55,352 nucleotides of DNA, from the NCBI GenBank assembly GCA_017881185.1, contig JADGRE010000010.1, positions 1 to 55,352 on the forward strand, read 5' to 3'. The stretch is from Pseudomonadota bacterium (GTDB taxonomy: Bacteria > Myxococcota_A > Polyangia > Polyangiales > JAFGIB01). Every line of letters starts with the position of its first letter. Position 1 is the first letter of the stretch. The notes beneath the pieces were generated by a model that saw only the letters and a program-made list of their open reading frames with translations, was not told the DNA's origin and ran no database searches. This document shows positions 1-55,352 of the stretch, in pieces. Both the position numbers and the translations under genes were made by a program.

Positions 1-1856
<1,856 letters not shown>

Positions 1857-1910
1857 CTACCGCCGCCGGCACCAGGGCTCGCAGCTCGGCGCCGCACGGC
1901 TCACGGCGGC

Positions 1911-2834
1911 TCACGGCGTGGCTGGCGCGGCCGCAGCCTTCGGGGTGGGCTTGTCGGGCATCGTGTGCTTCTTCCAAACGCGCTGGTTCAGCTCGTTCAG
2001 GCGCTTGAGCGCGTCAGGCACCAGGGCAGAGCGCGGCCAGCGGCGCCAGAGCAACTTGAGCGCATCGCGCGCGTCGTCGAGGTTGCCCACGTCTTCCGCA
2101 CACTGGCTGATCAACCACGCCGCGTCGTCCTGAAGATCTTTGTCGACGTTCTGCTCGAGCACGACCTTCGCGAGCACCTGTGCTTCGGCCGGGCGTCCTA
2201 GCTCGCGCAGCGCCTTCGCCAAGTTGTATTTCACCGCCGGGATGTGGGAGGCCTCTTCCTTCAGATGGATGGACTCGCGCAACTGCTCAGCAGCCTCGGC
2301 GTAGCGCCCGGTCGCCATCAAGTTGAGGCCGCTCTGGTAGGCGGTCACCGACAACTCGAGCCGGAACTTGTCCTCGGTGTCACGGAAAAACTCTTCCTCG
2401 GCCTTCGAGAGCTGTTCCTTGCGGATCTCCTCGTAGCCCTCCACCACCTTGGTCAGCTCTTTCTGGCGGATCAGGTTGTAGTAGGCGGTGGCCTTGGCTT
2501 CGGCCTGCTCGCGCTGCTCGCCGCGGCGGATCTCCTCGGCCAGGTCGCGGCGTAGCTCTTTGACCTCGCGCGTGAGCTCTTCTTTCTCGGACTCGATCTC
2601 GTTGATGCGCACGTCCGACCACAGCTTGAGGCCCACGAACGAGAGCGTAGCGAACAGGGCATACGCCACGGCGCTATTCCAATTGAAGCGACGCTCGTAG
2701 CTGGCCTGACGCTTGGCGATGGACTTGATGTCCGCCGCCAGCGAGTTGGTCAGGTTGTTCGTCTTGATGATCAAGCCGCGAGATTCGATGATCTCGGTCT
2801 TGATCTCGCGAATCTCGTCGTCGGCGTCGCGCAT
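1911..2834 (-). CDS. membrane-anchored coiled-coil/TPR protein
   Basis: Protein of 307 aa of unknown specific role. The N-terminal 40 or so residues are charged and helical (starts MRDADDEIREIKTEI). A single hydrophobic segment follows (around AYALFATLSFVGLKLW), then a strongly charged coiled coil (ESEKEELTREVKELRRDL), and then TPR-like helices (SGLNLMATGRYAEAAEQLRE, ALRELGRPAEAQVLAK). The tail is Pro/Ala/Lys-rich. The fold suggests a scaffold with its TPR part on one side of the inner membrane. I chose ATG at 2834; an upstream in-frame start at 2870 would only add 12 basic residues of low quality. No enzyme motif is visible. Confidence 0.75.
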   Translation of the reverse strand: MRDADDEIREIKTEIIESRGLIIKTNNLTNSLAADIKSIAKRQASYERRFNWNSAVAYALFATLSFVGLKLWSDVRINEIESEKEELTREVKELRRDLAEEIRRGEQREQAEAKATAYYNLIRQKELTKVVEGYEEIRKEQLSKAEEEFFRDTEDKFRLELSVTAYQSGLNLMATGRYAEAAEQLRESIHLKEEASHIPAVKYNLAKALRELGRPAEAQVLAKVVLEQNVDKDLQDDAAWLISQCAEDVGNLDDARDALKLLWRRWPRSALVPDALKRLNELNQRVWKKHTMPDKPTPKAAAAPATP

Positions 2835-2930
2835 TGGCGGCTTCGTAACGTGGCGCTGCCGGCACCGCAAGCCGGCGACCGGCCGCGGTCAGCGCCGTCC
2901 GAACGCTTGGCGCCCGGGGCGGGACGCGGC

Positions 2931-2959
2931 TTGACGACCCCTGCCCGACCGCCTAAAAG
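2931..2959 (+). promoter_or_regulatory. sigma-70-type promoter before the lipoprotein gene
   Basis: TTGACG at 2931-2936, a 17-nt spacer, and TAAAAG at 2954-2959. The start codon of the next gene is at 2984, giving a short leader of about 17 nt that carries AGGAAA as ribosome site. Read by eye against the TTGACA/TATAAT consensus; not tested. Confidence 0.5.
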
Positions 2960-2983
2960 CGCTGCCTGCCGCCAGGAAATCGC

Positions 2984-3484
2984 ATGCAGCCCCGCCCCAC
3001 CGCCGTGCTTTCGGGCTCCAAGACGACCGTCGCGACGACCTTCGCGTCGGCGCCCAGAGTGACGACCAAGCTGACCGCCACTCTGGTCGTCGCGCTGGCC
3101 ACCTACACGCTCGTGGCCGGCTGTGGCAGCGACCGCTACATCGTCATCGGCACCACCAAGGCGCCGAGCGCCAGCGGTTTCGTCGAAATCGAGCACGACA
3201 ATGCCTCCGGGGCGACCTTCGAAGTGCACATGGAGCAGCTGCACCCGGTGAGCCAGCTCGACCCCTCCCGCGCTTGCTACGTGGTGTGGGTGGAGCAAAC
3301 CGGGCAGGCCCCTGCACGCGTCGGCGTTCTGCGCTACAACCCCGACGAGCGCTCGGGTGTGCTCAAGCACGCGCGGGCCAACAGCCGGAAGTTTGTCGTG
3401 AAGATCACGGCCGAAGCTACCCCCACCCCGAAAGCGCCGAGCGACTTCGCCGTTGCCAGCGAAGAGATCAAGCTGGACAACTGA
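2984..3484 (+). CDS. predicted lipoprotein, unknown function
   Basis: Protein of 166 aa. Hydrophobic segment LTATLVVALATYTLVAGC ends in a lipobox (LVAGC, Cys at about residue 47), so the mature protein is probably lipidated and surface or periplasmic. The mature part (about 120 aa) looks like a small beta-sandwich: GFVEIEHDNASGATFEVHME, CYVVWVEQTGQAPARVGVLRY. No family recognised with confidence. ATG at 2984 has AGGAAA 5 nt upstream but gives a long basic n-region of 29 residues; GTG at 3059 would give a more normal signal peptide but lacks a ribosome site. The gene is followed directly by a tandem repeat array and efp. Confidence 0.7.
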   Translation: MQPRPTAVLSGSKTTVATTFASAPRVTTKLTATLVVALATYTLVAGCGSDRYIVIGTTKAPSASGFVEIEHDNASGATFEVHMEQLHPVSQLDPSRACYVVWVEQTGQAPARVGVLRYNPDERSGVLKHARANSRKFVVKITAEATPTPKAPSDFAVASEEIKLDN

Positions 3485-3490
3485 GCACCA

Positions 3491-3589
3491 CGATCACGCA
3501 CCGATCACGCACCGATCACGCACCGATCACGCACCGATCACGCACCGATCACGCACCGATCACGCACCGATCACGCACCGATCACGCAC
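3491..3589 (+). repeat. 11-bp tandem repeat, nine perfect units
   Basis: Nine head-to-tail exact copies of CGATCACGCAC (3491-3589) fill the gap between the lipoprotein stop and the ribosome site of efp (AGGAG at 3591). The unit is not a multiple of three and lies outside the chosen reading frames. A partly related 'gagcacca' precedes the first unit. Perfect identity among copies implies recent or ongoing expansion. Confidence 0.95.
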
Positions 3590-3603
3590 CAGGAGAAGCC
3601 CGC

Positions 3604-4173
3604 GTGTACGACTTTTCGCAAATCAAGAAGAACCTGAAGGTCAAGCTCGACGGCGTGCCCTTCAACGTCGTGGATTTTCAGTTCGTCAAGCCGGGCAAGG
3701 GCAATGCGTTCACGCGTACCAAGCTGCGCAACATGCTGACGGGCGCGGTCATCGAGCGCACCTTCAAGCAGCACGAGAAGCTCGAGCCAGCCGACATGGA
3801 CGATCGCCAGATGCAGTTCCTCTACAAGGAAGGCGACTCGTACGTGTTCATGGACACCAGCAGCTACGACCAGCTGCACCTGAGCGCCGAGCAGCTGGGC
3901 GAGAACACGGGGTACTTGATCGACAACACCAACGTCGACGTGCTCTTCTTCAATGGTCAGCCCATCGGCGTGACGCCGCCCACCTTCGTGCTCATGAAGG
4001 TCATCCGCACCGAGCCCGGCTTCAAGGGAGACACCTCGGGCGGCGCCATGAAGCCCGCCACCATGGAGACTGGCCTGGCAGTGAACGTCCCGCTCTTCAT
4101 CAACGAAGGCGAGACGCTGAAGATCGACACGCGCACCGGCGAGTATGCCGAGCGCGTCAACATCAAGAAGTAG
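3604..4173 (+). CDS. efp: elongation factor P
   Basis: Translation factor of 189 aa that binds between the P and E sites and relieves ribosome stalling at proline runs. The family features are present: N-terminal KOW-like domain with the modification loop VKPGKGNAF (Lys32 at the tip), central OB domain (NVDVLFFNGQPIGVTPPTFV) and C-terminal OB domain (TGLAVNVPLFINEGETLKID). The start is GTG at 3604, 8 nt after AGGAG; the longer in-frame reading upstream is only the tandem repeat. Only two bases separate its stop from the ATG of epmA, so the two are co-transcribed. Lys32 is the residue expected to receive beta-lysine from EpmA. Confidence 0.97.
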   Translation: MYDFSQIKKNLKVKLDGVPFNVVDFQFVKPGKGNAFTRTKLRNMLTGAVIERTFKQHEKLEPADMDDRQMQFLYKEGDSYVFMDTSSYDQLHLSAEQLGENTGYLIDNTNVDVLFFNGQPIGVTPPTFVLMKVIRTEPGFKGDTSGGAMKPATMETGLAVNVPLFINEGETLKIDTRTGEYAERVNIKK

Positions 4174-4175
4174 TC

Positions 4176-5375
4176 ATGCAAGATCGCAGTGCAGCGCGTG
4201 AGCTGGCCGCGCGCAAAGCCGGCACGGCCGTGTGCTTGGCTGGACGCGTGGTTGCGCGTACCGAAGGCGGCTTCACGCTCCAAGACGACACCGGCTGCGC
4301 GCAGTGTCGTTCGAACACGGAAGTGAGCGTGGGCGCGTTCGTGTGCGTGCGCGGCAGCTGGGACGGCTCGCAGCTGTCGGCGGCAAGCGTGGAGCAAGTG
4401 AGCGCCGGCAGCGACCGCTTCATGCGCGGCGACAGCGACTTCAGCCAGCTGATGGGCAAACGCCTGTCGAACCTGCGCGCGCGCCACACGGTGCTGCAGA
4501 CCGCGCGTGCGTTCTTCGACGAGCAGGGCCTGCTCGAGGTGGATACGCCGGCGATCGTGCCGTGTCCCGGCCTCGACGTGCATCTGGACGCCATCGAGGT
4601 GCTGGGCATGGGTGCCCCGCGCTGGCTGCACACCAGTCCCGAGTACCAGATGAAGCGTTTGCTGTGCACAGGGCTGCCGGGCGTCTACCAGCTGGGCAAA
4701 GCTTTCCGACGCGGCGAGCGCGGCAAGCTGCACGAACCCGAGTTCACGATGCTCGAGTGGTACCGCAGCTTCGCCGGGGCGACCGAAGTCATGCGCGACA
4801 CCGAGGCCCTGGTGGCGCGCGTCGGCAAGCAGCTCACCGGCGGCAGCGCGCTGCCCGGCATGCAGCAACCTGTCGATGTCGCTGCGCCATGGGAGCGCAT
4901 CAGCGTCGCCGATGCCTTCACCCGCTATGCGGGCGTCACACTCGAGTCGGTCGTGCACGACGACGACAAGTTCTACCGAGTCCTGGTCGAGAAGGTAGAA
5001 CCCGAGCTCGGTCGCGGGCGTGCCACCTTTCTCACGCACTACCCTGCGCGCATGGCCTCGCTGGCGCGGCTTTCGCCCGGCGACGCCAACAGTGCGGAAC
5101 GCTTCGAGGCCTACCTGGACGGTGTGGAGCTGTGCAACGGTTTCAGTGAGCTGACCGACGCGGGCGAACAGCGCAGACGCTTGCAGGCAGATCAGGCGCT
5201 TCGGGGCAAGCTCGGGCGCTCGGTGTATCCGATCGATGAGCGCTTCATGTCCGCGCTCGACGATGGCATCCCCCCGAGTGGCGGCAACGCGCTGGGGATC
5301 GATCGCCTGCTCATGGTTGCGCTCGGCGCCAAGCAAATCGATGAAGTGGTGGCGTTCACCTGCGCGCGAGTCTGA
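4176..5375 (+). CDS. epmA: EF-P lysine ligase EpmA (PoxA/GenX) with extra N-terminal OB-fold
   Basis: Class II lysyl-tRNA-synthetase-like enzyme of 399 aa that activates (beta-)lysine and attaches it to EF-P rather than to tRNA. The catalytic core from about residue 97 follows EpmA closely: TSPEYQMKRLL, LGKAFRRGERGKLHEPEFTM (motif 2), GVELCNGFSELTD and ALGIDRLLM (motif 3). Residues 15-85 form an additional domain, with AGTAVCLAGRVVARTEGGF and TLQDDTG, which looks like the OB-fold anticodon-binding domain of LysRS. Classical EpmA (about 325 aa) lacks it. The core lacks the long inserts of true LysRS, and the gene sits directly after efp, which argues for EpmA. No epmB aminomutase is in this window. 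Confidence 0.92.
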   Translation: MQDRSAARELAARKAGTAVCLAGRVVARTEGGFTLQDDTGCAQCRSNTEVSVGAFVCVRGSWDGSQLSAASVEQVSAGSDRFMRGDSDFSQLMGKRLSNLRARHTVLQTARAFFDEQGLLEVDTPAIVPCPGLDVHLDAIEVLGMGAPRWLHTSPEYQMKRLLCTGLPGVYQLGKAFRRGERGKLHEPEFTMLEWYRSFAGATEVMRDTEALVARVGKQLTGGSALPGMQQPVDVAAPWERISVADAFTRYAGVTLESVVHDDDKFYRVLVEKVEPELGRGRATFLTHYPARMASLARLSPGDANSAERFEAYLDGVELCNGFSELTDAGEQRRRLQADQALRGKLGRSVYPIDERFMSALDDGIPPSGGNALGIDRLLMVALGAKQIDEVVAFTCARV

Positions 5376-5460
5376 ACCTGCTCAACCTGTCCCCCTGGAC
5401 TTGAGAATCGAAGCAGTTGTATGACCCGCGCCTGGGTCCAGTTGCCGGGGGCTGCAACGT

Positions 5461-5472
5461 GGCTAGGTAGCC
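5461..5472. promoter_or_regulatory. short dyad overlapping a possible -10 upstream of the DUF481 gene
   Basis: GGCTA-gg-TAGCC is a 5-bp inverted repeat. It overlaps a possible -10 (TAGGTA at 5464-5469), itself 16 nt after TTGCCG. Could be an operator or chance; the arms are short. Confidence 0.25.
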
Positions 5473-5528
5473 CACCTGCGCCTGCCTACGCGCACGCATC
5501 CCCGTGTACCGCCGAGCGAGGCTTGTAT

Positions 5529-6665
5529 ATGACGCCATGCAAATCCAACTTCACCCTGAGCACGATCGTGTGCGGAACGCTCCTGGCACTGTGCTGCAAC
5601 GCACAGCTTGCGCACGCACAAGCTACGGCCGGAACACCGCCGCCGGACGCGACAGCGTTGGTGGACGCTCCCAAAGGCGCAGCTGACGTGCCGAAGATCG
5701 AACACCCGGAAGACGGCACCAACGCGTCGCTGTCGGCCGGTGGCCAAGAGGCCAGCGGTAACTCGCGCTTGATCGCCGGTACCATCAACAGTGCGGCTGA
5801 CACGCGCTGGAACAAGAACGGTCTCGGTGGCTCGGTGCTCGGCAACTACGGCCGCAGCGGCCCGCCAGCAGGGAAGGTCGTGACCACTGCACAGAATATC
5901 CAAGGCCGCGTGCGCTACGACCGTTACGTGATCGAACAGGCCTCCGTGTTCCTCATCAACACCGGCCGCCACGATCGCTTCCAGGGCATCCAGTTTCGCT
6001 ACAACATGGACCCAGGCTTCAAGTACCTGTTCATCAACGAGGCTGCGAGCACGTTCTGGGCAGAAGCTGGCTACGACTTGCAGTACGACGTGCGCCGCAA
6101 CGATGCGCGCCTGGTGATGGGTTCGACCACACTGCTCGACAAGACCGCGACCGACCACTCGGCTCGTGGCTATCTCGGCATGAAGCACGCGTTCAACGCG
6201 AACGTGGCCCTGTCGAGCGGCTTCGAGCTCCTGCAAAGCTTGAAGACTGCCTCCCACACCCGCATCAACTACGACGCGTTGCTCACCGCCACGGTGGGCG
6301 CAGGCTTCTCGTTCGGCGTGGGCTTCGGCGCGCGCTACGACTACGCACCCTTGCCGGGCAAGAAGGACCTCGACACCGTCGCCACGGTCTCGGTGATCTA
6401 CTCGTACTCGAGCGCGGCGCAGCGCGACAAAGCGGCCGACGACGCAGCAGCCGCGCAGCCAACGGCGGCACCGTTAGAGGCCGCGCCTGCACCCGCACCG
6501 GCCGCGGAGCCTGCGGCACCTGCGGCTGCACCCGCAGCAGAAGCCGCGCCAACGCCCGCAGCGGAAGCCGCGCCCGCGCCGGCCGCTGCACCCGCGGCTG
6601 CCGCACCGGCTGCTGCTACACCCGCAGCTGCTGCAACGCCGGCCGCAGCCCCCAAGACTCCGTGA
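5529..6665 (+). CDS. DUF481 (YdiY-like) outer-membrane beta-barrel protein with Ala/Pro-rich tail
   Basis: Protein of 378 aa. A signal peptide (TIVCGTLLALCCNAQLAHA) is followed by a linker and then alternating beta strands typical of DUF481: RYDRYVIEQASVFLINTGRH, FRYNMDPGFKYLFI, ASTFWAEAGYDLQYDVR, HSARGYLGMKHAFNANVALS, FGVGFGARYDYAPLPGKK. The barrel ends near VSVIYSYSSAAQ and is followed by roughly 85 residues of almost pure Ala/Pro/Glu/Thr. I chose ATG at 5529 because it gives a clean signal peptide with GAGCGAGG upstream; 36 upstream codons look non-coding. Function in the family (a 'salt-induced' outer-membrane protein) is poorly defined. Confidence 0.8.
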   Translation: MTPCKSNFTLSTIVCGTLLALCCNAQLAHAQATAGTPPPDATALVDAPKGAADVPKIEHPEDGTNASLSAGGQEASGNSRLIAGTINSAADTRWNKNGLGGSVLGNYGRSGPPAGKVVTTAQNIQGRVRYDRYVIEQASVFLINTGRHDRFQGIQFRYNMDPGFKYLFINEAASTFWAEAGYDLQYDVRRNDARLVMGSTTLLDKTATDHSARGYLGMKHAFNANVALSSGFELLQSLKTASHTRINYDALLTATVGAGFSFGVGFGARYDYAPLPGKKDLDTVATVSVIYSYSSAAQRDKAADDAAAAQPTAAPLEAAPAPAPAAEPAAPAAAPAAEAAPTPAAEAAPAPAAAPAAAAPAAATPAAAATPAAAPKTP

Positions 6666-6673
6666 GGTGAGCC

Positions 6674-7105
6674 ATGTCCTTCTTGTCCGACTTCCAGAAG
6701 TTCGCGTTCAAAGGCAACGTGGTCGATCTTGCAGTCGGTGTCGTCATCGGCGGCGCGTTCGGCAAGATCGTCACCGCACTGGTGAATGACGCCATCATGC
6801 CACTGGTTGCGCTGGTCATGCCGAGCGGCGACTGGCGCGCCAGCGGCATCGTGTTGCGCGCGGCGGCAGACCCCAAAGACAACGTGATGCTGAAGTACGG
6901 CGACATGCTGGGCGCCGTCATCGACTTCCTGATCGTCGCGCTAGTACTGTTCCTGCTCGTGTCGCGCGTGGTGAAGTTCGCCGAGGGGCGCTTGCTCAAG
7001 TCGAAGCCGCCCGAAGCACCGACCACCAAGGAGTGCGCCTTCTGCCTGGAGAAGATCCCGCTGGCAGCAACCAAGTGCCGCGCGTGCACGTCGAGCGTCG
7101 CGTAA
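6674..7105 (+). CDS. mscL: large-conductance mechanosensitive channel MscL
   Basis: Inner-membrane pore of 143 aa that opens under membrane tension to protect from hypo-osmotic shock. First helix NVVDLAVGVVIGGAFGKIV and second helix MLGAVIDFLIVALVLFLLV match the family. The C-terminal tail carries two CxxC pairs (CAFC at about 122-125 and CRAC at about 137-140), a small zinc-ribbon-like end seen in many MscL proteins. ATG follows GAGGTGAG. It is 8 bp after the DUF481 gene, so the two may share a transcript, and is convergent with the next gene. Confidence 0.97.
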   Translation: MSFLSDFQKFAFKGNVVDLAVGVVIGGAFGKIVTALVNDAIMPLVALVMPSGDWRASGIVLRAAADPKDNVMLKYGDMLGAVIDFLIVALVLFLLVSRVVKFAEGRLLKSKPPEAPTTKECAFCLEKIPLAATKCRACTSSVA

Positions 7106-7120
7106 CGCCTGACTGACGCT

Positions 7121-7879
7121 TCAGTCCGGCGTGCCTGAACCCTTGCAGCCGCCCTGTGAGCAGTTGACCGACAGCGCCACGTTGTGACCGGGGCCGGGCA
7201 CCGCGAAGTTGAAGGTGCTCGGCTGACCCATCTCGACGCCGTTCTTGTCGAGCGGCTGGATGTTCACCTCACCGAGCTCGTCACCGGCGAGCTGGCGATC
7301 GACGTCGGGCACCGTGCGGTACTGGTCGGCGCCTTGGCCCACGAGCTTGCAGGGGACCTCGGTGTCGAGCAGCAGCGCGCTGCCGTCGTTGCGCCACGCC
7401 GTGATCGCAAAGCGATCGACGCCCGCGCTGTCGCAGGTGCCAAAGCCGAAGTTCCAGCGCAAGAGCAAGTGCGCCGGCGCCGCCGTCAGCATGATCGCGG
7501 GGTCGGCCACCACGGTGGTGCCGTTGCCGACGACGCTGACCGGCACTTCGCCGGCCTGCAAGCTGTCCATCACCGCGACGCCCTTGTTGTCGATGCCGAA
7601 CAGGCGCACGTGATAGCCGCCGGAAGGCACTTGCTCGAAGCGCACTTCACCGCTGTCGCACAGCGCCTCTTCGACGTACATCGGGTCGTCGAGCTCGGCG
7701 CGCACCACCTTCACGCCGAGGCTGCTGCAGTCCTTGTGATTGCCCAGCTCGTACGGCACGACCAGCACGCCGGCCTTGGGGTCTTCCTTGCCGCCGCAGG
7801 CGAGCCCGAGGCCGCTGATGATGGCGAGGGTCGCAGCAGTGCGTAGCCGGCGATTCATGAGCAGTGCGAGCATCAACAT
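7121..7879 (-). CDS. predicted lipoprotein, unknown function
   Basis: Protein of up to 252 aa. Lipobox after a hydrophobic stretch (ATLAIISGLGLACGG). The mature part contains several Cys (DCSSLG, ALCDSG, GTCDSAG, NCSQGGC) and looks like an extracellular beta-rich domain, with EVRFEQVPSGGYHVRLFG resembling carboxypeptidase-regulatory-like segments. It ends in a Cys/Gly-rich tail. ATG at 7879 has GGGAG 10 nt upstream; ATG at 7858 (MNRRLRTAATL) gives the better signal peptide but has no ribosome site. No family assigned. Confidence 0.7.
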   Translation of the reverse strand: MLMLALLMNRRLRTAATLAIISGLGLACGGKEDPKAGVLVVPYELGNHKDCSSLGVKVVRAELDDPMYVEEALCDSGEVRFEQVPSGGYHVRLFGIDNKGVAVMDSLQAGEVPVSVVGNGTTVVADPAIMLTAAPAHLLLRWNFGFGTCDSAGVDRFAITAWRNDGSALLLDTEVPCKLVGQGADQYRTVPDVDRQLAGDELGEVNIQPLDKNGVEMGQPSTFNFAVPGPGHNVALSVNCSQGGCKGSGTPD

Positions 7880-8036
7880 GGCGAACTATCTCCCGAGCCA
7901 CCGCGCAACGAGGGTGCTCTGATGTAAGACTAGCGGCACACATGTAGGACCTCAAAATTTCGACAAGCCCACGCTCGGCACTTCGTGAGAAACGCCTGTC
8001 AAATCAATACGTTATGGAGGCGCTCTGGAAACGGGC

Positions 8037-8828
8037 TCAGGAACCGTGCTGCGCCTTGGCAGCCTGCCAGAGCGCATCGAGTGCCTCGGGGCTGAGGGCC
8101 GAGAGCGCGCTGCCGCTGTCGGCGGCGGCTTGCTCGACGGCGCGCACGCGGGCCCCGAAGCGATCGAGCGTTCCGCGCAGGGCCGCTTCCGGATCGACGC
8201 TCGCCTTGCGCGCCACGCTGACCAGCGCGAAGAGCACGTCGCCCAGCTCGTGCTCGATCGCGCGCGCATCGCCCGAGGCCAGCGCTTCGTCGAGCTCGCC
8301 CAGCTCTTCGTCGACCTTGCTGCGCGCGCCGGCGAGGTCCGGCCAGTCGAAGCCGACACGGGCGGCCTTGTCGCCGACGCGGCTGGCGCGCAAGAGGGCG
8401 GGCAGTGCCTTGGGCACACCGTCGAGCACGCCGCGCCCCTGCTTTTCCTGGGCTTTGATGACTTCCCAGTTGGCGAGCACTTCGCTCGTGCCGCTCACCT
8501 GGACGTCGCCGAACACGTGCGGGTGCCGACGCACGAGCTTGTCGCAGATGGCGGCGACCACGTCGTCCGGGCCGAACCAACCTTGCGCCCGGGCAAGCTC
8601 CGACTGAAACACGATCTGCAAGAGCAGATCGCCCAGCTCCTCGCGTAGCTCCTCGGGCGAGCCACTGTCGATGGCGTCGACCACCTCGTGCGCCTCCTCG
8701 GTGACGTAAGGGCGCAGCGTTTGCAGGGTCTGCTCGCGGTCCCACGGGCAACCGCCGGGCGCGAGCAGGCGCTGCATGATCTCGACCAGGCGCGTGAGAC
8801 TGCGACCGTCCTGTTCCGGCAACGACAT
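8037..8828 (-). CDS. mazG: MazG nucleoside triphosphate pyrophosphohydrolase
   Basis: Protein of 263 aa that hydrolyses NTPs to NMP and pyrophosphate; in other bacteria it cleans aberrant nucleotides and can affect ppGpp levels. Two MazG domains are visible. The first has CPWDREQTLQTLRPYVTEEA and EELREELGDLLLQIVFQ (EExxE-x12-ExxD-type metal site); the second has KVDEELGELDEAL and EHELGDVLFALVSVAR. Start at ATG 8828; a long upstream frame in the same phase runs antisense to holB and is not real. The gene is divergent from the TetR regulator that begins 141 bp away. Confidence 0.95.
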   Translation of the reverse strand: MSLPEQDGRSLTRLVEIMQRLLAPGGCPWDREQTLQTLRPYVTEEAHEVVDAIDSGSPEELREELGDLLLQIVFQSELARAQGWFGPDDVVAAICDKLVRRHPHVFGDVQVSGTSEVLANWEVIKAQEKQGRGVLDGVPKALPALLRASRVGDKAARVGFDWPDLAGARSKVDEELGELDEALASGDARAIEHELGDVLFALVSVARKASVDPEAALRGTLDRFGARVRAVEQAAADSGSALSALSPEALDALWQAAKAQHGS

Positions 8829-8969
8829 GGTCGCGCAATGTAGAGGGAGGAGGCCCCCGGCGCAAAGGCCAGCCGGCCCGCTTGACCTGGCGCGGCTGAG
8901 CCGGCACTTAAGGCACTCCCTTTGCGCTGCGGCGGGCTCATCCCGCGCCACCCACGGAGCCCCGCCATC

Positions 8970-9599
8970 GTGCGCTACAAGAAGTCGGAGATCAGCGTCG
9001 CCCACATCGTGGAGGCCGCCATGCGCGTGCTGGCACGCCAGGGCTACGCGCACTCGAGCTTGATGGACATCGCCAACGAGGTCGGCATGTCCAAGGGCGC
9101 GGTGCATTACCACTTCCCCACCAAGGAAGCGCTGATCGGGCAGGTGCTCGAGACGGCCTGCGATGCGGTCGCCGAGCGCACGCGCAAAGCCTGGACCGAG
9201 AGCGACAATCCCATCTTGGCGATGCGCTCTGCGCTGCACGAGCTGTGGCGCGTGCGCGCTGAGCTGTCGAACGAAGCCAAGGTCGTGGCCGACTTGCTCG
9301 CGCAGAGCTTGCACGACGACAAGCTGCGCAAGCCGCTGGCTGCGTACTACCGCTTCGCGTCCGCACAGGTCGAAGAACACATGCGCGTGAACGCCGAAGC
9401 CTTCGGGCTGCGACCGAAGATCGATCCCAAGCTCATCCCGCGCATCCTCAATGGCTTGCTCGACGGCTTGCTCATGCAGCGCATCGTCGATCCCGAGTCG
9501 GTGCGCGACGAAGACGTGACGCAGGCCCTGGAGATCCTCGCCGCGTCGCTGTTCGAGCTGGCGCCGCCGGCCGAAGGCGCCAAGCCGAAGGGCGCGTAG
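8970..9599 (+). CDS. TetR/AcrR-family transcriptional regulator
   Basis: DNA-binding repressor of 209 aa. The N-terminal helix-turn-helix reads IVEAAMRVLARQGYAHSS, MDIANEVGMSKGAVHYHFPT and KEALIGQVLE, the usual TetR pattern with the YHF recognition end. The C-terminal ligand domain is not specific enough to name a ligand. The start GTG at 8970 puts the HTH at the expected distance; the longer reading starts with TTG. It lies 9 bp before holB, possibly in one transcript, and is divergent from mazG; neither is an obvious target. Confidence 0.9.
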   Translation: MRYKKSEISVAHIVEAAMRVLARQGYAHSSLMDIANEVGMSKGAVHYHFPTKEALIGQVLETACDAVAERTRKAWTESDNPILAMRSALHELWRVRAELSNEAKVVADLLAQSLHDDKLRKPLAAYYRFASAQVEEHMRVNAEAFGLRPKIDPKLIPRILNGLLDGLLMQRIVDPESVRDEDVTQALEILAASLFELAPPAEGAKPKGA

Positions 9600-9608
9600 G
9601 AGCGGCCG

Positions 9609-10601
9609 GTGTCCTTCGACGACATCCTGGCGCAAGCGAGCGCGCTGCAGACCTTGCAGCGCGCGCTGGAGCGCGACCGCCTGGCGCACGCGTACTTGTT
9701 CGAGGGACCGAGCGGCGTCGGCAAACAGAAGACTGCGATGGCCTTGGCATGCGCCCTGCTCTGCCCCGAACAACCCAAGCTCGGTTGCGGCAGGTGTTCG
9801 GTGTGCGTGCGCGTGCTGGAAGGCAAGCACCCGGACGTGCGCGTGTTCGGCCCGCGCGACGAAGGCAACCGCAACCTGCAGGTGGAGCTGGTGCGCGAGG
9901 AGATCCTGCCCTTCGCGAAGTTCGCGCCCTTCGAGGCGAAAGCGGCGTGTGTGATCTTCCCGGAAGCCGACGTGTCGTTTCCCGTGCAGCACGCCGAAGC
10001 CGCGAACGCGCTGCTCAAAACGCTGGAAGAGCCGCGCGCCAACGTGACCTTCTTGCTGTTGTCCGAACGCCCTGATCGGCTGCTGCCCACCATCCGCTCG
10101 CGCTGCCAGCCGGTGCGCTTCGGCGCACTGCCAGCATCGGTGGTGAAGGAGATCATGCGTGCACGCGGCATCGACGAGGCGGCGATCGAGCTGGCCGCAG
10201 GGCTCGCGTTCGGCAGCGCCGATCGCGCGCTGTCGCTGGCGCAAGACGGTCTCGCCGAGCGCTTGCTGCAGTTTGCGTTGCAGGTCGACGCAGCCGTGCA
10301 GGCGCGCAGGCCGGGTGCATTGCTCGAGCTCGCCGACGAGCTGGCAGGCAGCGACGACCGCGCTCTGTTGCTCGACGCGCTGCGCTTGTTCTACCGCGAC
10401 GTCGCAAGCTGCGCCGTGCTGGGTGACGAGGCACCGCTAGCCTTCGCCGCGCACGCGGAGCTGATCCGCAAACGCGCCGCCACATTGGGCGCAGCCCGTG
10501 CCGCCGACCAACAGCGCGCCATCGCAGTCACCTGCGAGGCCATGGAGCGCAACGCCAACCCAGAAGTCGCACTCGACGCACTGTTCTTCTCGTTTGCCTG
10601 A
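9609..10601 (+). CDS. holB: DNA polymerase III delta' subunit (clamp loader)
   Basis: AAA+ subunit of the clamp loader, 330 aa. Visible motifs: Walker A GPSGVGKQKT (about residues 34-43), zinc site residues in CGRCSVC, a Walker-B-region segment and the SRC motif in PTIRSRCQPVRF, and ALLKTLEEPRANVTFLLL, which is typical for DnaX/HolB proteins. The retained Walker A and SRC plus the position before metG fit HolB rather than DnaX, which would be longer. GTG start after GGAGCGGCC. Confidence 0.92.
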   Translation: MSFDDILAQASALQTLQRALERDRLAHAYLFEGPSGVGKQKTAMALACALLCPEQPKLGCGRCSVCVRVLEGKHPDVRVFGPRDEGNRNLQVELVREEILPFAKFAPFEAKAACVIFPEADVSFPVQHAEAANALLKTLEEPRANVTFLLLSERPDRLLPTIRSRCQPVRFGALPASVVKEIMRARGIDEAAIELAAGLAFGSADRALSLAQDGLAERLLQFALQVDAAVQARRPGALLELADELAGSDDRALLLDALRLFYRDVASCAVLGDEAPLAFAAHAELIRKRAATLGAARAADQQRAIAVTCEAMERNANPEVALDALFFSFA

Positions 10602-10632
10602 GCGCCACGAGCACACCACACACAACCCGGGA

Positions 10633-10661
10633 TTCGACTCGCCCACGGAACGCGCTAAGCT
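10633..10661 (+). promoter_or_regulatory. promoter before metG
   Basis: TTCGAC (10633-10638), 17-nt spacer, TAAGCT (10656-10661). metG starts at 10686, leaving a leader of about 18 nt. The -10 follows the TAnnnT pattern found before several other genes here. Confidence 0.4.
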
Positions 10662-10685
10662 CGCCGGCCCGAGCGAGCCCCAGCG

Positions 10686-12728
10686 ATGAAACCGTTCTAC
10701 GTCACGACGCCGATCTACTACGTCAACGACCGGCCGCACATCGGCACGGCCTACTCCACCATCGCCGCCGACGTGCTCACGCGCTACCAGCGCTTGCGCG
10801 GTCGGCCTGCGCGCTTTCTGACCGGCCTCGACGAGCACGGGCTGAAGATCGCGCGCACGGCAGAAGCACAGGGCCTCACGCCGCAAGAGCTCACCGACCA
10901 GATGCAGGAGCCGTTCCGGCAGACCTGGAAACTGCTGTCGTGCGAGCACGACGACTTCATCCGCACCACCGAGCGCCGTCACAAGCGCAAAGCGCAGGCG
11001 CTGTGGCGCATGATCCAGGAACGCGGCGACATCTACCTCGGCGAGTACGAGGACTGGTACTGCGTGGGCTGCGAGACCTTCTACACCGAGAAGGATCTGC
11101 TCGAAGGCAAGCTGTGTCCGCAGCACCTGAAGCCCGTCGAGCGCATCAAGGAGAGCAGCTACTTCTTTCGGCTCAGCAAGTACACGCAGCCGCTGCTCGA
11201 CTACTACGAGGCACATCCCGACTTCGTGAAGCCCAGCGCGCGCTTCAACGAAGTGAAGAGCTTCGTGCGCGAAGGACTGCGCGACCTGTCGCTGTCGCGC
11301 ACCAGCTTCCGCTGGGGAATCCCGGTGCCGGGCGACCCCGAGCACGTGATGTACGTGTGGTTCGACGCGCTCAGCAATTACATGAGCGCGCTCGGCGGGC
11401 CGGTCGAGAACGAGCCTGCGCCGCTCTTCGAGCAGTTCTGGCCACCGAACGGCGACCTGGTGCACTTGGTGGGCAAAGACATCCTGCGCTTCCACGCGGT
11501 GTACTGGCCGGCGTTTTTGCTTGCTGCCGGGCTCACGCCACCGACGCAGATCTGGGCGCACGGCTGGCTCACGGTGAACGGACAGAAGATGTCCAAGTCA
11601 CTGGGCAACTTCCTGCGGCCAGAGCCACTGGCCGAGGCATTCGGGGTCGACCCGCTGCGCTACTACCTGATGCGCGACGTCGCGTTCGGCCAAGACGGCG
11701 ACTTCAGCCACGCGAACCTCATCGCGCGCTTGAACGGCGAGCTCGCCAACGGCCTCGGCAATCTGCTCAACCGCGTGCTCGCCAGCATCGTGCAAAAGAG
11801 CTTGGGCGGACGCATTCCGGCGCCGACCGGGCCGGACACGGCAGAAGACCTGACGCTGCAGGCGGAAGCGTTGCGCTGCGCTCGCGCGGCGGCCGAGCAG
11901 CTCGACGCAGTCGCGCCGCAACGTGCGCTCGAAGCGGTGTGGGAGCTGGTGTCAGCTGCCAACCGCTACGTCGATCGCACCGAGCCGTGGGCGCTGGCCA
12001 AGCTCGAAGACAAGAGCCGACTTTCGCACGTCGTCTATCACGTGCTCGAGACCGTGCGCATGATCGGCGTGATGATCTCACCGTTCATGCCCGGCAAAGC
12101 GCACGAACTGCGCGAGCAGATGGGCCTGCACCCGCTCATGGCCACGGTCGGCTGCGATCTGTGGCCAAGCGTCTGGGGTGGTCTGCCCTCGGGGATCACG
12201 ACCCAACCCGGCAAGCCGCTATTTCCTCGCCTGGACAAAGACCAGGAAGCGGCCGCGCTCGAGAACCTGGGCGTGAAGCTCGATGCGCCTGGCAGCCACG
12301 CCGCAGCGACCAGCAAAGCACAGTCGCCGAAATCCCAGAAGCCCGCACAGGAGCCCAAAGTGACCGAGCCAGCCAGCCCTGCAACGCAAGCCAGCACCGA
12401 CACGTCCATCAGCTACGACGACTTCGCCAAGGTCGAGCTGCGCGTCGGGTTGGTGCTCACCGCCGAACCCGTGCCCAAGAGCGATAAGCTCTTGCGGCTC
12501 ACGCTCGACGCCGGCGACCCGGCGCCGCGCCAAATCTTGGCCGGCATCGCGCAGCACTACGCGCCGGAAGCGCTGGTGGGCAAGCGCGTGATCATCGTGG
12601 CGAACCTCAAGCCGCGCAAGCTGATGGGCCTGGAATCCCAGGGCATGGTGCTGGCGGCGAGCGACGAGACGGGGCTGTTCGTGTCTGCAGTTGCAGGTGA
12701 CGTGAAGCCTGGCAGCCTCGTGAAGTGA
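10686..12728 (+). CDS. metG: methionyl-tRNA synthetase with C-terminal tRNA-binding domain
   Basis: Class I aminoacyl-tRNA synthetase of 680 aa that charges tRNA-Met. HIGH-type motif in RPHIGTAYSTIAADVL near residue 17 and KMSKS in GQKMSKSLGNFL. The metal-binding insert has only one Cys pair readable (CVGC). After a Lys/Pro/Ala linker (about residues 535-575) comes a C-terminal tRNA-binding (Trbp111/EMAP-like) domain: DFAKVELRVGLVLTAEPV, PRQILAGIA and LMGLESQGMVLAA. This domain gives dimerisation and tRNA affinity in E. coli-like MetRS. Its stop codon overlaps the GTG start of the HEAT-repeat gene by 4 bp. Confidence 0.98.
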   Translation: MKPFYVTTPIYYVNDRPHIGTAYSTIAADVLTRYQRLRGRPARFLTGLDEHGLKIARTAEAQGLTPQELTDQMQEPFRQTWKLLSCEHDDFIRTTERRHKRKAQALWRMIQERGDIYLGEYEDWYCVGCETFYTEKDLLEGKLCPQHLKPVERIKESSYFFRLSKYTQPLLDYYEAHPDFVKPSARFNEVKSFVREGLRDLSLSRTSFRWGIPVPGDPEHVMYVWFDALSNYMSALGGPVENEPAPLFEQFWPPNGDLVHLVGKDILRFHAVYWPAFLLAAGLTPPTQIWAHGWLTVNGQKMSKSLGNFLRPEPLAEAFGVDPLRYYLMRDVAFGQDGDFSHANLIARLNGELANGLGNLLNRVLASIVQKSLGGRIPAPTGPDTAEDLTLQAEALRCARAAAEQLDAVAPQRALEAVWELVSAANRYVDRTEPWALAKLEDKSRLSHVVYHVLETVRMIGVMISPFMPGKAHELREQMGLHPLMATVGCDLWPSVWGGLPSGITTQPGKPLFPRLDKDQEAAALENLGVKLDAPGSHAAATSKAQSPKSQKPAQEPKVTEPASPATQASTDTSISYDDFAKVELRVGLVLTAEPVPKSDKLLRLTLDAGDPAPRQILAGIAQHYAPEALVGKRVIIVANLKPRKLMGLESQGMVLAASDETGLFVSAVAGDVKPGSLVK

Positions 12729-13834
12729 GCTGGCTGCTACCGCCGCTACCGCCGACCTGGGATGCGGCACTGCGCGACGTGCGAGCGCAACACGCGGCGG
12801 CACGCATCGCCGCCGCGCAGCGTCTATCGCAGGCCACGGACGAACAGCGCTTGCTCGCGCTGCCGGCGTTGCTCGCACTCGCGAAGGACCGCGATGCACG
12901 GGTGCGCGCCGCAGCCTTCGAGTCGCTCGCCGAGCTTGCGGAAGCGAGCGCGCTGCCCGCCTGCGTTGCCGGCACGCAAGACGACGACCCGCTCGTGCGC
13001 GAGCTGGCAGTGATCGCACTGTCGCACTTGCCCCCCGAGCTGTGTGCGCCAGCGCTGCTCGACGCCACTGCGAGCCCACATCCCGAGCTGCGCTTTCAGG
13101 CTGTGCTGCTGGCAGCCGAGCACTGCCCACAGGACGCCGAGCCGATCGTGCGGCGTTTGTTGCAAGACGCCGACAGCCGTGTGCGCGCGAGCGCGGTGCG
13201 CGCCGCGGGGGTCCTGGGCGCCACACGAGCCAGTGCGCTCGCACGAGCCCTCGGCGACGCACTGACCGACAGCGCGCGCCAAGTGCGCGCCGAAGCCGCA
13301 CTGCTGCTGACGGCGGCGGGTGACGCACGCGCCAGCGCCGGGCTAGTCGAGGCGCTGCAAGACCCCGAGCTGTGTGCGGCCGCGCTCGACGCAGCGCCCG
13401 AGCTGGGTGCGCAACCCGAAGTTGTGGCGGCTGTGGCCGCGCTCGCCCAAAGCTTCCTGCGCCCGCGCATCGTGAAAGCGGCTGCCGCACGCGCGCTGGC
13501 ACGCATGGGCGACCCGCGCGGCCCCACAGCACTGCGCGAGGTGCTCACCGGGCTGCGCGGCGACGCCCGCAGCTACGCCGTCGAAGTCGTGGGTGAGCTT
13601 GGGTTGGCCGAGCTGACCCCCGAGCTGGTCGCGCTAACCCGGCGTCCCCGCGGCGTCGACCGCCTGGTCATCGCCCAGAGTCTTGCCAGCCTGGCCGAGC
13701 TCGGCCACCCCGCAGCACGCACCGGCCTCGCGGCCATGGTCAGCCGTGGCGACGCTGCAGGTGCCTTCTGCCGCGACCACTTCGCCAGCCTTGGGCCCCC
13801 GAAGATCGTCCCCAACGCCAAGAGCGTCGACTGA
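12725..13834 (+). CDS. HEAT-repeat protein
   Basis: Protein of 369 aa built of HEAT/PBS-lyase-like repeats spaced about 30 residues apart, for example LLALPALLALAKDRDARVRA, ELRFQAVLLAAEHCPQDAEP and RALGDALTDSARQVRAEAAL. Such proteins are alpha-solenoid binding platforms; no catalytic residues are seen. The GTG start overlaps the metG stop (GTGA), so translation is probably coupled to metG. Whether it binds MetRS or is merely carried with it cannot be told. No signal peptide. Confidence 0.8.
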   Translation: MSWLLPPLPPTWDAALRDVRAQHAAARIAAAQRLSQATDEQRLLALPALLALAKDRDARVRAAAFESLAELAEASALPACVAGTQDDDPLVRELAVIALSHLPPELCAPALLDATASPHPELRFQAVLLAAEHCPQDAEPIVRRLLQDADSRVRASAVRAAGVLGATRASALARALGDALTDSARQVRAEAALLLTAAGDARASAGLVEALQDPELCAAALDAAPELGAQPEVVAAVAALAQSFLRPRIVKAAAARALARMGDPRGPTALREVLTGLRGDARSYAVEVVGELGLAELTPELVALTRRPRGVDRLVIAQSLASLAELGHPAARTGLAAMVSRGDAAGAFCRDHFASLGPPKIVPNAKSVD

Positions 13835-13910
13835 TTCCTGGACAATTCCAGCAGCTTGGCGCTTGCCGGCCCAACCCAACCCAGGCCGCCCCAGAAAAAG
13901 CAGCAGGTCC

Positions 13911-13938
13911 TTGACCAACGGCCCGAGCAACGTATGCT
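13911..13938 (+). promoter_or_regulatory. promoter before rplC
   Basis: TTGACC (13911-13916), 16-nt spacer, TATGCT (13933-13938), about 30 nt before the rplC ATG, with CAGGG as ribosome site. It shows that rplC is transcribed on its own here. Confidence 0.5.
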
Positions 13939-13967
13939 GCGCGTCCCGTTTCACTCAGGGATGCACC

Positions 13968-14633
13968 ATGAACACGAACCTCGGCCTCATCGGCAAAAAG
14001 CTCGGCGCTACTCAGATCTTCAACGCGGACGGCAGCGTCGCGCGCGTCACGGCGATTCAAGTGGGTCCCTGCCGGGTGGTCGGTAAGCGCACGCTCGAGA
14101 AAGACGGCTATTCGGCCGTGATTCTCGGCTTCGGCGACAAGCGCGAGAAGCTCGTGAACAAGGCGGAAGCGGGCTTCTTCAAGAAGCAGGGCCAGGCGGC
14201 ATCCCGCACCGTTCGCGAGCTGCGGCTGCCGGCGGAAGCCGTCGGCAAGTACGAAGTGGGCCAGGTGCTCAAGCCCTCGGAACACTTCAAAGAAGGCGAA
14301 AAGGTCGATGTTTGCGGCATCACGCGCGGTCGCGGTTTCACCGGCGTCATGGTTCGCTGGAACTTCCGCGGTGCCGGCAAGGACACGCACGGTACGCACG
14401 AGTACAAGCGTCACGGCGGCGCGGTCGGTACCAACATGACGCCAGGTCGCACGCTCGCGAACCTCAAGATGCCCGGCCAGTACGGCAATGAGCGCGTCAC
14501 CATGCTGAATCTCGTGGTGGCCAAGGTGCTCGACGAAGAAGGCATCGTGCTCGTCGAGGGCGGCGTGCCCGGTTCGAAGAACGGTATGGTCACCGTGCGT
14601 GGCGCGGTGAAGACCAAGAAGCGCAAGGCCTGA
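13968..14633 (+). CDS. rplC: 50S ribosomal protein L3
   Basis: Ribosomal protein of 221 aa that initiates 23S rRNA assembly and reaches the peptidyl-transferase centre. Family motifs: NLGLIGKKLGATQIF at the N-terminus, VCGITRGRGFTGVMVRW, KDTHGTHEYKRHGGAVG and TPGRTLANLKMPGQYGNERV; the Gln in MPGQ corresponds to the residue methylated by PrmB in E. coli. The usual VFKGKKM segment reads TLANLKM. In most bacteria rplC lies inside the rpsJ-rplC-rplD-rplW-rplB operon; here its neighbours are a HEAT protein and rlmE. It has its own promoter-like sequence and ATG start. Confidence 0.96.
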   Translation: MNTNLGLIGKKLGATQIFNADGSVARVTAIQVGPCRVVGKRTLEKDGYSAVILGFGDKREKLVNKAEAGFFKKQGQAASRTVRELRLPAEAVGKYEVGQVLKPSEHFKEGEKVDVCGITRGRGFTGVMVRWNFRGAGKDTHGTHEYKRHGGAVGTNMTPGRTLANLKMPGQYGNERVTMLNLVVAKVLDEEGIVLVEGGVPGSKNGMVTVRGAVKTKKRKA

Positions 14634-14651
14634 GCGGCCTGAGCGGCCGAC

Positions 14652-14677
14652 AACGCGGCGCCACAGGCCACCGCGTT
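14652..14677 (+). terminator. possible hairpin after rplC
   Basis: AACGCGG (14652-14658) pairs with CCGCGTT (14671-14677) across a 12-nt loop, 18 nt after the rplC stop. There is no T-run, only TACAAA, so it may be a weak terminator or attenuator between rplC and rlmE. Confidence 0.3.
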
Positions 14678-14699
14678 ACAAACGAGGCGCGGGTGAGGC

Positions 14700-15284
14700 G
14701 TGACGCGACGGCCGCAAGATCACTTCGGTGAGCGCGCCAAGCGCGAAGGCTTTCCTGCACGCTCGGTCTACAAGCTGCAAGAGATCGACCGGCGTGTGCA
14801 GCTGCTACGACGCGGTCAACGCGTGCTCGATCTGGGTGCGGCCCCGGGCTCGTGGGCGATGTATGTCGCCGAGCGCGTCGGCGCCGAAGGCCACGTGCTC
14901 GGGATCGATCTGAACGAGGTGCGCGTCGCGGTGCCAGCCAACGTCAGCTTCCGCGCGCTCGACGTGTACAAGCTGAGTGCAGCAGATCTCGGTGGCCCAC
15001 ATTCGTTCGACGTGGTGCTCAGCGACATGGCGCCGCACACCAGCGGCAATCGCAATCGCGATCAGGCGGGAAGCTACGAGCTGTTCGCGCGCGCGCTCGA
15101 AATTGCCGGGCAGGTGCTCGCTCCGGGCGGCGCGTTCGTCGGCAAGATCTTCCAGGGGCCCGACTTCGAGACCGCACGCAAAGGCGTCGCGCAGAGCTTC
15201 GCCAAAGCGCGGGTGATCAAACCGGAAGCGTCACGCAGCGAGAGCTTCGAGATCTTCCTGGTCGGCGTGGGCGCGAAGACTTGA
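14700..15284 (+). CDS. rlmE: 23S rRNA (uridine-2'-O-) methyltransferase RlmE (FtsJ/RrmJ)
   Basis: SAM-dependent methyltransferase of 194 aa acting on U2552 in the A loop of 23S rRNA. SAM motif VLDLGAAPGSWAMYVAE; the K-D-K-E tetrad is readable as Lys in SVYKLQEID, Asp in VVLSDMAPHTSGN, Lys in FVGKIFQGP and Glu in SESFEIFLV. GTG start at 14700 after GGTGAGG. It follows rplC by 66 bp. Both concern the large ribosomal subunit, so a shared ribosome-assembly unit is plausible. Confidence 0.95.
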   Translation: MTRRPQDHFGERAKREGFPARSVYKLQEIDRRVQLLRRGQRVLDLGAAPGSWAMYVAERVGAEGHVLGIDLNEVRVAVPANVSFRALDVYKLSAADLGGPHSFDVVLSDMAPHTSGNRNRDQAGSYELFARALEIAGQVLAPGGAFVGKIFQGPDFETARKGVAQSFAKARVIKPEASRSESFEIFLVGVGAKT

Positions 15285-15457
15285 ACCGCGTTCGGCGCTT
15301 GCCCGGACGCATGTGGTTACTCGCCCATAGCCGCGGAGAACCGCGCAGGGCGTGTGTGTTTTCCTGACCAACCTCGCGTTATCGTGGGCCGCAACGACTC
15401 TTATCCAGAGCAAGCGCGCGCCGACACAGTTAGACTCGGGAGGCCCGTCCCGCTGCC

Positions 15458-16105
15458 ATGCCAGGTTCACAAGTACCCAGCGAGCCAGCCCCCGCCGCGC
15501 TCGACCAGTTGTTCCCCAAAGAGCTCGTGTCGCTCGCGCGCGGCGTCGGCTTCGCGGAATTCATGAGCGCATATGGCGAGAAGTGCTTCTTGCTGATCAA
15601 GCTCGACGACGGCGGCGAGCTACAAGCCGGGCTGCGCGCGTTGGAGCAAACGCGCCTCGATGCCGACGGCGGCAATCAAGCCACCATTGGCACGCAGACG
15701 GCCGTCGTCGACATCGTCCCGTTCGTGCCCGATCCAGCCGATCGCTTCACGACCACCGAGCTTGGGCGGCGCTTGGCCGAGCACAAGCACTACGCGATCA
15801 CGCTGGAGAGCGGCAAGGCAGGCGCCGGCGCGACCGAAAAGATCTCGGTCGGCCGCGGTGGCAACTCCGGCATGGTGCTCTGCCACCCGTCGGTCTCGAA
15901 GCTCCACGCCTGGTTCAATCGCGACGCGGGCGGGTCGTTCTCGGTGGCTGACGCACACAGCAAGAACGGCACGCGCGTGAATCAGATGGCGCTGCCGCCG
16001 GACAGCATGGTGCGCATCACCGGGGGCGACGTGGTTCGTTTCGGCTCCGTGGAGACCATAGTCTGCCCCTCGAGCACCATCTGGCGCGCCGCACACGGCA
16101 AGTGA
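15458..16105 (+). CDS. FHA-domain protein
   Basis: Protein of 215 aa. The C-terminal part is a forkhead-associated domain that binds phosphothreonine: ISVGRGGNSGMVLCHPSVSK (conserved Gly-Arg and Ser), LHAWF (His), and AHSKNGTRVNQ (Asn-Gly). The N-terminal 110 residues have no recognised domain. It has no membrane segment and is likely cytoplasmic. ATG start with GGGAGG 15 nt upstream; TAGACT lies 21 nt before the start. Such proteins usually read the output of Hanks-type kinases such as the one at 29017 in this window; a direct link is not shown. Confidence 0.85.
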   Translation: MPGSQVPSEPAPAALDQLFPKELVSLARGVGFAEFMSAYGEKCFLLIKLDDGGELQAGLRALEQTRLDADGGNQATIGTQTAVVDIVPFVPDPADRFTTTELGRRLAEHKHYAITLESGKAGAGATEKISVGRGGNSGMVLCHPSVSKLHAWFNRDAGGSFSVADAHSKNGTRVNQMALPPDSMVRITGGDVVRFGSVETIVCPSSTIWRAAHGK

Positions 16106-16142
16106 ATCGCCCAGCGCCAGCGCGACGCTCGCGCGATCACGC

Positions 16143-16148
16143 TAGTCT
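16143..16148 (+). promoter_or_regulatory. -10 element 6 nt before the GIY-YIG start
   Basis: TAGTCT followed by six bases and then the GTG start. No good -35 is visible. The spacing suggests transcription starts at or next to the start codon. Confidence 0.35.
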
Positions 16149-16154
16149 GCAGCC

Positions 16155-16460
16155 GTGCCGGTAGCGAAGTCCGACATCTGGTTCGTCTACCTCGCGCGCT
16201 GCGCCGATGACACGCTCTACACCGGCATCGCACGCGATGTCGCGGCCCGCATCGCCGCACACGATGCGGGCCGCGGGGCACGCTACACGCGCGGGCGTGG
16301 CCCGCTGCGCGTCTGCGCGGTGCGTCGCTGCCGCTGCAAAGGCGACGCATTGCGCCTGGAGCTCGCGATCAAGCGACTGACCCGCACGCACAAGGAGCAG
16401 CTCACGCAGCCCCGCAAGCTCGCTGCGTTTGCACGACGCAACGTGCCGCCGCGCGCGTAG
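16155..16460 (+). CDS. GIY-YIG domain protein (YhbQ/UPF0213 type)
   Basis: Small protein of 101 aa with the GIY-YIG nuclease fold: WFVYLARCADDTLYTGIARD (the two motif strands), then Arg in VAARIAAHDAGRGARYTRGR and Glu in LRLELAIKRLT. Length and layout fit the UPF0213/YhbQ family of stand-alone small GIY-YIG proteins, for which DNA-nicking roles have been proposed. GTG start at 16155; no ribosome site, but a TAnnnT element just upstream. Convergent with the TPR lipoprotein, only 3 bp apart. Confidence 0.85.
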   Translation: MPVAKSDIWFVYLARCADDTLYTGIARDVAARIAAHDAGRGARYTRGRGPLRVCAVRRCRCKGDALRLELAIKRLTRTHKEQLTQPRKLAAFARRNVPPRA

Positions 16461-16463
16461 CAA

Positions 16464-17471
16464 CTACTTGGTCTTTGCGATGACGGCGAGTCGATCGCGC
16501 GCGTTGGCCGCCTGATCGCCCTGCGGCGCCAGCTTGAGGTACCGCTCGTAGTGCTTCTTGGCATCGGCAAAGCGCTGATCGGCAGCGAGCATGTTGGCGA
16601 ACAAGTAGTGCGCGGTGGCGTACTTGTCGTCTTGCTTGAGCACGCGCTCGATGGTGGCGTAGGCGCCGTCTTTGTCGCCCGCAGCACGCTGCGCGAGCGC
16701 CAGCTCCGACAAGAGCGCAGGGGTTGCTGCTTCGCCGCCCGCTGCGACGGCAGCCTGCATGGCTTGCACCGCAGCTGCACCGTCGCCCGCGCGCCGCAGA
16801 CCGTTGCCCACCGCGAGCAGGGCCGCACGGTTGCCCTGCCCGTCGCCCAGCGCTTGCTTGAGCTCGCGCAGCGCGCCGTCGCGATCGCCGGTCTGCAGCA
16901 GGAGCAACCCGTAGTTCGCTCGCGTCATCGCGTCTTTCGGAGCGTTGGCCAGCGCTTGCTCGTACTGCGCCTTGGCGCCCGCCGTGTCGCCGAGATCTTC
17001 CAAAGCGAGCGCGAGGTTGGTGTGCGCGGCGGCGGACTGCGGGTTGACGCGCGCCGCGCGCTGCAGCAACTCGACCGCCTCTTTGAGCTGCCCGCGGTCG
17101 CGCAGCAACACGGCGAGGTTGTTGAGTGGCTCGGCGAAGTCGGGCTTGAGCTCGAGGGCGTGGCGGTAGGCTTCTTCGGCTCCTTGCGGGTTGCCGAGCA
17201 TCTCGCGCGCGATGCCCAGATCGAGCGCGGCGCGCGCGTCTTTCGGATCGGTCTGCAACGCCTCGTTGAGGAGATCGGTGGCGCCTTGCGCATCGTTGGC
17301 GGCGATCTTCTGCTCGGCCTGCTGCACCAGCGTGGAAGGCTGCGGCACGTCTCGCTCGGACTGCGCGAGGCGGTCGTCGGCGCTCGCAGCCGGACGAGTC
17401 GCGGCCGTGCCGCCGCCGCAAGCGCAGAGCGCCAGCAACACGAGGATCAGGCCTGTACGTTGGATCCGCAT
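16464..17471 (-). CDS. TPR-repeat lipoprotein
   Basis: Protein of 335 aa. Signal peptide and lipobox LILVLLALCACGGG (Cys at residue 18), an unstructured stretch, then about seven TPR units, for example ALQTDPKDARAALDLGIARE, AEEAYRHALELKPDFAEPLN, AHTNLALALEDLGDTAGAKA and DAKKHYERYLKLAPQG. The layout resembles outer-membrane TPR pilotins such as PilF/Tgl that help secretin assembly, but the repeat number is higher and no pil gene is adjacent, so that name is not claimed. ATG at 17471 after CAGGGGC. It lies 43 bp downstream of glnD on the same strand and is probably co-transcribed. Confidence 0.85.
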   Translation of the reverse strand: MRIQRTGLILVLLALCACGGGTAATRPAASADDRLAQSERDVPQPSTLVQQAEQKIAANDAQGATDLLNEALQTDPKDARAALDLGIAREMLGNPQGAEEAYRHALELKPDFAEPLNNLAVLLRDRGQLKEAVELLQRAARVNPQSAAAHTNLALALEDLGDTAGAKAQYEQALANAPKDAMTRANYGLLLLQTGDRDGALRELKQALGDGQGNRAALLAVGNGLRRAGDGAAAVQAMQAAVAAGGEAATPALLSELALAQRAAGDKDGAYATIERVLKQDDKYATAHYLFANMLAADQRFADAKKHYERYLKLAPQGDQAANARDRLAVIAKTK

Positions 17472-17514
17472 CGTCTTGCCCCTGTGAAGCCGACCTTGGG
17501 TGGTCAGCGGGTGG

Positions 17515-20184
17515 TCAGCCGTCGAGTCGGTGAATGGTTTCGCGCAGCGCTTCGGACAGTCGTGCGAGCTGGCCCTGTGCCAGCTTACCGCCGCCCTTGG
17601 CTTCCACGTAGAACACGTCGGCCACGCGCCGACCTTCGGTGTTGACCTTGGCGAGCACGATCGACAAGCCGTGGCGATGCAAGGTCTGCGCGATGGCGTA
17701 GAGGAGCTCGGTGCGATCGCGCGTGTAGATGTCGACGACCGTGTAACGACTCGACGCCTCGTTGTCGACAATCACCTCGGTCTTGATGCGCGGGCCGGTC
17801 TTGGCCCACGCCGGCAGCTTCGAACGCCGCCCGACCAGCGCGTCGGCAGACACCCTACCCGCGACCAGGTTCTCGATGGTCTTCGTGAGCTCGCCGATTT
17901 CGTCGTCGATGCCGCCATCCACCGCGCCACCGGAATGCGTGACGTGGAAGATGTCGAACGCTTCGTCGGGTTTGCCGGGGCGCTTGCGCGTATAGAGCTG
18001 GGCCGAGTCGACATTGAAGCGCTGCGATGACAACGCGGCGGTGAGATCGGCGAGCAAGCCGGGACGGTCATTGGTGACGACGATGATCTCGTGGGTGCCT
18101 GCGCCGAAGCTGGTCTGCTTGACGTGGATGCGCGGGCCCTCGCCTCGCCCGTCGGCGATGCGCTGGTGGACGCGGATCTCGCTCGGCGTGTTCGCGAGCA
18201 GGTAACGCTCGGGCATCTCCGACAAAAACAGCTCGACGGCCGCTCGCTCGCTCGGGTCGGCGGCTTCGCCCAGCACGTGTGTGCGTAGATTGTCGACGTA
18301 CTCGGAGGGTGCGCGGCGACCCTCGATGTATTCGGAGGCGCCGATCCACAGCTCCTGCAGCATGCGCGCGTTCCACGCGCTCATCGCAGCAGGGTTGGCG
18401 GTGGAGGCGTTGGCGAAGGTGAGCAGGTACAGGTCGCGCAGACGATCGACCGTTTGCACCTCGCGGGCGATCTCGGCGAGCGTCTCGGGGTCGCTCGTGT
18501 CGCGGCGCAGCGCCCAGTGGTAGAGGCGGCTCTGGCTGGCGACGAGCCACTGCACGTGACTCACATCGACCGGCGACAGGCCGAAGCGCTCGCAAACTGG
18601 CCCGGCAACCGCCGCCGCGTACTTGGCCGGCGCGTCCGGATGCCCGGCACCCAAGCTATGCAAGAGCAACGCGAGATGCACCGGCAACGGGCGCGGCAGC
18701 TCGGCTGCGCAGCGACTGACGACGGGAAACTCCGCGGCCAGCTCGCCACGCGCCAAGGCGCGCAGTCGGTCGATGGCGAGTAGCGGCTGCACGTCGGCCG
18801 TGTAGGCGTGGTAGGCGTCGTGTTGAACGCGGCCCATGATGGGTTCGAGCTCCGGGATCAACGCCAGGAGCAAGCCGACTTCGTGGAGCTCTTCGAGGAT
18901 CGAGCCGCGTCGCAACGGAGCGTTGTCGACGTGCACGAGTAGCTCGCAGAAGGTCTTGGCGGCTCCACGGTCGCGCCGCAGACGCTGACAGAAGTCGCGG
19001 TTTCCGCACATGGCGGCGACCGCATCCCGCGCTTCCGGATCGGGCGGGAGATTCTCGCTGACCACGCCAGCATACAGACGCAGAGCGAGCGCTGGATCGT
19101 CGGCGAGCTCGTCGGGCCGCAGCGTGACCTGCGAGTCGTGGACGAGCACACCGTCGCCGAGATCGCGGATGGTGACCGGCGGCTGCTTGCGCGAGCGACG
19201 CGCGCGCTCGGGCATGCGATCGACCAGGCGCGCGATGACCCGCGCATGACGATAGTGCGCCTGCATGAACTGCTCGACGCCGAGAGTGATGCCATCGCGG
19301 TAGCCGAGCTGGCCCGCAAGGTTCTCCTGATCTTCGAAGGTCAGCCGGTCGTGCCGGCGTCGCGCCAACAGATGCAGACGGTTGCGAACCGTCCACACGT
19401 GCTCCTGGGCCGCCAGCAAATCCGCGAGCTCGTGATGCGACAAGTAGCCCAGCGCCACGAGATCGTCGATGCGCTGAATGCCCCAGCGGCCGCGCGCGAT
19501 CCAGCGCACCACGTCCAGATCGCGCAGGCCACCGCGGCCGATCTTCAGCTCGGGCTCGCGCAAGAAGAGCGTGCCGCCGTAGCGCTCGTGGCGCGACATG
19601 GTGTCGGTCTCGAGGGCGGTGATGAAGGCGTCGAGCTCGGCTTCGAAGATCTCGGCGCGACCGCGCTCGACCAAGTCATCGACGAGGCTCTTGTCGCCGG
19701 CGACGTGTCGCAGATCGAGCAAGGTGGTGGAGGTGCGAATGTCGCTCTTGCTCAGATCGAGGGTCTCCTCGACACCACGCACTGCGTGACCGATCTGCAC
19801 GCCCGCATCCCAGAGCGGATAGAGCACTCCTTCGGCCAACTGCGCGATGCGCTCGTCAGCTGGATTCTCGGCGAGGAAGAGCACGTCGACGTCGCTGTGC
19901 GGCGCGACCAGACGGCGACCGTAGCCGCCGACGGCCACGAGCGCGACGCGACCGATCTCGCGACAGCGCTGCTGCGCGGCCTGCGAAGCGCAGCACAGAC
20001 TGCCCAGCAGGCCGTCGAACATCTGCGCGTAACGAGCGGCGACGTCGGTGCCACGCTGGCCGGACAAGACGGCGTCTTCGAGCGTTGCCGTGTGCGAGGC
20101 GAGGTACTCGCCGCAGGTTTCTGAGAGCCCGGTGCCCAGCTCGCGCAAGCTGGCCCCCGCGACCGACGACGCTTCTTCATGCAT
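17515..20184 (-). CDS. glnD: PII uridylyltransferase GlnD with degenerate HD domain
   Basis: Nitrogen sensor of 889 aa that uridylylates PII proteins; in the standard enzyme an HD domain removes the UMP again. The nucleotidyltransferase site is intact (GGYGRRL at 86-92, Asp98 and Asp100 in HSDVDVLF). Two ACT domains close the protein (IIVVTNDRPGLLADLTAAL and VVDIYTRDRTELLYAIAQTL). The HD part aligns overall but has lost its metal ligands: after YH at 459 the usual DEH is DVQ (464-466), and the HD pair reads His509-Ser510 in LLLHSLGAG. Uridylyl-removing activity is therefore doubtful. ATG at 20184 gives the expected N-terminus. Confidence 0.93.
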   Translation of the reverse strand: MHEEASSVAGASLRELGTGLSETCGEYLASHTATLEDAVLSGQRGTDVAARYAQMFDGLLGSLCCASQAAQQRCREIGRVALVAVGGYGRRLVAPHSDVDVLFLAENPADERIAQLAEGVLYPLWDAGVQIGHAVRGVEETLDLSKSDIRTSTTLLDLRHVAGDKSLVDDLVERGRAEIFEAELDAFITALETDTMSRHERYGGTLFLREPELKIGRGGLRDLDVVRWIARGRWGIQRIDDLVALGYLSHHELADLLAAQEHVWTVRNRLHLLARRRHDRLTFEDQENLAGQLGYRDGITLGVEQFMQAHYRHARVIARLVDRMPERARRSRKQPPVTIRDLGDGVLVHDSQVTLRPDELADDPALALRLYAGVVSENLPPDPEARDAVAAMCGNRDFCQRLRRDRGAAKTFCELLVHVDNAPLRRGSILEELHEVGLLLALIPELEPIMGRVQHDAYHAYTADVQPLLAIDRLRALARGELAAEFPVVSRCAAELPRPLPVHLALLLHSLGAGHPDAPAKYAAAVAGPVCERFGLSPVDVSHVQWLVASQSRLYHWALRRDTSDPETLAEIAREVQTVDRLRDLYLLTFANASTANPAAMSAWNARMLQELWIGASEYIEGRRAPSEYVDNLRTHVLGEAADPSERAAVELFLSEMPERYLLANTPSEIRVHQRIADGRGEGPRIHVKQTSFGAGTHEIIVVTNDRPGLLADLTAALSSQRFNVDSAQLYTRKRPGKPDEAFDIFHVTHSGGAVDGGIDDEIGELTKTIENLVAGRVSADALVGRRSKLPAWAKTGPRIKTEVIVDNEASSRYTVVDIYTRDRTELLYAIAQTLHRHGLSIVLAKVNTEGRRVADVFYVEAKGGGKLAQGQLARLSEALRETIHRLDG

Positions 20185-20193
20185 GCGGCGCGC

Positions 20194-20222
20194 ATTATGA
20201 AGGCCGCGAGCACCGCGGGCAA
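20194..20222 (-). promoter_or_regulatory. promoter before glnD
   Basis: On the minus strand, TTGCCC (20222-20217), a 17-nt spacer and CATAAT (20199-20194), 9 nt before the glnD ATG. Good match to the housekeeping consensus for a high-GC genome. Confidence 0.45.
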
Positions 20223-20224
20223 GG

Positions 20225-21517
20225 CTAGCGCCCGTGCGTGGCTGAAGGGGCGGCAGGCGCCCCCGCAGCGCGCTTCTGAGCAGCCAGCTTGTCGGCATAG
20301 CGGCCGATGCCTTCGGCGATGCCCTCGGCCAGCGCCTGCCGATAGGCCTCGGTGGCGAGCGCGGCTTCTTCCTCGGGGCGCGAGATGAACGAAGCCTCGC
20401 ACAGCACGGCAGGCATGCTGGCGCCGACCAGCACGTAGAACAGCGCCTTCTGGACGCCGCGGTCGGGCAGCGCCGGCAAGATGCGTCGGGCGGCTTTGAG
20501 CGTCGAGGCCTGGATGGCCTCGGCCAGGGCGAGCGAATGGCCGACTTGGTCCTTCCGATACAGCGAAGCGAACAGCTTCTGTAGATCCGTGATGTCTTTC
20601 TCGTCGGCGTCGTTCTCGCGAGCCGCGAGCTGCAGCGCCTGCTTGTCGTCGCTGGTGTCGAGCACATAGGTCGACACACCGCCGCGGTCGGCGGCGGACG
20701 GCGAGGCGTTGAGGTGCAACGAGACGAAGAGATCGGCGTCCAAGCCGTTCGCGATCGCCGAGCGTTCCTCCAGCGTCACTGTGCGGTCGGCCGTGCGCGT
20801 GAGCACGACCTTCGTGCCAGGCAAGCGCTGCGCGAGCTCGCGCTTGACCGCACGCGCAAGCTGGAGAACCACGACCGACTCCTCGAGCCCGGTCGGGCCA
20901 CGCGCGCCATCCTTTCTGCCGCCGTGCCCCGGGTCGAGCACGATCGTCCGCAGGCTGGGTTGCACGGTCGGGGCGCGAGCGGGCGCGCGCCGGAAGTCCA
21001 TGATGACGCGGTACGGATTCGTCAGCAGGAACAAGCGATACACCGCGGTGGTGTCGACGTCGAACGACACACGCGTTGTGCCGGCATCGAGCGCGAACGC
21101 TCGCACGCGCGAGAGCCCACCCGCAGCCACGGACAGCACCGTGCGCATGCCCGGCACAACATGCACGTCGTCGAGGTCGACGAACACGCGACGCGGCAGA
21201 CCGTCGGCGGCGGCGAGCTCACCGCGGCGAAACACCGCTGCGGAGTCGAACGCGAGCACGACGCGTACTTCCTGACTGGGCGTCTGCGACGACGCACTGT
21301 TGCCGTACACGGAGATGGCCTGCAGGCTGGCACCCGTAGCGTGGGCACGCGCCGAAGCGAACGCTGCGACGTCGAAAGCCTCGTGCGATGCGGGCGCGGG
21401 TAGCGTGGGCGTGGGCGCGAACAGCTCGCGCTCGCTCGGCAGTGCGGCGACAGACGCGCTCGGAGGCTGCTCTTGGCGCGCCACTTCGTCGCGACACGCC
21501 AGCCAGCTCACGCACAA
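20225..21517 (-). CDS. N-acetylmuramoyl-L-alanine amidase (Amidase_3) with AMIN-like domain
   Basis: Zn-dependent amidase of about 430 aa that cleaves the amide between MurNAc and the stem peptide; usually acts in the periplasm at division. The first half has an AMIN-like beta domain (RVFVDLDDVHVVPGM, YRLFLLTNPYRVIMDF) for targeting. The Amidase_3 domain has zinc ligands in VLDPGHGGRKDG (His), GLEESVVVL (Glu) and SLHLNAS (His), and the catalytic Glu in VLCEASFISRPEE. The start is uncertain: the frame is open upstream and reads a hydrophobic, Cys-rich stretch ending SWLAC, so a lipoprotein-type signal starting slightly upstream or at TTG 21517 is likely. Confidence 0.9.
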   Translation of the reverse strand: MCVSWLACRDEVARQEQPPSASVAALPSERELFAPTPTLPAPASHEAFDVAAFASARAHATGASLQAISVYGNSASSQTPSQEVRVVLAFDSAAVFRRGELAAADGLPRRVFVDLDDVHVVPGMRTVLSVAAGGLSRVRAFALDAGTTRVSFDVDTTAVYRLFLLTNPYRVIMDFRRAPARAPTVQPSLRTIVLDPGHGGRKDGARGPTGLEESVVVLQLARAVKRELAQRLPGTKVVLTRTADRTVTLEERSAIANGLDADLFVSLHLNASPSAADRGGVSTYVLDTSDDKQALQLAARENDADEKDITDLQKLFASLYRKDQVGHSLALAEAIQASTLKAARRILPALPDRGVQKALFYVLVGASMPAVLCEASFISRPEEEAALATEAYRQALAEGIAEGIGRYADKLAAQKRAAGAPAAPSATHGR

Positions 21518-21609
21518 CGCGCACAGCGCGCAGCTGCGGGCGTAATGCTTGCCCTCTACTCGAAGAGACCGTAGCGTCGTGACCCGTCCCTCCGCGGTGA
21601 CAGCGCGCC

Positions 21610-22020
21610 ATGGTCTACCCCGACCCGATCGAGATGGTCAACGACTACCTCCGGCGCTTTGGCGCAACGGTGGGCGCCGCGCTCGATCCGCTCGACGACG
21701 ACGGCTACACCGATGTGCAGCACGGTGCGTTGCTGATCGGCATCAACGCCGTGGTCGAACACGGCGTGCTGCTCATCCTGGTGCGCATGGGTCGCGTGCC
21801 GGCGACCAACAAGCAGCGCCTGTACCGCAAGTTGCTCGAGCTGAATTTCCTATCCACCGGCGCGTGCTCGTTCGCAATCGACGAGCGCTTGGACTGGGTG
21901 TACCTGCGCGCGCTGCGCCCGCTGCAAGGCCTGGACTACGACGAGTTCGAGGCGCTGCTGGAGACCGCCGCCGGTGTCGCGGAGAAGATGCTCCGACGGC
22001 TGCCGGAGCTCGAGGGCTGA
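21610..22020 (+). CDS. YbjN/CesT-like small protein
   Basis: Protein of 136 aa with the length and alternating helix/strand pattern of the YbjN and type III chaperone (CesT/Tir-chaperone) superfamily: an N-terminal helix (DPIEMVNDYLRRFG), strands VVEHGVLLILVRMGRV, a long central helix (NKQRLYRKLLELNFLSTG), ACSFAIDERLDWVYLRALRP, and a C-terminal amphipathic helix. These proteins bind partner proteins; no type III secretion genes lie nearby, so a general chaperone-like role is more likely. ATG at 21610. Confidence 0.65.
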   Translation: MVYPDPIEMVNDYLRRFGATVGAALDPLDDDGYTDVQHGALLIGINAVVEHGVLLILVRMGRVPATNKQRLYRKLLELNFLSTGACSFAIDERLDWVYLRALRPLQGLDYDEFEALLETAAGVAEKMLRRLPELEG

Positions 22021-22095
22021 CCGGCGCGCAGCCGCCTGCACAGTGATTCCCCGGTTACGCGGCCTTTGACCAGGATGGTAGGGTGCGCAACACTC

Positions 22096-23226
22096 ATGCG
22101 CGTGACGACGGAGAGACAGCTGCGCACTACGCCGGGCGAGAACCAGCCCCAACCCGAGCCCCATGCAGCCCGGCAGCCAGCGGCACAGGCTGCGCCCGCG
22201 CTACCGTCGATCATCATCGATCCTTCGATCAACCAACCCAGCCTTCCGGCTGTGGTGCCCTCGGCTGCCGAGCAAGCGCAGGCGCAGGCGGCGCAAGACG
22301 CTGCGCTCAACAGTTTCGAAGCCGACCGCTTCGCGGCAGCATTTCGGCCCTCATGGGGACCGTCTACACCCGTGGCCGGCAAGGCGGCCTCGTCGCACCC
22401 GCCTCGTCGAAACTCGACTCCACGGCCGCCAGCAGCTGCGCCGATGCCATTCGAGGACGAGATCGACCTTGCCGCCGTGCAACGTCGGCGCAAGCGCGCG
22501 TTGATGGGTACGGCAGGTTTGGTGGTTGGCTTCTTGTTGCTCGCATACCTGGGCGTGTCGAGCTCGCACACCGCGCCTACCACCACCCATCCCTCGTCGC
22601 CGCCGAGCACCGCTACGGCTGCGCAGCCCGCTGCAACTCTCGCGATGCCTGGCACCGAGACGCACGATGACAGGCCGAGCACCGCTACGGCTGCGCAGCC
22701 CGCTGCAACCGCTGCCATGCCGTCGGCACCGGCCGGCGACACACCGGCACCCACCCCCGCGACGCCCGCTCCTGCCGAGCCGATCGCGGCCGCCGCGCCA
22801 GCCGCGGCCGACACCAACGTCGCGCCCCAGCCGATTGGCGCGCCAACCCCAGCGCCAACCCCGGCACCAGCGCCCGCGCCGCAACTGCGTCTGCGTGTCG
22901 CGACCGACCCTAGACACGCGCAGCTGCTGCTCGACGACGCGCCGGTCGCGAACCCGCTCGATCTACGCCTGCCGCCCGGTCTACACCGCCTGCGCGCGAC
23001 GGCCGACGGCCACGAAGCTGCCGCCCGCGACATCAGCCTCGAGCACGACGCGCGCATCTCGCTCGTGCTCACGCGCGTGGCACCACCACCCGCGCCGCGA
23101 CCCGCCGCGCGCGTCGAGCCGGCGCCTCGACCGGCCCATCACGTTGCAGCGGCGCTGCCGCCCCCACGTACCGTCAAGCCGAAAGCCAGCAAAGGCGCTG
23201 GTTTCGTCGCCGACAGCCCATACTGA
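22096..23226 (+). CDS. Pro/Ala-rich single-pass membrane protein with PEGA-like domain
   Basis: Protein of 376 aa with no named family. A cytoplasmic region of low complexity (residues 1-135) is followed by a basic cluster QRRRKRA, one membrane helix (LMGTAGLVVGFLLLAYLGV) and a long Pro/Ala/Thr-rich linker. Then comes a PEGA-like beta domain (LRLRVATDPRHAQLLLDD, LPPGLHRLRATADGHEAAA) and another Pro/Ala tail. ATG at 22096 was chosen over TTG at 22066; TAGGGT lies 11 nt upstream. The linker contains a 36-bp direct duplication. The architecture resembles the non-kinase half of myxobacterial Ser/Thr kinases. Confidence 0.7.
   Translation: MRVTTERQLRTTPGENQPQPEPHAARQPAAQAAPALPSIIIDPSINQPSLPAVVPSAAEQAQAQAAQDAALNSFEADRFAAAFRPSWGPSTPVAGKAASSHPPRRNSTPRPPAAAPMPFEDEIDLAAVQRRRKRALMGTAGLVVGFLLLAYLGVSSSHTAPTTTHPSSPPSTATAAQPAATLAMPGTETHDDRPSTATAAQPAATAAMPSAPAGDTPAPTPATPAPAEPIAAAAPAAADTNVAPQPIGAPTPAPTPAPAPAPQLRLRVATDPRHAQLLLDDAPVANPLDLRLPPGLHRLRATADGHEAAARDISLEHDARISLVLTRVAPPPAPRPAARVEPAPRPAHHVAAALPPPRTVKPKASKGAGFVADSPY
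22602..22709 (+). repeat. 36-bp direct duplication inside a coding linker
   Basis: The same 36 bases occur at 22602-22637 and 22674-22709 without mismatch, 72 bp apart and in frame. They encode PSTATAAQPAAT twice. Sign of recent slippage or duplication in the Pro/Ala linker. Confidence 0.9.
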
Positions 23227-23266
23227 GTCATCTCGCCCGCTCACTCGAACGCCTCGGTCGAACGCG

Positions 23267-23295
23267 TTGACCGACTCCGGGGTCTTGGCTAGCTT
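23267..23295 (+). promoter_or_regulatory. promoter before purM, leaderless-type spacing
   Basis: TTGACC (23267-23272), 17-nt spacer, TAGCTT (23290-23295), then only 6 nt to the GTG of purM at 23302. The expected transcription start falls on the start codon. Confidence 0.55.
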
Positions 23296-23301
23296 GCGCG
23301 C

Positions 23302-24345
23302 GTGGCTTCCCTGACCTACCGCGAGGCTGGCGTCGACATCGATGCTGGCGACGAGCTCGTCGAGCGCATCAAGCCCTTCGCGAAAGCGACCATGCGACCG
23401 GAGGTGCTCGCCGGAATCGGCGGCTTCGCTGCGTTGTGTGGCCTGCCCGCGGGGCTCAAGGAACCCATCTTGGTGTCGGGCACCGACGGCGTCGGCACCA
23501 AGCTGAAGGTCGCTTTCGCGGCCGACCGTCACGACACCATCGGCATCGATCTCGTTGCGATGTGCGTCAACGACGTGATCACCACCGGCGCACAGCCCTT
23601 GTTCTTTCTCGATTACTTCGCGAGCGGCGCCTTGAACGTCGATCGCGCGGCCTCGGTCATCAAGGGCATCGCCGAAGGTTGCAAGCAGGCAGGTTGCGCT
23701 CTGTTGGGCGGCGAGACCGCCGAGCTGCCCGGCATGTACGCGGACGGCGAATACGACCTGGCTGGTTTCGCCGTAGGCGTGGTCGACCGTGCCGCCATCG
23801 TGAGCGGGCAGCAGATCGAAGCCGGCGACGTCATCCTCGGCATCGAAAGCAACGGTCTGCACAGCAATGGCTACTCGCTCGCCCGCAAGGTGCTCTTCGA
23901 CCGTGCGCAGCTGTCGCTCGCACAACCCGCGCCCGGCCTCCACGAACCGCTGGTCGACGCATTGCTGCGCCCCACGCCGATCTACGCGCGTGCAGCCAAG
24001 ACGGCGCTGGCCGCGGGCGAGATTCGCGGCTTTTGCCACATCACCGGTGGTGGTTTACCTGGCAACACACCGCGCATCCTGCCGCCCGGCCTGGGCGTCG
24101 ACCTCGATGCGCGCAGCTGGAAGCTCGCGCCGATCTTCGAGCTGGTGCAGCGCTTGGGTGAGGTGGAAACCGCCGAGATGCGTCGCACCTTCAACATGGG
24201 CTTGGGCCTGCTCGTGTTCACGCCTGCCGCCCACGCCGACGCCGTGCTCGCCGCCCTCAGCCGCAGCGGCGAACCCGTGGAGCGCGTAGGCGTCGTAGTG
24301 AAGCGCACGGCCGCAAACGAGGAAGACCTCGTCAGGTTCATCTGA
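23302..24345 (+). CDS. purM: phosphoribosylformylglycinamidine cyclo-ligase (AIR synthetase)
   Basis: Purine biosynthesis step 5: ATP-dependent ring closure of FGAM to AIR. 347 aa, normal length. Motifs: ILVSGTDGVGTKLKVAF, IGIDLVAMCVNDVITTGAQP, ALLGGETAELPGMY, ESNGLHSNGYSLARKVL and FCHITGGGLPGNTPRIL. GTG start at 23302 has no ribosome site, consistent with leaderless initiation. purN follows 10 bp later, then an oxidoreductase overlapping purN, forming a three-gene unit. Confidence 0.97.
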   Translation: MASLTYREAGVDIDAGDELVERIKPFAKATMRPEVLAGIGGFAALCGLPAGLKEPILVSGTDGVGTKLKVAFAADRHDTIGIDLVAMCVNDVITTGAQPLFFLDYFASGALNVDRAASVIKGIAEGCKQAGCALLGGETAELPGMYADGEYDLAGFAVGVVDRAAIVSGQQIEAGDVILGIESNGLHSNGYSLARKVLFDRAQLSLAQPAPGLHEPLVDALLRPTPIYARAAKTALAAGEIRGFCHITGGGLPGNTPRILPPGLGVDLDARSWKLAPIFELVQRLGEVETAEMRRTFNMGLGLLVFTPAAHADAVLAALSRSGEPVERVGVVVKRTAANEEDLVRFI

Positions 24346-24355
24346 AAGCCAACCC

Positions 24356-25015
24356 ATGACGCTGCGGCTCTCGGTGCTCATCTCGGGCGGAGGCTCGAAC
24401 CTTCGGTCGATCCAGGCCGCCATCGACGAGGGCAAGTGCGATGCGCGCATCGTGCTCGTGGCGAGCGATCGCGCCAGCGCTGCGGGCCTCGCGTTCGCGG
24501 CCGAGCGCGGCTTGCCCAGCTGTGTGGTCAGCCCACGCGATCACGCCGATCGTGCGGCGTGGGACGTCGCGCTCGCCGCCAAAGTGGCAGAGCAAGCACC
24601 GGATCTCGTCGTGCTCGCTGGCTTCATGCGCATCGTCGGCGCACCGCTGCTCGAACGCTTTCCGCGGCGCATCATCAACGTGCATCCCGCGCTCTTGCCT
24701 TTGTTTCCGGGGACCACTGGGCCCGAGCAAGCCATCGCGACCGGTATGCGCGTCACTGGCTGCACCGTGCATGTCGTCGACGCCGGTGTCGACACCGGCC
24801 CGATCATCGCGCAAGCGGTAGTTCGCGTGTTGCCCACCGACACAGCTGACACGCTGCACGAACGCATCCAACACGCCGAGCACGCGCTCTTCCCGCTGGT
24901 GGTCGCCGGCATCGCCAGCGGCACCATCACGCTCGATCCCACGGTCGCAGTGCCCGGTGCAATCGACGACGGCAGCGTCATGCTCGCACCCCTGCTGCGC
25001 GCCGGGACGTCGTGA
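24356..25015 (+). CDS. purN: phosphoribosylglycinamide formyltransferase
   Basis: Purine biosynthesis step 3: transfers the formyl group from 10-formyl-THF to GAR. 219 aa. Motifs: VLISGGGSNLRSIQAAI at the N-terminus, the catalytic Asn-His in RRIINVHPALLPLFPG, and the catalytic Asp in VHVVDAGVDTGPIIAQ. Position just after purM matches the common purM-purN pair. Its stop overlaps the GTG start of the next gene (GTGA). Confidence 0.96.
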   Translation: MTLRLSVLISGGGSNLRSIQAAIDEGKCDARIVLVASDRASAAGLAFAAERGLPSCVVSPRDHADRAAWDVALAAKVAEQAPDLVVLAGFMRIVGAPLLERFPRRIINVHPALLPLFPGTTGPEQAIATGMRVTGCTVHVVDAGVDTGPIIAQAVVRVLPTDTADTLHERIQHAEHALFPLVVAGIASGTITLDPTVAVPGAIDDGSVMLAPLLRAGTS

Positions 25016-26535
25016 GCGCGAGCTACTACGACGTCGTCGTGCTCGGCAGCGACATCGCGCCGCTCACCTGCGGAGCGCTGCTGGCCAAGCGGGGCTTTCG
25101 CGTGCTGGTGTTGGGTCAGCATGAGCCCAGTCCGAGCTACGAAGTGGGCCCGTACACCTTGCCGCGCCGGCCCTTTCAATGCGCGTTCGGACGCTCGCCG
25201 GTGGGCAAGCGCATCTTCCCCGAGCTCGGCCTTGGCCAGAGCGTACGTCGCATCACGCAGATCGTCGATCCCGCTTTCCAGGTTGCGTTGCCGGGCCATC
25301 GTTTCGACGTGCCGCAAGACGACGCCGACTTGGCGCGCGAGATGGACCGCGAATTCCCTGAGGTCAAACGGCCGATCGACGACTTCCACAAGGTCGTCAG
25401 TCGCGTCGACGCGAGCCTCGACACCCTGCTCGAACGCGACTTGGTCTTGCCACCAGAGACCTTCCTCGAGCGCCAGCGCTTCTCGCGCATCCGCAAGACG
25501 CTCGACTTGCCGCGCGGCGATACCGAAGACGACGTGCTCGGTGAGTTTCCCGAAGACCATCCGTTCCGCATCGCCACGCGCTTGCCGGCGCGCTTCGAAG
25601 GCGACATCGACCCAGAGCACCTGTCGCCACTGCGCCTCTTGCGCCTGTACAGCAACTGCCGGCGCGGCGCGCTCGCCGTCGGCGGGGGGCTGCCCGGCTT
25701 GCGAGACTTGCTGGTGCAGAAGATCAAAGCGCACAGCGGACAAGTGCGCCTGGACGAACGCGCCAGCGAGCTGCTCGTGCAACGCGGTCAAGTCACCGGC
25801 GTACAGCTCTTCGGCGCCGGAGAAGAGATCAGCTGCGGCTTCGTGGTCGTGGGCATCGATGTCGCGCCGATGCTGCGGCTACTGCCCGATCGCGCGGTGT
25901 TCGAGCCGCTCTTCGAGCGCATCGGCGAGCCGCTGCTGCGTCACTACCGCTACACACTCAACGTCGTGATTCGCTCGCAGGGCCTGCCGCCCGGCATGGG
26001 CCACAGCTTGTACTTGCTGCGGAACAATCCCACTGCCCGAGTCGGCGCCGAGCTGCGCGTGCGCGTGGAGCGCATGAGCCAAGCGCACACGCTGATCTCG
26101 CTCGAGGCCCTCTTGCCCTCGCGCAAGGTGGAAGACGACGCGAGCTTTCTGCCCACCGTGCGGCCCGGCATGCTGGCCGGACTACGCGAGCTCGTGCCCT
26201 TTGTCGATCAGCATCTGCTCTTGGTCGACTCCCCACACGACGATCTGCCGCCCGTCGGCACACACACCACGCTCGACATCGCGACGGCCAGCCGCCGTGG
26301 TCCCAGCACGATGCCCGCCGTCTATTCGTATCCAGTGGTCTCGACGCTCGGCTTGTGCGCGTTGCCGATCCGCACGCCCATCAAGCACCTCTTGTTCTGC
26401 AACGCGCAGGTCGTTCCAGGGCTCGGCAGCGAAGGTCAGCTGCTGGCAGCAAGCTCCGCCGCGCGCGTCATCACCTGGGCCGAGCGCGGACGCGCGTGGA
26501 TGCGTAGGCGCCTGTGGACAAAGGTAGAAATCTGA
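25012..26535 (+). CDS. FAD-dependent oxidoreductase-like protein (phytoene desaturase superfamily) with altered Rossmann motif
   Basis: Protein of 507 aa whose overall layout resembles NAD(P)/FAD-binding amine oxidase or carotenoid desaturase-like proteins: N-terminal beta-alpha-beta unit (YDVVVLGSDIAPLTCGALLA), a GG region followed by a helix (GALAVGGGLPGLRDLLVQKI) with a strand where such enzymes store product (VRLDERASELLVQRGQVTGV), and a C-terminal cofactor-closing segment (FCNAQVVPGLGSEGQLLA). The dinucleotide motif GxGxxG reads GSDIAPL, so two glycines are missing, and the acidic residue at the end of strand two is Gly (VLVLGQ). Substrate unknown. Translation is coupled to purN by a 4-bp overlap. 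Confidence 0.7.
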   Translation: MSASYYDVVVLGSDIAPLTCGALLAKRGFRVLVLGQHEPSPSYEVGPYTLPRRPFQCAFGRSPVGKRIFPELGLGQSVRRITQIVDPAFQVALPGHRFDVPQDDADLAREMDREFPEVKRPIDDFHKVVSRVDASLDTLLERDLVLPPETFLERQRFSRIRKTLDLPRGDTEDDVLGEFPEDHPFRIATRLPARFEGDIDPEHLSPLRLLRLYSNCRRGALAVGGGLPGLRDLLVQKIKAHSGQVRLDERASELLVQRGQVTGVQLFGAGEEISCGFVVVGIDVAPMLRLLPDRAVFEPLFERIGEPLLRHYRYTLNVVIRSQGLPPGMGHSLYLLRNNPTARVGAELRVRVERMSQAHTLISLEALLPSRKVEDDASFLPTVRPGMLAGLRELVPFVDQHLLLVDSPHDDLPPVGTHTTLDIATASRRGPSTMPAVYSYPVVSTLGLCALPIRTPIKHLLFCNAQVVPGLGSEGQLLAASSAARVITWAERGRAWMRRRLWTKVEI

Positions 26536-26603
26536 GGCGAGCAGGCGGTCGCGGGCCTGGCGCGCTCGTGCAAACGCGTTGCACGGGCAGCCACGCGGCG
26601 GTG

Positions 26604-26609
26604 TAACCT
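26604..26609 (+). promoter_or_regulatory. -10 element 8 nt before pilT
   Basis: TAACCT, 8 nt before the pilT ATG at 26618. A TTGCAC at 26579-26584 is 19 nt upstream, a wide spacing. Short-leader or leaderless arrangement. Confidence 0.35.
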
Positions 26610-26617
26610 TGCAGACG

Positions 26618-27715
26618 ATGGGCTCGCCTCCGACGCAGATCAATCTTCACCAGCTGCTACGCGCCGTCGTGGAGAAGGGCGCGTCCGACTTGCACGTCAC
26701 CACCGGCACGCCGCCGCAGCTACGCATCGACGGCTCGCTCTTGCCGCTCAAGACGCCGCCGCTCACACCGATCGACACCAAGCAGCTGTGCTACTCGGTG
26801 CTGACCGAAGAGCAGAAGATCCAGTTCGAGCGCGACAACGAGCTCGATCTGTCGTTCGGCGTGAAGGGCCTGGCGCGTTTCCGCGGCAACCTGTTCATCC
26901 AGCGTGGCGCAGTCGCCGGCGTGTTCAGACAGATCCCGTTCCGCATCCTGTCCTTCGAGGAGCTCGGCTTGCCGCCGGTCATCGCGAGGCTCTCGAACTT
27001 GCCTTCGGGCTTGATCCTGGTCACCGGCCCCACGGGCTCCGGCAAGACCACCACGCTCGCGGCCATTCTCGACAAGATCAACGCAGAGAAGCGCGCGCAC
27101 ATCCTCACCATCGAAGACCCCATCGAGTTCTTGCACCCGAACAAGCTCTCCATCGTGAACCAGCGCGAGGTGGGCTCCGACACCACCAGCTTCAAAGACG
27201 CCTTGCGCTACGCGCTGCGCCAGGACCCCGACGTGGTGCTCATCGGCGAGCTGCGCGATCTCGAGACGGTCGAAGCCGCCCTGACCATCTCCGAAACCGG
27301 CCACTTGGTGCTGGCCACGCTGCACACCAACAGCGCCATCCAGTCCATCAACCGCATCGTCGACGTCTTCGGCCCACACCAACAGCCGCAGGTGCGCTCG
27401 CAGCTGTCGTTCGTGTTGCAGGGGGTCATCACGCAGTCGCTGGTGCCGAACGTCCAGGGCGCCGGCCGCTCGCTGGCGATGGAGATCCTCATCCCCAACG
27501 CAGCCATCAAGAACCTGATCCGCGAGGACAAGGCGCATCAGATCTACTCGGTCATGCAGACAGGCCAGTCGCAGAGCGGCATGCAGACCATGAACCAATC
27601 CCTTTACAATCTGCTCACCCGCCGACTGATCAGCAAGGAAGAGGCGCTCAACCGGTCCCAGGAAGTCGACGAGCTGGAGATGATGATCCGCCAAGGTGCC
27701 GCCCCGTTCCGTTGA
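26618..27715 (+). CDS. pilT: type IV pilus retraction ATPase PilT
   Basis: Hexameric cytoplasmic ATPase of 365 aa that pulls pili back for twitching motility. N-terminal PAS-like part (LLRAVVEKGASDLHVTTG), Walker A GPTGSGKTTT (about 137-146), Asp box (ILTIEDPIEFLHPN), Walker B (RQDPDVVLIGELRDLET), His box (HLVLATLHTNSA), and the C-terminal RxSM-like region. The internal LHVTTG and the length identify PilT rather than PilB, which has a long N-terminal extension. ATG at 26618 was preferred to an upstream TTG. pilC and pilS follow after an inserted pair of signalling genes. Confidence 0.95.
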   Translation: MGSPPTQINLHQLLRAVVEKGASDLHVTTGTPPQLRIDGSLLPLKTPPLTPIDTKQLCYSVLTEEQKIQFERDNELDLSFGVKGLARFRGNLFIQRGAVAGVFRQIPFRILSFEELGLPPVIARLSNLPSGLILVTGPTGSGKTTTLAAILDKINAEKRAHILTIEDPIEFLHPNKLSIVNQREVGSDTTSFKDALRYALRQDPDVVLIGELRDLETVEAALTISETGHLVLATLHTNSAIQSINRIVDVFGPHQQPQVRSQLSFVLQGVITQSLVPNVQGAGRSLAMEILIPNAAIKNLIREDKAHQIYSVMQTGQSQSGMQTMNQSLYNLLTRRLISKEEALNRSQEVDELEMMIRQGAAPFR

Positions 27716-27760
27716 GCCGGCCCGGCCACACCCACCGAACTAGCCCGCCGGCACCCCTCA

Positions 27761-27790
27761 GCCCGAATGAAACCTGCTTTGTATTCGGGC
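27761..27790 (+). terminator. hairpin downstream of pilT
   Basis: GCCCGAAT (27761-27768) pairs perfectly with ATTCGGGC (27783-27790) across a 14-nt loop, 45 nt after the pilT stop, followed by ATTTGTG. Weak T-run; could be a terminator separating pilT from the following pair. Confidence 0.45.
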
Positions 27791-27938
27791 ATTTGTGACC
27801 CCATCTATGAGCGAATGCCAGGGGCTTGGGGCACTATCCGGGCGCCGGGGCCGGGTGGGGTCTGGGCGATTTTGCTAGGCAGATGGCTGGCCACTGTGGA
27901 AATTGGCTGGAAAATCACTATCTTGTGAGGCCCTAACG

Positions 27939-27965
27939 GGAGCGTGGACGGAGCGTGGACGGAGC
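27939..27965 (+). repeat. 11-bp direct repeat upstream of the TPR/kinase pair
   Basis: GGAGCGTGGAC occurs at 27939-27949 and 27950-27960, followed by a third partial copy (GGAGC). It lies about 30 bp before the ATG at 27992. Same unit length as the array before efp but different sequence. Confidence 0.8.
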
Positions 27966-27991
27966 ATGAACACAGGGGGCGCAGGGGATTC

Positions 27992-29020
27992 ATGAGACGA
28001 CTGATCGCTGCCACACACACGTCGCTTGCAGTGCTCGTGGTGTTGACGCTGGCTGGTGTCGGCATCAGCGCAGGCGCCAGCACGGCCCGCGCGCAGCCCG
28101 ATGCACGCAAGCGCCAGGCAGCAGCTGAAGCTTACGACCGCGGCACGGCTGCGTACCTCGACGCCAGCTACGGCGAAGCTGCGCAGTGGTTCGAGACCGC
28201 CAACCGCATGGCACCCGCTGCGCCCGCGCTGATGCAAGCGATTCGGTCGCACCAACGCGCCGAAAATTTCGCACGTGCCGCGACACTCGCGTTGCGGCTC
28301 GGCGAGCAATACGGCGCCGACGCAGCTGCCGGCGAGTACTCCAAGAACGTGCTTGCCGACCTGGCGGGTCAATTCACACGCGTCGACGTCAGCTGCGATC
28401 AAGAGTGCAAGCTGGACCTCGATGGCAAGCTGCAAGAGTTCCATTCGTTCTTCCTCGAGCCGGGACACGAGCATCAGCTGGTGGCGACCTTCGAGACGGG
28501 CTCGCGCTCCGAATCGATTGCGGGCCAGGCCGGTGAGACGCGCGCCATTCAATTCGAGGCACCTCCCCCGCCACCCACGCCGCCGCCAGGCGAAACCACG
28601 ACCGAGACCACCGCAACCACCGCGGTCGACGTCAAGCACAAGCCACTGCGTCCAGTCATCACCATCATCGGCGCCGCACTGACGGGCGCGCTGCTCGCAG
28701 CCACCATCGTGTCAGGCATCGACACCAACGCGGGCGTCAACGACTACAAGAAGGCCGTCGCCGACTACAACGCATGCCACAGCAACTGCACGGCCAAAGA
28801 CAACCTTGCACATAAGCTGTACAGCGACGGCCATGGCAAGGAAATACGCACCAACATGCTGATCGGCGCCACCGCCGTGGTCGGCGTCACGACTGCGGTG
28901 TTCGCCCTGTTCCTGACCGACTGGTCCGGCAAGAAGAAGCCCGCGCGCTTGGAGACGGCGGCGCTGCGGATCGCGCCGTTGTACGGCGGAGCGATGGGAG
29001 TGCTCGAGGGAAGCTTTTGA
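27992..29020 (+). CDS. exported TPR-like protein with C-terminal membrane helices
   Basis: Protein of 342 aa. Signal peptide (SLAVLVVLTLAGVGISAG, cleavage near ARAQP), then TPR-like helices (AAEAYDRGTAAYLDASYGEA, AQWFETANRMAPAAPALMQA) and a small beta domain with a Cys pair (VDVSCDQECKLDLDGK). A Pro/Thr-rich linker is followed by two membrane helices (ITIIGAALTGALLAATIV and GATAVVGVTTAVFALFL) flanking a segment with Cys (YNACHSNCTAKD). This kind of protein is commonly paired with kinases in myxobacteria. Its stop overlaps the kinase start (TTGA), so the two are translationally coupled. Function unknown. Confidence 0.75.
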   Translation: MRRLIAATHTSLAVLVVLTLAGVGISAGASTARAQPDARKRQAAAEAYDRGTAAYLDASYGEAAQWFETANRMAPAAPALMQAIRSHQRAENFARAATLALRLGEQYGADAAAGEYSKNVLADLAGQFTRVDVSCDQECKLDLDGKLQEFHSFFLEPGHEHQLVATFETGSRSESIAGQAGETRAIQFEAPPPPPTPPPGETTTETTATTAVDVKHKPLRPVITIIGAALTGALLAATIVSGIDTNAGVNDYKKAVADYNACHSNCTAKDNLAHKLYSDGHGKEIRTNMLIGATAVVGVTTAVFALFLTDWSGKKKPARLETAALRIAPLYGGAMGVLEGSF

Positions 29021-30648
29021 ACGAGTCGCTCACAGCGTCACAAGACCCTTTCACCAGCTCTCTCACCGGAAGAAAACTGGGACGCTACGAAGTGCTTGCG
29101 CGCTTGGCGTCTGGCGGCATGGCAGGCGTGTACGTCGCGCGCGCCATCGGCGTGGCCGGCTTCGAACGCCTGTTCGCCATCAAGGTGCTGCACCCGCACC
29201 TCGCGCACGAAGAAGAGTTCATCTCGATGTTCCTCGACGAGGCGCGGCTGGCTGCGCGCATCCGTCACCCGAACGTCGTGCCCACCATCGACATCAGCGA
29301 CACGCCCGACGCCGGCTTCTACCTGGTGATGGAGTACATCGAGGGTGACCACCTCGGAGCGCTCTTGCAGCGCGCGTGGAAGCTCGGCGTACGCTTGCCG
29401 TGGCCCATCACGCTGCGCATCGTGGTCGACGCGCTCGACGGCCTCGCCGCCGCGCACAACCTGACCGACGAGACCGGCCGGCGCCTGAACCTCGTGCATC
29501 GCGACGTCTCGCCGCACAACGTCATGGTCAGCACCGACGGCATCGCGCGCATCACCGACTTCGGTGTGGCCAAAGCCGAAGTGCGCCTGAGCACAACGCG
29601 CGAAGGTCAGTTCAAGGGCAAGCTCGCCTACATGGCGCCGGAGCACGCGAGCACCGGCGAAGCCGACCAGCGCTCCGACATCTTCTCGATGGCGATCATC
29701 TTGTGGGAATGTCTCACTGGGCGCCGGCTGTTCCGCGCCGAGAACCACGCCGCCACGCTGAACAAGATCTGCCTCGAGCCGATCCCGATGCCCTCGTCGG
29801 TCGACCCGGCGCTCGCTCCTTTCGATCACGTGCTGGAGCGTGGTTTGGCCCGCGACCCGAACCAACGCTTTCAGAGCGCGGAAGAGTTCGCCGAGGCCAT
29901 CGAGCTGGCAGCGCCCCTGCTCGGCGGCGTGGCCAAGCAACGCGAGGTCGCGCAAGTGGTGCGCGAGTTTGCGGCCGAGAAGATCAGCCACGACGCAAAC
30001 CTGATTCGCAGCTCCATCGCTCAGCTCGCAATCGACGGTCCGACCGAGGCGCCCGCGGGTATCGACCGCTCGCCGGTGGCGCCGGCTGCACCCGTTGCAG
30101 CTGCTGTCGCGGCCGTGCCACCGCCCATCGTGGCGCCACCACCCGCTGCAGGCACCGACCAAGCCCTCGCCTACCTCGATGAAGCACCAACTTCTCGGCG
30201 CTGGCTGTGGATCGGCTTGCTCTTCGCGTTGACAGCTGCCATCGGCGTCGCCGTGGTGCTGTCGAATGCACACGAAGACAACGTGCGCGCGGTGCAGCTC
30301 GCTCGCCCGACCGAGCCTGCCACACCGTCGGCGCCGGCGCCCAGCGAAGCGGCACCGACTGTGCCCGCTGCGGCCACGGAGGTTGCGGGCACGGCGGCAG
30401 CCAAGCCCGCCGAGCCCAGCGCTGCGACGACAACTGCCGAGCCGAACAACGCCAAGCCCAGCCCGGTGCCGACCACCGACGACAAGGGCAAGACCGACAC
30501 GCGCGCGAGCTCGCACCACCACGCCAGCACCGGCAGCGCCAGCGACGCCAAGGAGACGCGCAAGCCCAAGGACGTCGCCCCGGTGCCCGCAAAGCCCGCC
30601 GACAAGCCCGCGTTCGACGACTTGATCCTGAACCCGTACCGGCACTGA
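29017..30648 (+). CDS. membrane-anchored Ser/Thr protein kinase (Hanks type)
   Basis: Kinase of 543 aa. Domain at about 24-300: Gly loop ARLASGGMAGVYVAR, catalytic Lys in FAIKVLHPH, HRDVSPHN (His161-Arg162-Asp163), ITDFGVAKAEVRLS and YMAPEHAS. The HRDVSP form is common in myxobacterial kinases. A linker leads to one membrane helix near 395-415 (WIGLLFALTAAIGVAVVLS) and a periplasmic Pro/Ala/Lys-rich tail ending in FDDLILNPYRH. TTG start at 29017 overlaps the stop of the TPR protein, which may be its partner or sensor. Sitting between pilT and pilC, it could control pilus function; that is inference from position. Confidence 0.92.
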   Translation: MNESLTASQDPFTSSLTGRKLGRYEVLARLASGGMAGVYVARAIGVAGFERLFAIKVLHPHLAHEEEFISMFLDEARLAARIRHPNVVPTIDISDTPDAGFYLVMEYIEGDHLGALLQRAWKLGVRLPWPITLRIVVDALDGLAAAHNLTDETGRRLNLVHRDVSPHNVMVSTDGIARITDFGVAKAEVRLSTTREGQFKGKLAYMAPEHASTGEADQRSDIFSMAIILWECLTGRRLFRAENHAATLNKICLEPIPMPSSVDPALAPFDHVLERGLARDPNQRFQSAEEFAEAIELAAPLLGGVAKQREVAQVVREFAAEKISHDANLIRSSIAQLAIDGPTEAPAGIDRSPVAPAAPVAAAVAAVPPPIVAPPPAAGTDQALAYLDEAPTSRRWLWIGLLFALTAAIGVAVVLSNAHEDNVRAVQLARPTEPATPSAPAPSEAAPTVPAAATEVAGTAAAKPAEPSAATTTAEPNNAKPSPVPTTDDKGKTDTRASSHHHASTGSASDAKETRKPKDVAPVPAKPADKPAFDDLILNPYRH

Positions 30649-30724
30649 CGACGCTGACGAGCCCGTTTCCAGTGCGGGAACCGCTGTGAGCGCGTGTGCG
30701 CGCGGCGCAAGGCGGCGCAGTGTT

Positions 30725-30754
30725 TTGACCCTGCATGCGCGCTTCAGCTAAGCT
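30725..30754 (+). promoter_or_regulatory. promoter before pilC, leaderless-type spacing
   Basis: TTGACC (30725-30730), 18-nt spacer, TAAGCT (30749-30754), then 6 nt to the ATG at 30761. Same geometry as before purM. It would let pilC-pilS be transcribed independently of the kinase genes. Confidence 0.55.
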
Positions 30755-30760
30755 TGCTCC

Positions 30761-31972
<1,212 letters not shown>

Positions 31973-32009
31973 GTCGCCTGCCCCAGTCGCGGTGGTACCC
32001 AGCGACCAG

Positions 32010-33788
32010 ATGCCCATGAGCTCCATCATCCCGCGCCTGAGTCCCGGGGTCGCGGCCGGCGCCGCAGCCGCCTCGCTCTTGCCGCCCGCAGTGCTGGCAG
32101 ACGACGAGCGCACGACCACGCGCCGCCTGCAGATGTTCATGGGCACGCGCCTGGCCGTTGCGACCTTGCTGCTGGGCGGCACGCTGTTGCTCGCGCTGGG
32201 CAACCAGCACGGCATGGACTCGTTCACGCCGAGGTACCTGATCACCTTGATCGCAACCATCTACGGCGGCTCCCTCGTGTTCTCCGTGTGGCTGCTCGGC
32301 ACCCAACGTCGCGACCGCGTCGCACTCGCCCAGGTCGCCAGCGATCTCGTGCTCACCACCGGACTCGTCTACGTCACCGGCGGCCCAGGCAGCGGCTTCA
32401 CCTTCCTCTACGGCGTAGCGGTGTTGATGGCGGCGATGGTGGTCGGGCCGATCCCTGCGCGCATCACGGGCGTCGTGGCGGTTGCGCTGTACGTCGCGCT
32501 GGTAGCGGGTCTGTCGCTGCGTTGGTTGCCGGCGCCGCCAGACCAAGCGCCGGAAGCCTACCGCTTGCCGGTGATGGAGCTGGTCTACGCGACGCTGCTC
32601 AACGTGCTCGGCCTGTTTCTCGTGACGCTGCTGGCGGGCAACTTGTCGGCGCGTTTGCTCAGTGCGGGTGGACGGCTACGTATCGCCGAGGCCAGCGCCG
32701 CAACCTTGGCGCGCCTCAACGACGACATCGTGCGCTCTCTCAACTCGGGCTTGCTCACGACCGACCTCGAAGGCCGGATCCGCACGGTCAACCCGGCTGG
32801 CGTCGATATCTTCCGCACTGATCCCTTCGCGCTGATCGACGAGCCAGTGTCGAGCTACCTGCCTCTCGAAATCTCCAGCATCACGCGGCGCAACGCAGAC
32901 GCAGATGGAAACGTGGTTCGCGCCGAAGGCCAGGCCACCAGGCCGAACGGCAGCAAATTCCCGGTGGGTTTCTCGCTGAACTCACTCATGAACCTCGACG
33001 GCACACTGATCGGCACCCTGGTGTTGTTTCAAGACTTGAGCGAGATCGTGCAGCTGCGCGAGACGGCGGCGCGCAGCGAACGACTGGGTGTGCTCGGCCG
33101 TCTGTCGGCGGGGCTGGCGCACGAGATCAGAAACCCACTGAGCTCGATCTCCGGGTCCGTGGAGCTCGTGCGCAGCTCGGCCGAGCTCGATACGGAAGAC
33201 CGCCGCCTGCTGGGCATCGTGCTGCACGAAGTCGAGCGCCTCGACGACCTCGTCAGCACCATGCTACTCGTCGGCAGACCGCGCGAACCACGACGCACGC
33301 AACTCGACCTGTGCAAATTGGTCGAAGAAGTCGTGGAGATGGCACGGCGTGGACCGGCGGTGGATGCAGGTGTCGGCATCGAATGCGACCCTTCGAGCGA
33401 GCCCGTGAGCGCGTGGGCCGACGGTGATCAGATCCGGCAGGTGCTGTGGAACCTCGTGAAGAACGCACTGCAAGCCTCGCCACAGGGCACGATGGTGCGG
33501 GTGGCTGCGCGTCAGGCCAGCCCAGACTGGGCGGTGCTCGAGGTGAGCGACCAAGGTCGTGGCATCGACCCGAGCCAGCGCGAGAAGGTCTACAACATGT
33601 TCTATTCCGAGCGCACGCAAGGCGCCGGCATCGGGCTGGCGCTGGTACGACAATTGGTCGACGCCCACGGCGGCACGATCGAGATTCGCAGCGAGCAAAA
33701 CCGCGGAGCGAGCTTCATCGTCACGCTACCGAGCCGCGCGCAGCCCGCGCAGGGCGCAAGCGCGGACACAGCGCCGATCAGCGCGTGA
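32010..33788 (+). CDS. pilS: sensor histidine kinase, PilS type
   Basis: Membrane kinase of 592 aa. About six hydrophobic segments near residues 45-210 (for example LAVATLLLGGTLLLALG and LNVLGLFLVTLLAGNL) match the PilS membrane domain, followed by a PAS domain (LNSGLLTTDLEGRIRTVNPA). The kinase core has the phospho-acceptor His371 in GLAHEIRNPLSSISGSV, the N box (QVLWNLVKNALQAS), VSDQGRGIDPSQ (G1) and GAGIGLALVRQLVDAHGG (G2). Position right after pilC supports the PilS name. The partner regulator pilR, normally next, is absent: the gene ends 11 bp inside the convergent trpC. ATG at 32010 chosen over an upstream GTG. Confidence 0.88.
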   Translation: MPMSSIIPRLSPGVAAGAAAASLLPPAVLADDERTTTRRLQMFMGTRLAVATLLLGGTLLLALGNQHGMDSFTPRYLITLIATIYGGSLVFSVWLLGTQRRDRVALAQVASDLVLTTGLVYVTGGPGSGFTFLYGVAVLMAAMVVGPIPARITGVVAVALYVALVAGLSLRWLPAPPDQAPEAYRLPVMELVYATLLNVLGLFLVTLLAGNLSARLLSAGGRLRIAEASAATLARLNDDIVRSLNSGLLTTDLEGRIRTVNPAGVDIFRTDPFALIDEPVSSYLPLEISSITRRNADADGNVVRAEGQATRPNGSKFPVGFSLNSLMNLDGTLIGTLVLFQDLSEIVQLRETAARSERLGVLGRLSAGLAHEIRNPLSSISGSVELVRSSAELDTEDRRLLGIVLHEVERLDDLVSTMLLVGRPREPRRTQLDLCKLVEEVVEMARRGPAVDAGVGIECDPSSEPVSAWADGDQIRQVLWNLVKNALQASPQGTMVRVAARQASPDWAVLEVSDQGRGIDPSQREKVYNMFYSERTQGAGIGLALVRQLVDAHGGTIEIRSEQNRGASFIVTLPSRAQPAQGASADTAPISA

Positions 33789-34617
33789 TGGCCGCGTCGA
33801 GACGCGCGCGCGCGCCATCCAGCAACTCGGACAGCCGCACGCCTGGGTCGGGCGCACGCATCAAGCCTTCGCCGATGAGCACGGCATCGGCGCAACCGCG
33901 CGCGATCTCCGCCAGATCTTCCGGCGTACGGATACCACTCATGTGCACCGCCAGGCGCTCTTGATCGATCAGCGCGAGCGCGCTGGCTGCCGCGCTCACG
34001 TCGACCTTGAAGGTGCGCAAGTCGCGCGCGTTCACGCCCACGATCTGCGCGCGCGTACCGAGCGCCACCTTCGTCTCGTCGACGTCGGCTGCTTCCACGA
34101 CCGGAGCCATGCCGAGCGCCAGCGTGGCGTCGACCAACGCGTGCAAGCGTTCCACTGGCAACGCACGCACGACCAAGAGCACCATGTGAGCGCCCATGGC
34201 GTGCGCAAGCTCCACCTGCACTTCGTCGAGCACGAATTCCTTGAACAGCACCGGCAACGGCGTCGCGAGCGCCGCGCGCCGCACGTCGAGCGCCGAGCCG
34301 AGAAAGCCCGGTCCGTCGCACAGCACGCTCACCGCACTGGCGCCCGCGGCCGCGTACTGCCGCACGACTCGCGCCACGTCACCGCGCTCGGGCGCGCGGA
34401 TGACACCGGCGCTCGGGCTCTTGCGCTTGAACTCGGCGATCACCGAGGGCAGCGCGCCGGGCTTGCGGCGCAAGGTCGCAATTGCCAGCTGACCTCGATC
34501 ACGTCCGCCGCTGACGGCGGCAGGCACCGGCGCGCGGTGCGTACGTTGCGTGCGGTGGCGAAGACGCGCCGCGACTTCGCCTCGTTTGCGCGCCAGGATG
34601 GCAGACAGGTAGTCCAC
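33778..34617 (-). CDS. trpC: indole-3-glycerol-phosphate synthase
   Basis: Tryptophan pathway enzyme of 279 aa, a TIM barrel that closes CdRP to indole glycerol phosphate. Motifs: SVIAEFKRKSPSAGVIR (Glu and Lys of the active site), VLFKEFVLDEVQ (catalytic Lys), PVVEAADVDE (general-base Glu) and VGVNARDLRTFKVD (Asn, Arg). The usual SESGI segment reads VHMSGI, so the conserved Glu is Met. GTG at 34617 chosen as start, 17 nt after the trpD stop; an upstream start would run into trpD. Last gene of trpG-trpD-trpC; its 3' end overlaps that of pilS. Confidence 0.93.
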   Translation of the reverse strand: MDYLSAILARKRGEVAARLRHRTQRTHRAPVPAAVSGGRDRGQLAIATLRRKPGALPSVIAEFKRKSPSAGVIRAPERGDVARVVRQYAAAGASAVSVLCDGPGFLGSALDVRRAALATPLPVLFKEFVLDEVQVELAHAMGAHMVLLVVRALPVERLHALVDATLALGMAPVVEAADVDETKVALGTRAQIVGVNARDLRTFKVDVSAAASALALIDQERLAVHMSGIRTPEDLAEIARGCADAVLIGEGLMRAPDPGVRLSELLDGARARLDAAITR

Positions 34618-34634
34618 GGGTTGACGGGTACCTT

Positions 34635-35648
34635 TCAGCCGGCGTTGCTGAACGCGGCCCAAGCCTGCAGCTTGCGTGCTGCCGCGCCAGAATCGACTGC
34701 GGCCGCCGCGCGCAGCGCTGCCTCGGCGAGCGAGCTACCCGGCGTGGCCACATGCAACGCAGCCGCGGCGTTGATCACCACGGCATCGCGTCTGGCACCG
34801 CGCTCACCGCCGAAGATTGCATGGATCAGTCTGGCATTTTCGGCCGCGTCGCCGCCGCGTAGGTCGGCGTTCGGCTGTGTCACCAGACCGAAGTCTTCGG
34901 GCGTGACCTCGCCCAACGTGACGACACCCGCCGCTAGCCGAGCCACGGCGCTCGGTCCTGAAAGCGAAAGCTCGTCGAGCCCGCCGTGGCCGTGCACGAC
35001 CCATGCGCGTTGACCACCGAGCATGCCCAACACCTGCGCGAGCGTCTGCAGCAGACGCAAATCGGAGACGCCGATGACTTGATGCGTGGCCCGTGCCGGA
35101 TTGCACAGCGGCCCGAGGAAGTTGAACAGCGTACGCACGCCGATCTCGCTGCGCACCGCTCCGACGTGGCGCATCGCGGGGTGGTGTGCCTTCGCGAACA
35201 TGAAGGCGATGCCGACCTCGTCGATGCAGCGTGCAATCTGCGCCGGCGGCAGCTCGATGCGCACGCCGAGCGCCTCGAGCACGTCAGCGCTTCCCGCCTT
35301 GGAAGTGGCCGCTCGATTGCCATGCTTGGCGACGGGCACGCCAGCGGCTGCCACCACGATCGCTGCAGCTGTCGAGATGTTGAAGGTGTGCGCGCCGTCG
35401 CCGCCGGTGCCGCAGGTATCCACCAGAACGGGCAGCTCGTCGTGCTCCACACGCACGCAGTGCGCGCGCATGCAACGCGCCGCCTCGGCAATCTCCGCAG
35501 CGCTCTCGCCCTTGATGCGCAGCGCTACGAGCAACGCAGCCATCTGTGCCGGTGTAGCGCCACCACCGAGAATCTGTTCCATGGCGGCGTGCATCTGCTC
35601 CGCGCCGAGCTCACGCCCTGCGACCACGGTAGCGATAGCGGTTTTCAT
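34635..35648 (-). CDS. trpD: anthranilate phosphoribosyltransferase
   Basis: Second step of tryptophan synthesis: joins anthranilate and PRPP. 337 aa. Motifs: LVDTCGTGGDGAHTFNISTA (PRPP site), VAKHGNRAATSKAGSADVLE, FAKAHHPAMRHVGAVRSEIG, and RTLFNFLGPLCNPA. The ATG at 35648 overlaps the trpG stop (ATGA), so translation is coupled. Ends at 34635, just before trpC. Confidence 0.97.
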   Translation of the reverse strand: MKTAIATVVAGRELGAEQMHAAMEQILGGGATPAQMAALLVALRIKGESAAEIAEAARCMRAHCVRVEHDELPVLVDTCGTGGDGAHTFNISTAAAIVVAAAGVPVAKHGNRAATSKAGSADVLEALGVRIELPPAQIARCIDEVGIAFMFAKAHHPAMRHVGAVRSEIGVRTLFNFLGPLCNPARATHQVIGVSDLRLLQTLAQVLGMLGGQRAWVVHGHGGLDELSLSGPSAVARLAAGVVTLGEVTPEDFGLVTQPNADLRGGDAAENARLIHAIFGGERGARRDAVVINAAAALHVATPGSSLAEAALRAAAAVDSGAAARKLQAWAAFSNAG

Positions 35649-36250
35649 CACGCCGCCTCGCCGCGCACACGCCGGCCCTGCTCGGGCAGACGACTCAAGT
35701 AGTTTCGCAAGAGCGCGTGACCATGCTCGGTGAGGAACGACTCCGGATGAAACTGCACGCCCTCGACCGGCAGCGTGCGGTGCATGAGCCCCATGATCTC
35801 GCCTTCGGCGGTCCACGCCGTGATCTCGAGCTCGGGGCTGAGCGATTCGCGCTCGACGATGAGCGAGTGGTAGCGCGTGGCGGTGAACGGGCTCGGCAGG
35901 CCTGCGAACACACCTTTGCCCGAGTGCAAGATCGGGCAAGTGCGCCCATGCATGAGCCGGGCGGCGCGCACGACCTTGCCGCCGAACGCCTGACCGATGG
36001 CCTGATGTCCCAGACACACGCCGAGGATCGGGATGCTCGGGGCGTAGCGCTCGATCACCCCGAGCGTGATGCCCGCTTCGTCGGGATTTCCGGGACCGGG
36101 CGACAGCAGAATCCCCTCCGGAGCGAGCTGGCCGACCGCGTCCACGGAGATCTCGTCGTTGCGGCGTACCAGCACCGCCGCCCCGAGCTCCCCCAGGTAC
36201 TGCACGAGGTTGTAGGTGAACGAGTCGTAGTTATCGACGACCAAGATCAT
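35648..36250 (-). CDS. trpG: anthranilate synthase component II (glutamine amidotransferase)
   Basis: Provides ammonia from glutamine to TrpE. 200 aa. Triad: Cys in [17 protein letters not shown], His and Glu in [15 protein letters not shown]-terminus [19 protein letters not shown] is typical for TrpG/PabA. Adjacent trpD supports TrpG, but many bacteria use one protein for both TrpE and PabB. trpE is not in the window. ATG at 36250; TTGCCA/TTCATT-like elements lie just upstream but are weak, and no leader peptide with Trp codons is seen, so attenuation is not supported. Confidence 0.95.
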
Positions 36251-36349
36251 GGCGACTGCAATGAAGCAAGATTCGCGGTGTCTGGCAAGCCGCGCGAGCG
36301 CGGGCCAAAGACCCGGACCGAGCGTGCTGACGCGCGCAGCCAACCGGCC

Positions 36350-37255
36350 TCAAGCTGCCGGCGGAGCCGAGGTCAGGGCGCGTCCGAGGTAGCCGCGCTC
36401 GTTCCAGAACTTCTCGATGCGCAGGTTCACCCGCTGCGCATGGTCCAAGAGCACGTAGTGCGCGGCACCCGGCAACATCAGGTACTCGGCGCCACCGATC
36501 TCGTTGGCCAAGCGCTCCAGGCTGGCGCGCGAGGTGAACGGATCTCGGTCGCCGCCGATGACGAGCGTAGGCACGTCGACATGGTGCAACACGTGGCTCG
36601 CGTCGTGCTCGGCCAGGCGCAACAACGCTGCGATGTAGGCCGGAGTGTCCAGGCGCAGGAAGCCCGCGGTGATCTTCGCGAAGAAATCGGCGTCGACCTG
36701 CTCGCCCACCAGCCCCAGGCGGCGCGCCCAGGTGAACGCCTCGGGTGCGCGCAAGCCCGTGCGCGTGAGCGCGTCCACCAGACGCGGCGCGCGGCGCAGC
36801 GCGCGCAGTGCCTGCGCGATCAGCTTGCCTTTGGGCCCTTGCGCTTCGCCCACCGCCCATGCTGCTCGAGCGCCGCCGTTGATGAGCACGAGCGAAGCGA
36901 CACGATCGGGCGCGCGATCGTACAGCTCGAGCGCCACCTGCACGCCCATCGACCAGCCGATGACCGAAACGCGCGACAAGCGTTCTGCATCGAGAATCGC
37001 GCGCGCGTCAGCCACGTGCTCGGCAACGTCGAGCTGTAGCTCCGGTCGTGCACGGCCGCGGTCGAGGCCGCGGTAGTCCCAAAAGAAAAAGCGGTAGCGA
37101 TCCGACAGCTGCCCGATCAAGTCGCGCCACACTTCGCGGGGTGCCGCCAGGCCATTGAGCAGAAGCGCCGCGGGCCCGCGGCCGACCGCGAAGTAACGCA
37201 GCTCACTACCGTCGCCGAGCACCAGACAGCGTTCTTCGGCGTCTCGAAGTTTCAT
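36350..37255 (-). CDS. alpha/beta-hydrolase fold protein
   Basis: Protein of 301 aa with a full hydrolase triad layout: oxyanion region LLLNGLAAPREVWRDL, nucleophile elbow VIGWSMGVQVALEL (Ser), acid in VIGGDRDPFTS (Asp), and His in PGAAHYVLLDHAQRV. Cytoplasmic, no signal peptide. Substrate cannot be named; family members include esterases, haloperoxidase-like and lactone hydrolases. It lies 99 bp upstream of trpG on the same strand, probably with its own promoter. Confidence 0.85.
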   Translation of the reverse strand: MKLRDAEERCLVLGDGSELRYFAVGRGPAALLLNGLAAPREVWRDLIGQLSDRYRFFFWDYRGLDRGRARPELQLDVAEHVADARAILDAERLSRVSVIGWSMGVQVALELYDRAPDRVASLVLINGGARAAWAVGEAQGPKGKLIAQALRALRRAPRLVDALTRTGLRAPEAFTWARRLGLVGEQVDADFFAKITAGFLRLDTPAYIAALLRLAEHDASHVLHHVDVPTLVIGGDRDPFTSRASLERLANEIGGAEYLMLPGAAHYVLLDHAQRVNLRIEKFWNERGYLGRALTSAPPAA

Positions 37256-37266
37256 CGTGGGTCGCT

Positions 37267-37294
37267 ACTCTAGTCGGGCCGCGCCCAAGAACAA
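37267..37294 (-). promoter_or_regulatory. promoter before the alpha/beta hydrolase
   Basis: Minus strand: TTGTTC (37294-37289), 16-nt spacer, TAGAGT (37272-37267), 11 nt before the ATG at 37255. Short-leader type. Confidence 0.35.
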
Positions 37295-37328
37295 CGCCCC
37301 ACCGCGCGGTCTACTACGCCCGTGCACA

Positions 37329-37359
37329 GTACCAAAATGGAACGTGGGCATTTTCGTAC
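37329..37359. promoter_or_regulatory. long imperfect dyad, possible operator
   Basis: GTACcAAAATG (37329-37339), 9-nt spacer, CATTTTcGTAC (37349-37359): ten of eleven positions pair, and two further flanking pairs match outside. It lies between the divergent hydrolase and membrane-protein genes, in an AT-richer patch, 19 nt before the -35 of the rightward promoter. Confidence 0.45.
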
Positions 37360-37377
37360 AGTAACCCTATCCTGTGC

Positions 37378-37407
37378 TTGACACTGCTCAGCTCGCGCGG
37401 ATAGCGT
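37378..37407 (+). promoter_or_regulatory. promoter for the 37519 gene
   Basis: TTGACA (37378-37383, perfect -35), 18-nt spacer, TAGCGT (37402-37407). The expected start near 37414 leaves a leader of about 105 nt, long for this region. The dyad at 37329-37359 sits immediately upstream. Confidence 0.45.
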
Positions 37408-37518
37408 TCTACGCTTCTCAGTCGCCTCGCTGTATGCGGGTTCACGACACCTGCTCGAGAGCCGACTCCCAAGACCCGGTATCGTCGCCAACAGCCCACC
37501 CAGGACAAGGCCACGCGC

Positions 37519-38871
37519 ATGGCAACCCCAAGCAACAAACCCCGTGACATCAAGAACCTGAAGGCCCGCTTGGGGCGCACCATCACGCCCGGCCAAGTGG
37601 GCAGCAGCCCGTCGGTGCCGCCCGGCGGCTCGGTGCCGCCGCCATCACGCCGCGATCCGCTAGCTGGGCCGCTGGCAGGCGGCAGCGTGCCGCCGCCCAT
37701 GCAAGCACCGCGCTCCAGCCCCGGCAGCGTCCCCGCGCCCGGCTCCTTCCCTGGTGGTGCCCCCGGTGGCTTCCCCGGCGGCGTGCCTGGTGGCATTGCA
37801 GCGCCTCCGTTCGCGCGGCCTGCCCAGCAGCAGCCCGCCGCTCGCCAACCGGCACCGGCGCCAGCCACCTCCACGCCGGCACCGCGCATGGACCCGTTCG
37901 CCGCAAGCGCGCCGACGGTACAAAACCGCAAGGTCACGCTCGTCATCGACGACTCTGCGGTCAAAGAAGACGAGATCGGTCGCAAGTCGCGCACGCGCTC
38001 GATGGCGCTCGTCGTCGTCGGCATCTTGCTCGGCCTGGCCGTCGGCTTTGGCGTCGGCAACACGCGAGATCAGCGCCACCAGTACAGCATGGCAGTCGCC
38101 GACGGAAAAGCGATCTACGCCAAGGTGCAGGACGTCTCCAAGCAGGTCGACCAGGCGAAGGGTCTGATCAAGCAGGTCGTCCAAGCGTCGACGGGTGGTC
38201 CCGGACAGAAGGCCACCGTGGCGTACGACGCCATCGAAACGCTGGTTGCGCTCAAGCGGCCGTTCAGCGCGAACGAATTTCATCGTCGTCTGTACCGCGC
38301 GTTCGGCGACAACGTGGTCGACGATCTCTTCGACTATTACAACACCGTGAACATCATGTGGGACGGCTTCACCGCGCTCGGTGCGAAGACGGCCGGCGCA
38401 CAGAAGCGTGAAACGTTGAACAAGTCGGCCGCTGCGACCGACGGCCTGCTCAACACCGACTACGGCGTCGTGTTCGCGAAGAACGGCGAGGCGCTCTCGG
38501 GCGCGCTCGTGTTCGTCACCATCCCGCCTGCTCAACCCGCGCCTGCAGAGCCGGCGAAGGGCAAGAAGAAGGGCGGCAAGGATAAGGACAAGGAAGACGA
38601 AGGCATCAAGGTGAAGGTCTCATCGTCGCAGGGCGGCCAAGAGGTCGAGCGCACGGTGTATGCCGGTCAAGACGGTATGAAGGACGACGCCGAGAAGTAC
38701 GTGCTGATGCTGGACAAGGTGCGCAGCCGCACGATCCTCGGCGAATCGGCGAACCTCTTCGGCAAGTTCCGCGCAGACGTCATGGAGCTCAGCGCACGCA
38801 TGGACAAGGCCGGCGAGGTCCAAGGCCGCTTGGTCAAGGAACTGGGCCAGGTCGCGTCCCTATCTGAGTAG
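37519..38871 (+). CDS. single-pass membrane protein with Gly/Pro-rich N-terminus, unknown function
   Basis: Protein of 450 aa. It begins with a short motif (KPRDIKNLKARLGRTI) followed by about 100 residues of Gly/Pro/Ser repeats such as GGAPGGFPGGVPGGI. There is one membrane helix (MALVVVGILLGLAVGFGVG, near 163-181), then a helical region with coiled-coil character (AKVQDVSKQVDQAKGLIKQV) and a conserved-looking domain (FHRRLYRAFGDNVVDDLFDY). A Lys/Asp/Glu cluster (KGKKKGGKDKDKEDEG) interrupts the periplasmic part. I do not recognise the family. The start motif and layout suggest an envelope-spanning protein with a disordered cytoplasmic tail. Confidence 0.75.
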   Translation: MATPSNKPRDIKNLKARLGRTITPGQVGSSPSVPPGGSVPPPSRRDPLAGPLAGGSVPPPMQAPRSSPGSVPAPGSFPGGAPGGFPGGVPGGIAAPPFARPAQQQPAARQPAPAPATSTPAPRMDPFAASAPTVQNRKVTLVIDDSAVKEDEIGRKSRTRSMALVVVGILLGLAVGFGVGNTRDQRHQYSMAVADGKAIYAKVQDVSKQVDQAKGLIKQVVQASTGGPGQKATVAYDAIETLVALKRPFSANEFHRRLYRAFGDNVVDDLFDYYNTVNIMWDGFTALGAKTAGAQKRETLNKSAAATDGLLNTDYGVVFAKNGEALSGALVFVTIPPAQPAPAEPAKGKKKGGKDKDKEDEGIKVKVSSSQGGQEVERTVYAGQDGMKDDAEKYVLMLDKVRSRTILGESANLFGKFRADVMELSARMDKAGEVQGRLVKELGQVASLSE

Positions 38872-38967
38872 CGCTCCGACTGACAACTCCACAACACCGG
38901 GATTCTCCCCGGCAACGCACGAATGTCGTAGACTGGTGGCTAGAGGGTAACGCCTCGGAGCCATCGT

Positions 38968-39858
38968 TTGGGACGCTTCTGCCTGCGCTTCCAGAGCATC
39001 GACGTCAACCTCGGCAACGATGACTTCATCGCGGGGCGGGTACCGGAGTGCGACCTCGTCCTCGACGACGCGCTGGTCTCGCGCAAGCACGCGAGCTTCA
39101 GAGTGGCAGGCGACGCGGTAGAGGTGCGAGACCTCGACAGCCGCAACGGCGTCTCGCTCAACGGCGCGCGCATCGACAAGCTCGCGCTTGCTCGGCACGG
39201 CGACCGCGTACGCATTGGCTCCCAGGAGCTGTTGATCAAAGGCGTGGATCGCGCGCGCTCGGCCGCAGGAACGGTGGAGATGGTGCTCTGTCAGGGCTGC
39301 GGGGGCATGAGCTCGGCCATGCAGAGCGCCTGTCATCTTTGCGGTCGTGCATTCCCGCTGCCCAGCAACCCCGCTGCAGCTGCTGACGAAGCCCGATCGC
39401 TCGTCGACGACGCTGCAACCCGGACCGAGGCGCCCTTCCATGCCTTGACGCAGCTTGCGGACAAAGCGCTCGGGCTCGGCCGTCTCGACGAAGCCGAACG
39501 CATCTTGGGCAACATGCTCGGCAGCGTACGGCTGCGCGCCTCCGCCGCCGCCGGCAGCGAGACCGACCGCGATGAGCTGGCGTCTGCGGCGCGCTACGCA
39601 TTGCGTCTGGCCGACGCGATGCAGAAGTCAGCGTGGCTCGACTATCCCTTCGAGCTCTACACGGCGACCGGACAGCTCATGCCCGTCGACCTCATCGACG
39701 ACCTCTACCGCGTGGCCGAGAAAGTCCGCTACACGAACGCTCGCGCTGTGCGCGCCTACCTCGCCCGGCTCCGGTCCGACGGCGCACAGCTGGGGCCCAC
39801 CGACAGGTTCCTCATGCTGCGGCTCGAGGGGCTCGAGCGCCGCGTGGTGAGCGCCTGA
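38968..39858 (+). CDS. FHA-domain protein with zinc ribbon
   Basis: Protein of 296 aa. N-terminal FHA domain: FIAGRVPECDLVLDDALVSR (Gly-Arg, Ser), KHASFRV (His), LDSRNGVSLNGARI (Asn-Gly). It is followed by a two-CxxC zinc ribbon (CQGC and CHLC, about residues 109-127) and a C-terminal helical domain of about 150 residues without a name (ALGLGRLDEAERILGNMLGS looks TPR-like). TTG start at 38968 places the FHA domain right at the N-terminus, with CGGAG upstream. Cytoplasmic reader of phosphothreonine signals; the zinc ribbon may serve binding. Confidence 0.85.
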   Translation: MGRFCLRFQSIDVNLGNDDFIAGRVPECDLVLDDALVSRKHASFRVAGDAVEVRDLDSRNGVSLNGARIDKLALARHGDRVRIGSQELLIKGVDRARSAAGTVEMVLCQGCGGMSSAMQSACHLCGRAFPLPSNPAAAADEARSLVDDAATRTEAPFHALTQLADKALGLGRLDEAERILGNMLGSVRLRASAAAGSETDRDELASAARYALRLADAMQKSAWLDYPFELYTATGQLMPVDLIDDLYRVAEKVRYTNARAVRAYLARLRSDGAQLGPTDRFLMLRLEGLERRVVSA

Positions 39859-39897
39859 TCTCGAACCGCAAGAGTCGCCATGACGCACTTCTGCTGT

Positions 39898-39903
39898 TAG
39901 GCT
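39898..39903 (+). promoter_or_regulatory. -10 element 6 nt before the NifU-like gene
   Basis: TAGGCT, six bases, then GTG at 39910. No clear -35. Leaderless-type spacing as before purM, pilC and manC. Confidence 0.35.
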
Positions 39904-39909
39904 TGGAAC

Positions 39910-40137
39910 GTGCACGAGCGAGCGAAACGGCTGATCGACGAGGTACTCGGACCGCTGGTCGCCGCAGACGGTGGCCGCATCGAGCTGGTGTCGGCCGAGG
40001 GCAACCACGTGCAGATCCGCCTGACGGGCATGTGCTCGGGCTGCCCCGGACGGCCGTACACGCTCGGACGCGTAGTCGAGCCTGCGTTCAGACGCTGGCT
40101 CGGTGAGTCGATCGTGGTAGACGCCGAGCCCGAGTGA
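39910..40137 (+). CDS. NifU C-terminal-like iron-sulfur scaffold protein
   Basis: Protein of 75 aa consisting of just the NifU C-terminal domain: LIDEVLGPLVAADGGRIELV and the cluster-binding CxxC in LTGMCSGCPGRPYTLG. In NfuA-type proteins this domain carries a 4Fe-4S cluster and hands it to apo-proteins. The conserved Pro/Gly context around the CxxC is kept. It lacks the degenerate A-type domain of NfuA and the N-terminal scaffold of NifU, so it is a minimal Nfu. GTG start; stands alone after the FHA gene. No nitrogen-fixation genes nearby. Confidence 0.88.
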   Translation: MHERAKRLIDEVLGPLVAADGGRIELVSAEGNHVQIRLTGMCSGCPGRPYTLGRVVEPAFRRWLGESIVVDAEPE

Positions 40138-40195
40138 CGGGCTGGCGTCTGCTCACGCGTGTCTTCGATTCTTCTAGTCCTCGGGCGTGCGAGTG

Positions 40196-41185
40196 CTAGA
40201 GGCCCAGACCCTTGAGCGGATCGTCGTCGGAGCTGACGCCCGCGTGCGAAGCGCTTGCCGGACGCGCGGAGCCGCCGGACTTGCCCGACTTGCCCGACCC
40301 GGCGCTTGGGGACGACGGTGCGTCCTGGCGCGCGCGGATCTTGCCGGTGATGCGATCGGCGATGTCGGGCGACGAGTCTGGATCGACCGCGCCCTGCTGC
40401 GTGACGGCGTCGACCAAGGCGTGCTTGCTGCCTGCGTTGGCGACCTCGCGCGTGTTGGTGCGCAGGTGCGAGAGGTTGGCGACGGTGGCCTTGTCTTCGA
40501 AGACCATGCAGTAGAAGCCGTAGAAGTCGCTCTGGTCGACCGCGCGCAGGCGGGTCTTGGCATCTTGCCACTCGAGCCAGTGACGATCGCCGGAGCGGGG
40601 CGACAGCTCACCGTGCGCGTCTTTGGCCGCGCCGTACTTGCGCGTCACCGCGCCCGCGAAGGCGTCGAAATTACCGACAGGAAACACCTCGGCGTCGAAG
40701 GCTTTGTACCACTTCCACAGTTTGCCCCCGAAGAAGAAGTAGAAGTTCTGCGAGTTGTTGTCGCGCACGACCAACATGGACTCGCCGTTGCCGTGCGTGA
40801 ATTCGCCGCGCAGAAAGCTGACGTCCCAACCGGTCGATGTGCCGGTGAACTCGATGTAGCTCTCGCGAATGCGCTTGATCTCGTCACCCGCGCGCTGCCG
40901 CAGGTTGTCTTCTTCGACCGCGTCGTGCGTCTTCGCAACCAGCGGGCGGTAGTGCTCTTTGACTTTCTCGATCTGCTTCTTCAACAGCTCGTCTTTGTCC
41001 ATGCCCCAGACGAGCGCACCCATGGAGTTGGAGATCTCCGCGCTGACCGGCGTCTTGTCGACCTTGTCGACCTTGTCGACCTTGCCGGCTTTGCCGGCGT
41101 GTTTCTTCGGGGCGGCACTGGCGGGGGCGGCCCCGATCAGCACAGCCGTCAGGACGAATACGAAATCGAAACCAGCGCGCTTCAT
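40196..41185 (-). CDS. secreted protein of unknown function
   Basis: Protein of 329 aa. Signal peptide (VFVLTAVLIGAAPASA) followed by a Lys-rich segment (KHAGKAGKVDKVDKVDK) encoded by a 9-bp repeat. The central domain has aromatic and charged residues (FYFFFGGKLWKWYKAFDAEV, HWLEWQDAKTRLRAVDQS) and conserved-looking LVWGMDKDELLKKQIE. The C-terminal 50 residues are Ser/Gly/Ala-rich and end in DDDPLKGLGL. No family recognised. ATG at 41185 with GGAGG 6 nt upstream. It is divergent from the envelope cassette that starts at 41397. Confidence 0.75.
   Translation of the reverse strand: MKRAGFDFVFVLTAVLIGAAPASAAPKKHAGKAGKVDKVDKVDKTPVSAEISNSMGALVWGMDKDELLKKQIEKVKEHYRPLVAKTHDAVEEDNLRQRAGDEIKRIRESYIEFTGTSTGWDVSFLRGEFTHGNGESMLVVRDNNSQNFYFFFGGKLWKWYKAFDAEVFPVGNFDAFAGAVTRKYGAAKDAHGELSPRSGDRHWLEWQDAKTRLRAVDQSDFYGFYCMVFEDKATVANLSHLRTNTREVANAGSKHALVDAVTQQGAVDPDSSPDIADRITGKIRARQDAPSSPSAGSGKSGKSGGSARPASASHAGVSSDDDPLKGLGL
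41054..41098 (-). repeat. 9-bp tandem repeat in a coding region
   Basis: On the plus strand CTTGTCGAC is repeated three times (41054-41080), followed by two variants CTTGCCGGC and TTTGCCGGC. In the gene on the minus strand this encodes a run of Lys-Val-Asp and Lys-Ala-Gly units just after the signal peptide. Confidence 0.85.
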
Positions 41186-41231
41186 GAGCAGCCTCCGAGG
41201 GCGGGACGACGACGAACGAGGACCCCACCGG

Positions 41232-41243
41232 CCTACAGGTAGG
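41232..41243. promoter_or_regulatory. small dyad in the divergent intergenic region
   Basis: CCTAC-ag-GTAGG, a perfect 5-bp inverted repeat 47 bp upstream of the secreted-protein ATG and 154 bp before the cassette. May be an operator; short enough to occur by chance. The rest of this 211-bp gap shows only a weak TTGAAA at its right end. Confidence 0.2.
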
Positions 41244-41396
41244 GGACACTAAACCAACGCGACTACACGCTCAAGCCAGGCAGGCGCATTGCGGCTAGGA
41301 CGGCCTGGCAGCCGCCAGCTTCAAGGCCAGCCGGAATCGCCAGCGCACCCCTGAAAGAATTGAAAACGCTGCCGCCGGTTGGCACTCTGCCAGGTC

Positions 41397-41870
41397 ATGT
41401 GGCGCGCAGGGCTGGTGATCATCGCCGTCGGCGTCTGCGCCTGCGGCCCGACCGAGCAGAGCGGCGTGCTGGGCACCGTGCAACTCGGCGACAATTTCGT
41501 CGCCCCGGACCTGCAACTCGATGACGTGTTCTTCTACTGCCGCATCCAGCCCGAGGTCCTGACCAAGCATGGCTGCGCCAACGGCGGCAGCGGGGAACAG
41601 GGCCAGTGCCACGACAGCCGCTCGGCGCTGCGCTTGATCGCTACGAAAGACGCTGCGCCGTGCGACAAGATGGGCGCGCTCGTAGGTATGCCGTCGGCGG
41701 ACTACGTCGCGAATCTCGATGCTGTGCGCTTCTTCGTGCAGAGCGACCCGCTGACCAGCCCGCTCTACCTGCGACCGGTGAACCAGGCGTCGCACCCGCG
41801 CAAGATCTTCGACGACACCGACCCAGCAGCAAAGCTGATCGTGCAGTGGATCTCGGCGGGGGCAAGGTGA
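41397..41870 (+). CDS. Cys-rich lipoprotein, first gene of the envelope cassette
   Basis: Protein of 157 aa. Signal peptide and lipobox LVIIAVGVCACG (Cys16). The mature part has four further Cys and one Cys-His: DVFFYCRIQPEVLTKHGC, GEQGQCHDSRSALRL and APCDKMG, then SPLYLRPV, SHPRKIFDDTDPAAK and LIVQWISAGAR. The ending 'D..A...I..WI..GA' and the SPLY/L segment recall the planctomycete-type cytochrome C-like domain, but the normal CxxCH is spread to C-x11-CH, so haem binding is unsure. ATG at 41397. Its stop overlaps the GTG of the next gene (GTGA). Confidence 0.7.
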   Translation: MWRAGLVIIAVGVCACGPTEQSGVLGTVQLGDNFVAPDLQLDDVFFYCRIQPEVLTKHGCANGGSGEQGQCHDSRSALRLIATKDAAPCDKMGALVGMPSADYVANLDAVRFFVQSDPLTSPLYLRPVNQASHPRKIFDDTDPAAKLIVQWISAGAR

Positions 41871-42682
41871 ACGAGCGCTACACGTCGGCTGTCGCGCTGA
41901 CTTTCGGTGGCTTCGTTCGAGCCACCTGTCTCCTGCTCTGCACGTGCGGCTCCTGGTTGAGCGGCACCAGCGGCGCGCGAGCGAACGATGCCGACGTCGA
42001 GGTCTATGCGCGCGTTGTCGTGAGCACCGCCAGCGTGCGAGCGGGCCCGAGCACGACCTACCGACAAATCTACCGCGCGCGCCACGACGAGGTGTTTCCC
42101 GTGCGCGGTCGCGCCACCAGTGGCTATTGGTTTCGGATCGAGCTGCCGGATGCGACCGAGGGCTACATTCAGGGCGACGCGGTTTACAACCATGAGGTGG
42201 GGGAAGCGCAAGCCAAGAGCGGGCGCTTCTTGCCTGCAGTGTTCGCGCCACCACCGCTGCCGAGCGCGCACGGGGAGATTGCGTTGATCGGTGGCGCGCT
42301 CGGTGCCGGCGGGTTCGTGGCGCTGCGTCCGGCTTGGCTGCTCGACCCGAGCTTCGGCATCGAGCTCACCGCGGGCGCATCCGTCGCGCGCGGCGGTCGG
42401 CTCATGATGTTGCTCGCGGGGCCGGTCGTGAATTTCTTTCCACGCTCGCCGATCGTGCCGTTCGCGAGCTTGGCCGGTGGGGTGGTGAGCAGCAGCCCGA
42501 ACGCAGATACCTTCCTGCTGAAGTCCGGCAGCGTGAGCGCCGCGAGTGCCGGCTTCGGCCTGCGCATCGGCTTCCGCTATCGGCTCACGCTGCGCCTCGA
42601 AGCGCGCAGCTACGTGTTGTTCCAGGCCGATCGCTACGTACCCGAGGAGGAATTCAGTGCTGGACTCACGGTTTTCTTCTGA
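41867..42682 (+). CDS. SH3-domain protein fused to an outer-membrane beta-barrel-like region
   Basis: Protein of 271 aa. Signal-like N-terminus (CLLLCTCGSWLSGTSGARA), then a bacterial SH3b domain (VSTASVRAGPSTTYRQIYRA, VRGRATSGYWFRIELPDATE, GYIQGDAVY) that usually binds peptidoglycan or peptides. Alternating strands follow (GSVSAASAGFGLRIGFRYRL, TLRLEARSYVLFQADRY), ending AGLTVFF with a terminal Phe, the usual signal for outer-membrane barrel insertion. GTG at 41867 overlaps the previous stop; its own 3' end overlaps the start of the DUF4266 gene by 26 bp. Second gene of the cassette. Confidence 0.75.
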   Translation: MNERYTSAVALTFGGFVRATCLLLCTCGSWLSGTSGARANDADVEVYARVVVSTASVRAGPSTTYRQIYRARHDEVFPVRGRATSGYWFRIELPDATEGYIQGDAVYNHEVGEAQAKSGRFLPAVFAPPPLPSAHGEIALIGGALGAGGFVALRPAWLLDPSFGIELTAGASVARGGRLMMLLAGPVVNFFPRSPIVPFASLAGGVVSSSPNADTFLLKSGSVSAASAGFGLRIGFRYRLTLRLEARSYVLFQADRYVPEEEFSAGLTVFF

Positions 42683-42899
42683 GCGGACTTGGCGCTGGAT
42701 CTCTGGGCTGCTGCTGCTGACGGCGGCACTGGGCGGCTGCGCGACCGTGCGACCGGAGGAGAAAGAATTTCTCGCCGAGCCCGCCATGACCTGGAGTAGC
42801 GGCGGCATCGCCAAGGAGCACGAAGACCACGTGATCGAGAACCGCGAGGGCTCGTTCGGCGCCAACAATGCCCACGGAGGCGGTTGCGGATGCAACTGA
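42657..42899 (+). CDS. DUF4266 small lipoprotein with C-terminal GGGCGCN
   Basis: Protein of 80 aa. Lipobox in ISGLLLLTAALGGC (Cys28). The mature 53 residues match the DUF4266 pattern: ATVRPEEKEFLAEPAMTW, HEDHVIENREGSFGANNA and the invariant-looking end GGGCGCN. GTG at 42657 follows a strong GAGGAGG 5 nt upstream, which fixes the start inside the previous gene. The mature peptide is tiny, has His/Glu residues and two terminal Cys, suggesting metal binding or a modified tail. It overlaps the DUF3570 gene by 10 bp. The family's function is not established. Confidence 0.85.
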   Translation: MLDSRFSSERTWRWISGLLLLTAALGGCATVRPEEKEFLAEPAMTWSSGGIAKEHEDHVIENREGSFGANNAHGGGCGCN

Positions 42900-44131
42900 G
42901 GTTCCCGCAGCTCCGTGCCGGTGTCGGGAACGCGTGCGCGCTCGCGCTCGCGCTGCTCGTGCCGCTCTCGCTGAGCTTCCCGGGCAAGGCGCACGCCGAA
43001 GACGGGATCGCTGTGGGCAGCTCGATCTTTCGAGAGACGGGCGGACCATTGCACATGACAGTGCTCGTGCCGACTGCGAAGGCGAGCAAGGACATCGGCG
43101 AGGCAGTGACCGTACGCGCGGGTTGGACTGCAGACGTGGTGAGCGGTGCGAGTGTTGCCGTGGTGGACGCGCCGGCTGCGAAGGTGGACGCCATCAGCTC
43201 CGCGACCGTCACCGACACGCGGCACGCGTTCTCGGGCGGCGTCGAGCTGCACGACGGGCCGTCCGCCCTGGGCGTTGGCTACACGCATGCTTTCGAGAAC
43301 GACTACCTGTCCAACGCGTTCGACGTGAGCGCGCGCACCGAGCTCTGGGACCACGACACCCTGCTCGAGATCTCGTATGCGCGAGCGTTCGACGAGGTGT
43401 GCGACTTGGCTGGCGCGTTCGACCCGGTGATGAAGCCGCGCCTGGATTCGTCGAAGGGCTGCTTCAGCGATTTCAAGACGCGCCGGGATCGCGACCTCGA
43501 CATGCACACCTGGCAGGCGTCGTGGACGCAGGCGCTCACGCCCGTGCTCAGTTTGCAGGTGACGGGAACGGCACAGCTGAGTCACGGCTTTCAATCGAAC
43601 CCGTACCGTGCCGTGCGCATCGGCAGGACCGCCGCGCAAGAACACCACCCGATCGACCGGGCACGTTATGCGCTCGGAGCCGGCCTGCGACTGTGGCTCG
43701 CACCACTGCGCGGGGCCTTGCAGACCTACGCGCGGGCCTACCGGGACACCTGGGACATCACGTCGATCACCGGCGAGCTCGCCTACGATCAGACCTTGAT
43801 CGGACAGCTGCGGCTGCGCGGGCGCGCACGCTACTACACCCAGACTGCGGCGGCGTTCTACTCCGACGACTACGTGCTCGACCCGCACGGACAGTACTTC
43901 ACGGGCGACCGCGAGCTGTCCGACATGCAGAGCTTGCTCGCCGGGGCCGCGCTGCTCTGGTCCGCGCCCACCGACGACAACGGGCACGTGCTCGCGGTGT
44001 TGTCCGGTTTCGAGCTCACGCTCAAGGGCGACGTGCTCAAGACCTACTTCGATCACTTCCACTACGACAAGGCCGCGGTGCCCAACACCATGGCGCTGAT
44101 CGGCTCGGTCGAGCTGCACGGCATGTTCTGA
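42890..44131 (+). CDS. DUF3570 outer-membrane protein
   Basis: Protein of 413 aa. Signal peptide (ACALALALLVPLSLSFPGKA) and a beta-barrel-like body: VSGASVAVVDAPAAKVDAIS is the DUF3570 signature near the N-terminus, then FSGGVELHDGPSALGVGYTH, LYARAY-type strands such as GALQTYARAYRDTWDITS, RGRARYYTQTAAAFYSDDYV, ending LIGSVELHGMF with C-terminal Phe. Two Cys (EVCDLAG, KGCFSDF) may form a disulfide. ATG at 42890 has GGAGG 9-10 nt upstream and overlaps DUF4266. DUF3570 and DUF4266 are known to occur side by side in diverse bacteria; the function is unknown to me. Confidence 0.85.
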   Translation: MQLRFPQLRAGVGNACALALALLVPLSLSFPGKAHAEDGIAVGSSIFRETGGPLHMTVLVPTAKASKDIGEAVTVRAGWTADVVSGASVAVVDAPAAKVDAISSATVTDTRHAFSGGVELHDGPSALGVGYTHAFENDYLSNAFDVSARTELWDHDTLLEISYARAFDEVCDLAGAFDPVMKPRLDSSKGCFSDFKTRRDRDLDMHTWQASWTQALTPVLSLQVTGTAQLSHGFQSNPYRAVRIGRTAAQEHHPIDRARYALGAGLRLWLAPLRGALQTYARAYRDTWDITSITGELAYDQTLIGQLRLRGRARYYTQTAAAFYSDDYVLDPHGQYFTGDRELSDMQSLLAGAALLWSAPTDDNGHVLAVLSGFELTLKGDVLKTYFDHFHYDKAAVPNTMALIGSVELHGMF

Positions 44132-44142
44132 GTTGGCCGCGC

Positions 44143-44171
44143 TTGCGCCGCGCAGCGGGGCTGCATAGGGT
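44143..44171 (+). promoter_or_regulatory. promoter before manC, leaderless-type spacing
   Basis: TTGCGC (44143-44148), 17-nt spacer, TAGGGT (44166-44171), 6 nt, ATG at 44178. The gene has no ribosome site in front of its ATG, consistent with leaderless translation. Confidence 0.45.
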
Positions 44172-44177
44172 TCGCGC

Positions 44178-45272
44178 ATGGATGAGGTCTTTGCGGTCAT
44201 CATGGCCGGGGGTTCTGGAACCCGGTTCTGGCCACTGTCACGCAGCGCTTGGCCCAAGCAGTTCCTGGCTCTCGCGGATGCCGGCAGCGGCAGCGCGGGC
44301 GAGTCGCTTCTGCAGCAGACCGTGCGCCGGCTACAGGGTGTAGTTGCGCCCGATCACGTGCTGGTCGTGACCTCGCACCGCCACGCGCAGGCCACGCGCG
44401 AACAGCTGCCCGAGCTGCCACCAGGCAACGTGCTCGGTGAGCCGGAGGGCCGCAACACGGCGCCTTGCATCGCCTGGGCGGCCGCCCACGTGGCAGCGCG
44501 CGCCCCCAAAGGCGTGATGGCTGTGCTGCCAGCCGACCCGCACATCGCCGACCCGGTCGCGTACCGGGCCGTGCTCGGGCGCGCCATCGCGGCCGCGCGC
44601 GAGGGGGGCCTCGTGACCATCGGGGTGACTCCGACGCGACCAGAGACCGGCTACGGCTACATCGAGGTCGGCGAAGCACTGGGGGCCGGGGGCGTCAAGC
44701 GCGTCAAGCGCTTCGTGGAGAAGCCTGATCTCTACCGCGCACAACAATTCGTTGCAGATGGCAACTTCCTCTGGAACAGTGGCATGTTCTTCTTCCGGGC
44801 CGACATCGTGCTCGGCGAGCTCGAACGGCAGCTGCCAGACCTGCACGAATTCGCGCGCGCCTGTCAGAAGCAGCTGGCGCAAGGCGGCGGCGCTGACGAA
44901 GAGCTGGTGCACTCGCGCTACGCCACACTGACGTCGATCTCTATCGACCACGGCGTGATGGAAAAGGCGCAAGACCTGCGCGTGGTGCCGGGCACCTTTG
45001 GTTGGTACGACATCGGCAGCTGGACCACCGCGTACGAGCTGGCGCACAAGGATGCCGAGAAGAACGCCGTGCAAGGTGAGGCCTCGCTGGTCGACTCGCA
45101 GGGCTGCTACGTGCGCGGCGAGGCCGGCAAGCTCATCGCCTTGATTGGCGTGCGCGACATGGTGGTAGTCGACACCGAGGACGCGCTGCTCATCATGCCG
45201 CGCGAGCGCGCACAAGACGTGCGACGCGTGGTCGAGGCTCTGAAGGCCAAGAAGGCCACGAAGTATCTATAG
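44178..45272 (+). CDS. manC: mannose-1-phosphate guanylyltransferase
   Basis: Makes GDP-mannose from mannose-1-phosphate and GTP for surface polysaccharide or glycan synthesis. 364 aa, so only the nucleotidyltransferase part without the isomerase domain of the bifunctional ManC/AlgA. Motifs: MAGGSGTRFWPLSRSAWPKQ, EPEGRNTAPCIAWAA, VLPADPHI, RPETGYGYIEVG, FVEKPDLYRA, NFLWNSGMFFFRA and FGWYDIGSWTTAY. The gene ends in the first unit of a 12-bp repeat and is followed by manB. Confidence 0.95.
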   Translation: MDEVFAVIMAGGSGTRFWPLSRSAWPKQFLALADAGSGSAGESLLQQTVRRLQGVVAPDHVLVVTSHRHAQATREQLPELPPGNVLGEPEGRNTAPCIAWAAAHVAARAPKGVMAVLPADPHIADPVAYRAVLGRAIAAAREGGLVTIGVTPTRPETGYGYIEVGEALGAGGVKRVKRFVEKPDLYRAQQFVADGNFLWNSGMFFFRADIVLGELERQLPDLHEFARACQKQLAQGGGADEELVHSRYATLTSISIDHGVMEKAQDLRVVPGTFGWYDIGSWTTAYELAHKDAEKNAVQGEASLVDSQGCYVRGEAGKLIALIGVRDMVVVDTEDALLIMPRERAQDVRRVVEALKAKKATKYL

Positions 45273-45310
45273 ACGTATCTATAGACGTATCTATAGACGT
45301 ATCTATAGAC
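45263..45310 (+). repeat. 12-bp tandem repeat covering the manC stop codon
   Basis: Four perfect copies of GTATCTATAGAC (45263-45310), then a degenerate GCATCT. The first copy contains the last codons and TAG stop of manC, so the 3' end of the gene has been multiplied into the gap before manB. Each copy repeats in-frame stop TAG. Confidence 0.95.
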
Positions 45311-45329
45311 GCATCTCCCTGAGGCACCC

Positions 45330-46682
45330 ATGAATCCGCAGATCTTCCGTGAATATGACATCCGAGGTGTGGCTGACCGCGACCTCACCGACGAGGTCGT
45401 GACCAACCTCGGGCGCGCAGTGGGCACCTTCCTTTCGCGCCGTGGCAGCAAACGCATCGTGCTCAGCCGCGATTGTCGCCTCAGCTCGCCGCGGCTGCAT
45501 ACTGCACTGCGCCAGGGCTTGCTCGAGACGGGCTTGAGATTGATCGACATCGGCGTCGGACCGACGCCCATGATGTACTTCGCCGTGTTTCATCTGGACA
45601 CCGATGGCGGCGTACAGATCACCGGCAGCCACAACCCGCCCGGTGACAACGGCTTCAAGCTGATGAGCGGCAAGACCACGCTCGCCGGCGACGAGATTCG
45701 CGAGCTGCGCACGATGATCGATGCGCGCGACTTCGACTTGCCGGGCGGCGGTCAGAGCGAGGCGTTCGATCCGCTGCCGGCGTACGCGGGCTACATGCAG
45801 GGCAACATTCGCCTGGCACGCACGAACCTGCGTTTCGCCATCGACGCGGGCAACGGGGCGGGTGGTCCCACGGCCTTGCTGGCCATGCGCAGCTTGGGGC
45901 TGTCGCCGGATGCGATGTACTGCGAGATGGACGGTGCGTTTCCCAATCACCACCCGGACCCCTCGTTGCCCGAGAACGTCGAAGAGCTGGTGCAGCGCGT
46001 GTTGCGCGACGGCCTCGAGTTCGGCATCGCCTACGACGGCGACGCCGACCGCATCGGCGTGGTCGACAACAAGGGCAACGTGGTATTCGGCGACCGCCTG
46101 ATGATCTTGCTGTCGCGCAGCATCCTCGCGCGCCACCCTGGCGCGGCGATCTTGGGTGAGGTGAAGTGCTCGCAGACGCTCTACGACGACGTCGCAGCGC
46201 ACGGGGGCCGGCCTATCGTGTGGAAGACCGGTCACTCGCTGATCAAGAAGAAGATGAAAGAGGAGCACGCGCTGCTCGCAGGCGAGATGAGCGGACACGT
46301 ATTCTTTGCCGACCGCTACTTCGGCTACGACGACGCGGTGTATGCCTCCCTGCGCTTGATCGAGATCCTGGCCGAGAGCGAGCTGACGTTGCATCAGCTG
46401 CTGGCCGACGTGCCGCAGACCTGCTCGACCCCAGAGCTGCGCGTGGACTGCCCGGACGAGGTGAAGTTCGGCGTGGTCGAGCGCGTGCTCGCGCATTACC
46501 GCGCGACCCATGACGTGCTCGACGTGGACGGAGCCCGAGTAAACTTCGAAGGCGGCTGGGGCCTCGTGCGTGCGTCCAACACGCAGCCGGCGCTCGTGCT
46601 GCGTTTCGAGGCCACCAGCGACGCACGCTTGCAGCAGATCCGCGACGAAGTCGAGGCCGTGGTGCGCGACGCGCGCGGCTGA
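45330..46682 (+). CDS. manB: phosphomannomutase/phosphoglucomutase
   Basis: Interconverts hexose 6- and 1-phosphates; supplies mannose-1-phosphate to ManC. 450 aa, normal for the alpha-D-phosphohexomutase family. Motifs in order: FREYDIRGVADRDLT at the N-terminus, the active-site Ser in ITGSHNPPGDNGFKL, metal loop AYDGDADRIGVVD, sugar loop AGEMSGHVFF, and phosphate loop VRASNTQPALVLRFE. ATG at 45330 after CCCTGAGG. Probably co-transcribed with manC. Whether it prefers mannose or glucose phosphates (AlgC type) cannot be read off. Confidence 0.95.
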   Translation: MNPQIFREYDIRGVADRDLTDEVVTNLGRAVGTFLSRRGSKRIVLSRDCRLSSPRLHTALRQGLLETGLRLIDIGVGPTPMMYFAVFHLDTDGGVQITGSHNPPGDNGFKLMSGKTTLAGDEIRELRTMIDARDFDLPGGGQSEAFDPLPAYAGYMQGNIRLARTNLRFAIDAGNGAGGPTALLAMRSLGLSPDAMYCEMDGAFPNHHPDPSLPENVEELVQRVLRDGLEFGIAYDGDADRIGVVDNKGNVVFGDRLMILLSRSILARHPGAAILGEVKCSQTLYDDVAAHGGRPIVWKTGHSLIKKKMKEEHALLAGEMSGHVFFADRYFGYDDAVYASLRLIEILAESELTLHQLLADVPQTCSTPELRVDCPDEVKFGVVERVLAHYRATHDVLDVDGARVNFEGGWGLVRASNTQPALVLRFEATSDARLQQIRDEVEAVVRDARG

Positions 46683-46698
46683 GGCGCAGGCGTTTGCG

Positions 46699-46713
46699 GG
46701 CCGCCGCGCGGCC
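46699..46713. terminator. GC hairpin between convergent genes
   Basis: GGCCG-CCGCG-CGGCC in the 48-bp gap between manB and the convergent membrane-protein gene. No T-run on either side, so a bidirectional terminator is only a possibility. Confidence 0.25.
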
Positions 46714-46730
46714 GGCGCGTTCGCGGGGGC

Positions 46731-48362
46731 TCAGTGGTCGTGACGTGGCGACAGCTGCATCTCGACGCTGGCCACGCGCTTGCCATCTCGTTCGTGGAAG
46801 TCGGCTGCATCGAGGTGGCGGCGCACGACTTGGTGGCCCTTCAGGTACACGAGCAGCTCGTAGTCGTGATCGAGCGGTAGGTTTTCGACCCGCACCTCGG
46901 GGGTGAAGCCGATCAGCTGGTACACGCGTGCGCCCGGCGGGGCGGTGATCACGCGCACCGTCCCGAGCGATCCGGTGGGCGTACCCACGTCGTGAGACAG
47001 GAGCGTGGGGCCCAGATCGAGCTCGTCGCCCTTCCCGGCTTCTTTGCCGGTCTGCATCGCGAGCTCGTAGCGCGGTTGGCCGGCACCCTTCTCCCAGACG
47101 GCGTCGCTCGGCACTACAGCGCGCGCCGGAGCGCGACCGTCCGCGAGCGCAACGAACTCTTGCGCGACGCCGATGGGTAGATCGGTCGCGAGCGCCGGAC
47201 CGTTGCCGATCCACAGAAACACTTGCGCTCGAGCGGGCGTAGAGCCGACTTGCAGCTCGCCGACCCGCACCGCCGCGTTGACCGGGGTCGGTGTAGCGGC
47301 CGCGGAGCGCGCAGCTTTGGCAGTCTCGCTCATGCCGAGCAAGCGCCGCGCAGCTTGCTGCCCGACCAGCAGATAAGCCGTAGCGAGCACCACTGCGACG
47401 ATCACGAGCAGACCACCGAGCACGACTCCGCCTGAGAGGCCGCGCTGGGTCTCGGCAGCTTCGAAGAGCAGATCGGTATGCACGGCGGGCCCACGCGGCG
47501 CGCGCTGCGCGGGCAGAGCGGTGGCGGCGGTCGCGGCAGCGCTGGCATGCATCGGCGTAGTGACCGGGGCGCTGTCGGCTTCGCCGCCATCAGCTGCGAA
47601 AGCAGCCTCGGCTCGATGCGGACGAGCGCGCGTGGGTGGCGGGTCGCTCGTGTTGACGTCGCGGCGGTCATCATGGAGCCTCGCGATGCCGACAGACGGC
47701 GGGGCCGGTGGCGGCAGCACGTCGGGCAGCACCGCGGGCGCAGGGTTCGGCTGGGCGGCTTGCGCGGGCAACGACGGGATCGCGGCTGCGAGCTCGCGCA
47801 CTTGCGCCGGGCTCGCTTCGGGTGCAGGTGACAAGCCGAGCAAGGCATCCAGCTCTGCATCCACGGCTTTGCCGTCAGGCGCGTTGCGCGGACGAGTGCT
47901 CGAGCGCTCGCCGCTCTTGCGCGCTTCACGCAACATGCGCGAGAGAATGCGCCGCGTGGCGCCGCGGTTGAGCGGCAGGAGACACGCTTCCAGCTCGTCA
48001 CGCAGGCGCTCGATCGTGGGGTCGCTCGGCCCGTGCTCCACCAGCGCGAGCAACATCTCGGGAACGCCCGGCGCCGAGCACACCAAGAGGTCGCCGAGTA
48101 GCACGAGCATCGCGCGCACACCATCCGCTTGGCTCACGCGGGCCGCGCCCGGCATGACCGTGATCTCGCCGATCTCGCCGATGACGAGGTCGGCGCTGCG
48201 CAAGCGCACCGGGGCGTCGAGCAGCTGCTCGCAGGCCTCCAGCACGAGGAACGCGCCAATCTCGGACGGCAAGGGAATGCCCTTACGCTTGAGCGCGCCG
48301 AGCAACAGGTCGAGACCCACCTCGGCGTCGTGCTCCCTCAACTCGTCTCGGGGCTGTTCCAT
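46731..48362 (-). CDS. membrane protein with PEGA-like periplasmic domain
   Basis: Protein of 543 aa. A cytoplasmic N-terminal domain of about 150 residues (LDLLLGALKRKGIPLPSEIG, LLDAPVRLRSADLVIGEIGE, MLLALVEHGPSDPTIERLRD) resembles segments that accompany myxobacterial kinases. It is followed by a long Ala/Pro/Arg-rich linker, one membrane helix (VVLGGLLVIVAVVLATAYLL), and a periplasmic region ending in a PEGA-like domain (LGTVRVITAPPGARVYQLIG, NLPLDHDYELLVYLKGHQVV). There is no kinase domain. ATG at 48362; convergent with manB. Function unknown. Confidence 0.75.
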   Translation of the reverse strand: MEQPRDELREHDAEVGLDLLLGALKRKGIPLPSEIGAFLVLEACEQLLDAPVRLRSADLVIGEIGEITVMPGAARVSQADGVRAMLVLLGDLLVCSAPGVPEMLLALVEHGPSDPTIERLRDELEACLLPLNRGATRRILSRMLREARKSGERSSTRPRNAPDGKAVDAELDALLGLSPAPEASPAQVRELAAAIPSLPAQAAQPNPAPAVLPDVLPPPAPPSVGIARLHDDRRDVNTSDPPPTRARPHRAEAAFAADGGEADSAPVTTPMHASAAATAATALPAQRAPRGPAVHTDLLFEAAETQRGLSGGVVLGGLLVIVAVVLATAYLLVGQQAARRLLGMSETAKAARSAAATPTPVNAAVRVGELQVGSTPARAQVFLWIGNGPALATDLPIGVAQEFVALADGRAPARAVVPSDAVWEKGAGQPRYELAMQTGKEAGKGDELDLGPTLLSHDVGTPTGSLGTVRVITAPPGARVYQLIGFTPEVRVENLPLDHDYELLVYLKGHQVVRRHLDAADFHERDGKRVASVEMQLSPRHDH

Positions 48363-48456
48363 GCATTGCGCCTGAACGTCGCAGCAGTATCGCAAGAACG
48401 TCGGGTTTTGCCAGGGTTCAGGGGAGAACCGGCATGCCGGGGCGCACGGACTGGCG

Positions 48457-49182
48457 TCATTCGGCAGACATGCCAGCGGCTTCGAACGCCTCGGGGATGG
48501 AAAACGCGCCGGACAAGAGCGCCCTGCCGCACACGGCCGCGCGCACGCCGCGCTGCGCCAGCGAGCGGATGTGCGCGAGCTCGCCGATGCCGCCCGAGGC
48601 GATCACGGTCGCCGAAACTGCAGCTTGCAGCGCGAGTGTGGCATCGACATCGGGGCCTTCGCGGGTGCCATCGCGCGCAATCACCGTGTGCAAGATGGCC
48701 CCGACACCCCACGCGTCGACCTCGCGCGCCAGCTCGCGCGCGCTGCGGCCGCTGGCCTCGAGCCAACCCTCCACCGCCACCTCGCCATCACGTTCGTCGA
48801 CGGCGACCACGACAGCACCTGGATGCTGCTCGCACAAGCGCTTCACCAGTGCCGGTTGCTTCACCGCTGCGGTGCCAAGCACGACACGGCTCGCACCGGC
48901 CGACAGCCAGCGTTTGGCCGTGCTCTCGTCGCGGATCCCGCCACCCACCTGGATGCGCATCGGCACGCTGCGCAGGATGGACTCCATCACCGCCAAGTTG
49001 CGCGGCTCGCCGTCGCGAGCGCCATCCAGATCGACGACATGCAGCGAACGCGCGCCCGCGTCGTAGAACACGCGCGCCTGTTCCACCGGGCGCTCCGAGT
49101 ACACGGTGACTTGGTCGTAGCGGCCGCGCTGCAAGCGCACCACCTTGCCGCCGAGCAAGTCGATGGCGGGGATGAGCTCCAT
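48457..49182 (-). CDS. hisA: phosphoribosylformimino-AICAR ribotide isomerase
   Basis: Histidine pathway isomerase of 241 aa, a TIM barrel with two phosphate sites. Motifs: ELIPAIDLLGGKVVRLQRG (catalytic Asp), VHVVDLDGARDG, IQVGGGIRDESTAKRWL, VVAVDERDGEVAVEGW, HTVIARDGTREGPD and IASGGIGELAHI. ATG at 49182, only 5 bp after the hisB stop. The amidotransferase gene hisH, often between hisB and hisA, is not here. Confidence 0.95.
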   Translation of the reverse strand: MELIPAIDLLGGKVVRLQRGRYDQVTVYSERPVEQARVFYDAGARSLHVVDLDGARDGEPRNLAVMESILRSVPMRIQVGGGIRDESTAKRWLSAGASRVVLGTAAVKQPALVKRLCEQHPGAVVVAVDERDGEVAVEGWLEASGRSARELAREVDAWGVGAILHTVIARDGTREGPDVDATLALQAAVSATVIASGGIGELAHIRSLAQRGVRAAVCGRALLSGAFSIPEAFEAAGMSAE

Positions 49183-49187
49183 CGCAA

Positions 49188-49781
49188 CTACTCCGTGAGC
49201 GTGCCCTTGGTCGAGGGAATCTCGCCCGAGCGCGGATCGATCTCGACCGCGTCGCGCAACGCGCGCGCGAACGCCTTGAAGCAGATCTCGATGATGTGGT
49301 GCAGCACTTGGCCTTCGACCAGGTGCATGTGCAGGTTGCAGCCGACGCCGCGCGCGAAGCCTTCGAAGAACACCTCGGCCAGCTCGGTGTCGAAGTCGCC
49401 GACTTTTGCCTTGGGCATGGGCACGCGCCACACGAAGTGGGGTCGGCCGGAGAGATCGAGCGCGCAGGTCACGCAGGCTTCGTCCATCGGCAAGGTGGCC
49501 GAGCCATAGCGGCGGATGCCCTTCTTGTCGCCGAGCGCACGCGCCACGGCCTGCCCGAGCACGATGGCCAGGTCTTCGGTGGTGTGGTGGCCGTCGATCT
49601 CGGTGTCGCCCTTGGCTTCGACCTTGAGGTCGAGCATGCCGTGGCGACCGAGCTGGTCGAGCATGTGGCTGAGAAAGGGCAGCGGCGTGTCGATATGGTG
49701 CACACCACTGCCGTCGAGATTCACCTCGATGCGGATGCTGGTCTCGCGCGTCTTGCGCTCAATTATAGCCTTGCGGGACAT
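49188..49781 (-). CDS. hisB: imidazoleglycerol-phosphate dehydratase
   Basis: Histidine step 6/7 enzyme of 197 aa, monofunctional (no N-terminal phosphatase as in E. coli HisB). Mn-binding repeats are present: FLSHMLDQLGRHGMLDLKV, DGHHTTEDLAIVLGQAV, MDEACVTCALDLSGRPHF and GQVLHHIIEICFKAFARALR. The usual DTGIPFLDHM segment reads DTPLPFLSHM. ATG at 49781; a GTG six codons upstream is an alternative. Forms a two-gene unit with hisA. Confidence 0.95.
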   Translation of the reverse strand: MSRKAIIERKTRETSIRIEVNLDGSGVHHIDTPLPFLSHMLDQLGRHGMLDLKVEAKGDTEIDGHHTTEDLAIVLGQAVARALGDKKGIRRYGSATLPMDEACVTCALDLSGRPHFVWRVPMPKAKVGDFDTELAEVFFEGFARGVGCNLHMHLVEGQVLHHIIEICFKAFARALRDAVEIDPRSGEIPSTKGTLTE

Positions 49782-49854
49782 CGCGCCCGAAGATAGCACG
49801 GAGCGCCTGGCGCGCCCGATTTCTGGGCGAAGGGCCCCGCCCGCAGTGCACGCC

Positions 49855-50337
49855 TCAGAGCGGCTTCTGCAGCGCTTCGATCTCCGCGAGCTTGCGCTGG
49901 ATGGCCTCGTTGCTCGGCTCGTGCGTGAGGGCGATCTGGTAGTTGAGCTTGGCCTGCTTGTAGTCGCCGCTGCGCAGCGCTTGTTCGGCTTTGGTCACGA
50001 ATGGGCGAGCCCGGGTGGAGTGCACCTCGACCTGGCCGGGTGCCGCGCTCGGCCGGGCGCTCACCCGCACCTGCTCGGTGTCCAAGCGCAGCGCTCCCAA
50101 CGCCAGCTGCGCGTCATACGCGCGGCGCTGCTCGAAGTGCGTGAGCACGCGATAGGCCTCAGTGCCCCGCCGATAGATGCGCGTGACCTTGGCCACGGTC
50201 TCGGGGTCGCCGACGTGACGATCGGGGTGATAGCGCCGCGCGAAGGCCCGGAATGCGGCCTTGATCGCATCGACGCTGGCGTCCTGCGCCACACCCAAGA
50301 GCGCGTAGTAGTCGAGCTCGTCCAGTCGCTTTGCCAC
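49855..50337 (-). CDS. DnaJ-domain protein with C-terminal TPR-like helices
   Basis: J-domain co-chaperone of 160 aa. J domain at about 9-70 with HPD at 37-39 (FRAFARRYHPDRHVGDP), which stimulates Hsp70 ATPase. A basic linker follows, then two helices of TPR type (AEQALRSGDYKQAKLNYQIA, LTHEPSNEAIQRKLAEIEAL). It lacks the Gly/Phe and zinc regions of housekeeping DnaJ, so it is a class III J protein. GTG at 50337. It begins 32 bp after the stop of the unusual Hsp70 gene on the same strand and is very likely its dedicated partner. Confidence 0.9.
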   Translation of the reverse strand: MAKRLDELDYYALLGVAQDASVDAIKAAFRAFARRYHPDRHVGDPETVAKVTRIYRRGTEAYRVLTHFEQRRAYDAQLALGALRLDTEQVRVSARPSAAPGQVEVHSTRARPFVTKAEQALRSGDYKQAKLNYQIALTHEPSNEAIQRKLAEIEALQKPL

Positions 50338-50343
50338 GATCGC

Positions 50344-50373
50344 TAGCTAAGCACCGCGCAACCCACAACTCAA
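50344..50373 (-). promoter_or_regulatory. promoter before the DnaJ-domain gene, leaderless-type spacing
   Basis: Minus strand: TTGAGT (50373-50368, overlapping the Hsp70 stop), 18-nt spacer, TAGCTA (50349-50344), 6 nt, GTG at 50337. The -10 ends in A rather than T. It may add transcripts to those from the Hsp70 promoter. Confidence 0.35.
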
Positions 50374-53009
50374 CGCGCCTTGGTCGCGCCGCCCTGACGC
50401 GCTTGCATGCGGCCAATCTCCGCGTCGTCGATCGCGCCGACCAAGCTGATCTTGATCGCCTGCGCGCGGCCCGTGGTGCGATCGGTCGCCTTGACGTTGA
50501 GCGTGCCGTCCGCGTCGATGAGGAACTGCACGGCGATACTCACTTCGCCGCGCCGGCCGGGACGCAGGCCGACCAGATCGAGCTTGCCGAGCACCTGATT
50601 GCTGTCGGTGCGGCGCGATTCGCCTTGGCACACGCGGATGCTCACGGTGGCCTGGTTATCCTGACTCGTGGAGAAGATGCGTGTCTGCTCGGTGGGGATG
50701 GGCGAGTTGCGAGCGATGAGCGACTCGCAGTAGCCACCCGCGGTCTCCACTGCCAAGGTGTGCGGCGTGACGTCGAGCAGCAACATCGGCGTGCCGGCGC
50801 GCGCCGGGGCCGGGAACTGACTCTGACTGACGCTCGAAGCAGTGGTAGGCGCAGCGACCGGTGTGACCGTGCGCGCCACTTCAGCGACGGTAACCTTGGC
50901 TGCTGGCGCCACAGGCCGTGAGACCGTGCCCGGTGAGCTTGGCTCGACGCGGCTGGGCGCCTCCGGTGCTGCTGCCGGCGAGACGCGCGCAGCCGCGGCT
51001 GGTGCAGGTGCAGGTGCTGCGGCCGGCAGCTCGGGCGCAGCAAGCGGCGGCACTGGTTGCGCGGGCGCTGGCGCGCGCATCGACGCGCGAACCACGGCTT
51101 TCGCCTTCGGCGTCTCCGCGAGCGTCTTGGTCGGTGGCGCGGCCGGAGCCGCTGGGATGGGCGGCGCGACCAACGATGGCGACGGCCGCAGCTCGGCCTT
51201 CAATGCAGACGGCAAGTCTTCCTGCGTGACTTCGTCGTCATCACCCGCCAACGGAGAGCCGCCTGCCTCTGCCGGCACAGGCGGCGCCTTGATCGCCCCG
51301 GAGGGTGCCGGCGGTCGGTTGCCCCGAGCGCTCGGCATCTGCGATGGCCGCACGCCCGCTTTCGCACCTGGCGTCTCGGCCAAGGTGGAGCTGGCGGACC
51401 TCGTCACGACGGGGACGGCCGGCGCCTGCGGTCCGCTCTGTTGGCGTGCGCTCTCCATCACGGCAGCCAGCGGCGGCGGCTTCGATAGGTTGGAAGCTGC
51501 AGCTGACGGCGGCGTGGGTGGCAGCGGCGCCTTCGAGCCGACCCCGGTGAGAGTGGACTTCAGCGACGGGCCGGACTGCGGCGGCCCTGCGACAGGGGCT
51601 GCGCCGATGCGCGTGGAATCGCTGTCGGAGCGGGTCGCGACCGTCGTGGGCAGATCATCGAACGGCGTCGCGCTGCGTTTCTGCTCTGGCCCCGTGCCGA
51701 CGGTATCGCTGCGCGAGGCGACGCTCGTGGGTGCTTCGTCGAAGCCCGCGGTCGCATCCGACAGCGCCACGGTCGCAGGCCGGCTCGGCAGTGGCGCTTG
51801 CGAGAGCGATGACGGTGGACCGGAGAGCGTCTTGGTCAGCGGGCGCAGCGATTGCGCAGGTTTTGCCGCCGACAGCGCATAGCCCTGCAACGCAGCGCCC
51901 TGCGCCACCACGAGATCGGGATCGACGCTCGACTGCGGCTCCATGCCGAAGTACTCACCGACCATCTGGCGCACCTTGGGCGTGCGCGTCTGACCACCGA
52001 CGAGAATCACGCCGTCGAGCTGCGCCGGCCGGATGCCCGCCAGCTTCAGCGCGTCTTGGCAGATGTCGAAGGTGCGACCGATGAGCTGGACGATCATCTG
52101 ATCGAGCTCCGAGCGCGCCAGCCGGAAGCTGAGATCGAGCGCCGCGCCAGCCTCGCCGTACGCGACCTCTTTCACGGTCGCCTCGGCGGTCTCCAACATC
52201 GACAGCTGGCACTTCACCCATTCGGCCGCCAAGCACACGCGCTCGTACGCCTGCACGTCTTGCTTCAGGTCGATGAAGTGCTGCGCGAGAAACTCGGCGA
52301 CCATGCGGTCGGCGATCAAGCGGTCGATGTCGTCGCCACCGAGGTAGGTATCGCCTGCGGTCGCAATCACCTCGATGACGTCGCCCGAAAGCTCGAGGAT
52401 CGATATGTCGAAGGTGCCGCCGCCAAGGTCGTACACGGCGATGCGCTGGTTGCTCTGCGCGCGGAAGCCGTACGCCAGCGCCGCAGCGGTCGGCTCGTTC
52501 AAGATGCGCAGCACGTTCAAGCCCGCGATGCGCCCGGCATCGCGCGTGGCCATGCGTTGCAGCTCGTTGAAGCTCGCGGGCACGGTGATCACCGCGTTCA
52601 CGCACGACTGACCGAGCGCTTGTTCCGCGATGCTGCGCAGCTTGCGCAGCACGAACGAGGAAATCTCCGGCAACGAATAGGTCTCGTCGCGCACCCGCAC
52701 CACGACACCGCCGGTCGAGCCTTCCTCGAGCTTGAACGGCAAGCGCTCCGCAGCCTGGCGCACTTCGGGGCTGCGAAACGGCCGACCGATCAGACGCTTC
52801 ACCGAGAACACGGTGTTCTCGGCATCCACCAGCCGCCGGTCGCGCCCCGGATGACCAGTGAGGATCTGCCCCGACGGGTGGAACGACACGGTCGAAGGCG
52901 TGAGCAACTGTCCGTCGTCGTCACGCAGCACACGAACGCGCTGGTTGTCCGCGACCGCAACCACCGAATTGGTCGTTCCCAGATCGATGCCGAGAACGGG
53001 ACTGGCCAT
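50370..53009 (-). CDS. Hsp70 (DnaK-like) protein with about 360-residue linker and no lid
   Basis: Chaperone-like ATPase of 879 aa. The nucleotide-binding domain (1 to about 380) is complete: GIDLGTTNSVVAVAD, NAVITVPASFNELQR, ILNEPTAAALAYGF, VYDLGGGTFDISILE and VILVGGQTRTPKVRQMV. Instead of the usual short connector, residues about 381-740 are Pro/Ala/Ser/Thr-rich and contain two copies of a TLAETP.AKA.VR motif. The normal connector LLLDVTP then appears at about 743 and leads into the beta substrate domain (LAVETAGGYCESLIARNSPI, QFLIDADGTLNVKATDRTTG). The protein stops about 20 residues after it, so the helical lid is missing. AAGGAG lies 4 nt before the ATG. Confidence 0.93.
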   Translation of the reverse strand: MASPVLGIDLGTTNSVVAVADNQRVRVLRDDDGQLLTPSTVSFHPSGQILTGHPGRDRRLVDAENTVFSVKRLIGRPFRSPEVRQAAERLPFKLEEGSTGGVVVRVRDETYSLPEISSFVLRKLRSIAEQALGQSCVNAVITVPASFNELQRMATRDAGRIAGLNVLRILNEPTAAALAYGFRAQSNQRIAVYDLGGGTFDISILELSGDVIEVIATAGDTYLGGDDIDRLIADRMVAEFLAQHFIDLKQDVQAYERVCLAAEWVKCQLSMLETAEATVKEVAYGEAGAALDLSFRLARSELDQMIVQLIGRTFDICQDALKLAGIRPAQLDGVILVGGQTRTPKVRQMVGEYFGMEPQSSVDPDLVVAQGAALQGYALSAAKPAQSLRPLTKTLSGPPSSLSQAPLPSRPATVALSDATAGFDEAPTSVASRSDTVGTGPEQKRSATPFDDLPTTVATRSDSDSTRIGAAPVAGPPQSGPSLKSTLTGVGSKAPLPPTPPSAAASNLSKPPPLAAVMESARQQSGPQAPAVPVVTRSASSTLAETPGAKAGVRPSQMPSARGNRPPAPSGAIKAPPVPAEAGGSPLAGDDDEVTQEDLPSALKAELRPSPSLVAPPIPAAPAAPPTKTLAETPKAKAVVRASMRAPAPAQPVPPLAAPELPAAAPAPAPAAAARVSPAAAPEAPSRVEPSSPGTVSRPVAPAAKVTVAEVARTVTPVAAPTTASSVSQSQFPAPARAGTPMLLLDVTPHTLAVETAGGYCESLIARNSPIPTEQTRIFSTSQDNQATVSIRVCQGESRRTDSNQVLGKLDLVGLRPGRRGEVSIAVQFLIDADGTLNVKATDRTTGRAQAIKISLVGAIDDAEIGRMQARQGGATKAR

Positions 53010-53054
53010 GAAGCTCCTTCCTACGGTGCACCGCTGGGGTGCGCGATGCTGCGC

Positions 53055-55352
53055 CTAGGCACTCGGTTCGGAGCTTCCGTCGTCGTCTGCGTCGTCAGGC
53101 TCGCCGCTGGGCGGCGCAACGGAACCCGCTGTTGCATCGCCGCCCGACGGCATATCGGAGGGCATCTCGGAAGGCATGGACGACGGCGCGCGCGAGGCAC
53201 GGGCCTCGTCCTCGCGCTCGGCCAGCGGCGCGACGTCGACGACGCGCTCGCTCTCGTCGAGGCTCATCACGCGCACGCCTTGCGTGTTGCGACCCACCTC
53301 ACGCACCTGACTCACTTCGGTGCGGATGACTTGCCCGCCGTTGGTGATGCACATGAACTGATCGCTGCTGATCACCAGGCACAGGTTGACGACCTCGCCG
53401 TTACGCTCCGAGGTCTCCATCGCGATGATGCCGATGCCCCCGCGGCCCTGCACGCGCCAGTCGCCGACCGGCGTGCGCTTGCCGTAGCCGTTCGCGCTCA
53501 CAGTGAGCACCTGCTGCTCATCGGTCTGAATCACGTCCATGCCGATGACGCGGTCGCCTTCGCGTAGATCGATACCCCGCACGCCGCGCGCGTCGCGACC
53601 CATCGGCCGCACATCCTCGATCGTGAAGCGGATCGACATGCCACGTGCGGTACCGATGATGACGTCTTGACCTTCCTTGACGACCTTGGCGGTCAAGAGC
53701 GCGTCATCCGGATTGAGCCCGACGCCGATGATGCCGGTCGAACGAATGTTCGCGTACTGGCTGAGCGACGTGCGCTTCACCGTGCCGCCGCGCGTGCAGG
53801 TGAGCAGGTAGTCGCCCTCTTGGAACTCGCGGATCGGCACGATGGCGGCCACGCGGTCGCCCGGGTCCATGCCGACGAAATTCACGATCGCCCTGCCCCG
53901 CGAGGTGCGACTGGCTTCGGGGATCTCGTACACCTTCTTCAGGTAGGCGATGCCCTTGTCGCTCAGATACAGCACGTGCGCGTGGTTGTTGGCGATGAAG
54001 ATCTGCTCGACGAAGTCTTCGTCGCGCGTCTCCATCGCGCGCTTACCGCGCCCACCGCGGCCCTGCGCGCGGTACTCCGACGCCGGCACACGCTTGATGT
54101 AGCCCGCATGGCTCACCGTCACGACCACGTCTTCGTTGCTGACGAGGTCCTCGATGCTGATGTCGCCTTCGTCGGCGATGATCTCGGTGCGGCGGTCGTC
54201 GCCGTAGCGCTCGCGAATCTCCGCGAGCTCGCGCACGATCACCGCCATGAGCTCGGTCTCGCTCGCGAGGATCGCCTGCAGGCGCACGATGGTGTCGCAC
54301 AGCTCGCCGTACTCCGCCGCGAGCTTGTCCTGCTCGAGGCCCGTCAAGCGCGACAAGCGCATCTCGAGAATGGCCTTGGCCTGACGCTCCGACAGGAAGT
54401 AGTCGCCGCGCGCCTTCGCCGCGTCGATCTCCTCCTGGGGCCGGCCCGCGCGCCGCACGAACGCCTCGAGACCTGTCAGCCGCAACCCCATCAGGTCGCG
54501 ACGTGCATCTTCCGCATCGCGCGCCGCACGGATGGTTTTGATCACGAGATCGGTCTCGGTGATCGCCATGCCGAGACCTTCGACGATCTCGCGCTGCGCC
54601 TCCGCCGCGCGCAGGTCGAAGCGCGTGCGCCGCGTCACGACTTCGCGGCGATGCTCGATGAAGTAACCAAGCGTGTCTTTGACGTTCAGCAGCTTCGGCC
54701 GATTGCCGACGATGGCCAGGTTGTTCACGCCGAACGAGCTCTGGATCGGCGTCATCTGATACAGCTGGTTGAGCACGATCTGCGGCTCGGCGTCGCGCTT
54801 GATCTCGATGACCACGCGCATGCCGTCGCGGTCGCTCTCGTCACGCAGATCGCCGATGCCTTCGATACGCTTCTCGCGCACCAGCTGCGCGATCTTCTTC
54901 ACGAGCTCGGCCTTGTTCACCTGGTACGGCAGCTCGGTGATCACAATTTGTTGCCGGTCGTTCTTGCCGGGAATGGCCTCGAACATGGTGCGCGCGCGCA
55001 TCACGATGCGACCACGCCCCGTGTGGAACGCCTGGCGAATGCCGCCGATGCCGTGCACGAACCCCGCGGTGGGGAAGTCGGGACCCTTCAAGCCCAGGCG
55101 ATTGTTCTCCGGGTCGTCGAGCATGAGCTCGTCGATGGTGATGTCCGGGTTCTCGATGAGCCGAATGGTGGCGTCGATGACTTCGCGCAGGTTGTGCGGC
55201 GCCACGTTGGTCGCCATGCCCACGGCGATGCCGGCCGAGCCGTTGACCAGCAAGTTCGGCACGCGGCTGGGCAACACCAGCGGCTCGCGCTCGGACTCGT
55301 CGAAGTTCGGACCGAAGTCGACGGTCTCCTTGTCGATGTCGGCGAGCAGCTC
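53055..55352 (-). CDS. gyrA: DNA gyrase subunit A (5' part beyond window)
   Basis: Type II topoisomerase subunit that breaks and rejoins DNA. 765 codons are visible; by comparison with E. coli about 140 N-terminal residues, including the catalytic Tyr, lie beyond the right edge. Visible: VPNLLVNGSAGIAVGMATNV, FGVNNLAIVGNRPKLLNVKD and, in the C-terminal wrapping domain, the GyrA box QGRGGRG (in YRAQGRGGRGKRA). The box separates GyrA from ParC. A related QGRGGIG occurs in a later blade. The tail is acidic and disordered (PDDADDDGSSEPSA). The Hsp70 gene follows 45 bp downstream on the same strand. Confidence 0.97.
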   Translation of the reverse strand, partial: ELLADIDKETVDFGPNFDESEREPLVLPSRVPNLLVNGSAGIAVGMATNVAPHNLREVIDATIRLIENPDITIDELMLDDPENNRLGLKGPDFPTAGFVHGIGGIRQAFHTGRGRIVMRARTMFEAIPGKNDRQQIVITELPYQVNKAELVKKIAQLVREKRIEGIGDLRDESDRDGMRVVIEIKRDAEPQIVLNQLYQMTPIQSSFGVNNLAIVGNRPKLLNVKDTLGYFIEHRREVVTRRTRFDLRAAEAQREIVEGLGMAITETDLVIKTIRAARDAEDARRDLMGLRLTGLEAFVRRAGRPQEEIDAAKARGDYFLSERQAKAILEMRLSRLTGLEQDKLAAEYGELCDTIVRLQAILASETELMAVIVRELAEIRERYGDDRRTEIIADEGDISIEDLVSNEDVVVTVSHAGYIKRVPASEYRAQGRGGRGKRAMETRDEDFVEQIFIANNHAHVLYLSDKGIAYLKKVYEIPEASRTSRGRAIVNFVGMDPGDRVAAIVPIREFQEGDYLLTCTRGGTVKRTSLSQYANIRSTGIIGVGLNPDDALLTAKVVKEGQDVIIGTARGMSIRFTIEDVRPMGRDARGVRGIDLREGDRVIGMDVIQTDEQQVLTVSANGYGKRTPVGDWRVQGRGGIGIIAMETSERNGEVVNLCLVISSDQFMCITNGGQVIRTEVSQVREVGRNTQGVRVMSLDESERVVDVAPLAEREDEARASRAPSSMPSEMPSDMPSGGDATAGSVAPPSGEPDDADDDGSSEPSA

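Follow-up and report, generated by a model that had tools for sequence, protein, structure and literature searches.

Positions 41397 to 44131 of the 55,352-nucleotide stretch analysed here (the window, which is contig C286 in an assembly of 6.0 Mb and 410 contigs) hold four overlapping genes, and they raise the question of whether these genes form one system and what such a system would do at the cell envelope. The first-pass annotation of this DNA had suggested that they form a complete outer-membrane system, and a multi-component system of this kind proved to be real. Their features are given below.

41397..41870, + strand: gene 1, outer-membrane lipoprotein with lipobox Cys16, a cytochrome-like C60...C71-H72 motif, distal His133 and the extra Cys48 and Cys89
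41574..41612, + strand: C60...C71-H72 motif of gene 1 (CX10CH here), invariant, with spacing from CX4 to CX13 over the orthologues
41867..42682, + strand: gene 2, an exported protein with an SH3b domain and, after it, a small outer-membrane beta-barrel whose last residue is Phe
42026..42181, + strand: SH3b domain of gene 2 (about residues 54-105), SH3_3 match
42657..42899, + strand: gene 3, DUF4266 lipoprotein with lipobox Cys28 (PF14086, 1.7e-14)
42876..42896, + strand: GGGCGCN tail of gene 3 with the CXC motif, invariant in 61/61 and 60/60 loci
42890..44131, + strand: gene 4, DUF3570 protein modelled as a 16-strand outer-membrane beta-barrel, predicted ApbE substrate (PF12094, 6e-29)
43133..43153, + strand: first putative flavinylation motif of gene 4, D82-VV-SGAS88 (D82, G86 and A87 in 58/58 of the operon clade)
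43187..43207, + strand: second putative flavinylation motif of gene 4, D100-AI-SSAT106 (D100 and A105 in 58/58 of the operon clade)
43400..43402, + strand: clade-specific Cys171 of gene 4 (58/58 of the operon clade, 0/24 other DUF3570)
43460..43462, + strand: Cys191 of gene 4, the partner of Cys171 and likewise specific to the clade (58/58 of the operon clade, 2/24 other DUF3570)

The ORF coordinates agree with overlaps of 4, 26 and 10 bp between consecutive genes, all on the + strand, and the four genes were confirmed as encoding exported proteins. Two of the products are lipoproteins, as had been claimed, with the lipoboxes VCAC16 (gene 1) and LGGC28 (gene 3); the DUF4266 protein has 53 residues after lipidation and the GGGCGCN end, and both barrels finish in Phe (FF in gene 2, F413 in gene 4). 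The overlap of 10 bp between genes 3 and 4 is not conserved throughout: among the 55 loci in which the frame stays open there, the position is ATG, GTG or TTG in 43 and CTG in 12. A promoter scan of the operon found none, and terminator-like sites were not informative. On the - strand, an antisense ORF of 830 codons (window 41765-44257) lies over genes 2 to 4; in DNA as GC-rich as this, codon usage is the most likely reason for it.

To examine conservation of the arrangement, we used a class set of 61 loci, comprising 60 loci taken from the 106 gene-2-positive genomes and the window. The ordered, same-strand set of genes 1-2-3-4 was found by a strict test in 58 of the 61 loci, and in the three loci that failed it a gene-1-like ORF is still in place in the gene calls. 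A second set of 68 named loci, which overlaps the class set and owes most of its misses to contig ends, contained the ordered unit in 57 loci. The four-gene arrangement thus occurs far more than chance would give. The neighbour analysis of orthologous loci also showed that the genes flanking the operon differ from family to family; since the flanks change while the four-gene order stays, the conservation belongs to the unit itself. The first-pass annotation had asked whether an SH3-barrel gene and a Cys lipoprotein gene recur beside DUF4266-DUF3570 and whether the terminal Cys residues are conserved; the former do recur (the same 58/61 loci), and GGGCGCN is invariant in all 61 and 60 loci. The operon is a real conserved system over class Polyangia (Myxococcota), in which named relatives place the window genome near Sandaracinaceae.

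The genome-wide locus scan was made with DUF3570 as the query. In the maximum-likelihood tree of DUF3570, the operon members form one clade (support 100/100, stem 0.74). Four rows labelled 'paralog' fall inside this clade, two of which are contig-edge loci (L130 and L171) and two rearranged loci (L163 and L164). At the rearranged loci gene 1 adjoins gene 4, and DUF4266 is on the opposite strand. Gene 1 is present in L163 and was recovered by a six-frame search in L164, and gene 2 was not found at either of these two loci.

DUF4266 and DUF3570 can no longer be counted as families that lack an assigned function. Meheust et al. 2021, eLife (PMC8238504) described ApbE-DUF3570-DUF4266-thioredoxin(-DsbD) flavinylation clusters. 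They showed that ApbE flavinylates the Chlorobium luteolum DUF3570 protein at two [ST]GA[ST]-like motifs; DUF4266, its partner with a C-terminal CXC, co-occurs in such clusters with thioredoxin-like proteins and DsbD. Beyond this paper, our literature search found none that names the DUF3570/DUF4266 families. Like the clusters of Meheust et al. (PMC8238504), the Polyangia operon encodes a DUF3570 protein with two [ST]xA[ST] motifs and an adjacent exported DUF4266 protein with a CXC tail; unlike them, it contains no ApbE, thioredoxin or DsbD, and it has a fixed CXnCH lipoprotein, a fixed SH3b-barrel and an extra invariant Cys pair in DUF3570. The best reading of the operon is a variant of the known ApbE-DUF3570-DUF4266 flavinylation system. 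Its earlier naming as a candidate for an undescribed system appears to hold for the two new fixed partners but not for the module itself, which is not categorically new; its value lies in these partners, in the distinct DUF3570 clade and in the compactness of a testable unit.

Gene 4 scored 101 bits with the DUF3570 profile (PF12094; cut-off 25, E 6e-29). Its AlphaFold model (pLDDT 87.5) has 16 long strands, and a Foldseek search with the model matched outer-membrane porins and AlgE (best E 3e-8). Given the even strand number, the terminal F413 and the signal peptide, gene 4 is predicted to be a porin-like outer-membrane barrel. Both [ST]GA[ST]-like motifs of a DUF3570-type ApbE substrate were found in gene 4 and are kept in 58/58 orthologues: D82, G86, A87, D100 and A105 are invariant in the operon clade, and Ser or Thr occupies positions 88 and 106 throughout (58/58 each). 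The first motif reads SGAS88 and the second, SSAT106, is without the central Gly. Judging from these motifs, gene 4 is a predicted ApbE substrate. In the model the two motifs bracket the strand 3-4 loop, and most of the long loops come after odd strands and most of the short turns after even ones (one exception, 359-372), suggesting that, with a periplasmic N-terminus, the motif loop faces outward or is folded into the lumen. The whole operon clade (58/58 sequences) has Cys171 and Cys191, and an aligned Cys is found in 0/24 and 2/24 other DUF3570 sequences, respectively; the operon DUF3570 appears to be a new, distinct clade with its own invariant Cys pair.

Gene 3 matched DUF4266 (PF14086) with 54.9 bits (cut-off 27; E 1.7e-14) and has the C-terminal CXC. 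Its orthologues are lipoproteins in every case in which the full signal region was called. Gene 2 has an SH3_3 match (Pfam, E 6e-7), and its terminal F271 is invariant in the alignment. Its C-terminal part weakly resembles the small barrels of OMP_myx_plus (TIGR04565; E 0.0055, far below the family cut-off), from which it differs by the added SH3b domain. Gene 2 is single copy per genome and occurs in 106/290 class genomes; outside the class its profile score falls from 264 to 48 bits, and the matches are then mostly to SH3 domains only. The full-length protein is class-restricted in this sample, and the SH3b-barrel appears to be an undescribed, class-restricted partner.

The first-pass annotation had asked whether ApbE or thioredoxin-like genes occur elsewhere in DUF4266 loci; the genome encodes ApbE, thioredoxin and DsbD, but the operon contains none of them. 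No ApbE, thioredoxin-like or DsbD gene was found beside the operon in the window, and around the orthologous loci none is a recurrent neighbour. The genome's single ApbE gene lies on another contig, C398 (E 1e-77). ApbE was found in 100/106 gene-2-positive genomes and in 133/184 gene-2-negative genomes (Fisher p 1e-6, a value that ignores kinship and comes from genomes of uneven completeness). Two nearly complete genomes, G117 and G216, have the operon and gave no ApbE match.

Gene 1 gave no match in Pfam or NCBIfam, cytochrome families included. In the orthologue alignment, C60, C71, H72, P127, H133 and W151 are invariant; Cys48, Cys89 and the lipobox Cys16 come close to invariance. The spacing from Cys to the Cys-His pair is CX10CH in the window and ranges from CX4CH to CX13CH among the orthologues; the known spacings for covalent heme are 2-4 residues and, in special cases, 15-17. 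By hhalign, the gene 1 profile matched an alignment of cytochrome-like CX4CH lipoproteins from beside other DUF3570/DUF4266 loci in Polyangia (alignment A7, corresponding to no Pfam family) with 98.9% probability and E 1.3e-17, whereas single sequences compared with individual CX4CH proteins gave weak results, the match being strong only with an alignment. Gene 1 shares with these lipoproteins [FY]xCxVxPxL...C..CH and a later [KR]P...H...W, with nearly full-length homology, and differs from them in the variable and mostly longer spacing. The CX4CH motif of its relatives and of some of its orthologues is like that of TIGR01904 (CxxxxCH/CxxCH c-type cytochrome domain), although gene 1 itself gave no match to this model.

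The AlphaFold model of gene 1 (pLDDT 78.8) runs helix, CXnCH, helix, H133 loop, helix, an order that could fit a derived mono-heme cytochrome. A Foldseek search of the model against the PDB returned no cytochrome and no meaningful match; the PDB sequence search gave chance-level matches only for gene 1 and one weak mono-heme cytochrome (E 0.56) for its relatives. The window genome encodes cytochrome c maturation proteins. When CX4CH genes near and far from non-operon DUF3570/DUF4266 loci were compared using a wider profile, p was 6e-5; as those very loci had supplied the profile, this value is partly circular, and with the gene-1 profile alone the difference was weaker (7/151 versus 1/174, p 0.02). 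Since the spacing varies from 4 to 13 and Foldseek found no cytochrome, heme on gene 1 is uncertain, and we place it somewhat below even odds. With its invariant C...CH and distal His, this lipoprotein appears to be a further undescribed partner.

From these results we propose, with a probability of roughly 0.55, that the operon makes an outer-membrane electron-transfer module around a flavinylated barrel. ApbE, encoded elsewhere in the genome, would attach two FMN to gene 4, at D-x-x-[ST]GA[ST] and D-x-x-[ST]xA[ST] flanking the strand 3-4 loop, and this loop would lie on the surface side or be folded into the lumen. The lipoproteins of genes 3 and 1 probably sit in the outer membrane's inner leaflet. 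They would carry electrons between periplasm and flavins via thiol-disulfide exchange, and a heme route through gene 1 would be added if gene 1 still binds heme. The small barrel of gene 2, with a periplasmic SH3b, may serve as a peptidoglycan anchor or may hold the lipoproteins at the barrel. The operon conservation, both motifs, the invariant cysteines, the barrel fold and the class restriction come from sequence and prediction; assembly into a single complex, the membrane topology, and electron flow and its direction are what we infer from them.

The proposal is supported by the flavinylation of C. luteolum DUF3570 (PMC8238504) together with the retention of both motifs in 58/58 sequences, by the 16-strand model with the motifs at the strand 3-4 loop and its porin and AlgE matches, and by a gene order that is kept while the flanks change, within a DUF3570 clade supported at 100/100. 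The frequency of ApbE in gene-2-positive genomes (100/106, compared with 133/184 of the others), the homology of gene 1 to CX4CH lipoproteins adjoining other DUF3570/DUF4266 loci, and the distant locus L175, which joins DUF4266, DUF3570, a CXnCH lipoprotein and ApbE, point in the same direction. It is weakened by the lack of ApbE, an inner-membrane electron donor, thioredoxin and DsbD in the operon, by the operon-bearing G117 and G216 without an ApbE match, and by the gene 1 spacing of 4 to 13, which is unusual for covalent heme, with no cytochrome match in the PDB.

The electron-transfer module could also operate without heme. If gene 1 has lost it, the system would be one of thiols and flavins only, a variant compatible with the flavinylated barrel and one to which we give nearly an even chance. 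The DUF4266 CXC would then relay electrons or disulfides and reduce or form the Cys171-Cys191 pair in the barrel, the four cysteines of gene 1 would be structural disulfides, and His72 and His133 would hold a metal or nothing. The variable spacing (CX4CH to CX13CH), the lack of a Pfam, NCBIfam or Foldseek cytochrome match for gene 1 and the invariant, clade-specific Cys171 and Cys191 favour this variant, as do the thioredoxin and DsbD carried by known DUF3570/DUF4266 clusters (PMC8238504) and by one paralogous locus in the window genome. However, both Cys, the next His and the distal His of gene 1 are invariant, as one would expect at a heme site, CX4CH is found in its nearest relatives, and the genome encodes cytochrome c maturation proteins.

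A more specific form of the electron-transfer module, a trans-outer-membrane conduit with covalent flavins in or at the mouth of a porin, fed by CXC and extended-CXnCH heme lipoproteins and encoded by a single-copy operon in many Polyangia, is in our judgement rather unlikely. Porin-cytochrome conduits (MtrCAB, Pcc), the textbook electron route over the outer membrane, link an outer-membrane barrel with redox lipoproteins. The operon likewise pairs such a barrel with candidate redox lipoproteins; in contrast to these conduits, to which no homology was seen, the barrel itself would carry the redox groups in the form of FMN, and none of the four genes examined encodes a multiheme cytochrome. If true, the flavin-bearing barrel would give electrons another route over the outer membrane. 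Flavinylation of DUF3570 is proven in C. luteolum, and the four-part single-copy operon offers a defined unit in which the role of such a barrel can be tested.

Two readings outside electron transfer have a small chance of being right. In metal uptake (e.g. of iron or copper), surface reduction by the flavins would be combined with binding to the CGC tail or to gene 1 and passage through the barrel. CXC tails and His residues are able to bind metals. A VIT1 iron transporter is present in 25 DUF3570 clusters (Meheust et al., PMC8238504), but no transporter or TonB-type receptor recurs at the operon, whose flanks differ between families. In the other, the operon would serve the structure or assembly of the envelope and play no redox part in this lineage, with SH3b as an anchor and the lipoproteins as barrel-assembly factors, which would fit the SH3b plus barrel architecture, the two lipoproteins adjoining two barrels and the absence of a local ApbE gene. 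Both flavinylation motifs, with Asp at -6, are nevertheless kept class-wide, whereas drift would be expected at a site out of use, and ApbE is enriched among operon-bearing genomes. The first-pass idea of a modified, exported peptide made from the short DUF4266 protein, with its invariant Gly/Cys-rich C-terminus, is hardly tenable, as this lipoprotein has a conserved mature region, the operon contains no peptide-modifying enzyme, and no modification or export enzyme of the kind expected for a RiPP recurs among the family-specific flanks in the neighbour analysis.

Besides those of the operon, the window genome carries three DUF4266 and four DUF3570 genes. One of these loci (L013) has the order thioredoxin, DUF3570, a 460-aa protein, DUF4266 and DsbD, and in another (L017) two cytochrome-like lipoproteins adjoin DUF3570. 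In a third (L014, 7740-9578, G000:C218), a protein with a sub-threshold DUF2271 match adjoins DUF4266-DUF3570 and also carries a CFI-box-CTERM domain. Such DUF2271-like proteins (about 600 aa, E 1.2e-5) adjoin DUF4266 and/or DUF3570 in several Polyangia (also L178, L181, L191 and L193). DUF2271 is another ApbE substrate, so that perhaps two different flavinylation substrates are encoded in one locus without ApbE.

The locus L175 (Pseudomonadota bacterium C12 bin, 1304-10682) contains, besides a gene-1-like lipoprotein, DUF4266, DUF3570 and ApbE, a thioredoxin-like protein, a beta-propeller protein and an 877-aa CXnCH protein, one stretch of which resembles hydrazine synthase alpha. Two or three CXnCH proteins are encoded at the non-operon DUF3570/DUF4266 loci L176, L177, L179, L180, L186 and L013, and a protein with 'FHTGSTF...YTGAP...CxxCH', which has no assigned family, recurs at such loci. 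Proteins of the CX4CH family also occur away from DUF3570 in the window genome, on contigs C220 (L196, 5116-6827), C229 (L197, 102-2447) and C402 (L198, 2-727); the one on C229 has a CXXCH motif in the same 781-aa polypeptide. A divergent DUF4266 gene with the end GAGCGCN (L015, 7214-7336, G000:C219) lies beside a long-branch DUF3570 gene.
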